Assembly (NCBI GenBank): GCA_019233165.1
Contig: JAFAMS010000260.1
Coordinates: 1 to 14,247, forward strand
Direction: 5' to 3'
Length of the DNA: 14,247 bases
DNA from: Vulcanimicrobiota bacterium
Lineage (GTDB): Bacteria > Vulcanimicrobiota > Vulcanimicrobiia > Vulcanimicrobiales > Vulcanimicrobiaceae
Position 1 is the stretch's first letter. Each line of letters begins with the position of its first letter. Below are positions 1 to 14,247 of the stretch, piece after piece. Below the pieces are notes generated by a model. The model saw only the letters and a program-made list of their open reading frames with translations. It had not been told where the DNA came from and ran no database searches. The translations under genes and the position numbers were made by a program.

Positions 1-598
1 CTCGCAGATCCTGGTCACGTTCGGGATCGCTCTGGTGATCCAAGAGGGTTTGCGCCTGCTGTTCGGCGGAACGACGCAGACGCCGCTGACTCCGTCGGCG
101 CTCATGCAGTCGGTCCCGCTCGGCTTCATCTCGTATCCGGCGATCCGCTTGTTCGTCGCCGGCGCGATCGTCGTACTCGTGCTTGTCGTCTGGTGGATTC
201 TGGTCGGAACGAACTACGGGCTGATCGTGCGCGCCGGGATCCGCGACCGTACGATGGTCGCCCTCCTCGGCGGCAACGTCGCCGTCGCCTCGCGCGTCGT
301 TCTCGTCGTCGGCTCGGGGATCGCCGGCCTCGTCGGCGCCCTCGCCAGCCCGATTTACGGCGTCGACCCGAACACCGGGTTCAACTTCCTCGTTCCATCA
401 TTCGTCGTCGTCGTGATCGGCGGGCTCGGCTCGTTCTGGGGCGCCGTGATAGCCGGGATCTTGGTCGGCATCTTGCAAGGCCTTACGACCCTCGTCGTTC
501 CCTCGGCATCCGACGTCGTGATCTATCTCGCGATGGCGCTCATCTTGCTGGTGCGACCACAAGGGCTGATGGGCGAGAGCGAGCTGATCAAACAGTGA
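1..598 (+). CDS. livH: Branched-chain amino acid ABC transporter permease LivH (5' truncated)
   Basis: C-terminal ~198 residues of a LivH-type inner-membrane permease; the 5' end lies outside the window and the frame starts at base 2. LivH pairs with LivM to form the channel that imports leucine, isoleucine, valine or related amino acids, powered by LivG and LivF. The visible part is strongly hydrophobic, with about five membrane segments. It carries the conserved loop 'IVRAGIRDRTMVALLGGNV', where the permease contacts the ATPases, then 'VVVIGGLGSFWGAVIAG' and the typical end 'VRPQGLMG'. The stop codon overlaps the GTG start of livM by four bases (GTGA), which implies translational coupling. 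Family assignment is firm. Substrate is inferred from the family, and some homologues carry urea or short-chain amides. Confidence 0.93.
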   Translation, partial: SQILVTFGIALVIQEGLRLLFGGTTQTPLTPSALMQSVPLGFISYPAIRLFVAGAIVVLVLVVWWILVGTNYGLIVRAGIRDRTMVALLGGNVAVASRVVLVVGSGIAGLVGALASPIYGVDPNTGFNFLVPSFVVVVIGGLGSFWGAVIAGILVGILQGLTTLVVPSASDVVIYLAMALILLVRPQGLMGESELIKQ

Positions 599-1671
599 CC
601 ACCGAAACGCACACGACGACGGCGGCGGCTCCTGCGCGCGCCGCCGCTCGCGGAATCAACTGGCAGGCGGAGCTGCGCTTCCTGGTCTTCACTGCGGTCG
701 GCCTCGCGATCTTCCCGCTCTTCTTTCATTCGATCGGCGGCTACGCCGGGCTCGCAACGCAGATCCTGATGGTCGGAATCGCGGCGACCGGCTTCAACCT
801 CTTGCTCGGCTACGCCGGCGTTCTTTCGTACGGCCACGCGATGTTCTACGGAGTCGGCGGCTACGCGGCCGCATTGCTGATCCTGAAGATTCTTCCCGGG
901 TATCACAACCTCTGGTTGACGCTCGGATTCGCCGTCGCCGTCGTGTTCGTCCAGGCACTCTTGATCGGCGCGCTCGTTATTCGAACCTACGGGATCTACT
1001 TCGCACTGATCACCCTCGCGTTCGCCCAGATGTTCTTCTTCATCATCTTTCAGTGGCGCGACGTCACCAACGGCGACAACGGTCTCAATAACGTCGTCGC
1101 CCCGAATTTGGGGCCGCTCGATCTCACGACGAAGCTCCCGGAGCTCGCCCTAGGGCCGTTCGGCGATCTCTCGGACGTCCGTTACTGGTATCCGTTCACC
1201 GCGCTCGTGCTGATCCTGGTTCTGTGGTTCATGCGGCTGATGGTCGCCTCGCAGTTCGGCGAAGTTTTGGCGGCGATTCGCGAAAACGAGGAACGCAGCG
1301 AGTTCATCGGCTTCAGTCCCGCTCTCTACAAGCTTGCGGCGTTCGTGATCTCCGGCTCGCTCGCCGGCCTGGCCGGTGCGCTGCGGGCGCTCTACGACGG
1401 CTCGGTCGCGGTCGATACGCTCTCGATCGACACGAGCGGGAGCTTCGTCGTCTACACGATCATCGGCGGCGTGCAGACGCTCTTCGGTCCTTTGGTGGGG
1501 ACCGCGCTCGTGATGTACCTCGCGAACGTGATCAGCGCCAAGACCGAGGCGTGGCGTCTGATCGAAGGTTTGATCTTCGTCGCCGTAATCGTCTTCTTGC
1601 CGGGGGGCGTCGTCGGCTCGTTTCAAAAGGGCGCGCGTTTCGATCTCACCCGCGTCCTGCGGTTCCGTTGA
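595..1671 (+). CDS. livM: Branched-chain amino acid ABC transporter permease LivM
   Basis: Second membrane subunit of the LIV-type importer, 358 residues. The GTG at 595 is chosen because it overlaps the livH stop (GTGA) and opens with a short Thr/Ala-rich cytoplasmic leader before the first membrane helix near residue 25. The frame stays open upstream to about 193, but that part is Arg/Asp-rich and is only the shadow of livH. Family marks include 'GYAGVLSYGHAMFYGVGGYA', the ATPase-contact loop 'AAIRENEERSEFIGF' followed by 'SGSLAGLAGALRALYDG', and the late motif 'YTIIGGVQTLFGPLVG'. About eight to ten membrane segments are visible. No strong Shine-Dalgarno sequence precedes the GTG, which fits coupling to livH. 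livG starts two bases after the stop. Confidence 0.93.
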   Translation: MTTETHTTTAAAPARAAARGINWQAELRFLVFTAVGLAIFPLFFHSIGGYAGLATQILMVGIAATGFNLLLGYAGVLSYGHAMFYGVGGYAAALLILKILPGYHNLWLTLGFAVAVVFVQALLIGALVIRTYGIYFALITLAFAQMFFFIIFQWRDVTNGDNGLNNVVAPNLGPLDLTTKLPELALGPFGDLSDVRYWYPFTALVLILVLWFMRLMVASQFGEVLAAIRENEERSEFIGFSPALYKLAAFVISGSLAGLAGALRALYDGSVAVDTLSIDTSGSFVVYTIIGGVQTLFGPLVGTALVMYLANVISAKTEAWRLIEGLIFVAVIVFLPGGVVGSFQKGARFDLTRVLRFR

Positions 1672-1673
1672 CG

Positions 1674-2450
1674 ATGCCGATCCTCCAAACGAAGGACCTC
1701 ACCAAGCGCTTCGGCGCCTTCGAGGCGAACAAGGATATCGATTTCAGCGTCGAGCCTCTCGAGCTGCGCGCGGTCATCGGGCCGAACGGCGCCGGGAAGA
1801 CGACGTTCTTCAACGTCATCGCAGGTACGATCTCCGCAAGCGGCGGCCGAATCGAGTTTGAGGGGCGCGACGTCACGCGAGTCCGCGGCTCCCGGCGCGT
1901 TCATCTCGGCCTCGCAAAAGCGTTCCAAACCGCAAATCTGTACGCAGAACAGACGGTCTTTCAAAATTGCCGGCTGGCCGCGCTGGCGGGGATTCAGGGC
2001 GAGTTTGCGCCCCAGTTGATTGCGCGCTCGACGCGCCTGGCGGAGGTCGACCGCGTCGCCGCAGACGCGCTGGAGCAGCTGGAGCTTGCGGGTGTCGCCG
2101 AGGTCCGCGCCGGCGATCTGTCGCACGGCGACAAGAAGCGGCTCGACATCGCGATCGCGCTGGCGACGCGACCGAAGATCTTACTCCTCGACGAGCCGGT
2201 TGCCGGGATGTCGATCGAAGAGAGCCGGAAGACAGACGTGCTCATTCGCCGTCTGGCGCAAAAAATCACCGTTTTGATCATCGAGCACGACATGGATCTC
2301 ATCATGGGACTCTCCGATTCGATCACCGTCCTGCACCAAGGACGGATCCTGGCGCAAGGGACGCCGGCCGAAATCCGCGCAAACCAGCGCGTCCAGGAGG
2401 CCTATCTCGGCGGGCACGCCGAGACCGAGTCGCTCGGAGGCGGGCGGTGA
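1674..2450 (+). CDS. livG: Branched-chain amino acid ABC transporter ATPase LivG
   Basis: ATP-binding subunit of the LIV importer, 258 residues, the usual LivG length. ATG 1674 lies two bases after the livM stop. The frame is open further upstream but overlaps livM, so the longer version is rejected. Visible motifs: Walker A 'GPNGAGKTT' (36-44), Q-loop Gln85 in 'KAFQTANLY', a LivG-style signature 'LSHGDKKRLDIA' (149-160) in place of canonical LSGGQ, Walker B 'ILLLDEP' (169-175) and the switch His205 in 'IIEHDMD'. All parts needed for ATP hydrolysis are present. It forms a heterodimer with LivF under the LivH/LivM channel. Its TGA shares one base with the livF ATG (TGATG), so coupling is likely. 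Confidence 0.95.
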   Translation: MPILQTKDLTKRFGAFEANKDIDFSVEPLELRAVIGPNGAGKTTFFNVIAGTISASGGRIEFEGRDVTRVRGSRRVHLGLAKAFQTANLYAEQTVFQNCRLAALAGIQGEFAPQLIARSTRLAEVDRVAADALEQLELAGVAEVRAGDLSHGDKKRLDIAIALATRPKILLLDEPVAGMSIEESRKTDVLIRRLAQKITVLIIEHDMDLIMGLSDSITVLHQGRILAQGTPAEIRANQRVQEAYLGGHAETESLGGGR

Positions 2451-3169
2451 TGGCGGTGGCACCGGCGACGACCGCACTCGCACTCGAGGCGATCAACACC
2501 TATTACGGCGACAGTCATATCCTCAAGGACCTCTCGCTGCACGTCGACCGCGGCGAGACGGTCGCGCTCCTCGGTCGCAACGGCGTCGGAAAGACGACGA
2601 CGCTCAAGAGCATCTGCGGCTGGGTCGCTCCGCGCAGCGGGATCGTGCTTTTCGAAGGAGCTCAGATCCAGGGAAAAGGGATGATGCAGGTCGCGCGGCT
2701 GGGGATCTCGCTCGTCCCCGAAGAGCGCCGGATCTTCACGAACTTGACCGTCGCCGAAAACCTGCGCTTGGCGCAAGTTACGGCGCAGCGCCCGGGATGG
2801 ACGCTGGAGCGCGTCTACGAGAAATTTCCGCGGCTGCGCGAACGGCTGAAGAATCGGGGCGACGAGATCTCGGGCGGCGAGAAGCAGATGCTCGCGATCG
2901 CGCGCGCGCTCGTTCAGGACGCGAAGGTAATCCTTCTCGACGAGCCGACCGAAGGGCTCGCACCGCTCATCGTCCGTGAAGTCGAGAACATCGTGCGCGA
3001 GATCAAGGCTTCCGGCGTGACGGTCTTACTCGTCGAGCAGAATCTCTATTCGGCGCTCTCGCTGGCGGATCGCTGTTACATCATCGATCAGGGTCAGATC
3101 CGCTTCGAGGGTACGCCCGAGGAAGTCCGACAAAACGAGGACGTCCTCAAGCGCTACCTGCACGTTTGA
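2450..3169 (+). CDS. livF: Branched-chain amino acid ABC transporter ATPase LivF
   Basis: Second ATP-binding subunit of the LIV importer, 239 residues, normal for LivF. ATG 2450 is supported by a GGAGG at 2436-2440 nine bases upstream and by the one-base overlap with livG. Motifs: Walker A 'GRNGVGKTT' (42-50), 'VPEERRIFTNLTV' near 89-101 in the Q-loop position (Glu where LivG has Gln), signature 'ISGGEKQMLAIARAL' (140-154), Walker B 'VILLDEP' (160-166) and 'LVEQN' with Gln at the switch-His position, a known LivF trait. This is the last gene of the operon. Its stop is one base from the stop of the convergent sodC, and I see no intrinsic terminator between them, so the two transcripts probably overlap at their 3' ends. 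Confidence 0.95.
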   Translation: MAVAPATTALALEAINTYYGDSHILKDLSLHVDRGETVALLGRNGVGKTTTLKSICGWVAPRSGIVLFEGAQIQGKGMMQVARLGISLVPEERRIFTNLTVAENLRLAQVTAQRPGWTLERVYEKFPRLRERLKNRGDEISGGEKQMLAIARALVQDAKVILLDEPTEGLAPLIVREVENIVREIKASGVTVLLVEQNLYSALSLADRCYIIDQGQIRFEGTPEEVRQNEDVLKRYLHV

Positions 3170-3170
3170 G

Positions 3171-3728
3171 CTAGCGCAGCGCTCCGATCTCGCCGCAGGC
3201 GATCCGTCCGCCGCTTCCTCCCACCGGGGGCGTGTCGGTATAGTTGTCCGGATTCGCGTGGATCACGATCGAGCGCCCGACGATCGTGTCGCTCCCGCTG
3301 ACTTGCAGGCTCGGCGCGTAATACGCCAGGCCGCCGTTCCCCGCTGAGTCGATCGTCAGATTCGGGAGATCTCCTGCGTGCCCGCCGCCGTTCGGCCCGA
3401 GATGGTGTCCCGTATGGGCCGGATCGAAGTGACCGCCCGCCGCGGCGAACGGCGTTGCGACGCCCTGCGTGTCGCGAATCGCGAGGCAGGAGCCGACCTC
3501 GTGGATGTGCATCCCATGCTGTCCGGGCGGTAGGCCGCTGACGTTGATGATGATCTGCGTTCCGCCTCCCGGCTGCCCGATGAAGCGCGCGTCGCCGATC
3601 TGCTTTCCGGCGACGTTGAAGATCGGCGCATCGAACGTCTGGGGCGCCGCGAAGGCGACCGCACTGGGCCCGGCGAGCGCGCAAGCGAGAATGGCGAGCA
3701 GACCGATCGTCTTACGAGAGTCGACCAT
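3171..3728 (-). CDS. sodC: Exported Cu/Zn superoxide dismutase
   Basis: Converts superoxide to oxygen and hydrogen peroxide outside the cytoplasm; 185 residues. The N-terminus has a signal peptide (KTIGLLAILACALAG, small-residue cleavage area around 27-28). The metal site is complete: His74 and His76 in 'GMHIHE', bridging His100 in 'GGHFDP', His109 in 'TGHHLGP', His117 and Asp120 in 'HAGDLPNL', and His157 in 'IVIHA'. Cys81 and Cys178 are placed for the conserved disulfide, and 'GGSGGRIACG' is the typical C-terminal signature. ATG 3728 follows a GGAGGT with a rather short spacer of three bases. It lies 19 bases after the acetyl-CoA synthetase stop on the same strand and is probably co-transcribed with it. 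Bacterial SodC enzymes usually guard against superoxide made outside the cytoplasm. Confidence 0.95.
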   Translation of the reverse strand: MVDSRKTIGLLAILACALAGPSAVAFAAPQTFDAPIFNVAGKQIGDARFIGQPGGGTQIIINVSGLPPGQHGMHIHEVGSCLAIRDTQGVATPFAAAGGHFDPAHTGHHLGPNGGGHAGDLPNLTIDSAGNGGLAYYAPSLQVSGSDTIVGRSIVIHANPDNYTDTPPVGGSGGRIACGEIGALR

Positions 3729-3747
3729 GGCACCTCCGGAGGCTAGT

Positions 3748-5601
3748 TCACTCCTCTAGCGTCGTCACGTCCCCGATGGCAGCGCCGGTTTCCTGCGCCT
3801 TCAGCAGGCGACGCATGATTTTTCCGCTCCGCGTCTTGGGGAGCTTGGCGACGAATTCGAGCTCCGCCGGGGCACCGATCGGCCCGAGGTTGTATCGGAC
3901 GTGTGCGACCAGCTCGTCGCGCAATGCGTCCGACGCTACGAAACCGGAGCGCAGGACCACGAACGCCTTGATCGCCTCGCCTTTGATCTCGTCCGGCTTT
4001 CCGATGACCCCGGCTTCGCCGCAGCTCGGATGAGAGACCAGCGCGCTTTCGACGTCCGCGGTCGCGATGCGGTGCCCGGCGACGTTCAAGACGTCGTCGG
4101 CCCGGCCCAGGACGCTGATGTATCCGTCGGCGTCGCAGGTCGCAACGTCGCCGGCGAGATACGCGCCCGGTATCTGCCGGAAATATTGCGCGTAGCGTTC
4201 GGGATCGTTCCACACGCCGGCAAACATCCCGGGCCACGGCTCCCGGATCACGAGCAGGCCGCCCGCGCCCGGCGGTACCGGGAGTCCGCTGGCGTCGACG
4301 ATATCGAACGCGATCGGGCCGAACGCTTTTCCGCTGCGATCCGGCCGGATCGGCCCCGTCGCCAGATATCCGAGCATCATCGCACCCGTCTCCGTTTGCC
4401 ACCACTGGTTGCAGACGGCGACCTTCTTTTTTCCGATCGCATCGAAGAGAAAATGCCAGGCCTCGGGATTGAGCGGTTCTCCCGCGCAGTAAATCGCTTG
4501 CAGGGAGCTCAGGTCGGATTTGGCGATCAGCTCGCCACCGAAACGCATTAGCATTCGTGCCAGCGTCGGCGCCGTGTACAACTTCGTGACCTTGTACGCG
4601 TCGACGATCTCGTAGGTGGAGGCCGGCGAGGGATGGTCGGGCGACCCTTCGCGGATCACCATGTGGTAGCGGTTGGCGAGCGCGCCGTAGACGATGAGCG
4701 AGTGTCCCACGATCCAGCCGATGTCGCTCGTGCACCAGTAGATATCGTCGGGCGTGATCCCGGTCGTCGAAGCGAGCATCGCCGTCGCGTACACGAGGTA
4801 CCCGCCGTGCGTCATCACGACGCCCTTCGGCTTCCCGGTGGTCCCGCTCGTATAAAGAATGAAGAGCGGGTGCTCGCTACCCACGATCTCCGGCGCGCGC
4901 TCGGAGGCCGCTCCGGCAACGAAATCTTCCCAATCGCGCTCCAGCGCTCCGAGTCGCTGCCCCTTGGTTTCACGCCGCCAGACGATCACGCGGCGCACGA
5001 GCGGATTCTCGTGAACCGCGTCGTCGACGATGCGCTTGAGATCGATCGCTTTGCCTCTTCGGTACGTCACGTCGGCGACGATGAGCACCTGGGCTTGGGC
5101 GTCCGCGATGCGGTCGCGGAGAGCCGTCGCACCGAGACCCGCGTAGACCACCGAATGAATCGCGCCCAACCGAGCGCAAGCGAGCATCGCAACGATCCCT
5201 TCGATCGTCAGCGGCATGTAAATGCAGACCCGGTCGCCCTTCTTCACGCCGTCCGCGGCGAGCGCGTTCGCCATTCGATTCGTCTCGGCGAGGAGCTGAC
5301 GGTAGGTGATGTCGCGCGCTTGTCCGGTCTCGCACAGATAGTGATACGCGATTTGGTCGGGATGGGTCGCGACGTGACGGTCGAGACACGAGACGGTTGC
5401 GTTCAGCGTCGCGTCGGGGAACCAGTGCGGATCCGCAAGCGCACCGCTAAAGACACGTTCGGGCGCGCGCTCCCATGCGATCGTCTCGGCGCAGGACCGC
5501 CAGAACGCCGCCGGTGCCCACGAACGAACCTGGGCGGGGGCCGGAATCTCTTCGCCGATTGCGAGGAGTCCCTCGATGTGGGTCGTTTCGCCGTCGATCA
5601 T
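3748..5601 (-). CDS. acsA: Acetyl-CoA synthetase (acetate--CoA ligase, AMP-forming)
   Basis: Activates acetate to acetyl-CoA through acetyl-AMP; cytoplasmic, 617 residues, slightly shorter than the ~650 typical of Acs. An ACAS_N-like start (about 30-75) leads into the adenylation domain. Motifs: P-loop 'YTSGTTGKPKG' (250-260), 'WWQTETG' (400-406), the hinge region 'GRADDVLNVAGHRI' (499-512) and the C-terminal 'PKTRSGKIMRR' with catalytic Lys594, the residue that protein acetyltransferases silence in studied Acs enzymes. Trp401 matches the Trp that limits the pocket to acetate in Salmonella Acs, so acetate is more likely than propionate or longer acids. ATG 5601 overlaps the upstream stop by four bases (ATGA). 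Some divergence ('SVVYAGLG' for the usual SVVFGGFS; Asn398-Gln399 before WW) suggests a sub-branch of the family. Confidence 0.92.
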   Translation of the reverse strand: MIDGETTHIEGLLAIGEEIPAPAQVRSWAPAAFWRSCAETIAWERAPERVFSGALADPHWFPDATLNATVSCLDRHVATHPDQIAYHYLCETGQARDITYRQLLAETNRMANALAADGVKKGDRVCIYMPLTIEGIVAMLACARLGAIHSVVYAGLGATALRDRIADAQAQVLIVADVTYRRGKAIDLKRIVDDAVHENPLVRRVIVWRRETKGQRLGALERDWEDFVAGAASERAPEIVGSEHPLFILYTSGTTGKPKGVVMTHGGYLVYATAMLASTTGITPDDIYWCTSDIGWIVGHSLIVYGALANRYHMVIREGSPDHPSPASTYEIVDAYKVTKLYTAPTLARMLMRFGGELIAKSDLSSLQAIYCAGEPLNPEAWHFLFDAIGKKKVAVCNQWWQTETGAMMLGYLATGPIRPDRSGKAFGPIAFDIVDASGLPVPPGAGGLLVIREPWPGMFAGVWNDPERYAQYFRQIPGAYLAGDVATCDADGYISVLGRADDVLNVAGHRIATADVESALVSHPSCGEAGVIGKPDEIKGEAIKAFVVLRSGFVASDALRDELVAHVRYNLGPIGAPAELEFVAKLPKTRSGKIMRRLLKAQETGAAIGDVTTLEE

Positions 5602-6440
5602 CGCGCCGTCGTACCTCCGACCGGGATGATTGCGTGGTCCGTGATGACCGTCCCGGTACTGTCGATCGTATAGGTCGCAAAGTATTGTCCGCGTGCGGTG
5701 TTCAGCTCGACCTGAACGCGCGTACCCCCGCTCGCGTTGCGCGTCCCCCCGATGCTGGTGACTCTCATCGTGGGATCGAGGAATTGCTGCTCGACGATCC
5801 GCCCGGAGCCGCCGAGCGCGCTGCGGGCCGTCGTGTCGTCGCCGTGGGCGACCGCTTCGAGGTAGCGGCGTACGAGGCTCTGCGCTATGCCGACTTGCGC
5901 GTCGGCCGGCGGCGTCGCTTGCACGACCGGCGCGACCGTCGCAGCGCGCGCCGTCTGCGGCTGCGGCGCGACCGTCACGGGAGCCGCCGGCCGCGCCGTG
6001 ACCGCAGCGACGGTCCGAACGGGCGGAGGCGTCGGCGGTGCGCGTACGACTGCGGGCGGCGGGCTCGAAGGCCGGGGCGCCGGCGTCGTCGTCGGCTTCG
6101 GCGTGGGCTTTGCAGTAGGCGTTTCGGTCGGCTTTTTCGTCGGCTGCGGACTTGCAGTCGCCGGTGGCGCGGTCGACGCTTTCGGCGTCGGTCGCGGAGT
6201 CGGCGCCGCACTCGCACTCGGCGCGACCGCAACGGTGTGCCGAACGATCGGCGTCGGCGTGTGGGTCACGACGACCGGCGCGCTCGGCGGCGAACGGCGC
6301 GCGGCAAACGCAGAGAGCAACGCGCCGATCCCAAGACCGGCGACGATGACGCCGGCAAAGATCGGGACCATCGGCAGACCGCCGCCGCGTTCCTCCTCAT
6401 CCGAACTCGTACGTCGCCGCCGGGGCGGCTGAGAACTCAT
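5598..6440 (-). CDS. Membrane-anchored Pro/Thr-rich protein with C-terminal NTF2-like-looking domain
   Basis: Unrecognised protein of 280 residues from ATG 6440. In order: a charged cytoplasmic head ('PPRRRRTSSDEEERGGG', 5-21), one membrane helix (about 22-46), a long disordered linker of Pro, Thr, Ala and Lys with PTPKP/PTETPTAKP-type runs (about 50-180), and a compact C-terminal domain of ~98 residues beginning 'VGIAQSLVRRYLEAVAHGDD'. An opening helix of the 'Y-L-x-A-V-x-x-G-D' kind followed by beta-strands resembles NTF2/SnoaL-type folds; this is a guess from pattern only. Topology would place the last domain outside the membrane on a stalk. The frame is open to 6521, but that version would cross into the divergent gene at 6500. 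No clear Shine-Dalgarno sequence precedes 6440. It overlaps acsA by four bases and heads the acsA-sodC unit. Confidence 0.7.
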   Translation of the reverse strand: MSSQPPRRRRTSSDEEERGGGLPMVPIFAGVIVAGLGIGALLSAFAARRSPPSAPVVVTHTPTPIVRHTVAVAPSASAAPTPRPTPKASTAPPATASPQPTKKPTETPTAKPTPKPTTTPAPRPSSPPPAVVRAPPTPPPVRTVAAVTARPAAPVTVAPQPQTARAATVAPVVQATPPADAQVGIAQSLVRRYLEAVAHGDDTTARSALGGSGRIVEQQFLDPTMRVTSIGGTRNASGGTRVQVELNTARGQYFATYTIDSTGTVITDHAIIPVGGTTAR

Positions 6441-6499
6441 TGCGGCAGCGTTCAACGCCCGGAAAGAGCGCCCTCGCATCGGAGCGAATCGCGTAGGAG

Positions 6500-6820
6500 A
6501 TGATTCGGGTCCCCGTACCAATCGATCTCGGAACCGCCGTCACGGCCGACGCCAGCGCGTTCGCGCTCGCGACGCCGATTCGCGTGGTAACGCTTCTCGA
6601 GCTTGCGATCGCTCGCGTCCTCGGAGGGCGGGCGCCGCAAGACAAGCGCGAACGCGCACTGCGCACGACGGTCGCCGGATTACGCGCCGGATCGTTCGTC
6701 GTCGACGTCGACGGGCGCCGTATCGACGACCCGGATCGCATCGTCGTCTGCAGCGGCTCCGCGACGCTCCGATTCTTTGCGCTGCGCGGTGTGAAAAAAG
6801 TCTCACACTCATTCGAGTGA
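6500..6820 (+). CDS. Small hypothetical protein (106 aa)
   Basis: Unrecognised protein of 106 residues. It opens with 'MIRVPVPIDLG', has a helix-like middle ('VVTLLELAIARVLGG' and 'RERALRTTVAGLRAG'), and ends with a beta-rich stretch ('SFVVDVDGRRIDD', 'RIVVCSGSATLRFFALRG'). No signal peptide or membrane helix is evident. ATG 6500 is the first start after an in-frame TAG at 6494, but a TAGGAG runs straight into the ATG, so the ribosome-binding spacing is poor and the true start is uncertain. The stop overlaps the GTG of the membrane protein downstream (GTGA), which argues that both are real and translated together. The start is 60 bases from the divergently read 5598-6440 gene, so the two probably share a promoter region. 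Confidence 0.6.
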   Translation: MIRVPVPIDLGTAVTADASAFALATPIRVVTLLELAIARVLGGRAPQDKRERALRTTVAGLRAGSFVVDVDGRRIDDPDRIVVCSGSATLRFFALRGVKKVSHSFE

Positions 6821-7548
6821 CCGCCGACGAGCGCCGGCCCGAGCGCTTCGTCGCGCTCATCGATGCGGCGCTCGCAGCCTATGCGGCGCGCTGGCCTCTG
6901 TACATCGCCCTCGCGGCGGCGACGCTCGCTGCGGATTTGGCAATCGACGCCCTGGCGCGATTCGACGCCGTCGTCTTGTTGCTGACGCCGGCGTTCGTGG
7001 ACGGCTTTACGTCGGCGCTCGTCAGCATCGACGTCGCCGGTCGCGTCCGTGAAGAGCCGCTCGCGACCGGCGAGCTCTTTCGAGCGGCGCTTCTACGGTG
7101 GCCCGTCGTCGCCGTCGTCCTCGTCATCGTCTCGCTGATCGAAGAGCCGCTCCAGCTCGCCGTCTTCGGAAACCTCGACGAGACGGGTTACGGACTGCTG
7201 ATCCTGCCCGGACTCGCCGTCCTAGGAGTCTTGGGATTACCCTCCGTGATCGCGAGCCTTGACGAGGGCGTCCCTCCGCTCGCTCGTCCCGGGAATGCCG
7301 TTCTGCGCAGTCTCTTCATCGCGGCGACGTGGCCGAATCTTGGCCGGCTCACCCTCGCCGGCGCGATGCTGGCCGTCGTCTTCATGGTGCAGGAGCTCGC
7401 GATGCGCTGGCTCGGCGCGCACGGGATGGCGACCGCGCAGGCCTGGTTTTGGGGGAACATGCCGGCCGACGCACTTTTCCTCGCGCCGTTCCAGGCGTTC
7501 TTTACGCTCCTCTACCTCGACTTCGTCGTCCGAGAGAAGCGGCGCTAA
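6817..7548 (+). CDS. Polytopic membrane protein of unknown function (243 aa)
   Basis: Integral membrane protein, 243 residues from GTG 6817, which overlaps the previous stop by four bases. An amphipathic start ('RPERFVALIDAALAAYAARW') is followed by about five or six hydrophobic spans: near 28-42, 50-70, 93-110, 127-148, 175-195 and 215-235. The last, 'FQAFFTLLYLDFVVREKRR', has the look of the end of DUF-type families related to the membrane domain of glycerophosphodiester phosphodiesterases, where an aromatic-rich helix ends in 'LYxDxRVR'. That is only a resemblance. No catalytic motif is seen. Its TAA overlaps the stop of the convergent alpha-mannosidase gene by four bases, and no terminator is visible between them. 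Confidence 0.7.
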   Translation: MTADERRPERFVALIDAALAAYAARWPLYIALAAATLAADLAIDALARFDAVVLLLTPAFVDGFTSALVSIDVAGRVREEPLATGELFRAALLRWPVVAVVLVIVSLIEEPLQLAVFGNLDETGYGLLILPGLAVLGVLGLPSVIASLDEGVPPLARPGNAVLRSLFIAATWPNLGRLTLAGAMLAVVFMVQELAMRWLGAHGMATAQAWFWGNMPADALFLAPFQAFFTLLYLDFVVREKRR

Positions 7549-8795
7549 GGCTTTTCCGACTCCGCCGCGACGCGCCGCTGCTGCACCAGCTCGGCGTAGA
7601 GCGCGTTCGGCCACGCAAAGTCGGCGCGCGTATATGCCTCGGGCCAATCCGCGTTGAACGACTCGTGTAAGCGGTGATCGCCGATATCCGAGGCGGCGAT
7701 ATAATGCAAGACGCGAGCGACCTCGTCCCCATCCGTGCTGGTGAGCGCCTGCATCACCAGCGCCATCGGCCAAATGTAATTGTGCGGCGTGTGGGGACTC
7801 CCGATTCCCTCGGCATACTTGCCGACGTAATAATACGGGTTGCGCGGCGAGAGGATGAAGCCGCGGGTGCGCTGGTAGGTCGAATCGGAGACCGGCAGAT
7901 ACCCGAAGTACGGGATCGAGAGCAGCGAGGGGATGTTTGCGTCGTCCATGACGTTGGCGTGGCCGCGACCGTCGACTTCGTAGGCGTAGATCTTTCCGAC
8001 GCCTTTGAGGTCGACGTACCCGTACTGCTCGACGCCGCGCTCGATGTCGACACCCAGCCCCCACGCGTTCCGGGCCGACGCCTGATCGTGAAACACGTCC
8101 CGTTCGAGGTCGCCGAGCATCCGCATGACGACGACGGCAAACATGTTGACCGGGACGTTGTAATGGTACCGAACCGGATCGTCGGAGGGCCGGAATGCCG
8201 TCCAGACCATCCCCGTGTAGCGGACCGCCGAGCCGTTCCCACCGTTCGCCAGCTGGGGATTGCGGTAGTGCGAGCGCATTGCGTGGTGTTGCTCGTTCCG
8301 GAGGGTCGCAAGGATGAGGCGGTACGCTTTGGCGACGCTCGGCGTGAACACGGAACGGTCGCCGGTCTTTCGATAGTACTGCGCCGCGAACCAAACCGGG
8401 TAGAGCAGCGAATCGACCTCGAACTTTCGTTCGACCACCCGGTAATCGACGGAGAAAGCGTTCGCGTAGGGGTCGCGGAGGATGCACTTCGCCTGCCGGG
8501 CGACCAGCCCCCGAAGCATCTTCGCGATCTCCGGATCGGTCGTCGAGAGCGCGATGTAAGGAAGCACGACCGCAGCCGAGTCACGCAGCCACATCGCTTC
8601 GATGTCGCCGGTCGAGATGTACGTCGTTCCGTCCGACTCCAGGCGCGCGTGCCGGCTGATCGCTTCGTCGAACGCCGTCAAGTACAGCGGATCGAGCGTC
8701 GAAGCCGCTCGAGCCGAGGGTGCGCGCAGCGACAGCGAACCAACGGCGAGCGAGATCGCGAGGACGAATGCAACGACGAACCGGGGGAGGGTCAA
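7545..8795 (-). CDS. Exported glycoside hydrolase family 125 protein (exo-alpha-1,6-mannosidase type)
   Basis: Predicted metal-independent exo-alpha-mannosidase trimming alpha-1,6-mannose from mannans or N-glycan-like chains. Motifs, numbered from TTG 8795: 'GDIEAMWLRDS' (63-73), 'GMVWTAFRPSDD' (195-206), 'YEVDG' (272-276), 'MDDANIPSLL' (283-292), 'HESF' (377-380) and 'TRADFAWPN' (389-397). By position against the studied Streptococcus enzyme (recalled acid Asp220, base Glu393), Asp205/206 and Glu378 are the likely catalytic pair. A signal peptide ends near residue 30 ('APSARA-AS'). Start choice: TTG 8795 has a GGAGGA seven bases upstream and gives a classic signal peptide (LTLPRFVVAFVLA). 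ATG 8810 would add MEEAL, an acidic start unusual for a signal peptide, with no ribosome site. The gene stands alone, with no sugar transporter nearby. Confidence 0.9.
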   Translation of the reverse strand: MTLPRFVVAFVLAISLAVGSLSLRAPSARAASTLDPLYLTAFDEAISRHARLESDGTTYISTGDIEAMWLRDSAAVVLPYIALSTTDPEIAKMLRGLVARQAKCILRDPYANAFSVDYRVVERKFEVDSLLYPVWFAAQYYRKTGDRSVFTPSVAKAYRLILATLRNEQHHAMRSHYRNPQLANGGNGSAVRYTGMVWTAFRPSDDPVRYHYNVPVNMFAVVVMRMLGDLERDVFHDQASARNAWGLGVDIERGVEQYGYVDLKGVGKIYAYEVDGRGHANVMDDANIPSLLSIPYFGYLPVSDSTYQRTRGFILSPRNPYYYVGKYAEGIGSPHTPHNYIWPMALVMQALTSTDGDEVARVLHYIAASDIGDHRLHESFNADWPEAYTRADFAWPNALYAELVQQRRVAAESEKP

Positions 8796-8921
8796 AAGAG
8801 CTTCCTCCATCAACCGGAGCAAACTTTCGGTACGAACGGGTGCTATATCCTTATTTTCGGTGTAAGATTGACGCAGAACACTCCCCGTCGCAATCGTAAC
8901 GCCGAAAGCTTAACGTAACCC

Positions 8922-9758
8922 GTGCCCGCTAGGACCAACACTCGGTGTCTCACGTCGGTGCTCTTCTTGCTCGCGCCGATCTGGCTCGCCACCCCCGTGT
9001 TTGCGGAAGAACAAGTCTACCACGTCAGCGGGAAGGACAGCTTTCAAATCGGTTCGCGCGATCTTCGGAGCGACGTCGTCTACGACGGCGATCAAACGCT
9101 GACGATCGCTCACAAAGGTAAGACGACCCGCTACTCGGCGAAGGTTTCGTACACGCGCGTCGACCAGGGCGCGACCGAGAAGATGCTCGGCTCGTTCGTT
9201 TCGGTCGTTGCGCCCGACGGCGCGGAGCGGGACGAGGCGAACGGCGATCCCGATTTCTTGACGATCCTCAACCAACCGTTCGCCGTCCAGCTCGACGGCC
9301 AAACGCTGCACGACGTCACGCGCCTTCAGCAGCCGGCGCCCTTCTCGTTCTCGTCGCCGATGACGCGAGGGCAGCTGCATGGGACCCTGCGGCACCTTGC
9401 CGAGGGCCTGATTATCGCCGGCGAGCGCGTCGTCGGAATCGGCTTCGAGGCGCACGGTCCGATCAAGGGGAGCGTCCCCTCTCACCCGGAGATCGCGCTG
9501 ATCGGGACGATCCGCATGTCGGGGATCGCCTATTACACGGAACGATCGGCGCTCTTGCAGGGGCTCGATGCGACGCTGACGATCTCGGGCAACTTGGCGG
9601 ATCGAACGGCCAGCGATCCGGTCACGATCGTCTATAAGCGAAGCATCCGCGCTCAGGAGCCGGCCGCGGCTCCAGCCGGCGCCGCTAAGTCGACGCGAGC
9701 TCCGAAGAAAGCTCGACCTCCAGAGGTCGCGTCAGAACGCGATCGCCGAGCTCGATGA
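8922..9758 (+). CDS. Secreted hypothetical protein (278 aa)
   Basis: Unrecognised exported protein of 278 residues. A signal peptide is clear: basic head 'MPARTNTR', hydrophobic core 'LTSVLFLLAPIWLA' and cleavage after 'TPVFA' (about residue 28). The mature part is beta-rich and without cysteines. It ends in a low-complexity Ala/Pro/Lys/Arg tail ('APAGAAKSTRAPKKARPP', about 250-270). GTG 8922 is used because it gives the complete signal peptide; no good Shine-Dalgarno sequence precedes it. A TTGACG at 8868-8873 could be a -35 box, but I see no convincing -10 partner. The last 74 bases overlap the 3' end of the convergent 9685-10101 gene, which is long for a tail-to-tail overlap. The basic tail may therefore be a stop-codon drift rather than a folded part. 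Confidence 0.7.
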   Translation: MPARTNTRCLTSVLFLLAPIWLATPVFAEEQVYHVSGKDSFQIGSRDLRSDVVYDGDQTLTIAHKGKTTRYSAKVSYTRVDQGATEKMLGSFVSVVAPDGAERDEANGDPDFLTILNQPFAVQLDGQTLHDVTRLQQPAPFSFSSPMTRGQLHGTLRHLAEGLIIAGERVVGIGFEAHGPIKGSVPSHPEIALIGTIRMSGIAYYTERSALLQGLDATLTISGNLADRTASDPVTIVYKRSIRAQEPAAAPAGAAKSTRAPKKARPPEVASERDRRAR

Positions 9759-10101
9759 AGTTGCTGAACGAGAGATGCTCTTGATGGCAGTCGATGAGCA
9801 TCTGTATGCCGCGTTTGACGCTTCCCGTCTTCTCTACGTATTTTGAGACCTTGCGCTTGAAGTACCCGTGCGGGTTGCGCAAGACCTCGGCGTAGTACGG
9901 ATCGTCGGTCAATCCCGCCGGATCGACGCCGGCCTTCGGGACCAACCATACGAACGACGGATCGCATCCGTCGTTATATCCGATGATCACCAGGGGGATC
10001 GCATGCGCCGTGCGCGACGTTCCGTCCGGCAACCGGGGAACGAAACTGCACAGCGTATAGGCATCGAAGGCAAGCTCCTTGGGTTCGATCGGAACGGACA
10101 T
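9685..10101 (-). CDS. Hypothetical cytoplasmic protein (138 aa)
   Basis: Unrecognised soluble protein of 138 residues. ATG 10101 is chosen because GGAGG (plus-strand 10109-10113) sits seven bases upstream. The longer frame to 10218 would start inside the hairpin region and has Arg/Pro-rich, shadow-like content. Visible features: 'AFDAYTLCSFVPRLPDG', a hydrophobic strand 'AIPLVIIGYNDG', 'SFVWLVPKAGVD', 'NPHGYFKRKVSKYVEKTG' and 'MLIDCHQEHLSFSNFIELGD'. No signal peptide or membrane span. Its upstream region is unusual: a strong intrinsic terminator lies between the likely promoter and the ribosome site, so expression may depend on read-through. The 3' end overlaps the neighbouring secreted-protein gene by 74 bases. 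It is read divergently from the ECF sigma gene. Confidence 0.65.
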   Translation of the reverse strand: MSVPIEPKELAFDAYTLCSFVPRLPDGTSRTAHAIPLVIIGYNDGCDPSFVWLVPKAGVDPAGLTDDPYYAEVLRNPHGYFKRKVSKYVEKTGSVKRGIQMLIDCHQEHLSFSNFIELGDRVLTRPLEVELSSELAST

Positions 10102-10129
10102 TCGTGAGCCTCCGAGCGAAATCGGGCGC

Positions 10130-10161
10130 AAAAAAACCTCGCGCGGCGACTGCCGGCGAGG
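10130..10161 (-). terminator. Intrinsic terminator upstream of the 138-aa gene
   Basis: On the - strand, bases 10161-10137 form a stem of ten pairs: CCTCGC pairs with GCGAGG (outer six), one bulged base (10143), then an inner CGGC/GCCG stem and a four-base loop. Seven Ts follow directly (10136-10130). This is a textbook intrinsic terminator. Oddly, it points into a gene: it lies 28 bases before ATG 10101 and just before its GGAGG. It therefore either ends a small RNA or acts as an attenuator for the 138-aa gene. Confidence 0.75.
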
Positions 10162-10245
10162 CTGGGTTGGCGCTAGGCGAACCATAGGCCGGGGTTCGCG
10201 TAGGCGCTGAAGGAGCACCTTCCGCGTTGCCCAAACGCGAAACCC
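10130..10245 (-). ncRNA. Candidate structured leader RNA or sRNA, - strand
   Basis: Read right to left, the RNA would start about eight bases after a TATAGT box (10258-10253) with GGGTT (10245-10241). That can pair with AACCC (10168-10164) as a closing stem P1. Inside P1 are three adjacent perfect hairpins: 10239-10223 (CGCGTT/AACGCG), 10222-10209 (GAAGG/CCTTC) and 10199-10177 (GCGAACC/GGTTCGC). The terminator hairpin and T-run follow. The third loop contains CCGGC, able to pair with GCCGG in the terminator's 5' arm. GGTGCT and two copies of AGCGCC offer a competing fold. This architecture fits a riboswitch-like attenuator of the 138-aa gene or a free small RNA. It matches no class I know. 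Folding was done by eye. Confidence 0.4.
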
Positions 10246-10265
10246 TCACAGTACTATAGGCGGTC
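10239..10265 (+). promoter_or_regulatory. Candidate ECF-type promoter before the sigma gene
   Basis: GAAACC (10239-10244) and CGGTC (10261-10265) are separated by 16 bases. ECF sigma factors commonly read -35 boxes of the GGAAC/GAAAC kind and -10 boxes of the CGTC/CGGTC kind at this spacing, and often drive their own operon. If used, transcription would start close to ATG 10277, giving a very short leader. A vegetative -10 (TACTAT, 10252-10257) lies in the same spot, so this assignment is tentative. Confidence 0.3.
10252..10258. promoter_or_regulatory. Symmetric -10 element, possibly bidirectional
   Basis: The heptamer reads TACTAT on the + strand (10252-10257) and TATAGT on the - strand (10258-10253), inside a near-palindrome around AGTACT. 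Symmetric -10 boxes that fire both ways are known in bacteria. The - strand reading places a start at about 10245, exactly at the 5' end of the predicted RNA fold. No good TTGACA-like -35 is seen on either side; TTGCCC at 10227 gives a long 19-base spacer for the + strand. Confidence 0.35.
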
Positions 10266-10276
10266 TGGGGGCGCGT

Positions 10277-10939
10277 ATGGCAGCGCTCGCACCGCTCGAC
10301 CGGGAGTCACGCTTGGCCCAGCCCGCAGCGGCTACGGCACCCTCTCGTTCCGAAGCAGGTACGCCGGGGCCGGAGAACTTCGAACGGATCGTCGACGAGT
10401 ATCAACGACGACTCTACGGTTTCGCGCTGCGCATGACGGGCAACCGAGAGGATGCCGAGGAGATCGTTCAGGACGCGTTCGTACGCGCGTACCGGGCGCT
10501 CGCGAAGATGGACCCCAAGCAGCGCGCCGAGCTGCGCTTGCAGCCGTGGCTGTACACGATCACGCTGAACGTCACGCGCAACCGGTTGCGCAGCAAGCGC
10601 CCGTCCAACGTTGCCTTGGACGCGCTCGCCGATCCGGACGCTCTCCTCAACGAAACGCAGGAAGGTCCGGATCAACCGGAGGCGATCATCGAGCGGGGGG
10701 CCGACATGGTCCTCGTCGAGCAGGCGCTGCTGCAGCTTCCGATGCATCTGCGCGCCGCCGCGACCCTGCGGTTCATCGAGGGGCGCAGCCACCCGGAGAT
10801 CGCCGAGATCCTCAACCAACCGATCGGAACGGTGAAGTCACACGTGCATCGAGCGGTGCGCATTTTGCGGCGGATCCTAGGCCCGCAAGTCGGCCGGATC
10901 GCCCCGCAGGAAGGAGACGCTGCCCATGCGGTGCTCTGA
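10277..10939 (+). CDS. ECF-type RNA polymerase sigma factor
   Basis: Extracytoplasmic-function sigma factor of 220 residues that directs RNA polymerase to a small regulon. After a disordered Ala/Pro-rich head (1-33) comes region 2 (about 35-105) with 'FERIVDEYQRRLYGFALRMT', 'NREDAEEIVQDAFVRAYRAL' and 'PWLYTITLNVTRNRLR'. A linker (106-144) follows, then region 4 (about 145-200), whose helix-turn-helix 'RSHPEIAEILNQPIGTVKSH' recognises the -35 box. ATG 10277 is the only reasonable start; the preceding GGGGG is a weak ribosome site. The 3' end overlaps the ZAS-alkyltransferase gene by 14 bases, the normal arrangement for a sigma factor and its cognate anti-sigma factor. Its regulon cannot be read from the window, but autoregulation is plausible from the ECF-like boxes at 10239-10265. 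Confidence 0.93.
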   Translation: MAALAPLDRESRLAQPAAATAPSRSEAGTPGPENFERIVDEYQRRLYGFALRMTGNREDAEEIVQDAFVRAYRALAKMDPKQRAELRLQPWLYTITLNVTRNRLRSKRPSNVALDALADPDALLNETQEGPDQPEAIIERGADMVLVEQALLQLPMHLRAAATLRFIEGRSHPEIAEILNQPIGTVKSHVHRAVRILRRILGPQVGRIAPQEGDAAHAVL

Positions 10940-11693
10940 TCTCGTACGTTTGTGGGACGATCTGCGCGAGGCCGGCGCGGCCCCGTCGCGCGAGGCGGTT
11001 CTCGCCCACCTTCGTCTTTGCTCGGATTGCCAAGATGCATACCGCGAATACGAAGGGATTGCGTACTGTCTGACGTGTCTCCCCGTCGTCGAGCCGCCCA
11101 CGGGTCTGGTTCCCAAGATCCTCGAGCACATCAACTCCCTGCGGCCGGCGTCGCCGGATATGTTCTCGCACGTACGCAGCCCGCTCGGCGACTTGATCGT
11201 CGCTTTCCGTGAGACCGGGATCACGGCGATCGCGATCTGCAGCGAAGACTCCGATTCCTCGTTGTGCGAATCGATCGCCAAGAGGCTGCGCCGCGGCCTC
11301 GTCCCCGCAAAGGCGCCGCAATGGGTGATCGACGTGGTCGAGAGCTACTTTCGCACCTTCGACGCCGATCGCTCGAAGGTCGATATCTCGGCGCTCACCG
11401 AGTTCGAGCGAGCCGCACTCCGCAAAGCCGCCGAAATTCCCTGCGGTGAAGTTCGCTCGTACGGATGGATCGCCCGGGAGATCGGCCAGCCGGCCGCCGC
11501 GCGTGCCGTCGGCCAGGCAATGGCGCGCAATCCCGTCCCCCTTTTGTATCCATGCCACCGCGTCGTCGACTCGACCGGGGCGCTGCACAACTACGCGTAC
11601 GGGCTCGAGCTCAAAGCGCGGATCCTCGAGATGGAAGGCTACGTTCCGCCGGCACGCGCGGTGAATGCGGGCGCAGGTGCGAGCAGGGCGTAA
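10926..11693 (+). CDS. ZAS anti-sigma domain fused to O6-alkylguanine-DNA alkyltransferase
   Basis: One uninterrupted 255-residue frame joins two known modules. Residues 1-72 form a zinc-binding anti-sigma (ZAS) domain: Cys3, then the exact H-x3-C-x2-C motif (His28, Cys32, Cys35) and the usual trailing helix 'LVPKILEHI'. An extra CxxC (Cys48, Cys51) follows the motif. Residues 80-242 are a complete DNA alkyltransferase of the Ogt/MGMT family: 'IPCGEVRSYGWIAREIG', Arg193 as the base-flipping Arg finger in 'ARAVG', hinge Asn202, acceptor Cys210 in 'PCHRVV' with His211, and Glu237 in 'EMEG' completing the triad. The family repairs O6-alkylguanine by irreversible transfer to the Cys. AAGGAG (10911-10916) sits nine bases before ATG 10926. 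With the overlapping ECF gene, a role as cognate anti-sigma and alkylation sensor is inferred. The 'NYAYG' near 222 departs from the usual GYAGG. Confidence 0.92.
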   Translation: MRCSDLVRLWDDLREAGAAPSREAVLAHLRLCSDCQDAYREYEGIAYCLTCLPVVEPPTGLVPKILEHINSLRPASPDMFSHVRSPLGDLIVAFRETGITAIAICSEDSDSSLCESIAKRLRRGLVPAKAPQWVIDVVESYFRTFDADRSKVDISALTEFERAALRKAAEIPCGEVRSYGWIAREIGQPAAARAVGQAMARNPVPLLYPCHRVVDSTGALHNYAYGLELKARILEMEGYVPPARAVNAGAGASRA

Positions 11694-11775
11694 ACGAACC
11701 GGCGCGAAGCCTCTGCGTGCAACACGTCCGCAAGTCCCTTCAGACAGAGAGTAATGAAGGCCAACAGTCGGACAG

Positions 11776-11786
11776 AGGAGGTGATC
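11776..11786 (+). promoter_or_regulatory. Extended perfect Shine-Dalgarno sequence without an obvious gene
   Basis: AGGAGGTGATC matches the complement of the 16S rRNA 3' end over eleven bases, the strongest ribosome-binding sequence in the window, yet no ATG, GTG or TTG follows at normal spacing (ATC and GTT do). It lies inside a 30-codon frame, ATG 11754 to TAA 11846, which has no good ribosome site of its own. The surrounding gap 11694-11960 otherwise holds only a possible hairpin (ATCATCG/CGATGAT) and the terminator at 11876. Confidence 0.4.
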
Positions 11787-11875
11787 ATCGTTACAAGCGA
11801 CAGTAGCAAACGATTCGATACGATGATTGGAGGTGCTGCGGCGTAACGGTCGCAGCGACATTCTGTGTTCGACTC

Positions 11876-11903
11876 AGAGCCGGCGGACGTCGGCTCTTTT
11901 TTT
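11876..11903 (+). terminator. Intrinsic terminator after the sigma/anti-sigma operon
   Basis: AGAGCCG (11876-11882) pairs perfectly with CGGCTCT (11891-11897) around an eight-base loop, followed by seven Ts (11897-11903). It lies 183 bases after the alkyltransferase-fusion stop and 58 before the pyroglutamyl peptidase start, so it separates the two transcription units. It also argues against a pcp start upstream of 11961, since the open frame back to 11865 would run through the terminator. Confidence 0.85.
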
Positions 11904-11960
11904 GCCCTGTCGAATCGCGGAAAAAGGCTCCGACCCCAGCGCGGCAAACGAAGGGACGCA

Positions 11961-12674
11961 GTGTCTAAGCACGTTCTGGTGACCGGTTTCCAGCCGTTTG
12001 ACGACTTCAAGGTCAACCCCAGCGAGATGCTGGTCCGGGGCTTGGAGGGCCGGCTCATCTCGGGGCGTCTCGTCGTAGGCCGAGTCCTCCCCGCCGAGAG
12101 CCGGACGCTGGAACAGCGGCTCCGCGAGATCCTCGCCGAGGAGAAGCCCGAGGTCATCATCGGAACGGGACTCGCAGCCGGGCGCCCCGCGCTCGCGCTC
12201 GAGCGCATCGCGATCAACCTCGTCGATCACGACCGGCCGGACGCCGTAGGGACGGTCCGCCGAGGAGACCCGATCCATCGCGGCGGACCCGAGGCGCGCC
12301 TCGCGACGCTCCCGCTCGATGCGATCAAAGCCGCCTGGGACGCGCAAGCCGTCCCCGGATACGTCTCCAACACCGCCGGGACGTACCTGTGCAATCAAAT
12401 GCTGTACACGGCGCTGGGTCTCGTCAACGAGCTCACGCCGCCCCCCGTCTGCGGCTTCATCCACCTCCCGGCGCTCCCGTCCCAGGCGGTCGAGCTCGGC
12501 CCGGAGCGCACGCCGTCGATGACGGTCGAGACGATGAAGAAAGGGCTCGAGGTCGCGATCGACGTGATCGTGCCGTGGCTCGAACAAAAGCCCGCCGAGC
12601 GGCTGGGCGCGCGCCGGCAGACGGCCGCGAACAGCATGTGGATTCCGCGCGGCTTGAAAGAAGTCGAGCGATAG
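11961..12674 (+). CDS. pcp: Pyroglutamyl-peptidase I (peptidase family C15)
   Basis: Removes N-terminal pyroglutamate from peptides in the cytoplasm; 237 residues, slightly longer than the ~215 usual for the family because of a basic tail. GTG 11961 starts directly at the conserved 'KHVLVTGFQPFDDFKVNPSE' and is preceded by AAGGGA at a workable distance. The catalytic triad is visible: Glu81 in 'LERIAIN', Cys144 in 'SNTAGTYLCNQ' and His168 in 'GFIHLP'. The PHP-domain gene follows after seven bases and a putative peptide-binding lipoprotein after that, so the unit may serve peptide uptake and breakdown. The tail from about 210 ('PAERLGARRQTAANSMW') lies beyond the family core. Confidence 0.93.
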   Translation: MSKHVLVTGFQPFDDFKVNPSEMLVRGLEGRLISGRLVVGRVLPAESRTLEQRLREILAEEKPEVIIGTGLAAGRPALALERIAINLVDHDRPDAVGTVRRGDPIHRGGPEARLATLPLDAIKAAWDAQAVPGYVSNTAGTYLCNQMLYTALGLVNELTPPPVCGFIHLPALPSQAVELGPERTPSMTVETMKKGLEVAIDVIVPWLEQKPAERLGARRQTAANSMWIPRGLKEVER

Positions 12675-12681
12675 CCTGGCT

Positions 12682-14055
12682 TTGAGCGACAATCACCACC
12701 GTCGGGACGCGCGTATCGCTGCGATCCCCGACACGCATGGGCACGCCAAGGGCGAGCACAAGGCCTTCGCAGAGGAACGGCCGATTCCGTATTCCGCTCG
12801 GATGCTCTTCTTGTGGTTCTACCACGCCTGCCGCCGCGGTTTTCCACGCTTCATGATGGTCGCCGACCACATGAACTATCTCACCTTCGAGGACCCTGCC
12901 GCCGTCAATCTCGTCAGGCGCGCGTTGAAACTTGCGCAAGCCGGAGACTTGTACGGCGCCGCCGAGACGGCGAGCGTCGAGGTCGCACACGCCGCGACCG
13001 TATCGGAAGGTTTGCGCAGAGGGATGCGGTTCTCGATCGGTGCCGAGATCGACAACGATCCTCGCAGTCGCCCCGACGCGCAAAACATCGTGGACGCCAT
13101 GCGTCCCGACGCGATGATCCGTTCCGTTCATTTCCTGACGATCGAGCACCCGACGGCCGGCCCGAATTACAATTGGGCGTTCGACAACGATGAGTTCGTC
13201 GCACTCTACGATCACGTCGGAACCGAGAGGACGTGGCAGCTCTACATGGAGACGCTGCTCAAGGCAATCGAAGAGCTTCCGGGTCAAATCGTGGGTCACT
13301 TTTTCGTCCCGGCGCTGTTCGGGCACTGGCCCGACAATGAGACGCTCGAAAAGTACGAAGATCAAGTCGTCGCCGCCGCCAAGGCGAAGGGCATGGCGAT
13401 CGAGTTCAACACGCGTTTCCTGTACCGCGATTCTCCGCCCGAGGCAAAACAGAAATACCTCGACGCGAACCGGCGGCTGCTGCGAAAATGTCGCGACGCC
13501 GGCGTCACGATCTCGGTCGGATCCGACGCGCACAGCCCCAAAGATCAGGGCGGCGCGTTCGACACCGTCCTTCAGGTTCTCGACGAGCTCGGGATCAACG
13601 AGATCGCGTTCCCGATCGGCGGCCGTTTGGCGCGGGTCGCGCTTCGCGTCGTCCAGGTGGCGCCGCCGAAGCCGAAGCCGGAACCGGAGCGCCGCGTCCC
13701 GGCGCGCGCCGGCGCAGCCCGCAAGACGCCGTCGCCGGCGCGACCCATCGGCCGCCAGCCGCCGCCGCGCAAGCCCGTAGCAGCGAGCGCGAAGCCGCAG
13801 GCTCCGGCGAAAAAAGAGAAACCCGCGGTCAAAAAGACGGCGCGCCCGCCGGCGAAGAAAACCGCGCCGATAAAAAAGGCGGTCCCCGCAAAGAAGCCGG
13901 TGGCGAAGAAAGCCGTCGCCAAAAAAGCAGTCCCGGCAAAGAAGGCACCCGCAAAGAAGGCGGCTGCAAAGAAAGCGCCGCCGGCAAAACGGCTCGCACC
14001 CAAGCGCCTTGCGGCTAAGAAGCCCGCGTCGAAGAAAGCCGGGAAGCGCCGTTAG
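12682..14055 (+). CDS. PHP-domain protein with histone-H1-like Lys/Ala/Pro tail
   Basis: Residues 1-326 form a PHP (polymerase and histidinol phosphatase) metal-dependent hydrolase domain. Candidate metal ligands: Asp17/His19/His21 in 'DTHGHAKGEH', Asp62-His63 in 'VADHMNY', Glu122 in 'IGAEID', His150 in 'SVHFLT', His206 in 'GHFFVP', Glu241 in 'IEFNTR', and Asp282/His284 in 'GSDAHSP'. The set resembles histidinol-phosphatase-like enzymes, but the substrate is unknown. Residues 327-457 are a disordered basic tail, first Pro/Arg-rich, then many AKKA/PAKK units, resembling histone H1 or AlgP-type C-termini; DNA, RNA or polyphosphate binding is plausible. TTG 12682 is the only start that keeps the first metal motif; no ribosome site is seen and it lies seven bases after pcp, so coupling is likely. 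The tail is in frame with no sign of a frameshift. Confidence 0.85.
   Translation: MSDNHHRRDARIAAIPDTHGHAKGEHKAFAEERPIPYSARMLFLWFYHACRRGFPRFMMVADHMNYLTFEDPAAVNLVRRALKLAQAGDLYGAAETASVEVAHAATVSEGLRRGMRFSIGAEIDNDPRSRPDAQNIVDAMRPDAMIRSVHFLTIEHPTAGPNYNWAFDNDEFVALYDHVGTERTWQLYMETLLKAIEELPGQIVGHFFVPALFGHWPDNETLEKYEDQVVAAAKAKGMAIEFNTRFLYRDSPPEAKQKYLDANRRLLRKCRDAGVTISVGSDAHSPKDQGGAFDTVLQVLDELGINEIAFPIGGRLARVALRVVQVAPPKPKPEPERRVPARAGAARKTPSPARPIGRQPPPRKPVAASAKPQAPAKKEKPAVKKTARPPAKKTAPIKKAVPAKKPVAKKAVAKKAVPAKKAPAKKAAAKKAPPAKRLAPKRLAAKKPASKKAGKRR
13804..14052 (+). repeat. Degenerate coding repeat (AKKA/PAKK units)
   Basis: Codes for residues 375-457 of the PHP protein. Short units of GCG/GCC, AAG/AAA and CCG codons (for example 'gcaaagaagg', 'gtcgccaaaaaagca') recur imperfectly and encode PAKK, VAKKA and APAKKA. 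Such tracts arise and vary in length by slippage. The tract is purine-rich on the + strand, unlike its flanks. Confidence 0.7.
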
Positions 14056-14065
14056 GCGCGCCGCC

Positions 14066-14247
14066 GTGGCACGCGCGTGGGCGTTTTTCGGCGCGATCCT
14101 CCTCGTTTGCGCCTGCACGCGCGTCTCGCAGCAAGCCGGGACCGTCGGCGGCGAGACGCAGCCCCGTCATTCGTGGTCGATTCCCGGCACGCTGCGGATC
14201 GCGATTCAATCGCCGCCGAACAATCTGCAAGGGATCTTCACCAGGAA
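14066..14247 (+). CDS. Lipoprotein, probable peptide ABC transporter substrate-binding protein (3' truncated)
   Basis: The first 60 codons of a gene that runs off the window. GTG 14066 opens a lipoprotein signal peptide: 'VARAWAFFGAILLVCAC' followed by TR, with the lipobox Val-Cys-Ala-Cys making Cys17 the likely lipidated residue. After a short flexible linker ('GETQPRHSWSIPG') comes 'TLRIAIQSPPNNLQGIF', which is how mature family-5 (SBP_bac_5, oligopeptide/dipeptide type) binding proteins usually begin. It starts ten bases after the PHP gene and so probably belongs to the same operon as pcp, which would fit peptide scavenging. The assignment rests on the N-terminus only; another solute-binding family is possible. 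Confidence 0.65.
   Translation, partial: MARAWAFFGAILLVCACTRVSQQAGTVGGETQPRHSWSIPGTLRIAIQSPPNNLQGIFTR

Follow-up and report, generated by a model that had tools for sequence, protein, structure and literature searches.

A putative zinc anti-sigma domain fused to a DNA alkyltransferase beside an ECF sigma factor in Eremiobacterota: a candidate alkylation switch

To our knowledge, the ECF/anti-sigma switches known so far sense envelope, metal or redox signals. The locus described here raises the question whether DNA alkylation could be such a signal as well: in the window (the whole stretch of DNA analysed, 14,247 nucleotides), the gene of an ECF sigma factor runs into a second gene, which encodes a putative zinc anti-sigma (ZAS) domain and an O6-methylguanine methyltransferase (MGMT) in a single chain (Table 1). 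The host is a soil bacterium.

The gene pair and its neighbourhood

An earlier note on this DNA had claimed a ZAS zinc motif and a full alkyltransferase in one frame, overlapping the ECF gene by 14 bases. Both open reading frames (ORFs) and all residues that it named were located, with C3, H28, C32, C35, R193, N202, C210, H211 and E237 under the numbers it had given them, and the bases common to the two frames are 10926-10939. In Pfam, the sigma ORF matches Sigma70_r2 (3e-17) and Sigma70_r4_2 (4e-14), and the nearest NCBI model is SigW (1e-32, below that model's cut-off).

Table 1. Features of the ECF-fusion locus in the window.
Feature	Position	Strand	Remarks
Probable ECF-type promoter	10236..10265	+	CGCGAAACC-N-GCGGTC; ends 11 bases 5' of the sigma start codon
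ECF sigma factor, regions 2 and 4	10277..10939	+	220 aa; Pfam and NCBIfam
ZAS-MGMT fusion	10926..11693	+	255 aa; 14-base overlap with the sigma gene
Zinc anti-sigma domain, residues 1-70	10926..11135	+	C3, H28-x3-C32-x2-C35, helix-4-like EPPTGLVPKILEHI, invariant H68
Alkyltransferase, residues 84-238	11175..11639	+	Y179, R193, N202, P209-C210-H211-R212, E237
Pyroglutamyl peptidase (Peptidase_C15)	11865..12674	+	Pfam; true start may be inside the ORF
PHP-type phosphoesterase (HisJ-like) with Lys/Ala/Pro-rich, histone-H1-like tail	12682..14055	+	Pfam, PDB and NCBIfam matches

The pair was searched for in 149 genomes of the phylum, 103 of which belong to families f1 and f2 of one order of Eremiobacterota. 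A full-length fusion is present in 93 of these 103 genomes; the remaining ten, all less than 90% complete, have either a piece at a contig end (five) or none (five), and all 60 genomes of the order at 90% completeness or more carry the fusion. Its origin by chance, frameshift or assembly error is ruled out by the 93 full-length copies. The ECF gene lies directly upstream in 91 of the 93, overlapping the fusion by 14 bases in 75 of the 91 and by 11 bases in five, with gaps of 0 to 8 in the other 11; in the two without an upstream ECF (L069 and L075) the contig ends 64 and 103 bases upstream. The claimed ECF pairing therefore withstands a check for the same architecture lacking an ECF neighbour. 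In family f3, which belongs to the same class, and in more distant groups, the matches listed begin no earlier than column 61 and are plain MGMTs. Thirty genomes of these groups yielded no close relative of the ECF (best E 2.5e-24, 29-40% identity), so that ECF and fusion share one boundary.

Used as a query, the N-terminus of the window fusion retrieved 51 proteins, of which 49 contain PF01035 and two do not, one of them a fragment and the other a copy with an apparent frameshift; a divergent N-terminus retrieved four proteins, all with PF01035. In a wider scan of genome contigs, 80 of 182 loci were compared, and all 80 share exact 60-base stretches with known loci of the phylum. Two records labelled Rhodospirillales (L122 and L124) have identical stretches with the Eremiobacterota-phylum loci L017 and L018; this origin was rejected and the records are probably mislabelled MAGs. 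By tblastn, the fusion was matched over at least 80% of the query in one of 328 plasmid records (Bernardetia, residues 38-247) and in none of 17 phage records.

Among the 64 loci with wider flanks, the PHP-type phosphoesterase gene follows the fusion on the same strand in 61, its alignment beginning within 60 bases of the fusion end in 20, and the pyroglutamyl peptidase gene is found 3' of the fusion in 32. The PHP protein is similar to the histidinol phosphatase HisJ (2yxo, 3.4e-12; NCBIfam 3.5e-22, below cut-off). Its histone-H1-like tail is seen by eye in the printed members that are not cut by a contig end, except for L089, where the frame stops early and contains masked residues. A phosphoesterase with a histone-like tail is in this way tied to the ECF-fusion gene cluster, and a role in DNA metabolism would be a guess. 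On the other side of the pair, a divergent gene (9685-10218, minus strand) with no Pfam or NCBIfam match is found upstream in 50 of the 64 loci, and an unclassified protein with a signal-peptide-like start by eye (8922-9758, plus strand) in 51. Further away in the window lie a GH125 metal-independent alpha-mannosidase (7545-8822, minus strand, 3e-119) and an ORF resembling, by eye, Cu/Zn superoxide dismutase (3171-3728, minus strand).

The anti-sigma domain and its zinc site

Judged from sequence, the ZAS domain is marginal in a single protein and clear in the family. The window fusion alone matches zf-HC2 weakly (0.063, below the Pfam cut-off) and an NCBIfam anti-sigma model at 2e-4, far below the model's cut-off. 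A profile was built from 38 aligned N-termini (37 loci and the window, out of the 93 full fusions), whose invariant columns include C3, W10, H28, C32, C35, L49, L52, L61 and H68. Searched against the PDB, it matches RsiW (5wuq_C, 5.8e-5, positions 15-74) and 3hug_B (0.0039; record title 'probable conserved membrane protein'), which we take to be RslA. At E<=0.1, the individual N-termini match the antisigma model NF052375 in 36 of 38 cases, the RsrA model TIGR03988 in 33, zf-HC2 in 27 and ChrR in 13; the match to RsiW and the 36 antisigma matches bear out the ZAS identity that the earlier note had proposed. As an independent check, the profile was applied to the ORFs flanking the top-scoring other ECFs from outside the order, at 30 loci in 29 genomes; it matches anti-sigma-like ORFs beside unrelated ECFs of other families at 20 of the 30 loci, 19 of them at E<=0.0036 (E for a small ORF set). 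An HxxxCxxC motif follows the ECF within 200 bases on the same strand in 13 of these 30 loci. The fusion has the features of a class I zinc anti-sigma factor (ZAS/ASDI), namely HxxxCxxC with an upstream ligand, homology to ECF anti-sigmas and an ECF neighbour, and we infer that its ZAS domain inhibits the neighbouring sigma factor. According to passages of PMC7406223, class I anti-sigmas contact sigma4 through helix 1 and sigma2 through helix 4. In the fusions, a short linker of near-constant length connects the helix-4-like segment with the strand that opens the MGMT N-domain: H68 is kept in all 93 full copies, and the H68-G88 spacing is 20-24 residues in 92 of them and 30 in one.

The zinc site itself admits a different signal. 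All four ligands (C3, H28, C32 and C35) are kept in 93 of 93 full fusions, giving the CHCC set of an RsrA-type redox switch. The CHCC site of RsrA is of the redox-sensing kind, and its N-terminal zinc cysteine is needed for oxidative release, as stated in parts of PMC4960319; an RsrA-like thiol sensor is for this reason a live rival to sensing by the alkyltransferase. Oxidants or soluble electrophiles would then hit the CHCC site and expel the sigma factor, and the MGMT would be a payload made on demand with no sensing role. Besides the invariant ligands and the RsrA-model matches, this explanation draws on a further thiol pair, C48-x2-C51, present in most members (C48 in 77 and C51 in 74 of 93), and on the over-representation of zinc motifs among soluble ASDIs, again in passages of PMC7406223. 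That the CHCC site fits redox sensing as well counts against the alkylation switch considered below. The site is, however, not special to this locus, since ZAS-like ORFs beside other ECFs of the phylum often carry the same pattern, with an M-x-C start as well as HxxxCxxC; none of eight scanned window proteins matches a thiol-reductase family, and a sister couple described in the last section retains the alkyltransferase with no ZAS domain recognised by Pfam. A thiol sensor is, in our judgement, the strongest rival and still unlikely. The earlier note's interpretation is partly supported, in its architecture, its anti-sigma reading and its ECF pairing; it had missed both the redox-type CHCC site and the precedent of ECF122.

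The alkyltransferase, the promoter and a possible switch

The second domain resembles Ogt/MGMT enzymes in all catalytic residues and in its C-domain (Pfam DNA_binding_1, 6e-29, residues 159-238; NCBIfam ogt, 8.8e-27), and differs from them in the 70-residue ZAS domain placed in front and in a weakly recognised N-domain (Methyltransf_1N, 0.0019, below cut-off). The PCHR acceptor motif, the Arg finger, the Asn hinge and the Glu of the relay are all found. Across the 93 full fusions, the acceptor C210 is invariant, as are Y179, N202, H211, R212 and E237, and R193 is kept in 92. This intact active site argues for a sensor domain that is an active suicide alkyltransferase. An active-site loop LHNYxYG (residues 221-226; H221 in 92 and Y225 in 91 of 93), which we take to be Ada-like, bears on one proposed experiment. 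Ada has Trp at the position matching Tyr225 and resists O6-benzylguanine; a pull-down of the fusion with this compound may therefore fail for a trivial reason. No other PF01035 match occurs in the genome from which the window comes (2.79 Mb, 80% complete), and among the order's 60 genomes at 90% completeness or more, six have the fusion as the sole MGMT found, so it probably must still repair DNA.

Two published properties of OGTs suggest how such a domain could act on its neighbour. Once alkylated, OGTs unfold or undergo degradation, and the contact between their two domains is disturbed; in addition, an OGT changes shape upon DNA binding, before transfer (both from passages of PMC5751216). 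The second property, together with the conserved DNA-binding residues R193 and Y179, would suit a lesion tether that needs no chemistry, in which binding of the MGMT to alkylated or indeed any DNA pulls the anti-sigma off the sigma factor and transfer serves repair only. Such a tether would not need the invariant C210, although repair alone would keep that residue, and we regard the tether as improbable.

The reading that we prefer, and to which we give about an even chance, is a cytoplasmic, self-inducing alkylation switch in which the anti-sigma factor is itself the suicide repair enzyme. In the undamaged state, the ZAS domain would keep the ECF sigma factor inactive. C210 would accept an alkyl group from DNA, once and irreversibly, and the enzyme part would lose its fold; because the short linker connects the enzyme's first strand with the sigma-binding helix 4, the ZAS grip would probably be lost with it and the sigma factor freed. 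Release on alkylation leans, by analogy, on the published unfolding of OGTs and on the ASDI contact between helix 4 and sigma2. The free sigma factor would then use the conserved promoter to transcribe the operon that encodes it, and fresh ZAS-MGMT would both repair DNA and re-capture sigma, so that the amount of unspent repair enzyme would set sigma activity. Since relatives keep the sigma gene and the fusion together, spending the repair enzyme may be what flips the switch.

The promoter step was followed in upstream regions of the relatives. The 82 regions taken were those of ECF ORFs at E<1e-80 with the landmark QRRLYG; four of them (two duplicates and two truncated copies) were dropped to leave 78. 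The relatives' motif is approximately TGAAACC-N15-GNGGTC and lies mostly 10-25 bases from the sigma ATG; as the alignment was anchored on GAAAC, the remaining positions alone are informative, and it missed 11 of the 82 regions, including the window, whose start codon context fell outside the filter. The motif is present in 58 of the 78 regions, or in 34 of 49 once redundancy is removed, and was not found in the other 20 (15 non-redundant), compared with a mean of 0.2 and a maximum of 2 in shuffled versions of the 49 regions and 0 of 78 when reversed. In the window, a transcript from the promoter would probably be near-leaderless.

In 18 genomes of one genus, the strict motif occurs at 11 places, ten of them at the ECF-fusion operon, with seven genomes having none; in the window's genus it occurs at three places, two at the operon. 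The two extra sites (L203 and L192) lie within long open frames. A relaxed pattern gave 28 matches in six genomes, six of them at the own operon, against 14 in a backward control. Upstream of 74 alkylation-repair loci (the 30 best AlkB, the 30 best AAG and 14 AlkA), the strict motif was found in none (2 of 74 in the reversed control) and a looser motif in two, as in its control. This footprint suggests that the sigma gene is likely autoregulated from the conserved promoter. A wider alkylation regulon found no support in these AlkB, AAG and AlkA loci. The absence of the motif from the repair loci, its near confinement to its own operon and the 20 regions in which it was not found count against the alkylation switch. 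So does, by analogy, the case of E. coli Ada, whose transcriptional switch is the phosphotriester-accepting zinc cysteine and not the cysteine that accepts from O6-guanine.

Sister couples and known systems

A second ECF type in the phylum is followed by an MGMT whose C-terminus carries an Ada_Zn_binding domain (PF02805; loci L264-L277 and L280). PF02805 matches three of these proteins at 5.8e-12, 4.7e-15 and 2.1e-14 and two others at 0.0019 and 0.0035, below the Pfam cut-off, the four Ada zinc cysteines are kept in seven of seven aligned proteins, and neither a ZAS domain nor an HTH is found in them by Pfam. The couple is full length in 15 of the 149 genomes (E<=1e-40), with the ECF directly upstream in all 15, its match being split over two frames in L273; a sixteenth copy (L278) is truncated at the end of its contig, and G130 has a partial match. 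A helix-4-like segment scores p<0.02 in eight of 12 linked proteins and above this in four, and one plain MGMT scores p 0.0017 elsewhere in its chain, which makes the segment suggestive only.

Couples of the sister type were also found among Actinomycetota by plasmid tblastn, in Nonomuraea gerenzanensis (with a 4-base overlap), Streptomyces NBC_00503 and NBC_01022, and Rubrobacter radiotolerans (L368, L370, L371 and L372); in NBC_00464, the ECF and MGMT genes stand close together in the tblastn listings. A plasmid of Streptomyces sp. NBC_00212 (L369:1530-2876) encodes one annotated protein of 448 aa that comprises sigma region 4, MGMT and Ada_Zn, with no Pfam match to sigma region 2. This single-chain gene is followed by a separate MGMT gene.

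These ECFs were compared in two trees, for which 18 of the 93 fusion-linked and 13 of the 15 sister ECFs were used. In the first, with 66 ECFs and long branches, 36 MGMT-linked sequences stand apart from 30 others (support 100/99). For the second, with 70 ECFs, six rows were dropped (the Streptomyces single-chain protein, Rubrobacter and four others) and ten outside ECFs added; 34 MGMT-linked sequences are separated from 36 others across one branch (100/93, and 100% of 200 bootstrap trees). The other ECFs are matches of the window's or the Nonomuraea ECF and not a random sample, and the outside ones are called MGMT-free by annotation, three lying in unannotated stretches and the Tsukamurella ECF being itself unannotated. 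As the trees are midpoint-rooted, the MGMT-linked ECFs form one side of a branch and not a proven clade.

The sister couple gives the best indirect evidence that the constant partner of the ECF is the alkyltransferase rather than the zinc site. The coupling of ECF and alkyltransferase would then be the old core and the ZAS domain a lineage-specific addition. The same couple, having no recognisable anti-sigma domain, also suits a positive arrangement, in which the fusion escorts sigma-RNA polymerase or the repair enzyme is simply co-made with an ECF that is controlled elsewhere. The Streptomyces plasmid polypeptide, with sigma region 4 joined to MGMT-Ada_Zn, and ECF122, recorded without an anti-sigma in passages of PMC8999054, point the same way. 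The window fusion, however, has a ZAS domain related to inhibitory anti-sigmas, and we consider a positive arrangement improbable. Returning to the alkylation switch, its extension to an ECF lineage of Eremiobacterota and Actinomycetota is a tentative proposal, held at slightly less than even: a suicide alkyltransferase would regulate the sigma factor, and its depletion would free the sigma that remakes it, an Ada-like logic in three architectures (ECF with ZAS-MGMT, ECF with MGMT-Ada_Zn, and ECF-MGMT-Ada_Zn as a single chain).

The closest precedent in print is ECF122, which resembles the window in that an O6-methylguanine methyltransferase lies near an ECF sigma gene. In the accessible passages (Casas-Pastor et al. 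2021, cited in PMC8999054), the methyltransferase is a conserved neighbour and the mechanism is given as unknown; unlike the window, the group is described there without an anti-sigma and with no ZAS domain named, a comparison made by description. The actinobacterial ECF-MGMT pairs examined here are MGMT-Ada_Zn and not ZAS-MGMT. ChrR, RsrA and RshA (ECF11, ECF12) are soluble and regulate an ECF through an N-terminal zinc anti-sigma domain, as the fusion presumably does. ChrR also has a C-terminal sensor domain (passages of PMC8999054), which is cupin-like, whereas the window fusion has a DNA-repair alkyltransferase in that place. Like E. coli Ada, the fusion contains a suicide alkyltransferase and probably governs its own production; it differs in having neither Ada_Zn nor an AraC-type HTH by Pfam, and it would act through a sigma factor. 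In the sister couple, MGMT and Ada_Zn are present without the HTH, as if the ECF had replaced the latter. The fusion thus probably works like Ada without being a member of Ada. A literature search by title and abstract start found no ZAS-MGMT fusion among the papers listed, with most subscription papers outside its coverage, nor did titles on Eremiobacterota sigma factors name one, in agreement with the earlier note, which knew of no described case. As far as these sources go, the ECF-MGMT neighbourhood is already in print and the ZAS-MGMT fusion is apparently new.

If the proposed switch is true, an ECF factor would read DNA damage directly, through the consumption of a repair enzyme and without a kinase or protease. 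This would amount to Ada logic with a different output device, would offer a self-resetting part for alkylation biosensors, and would give ECF122-like pairs a testable mechanism.
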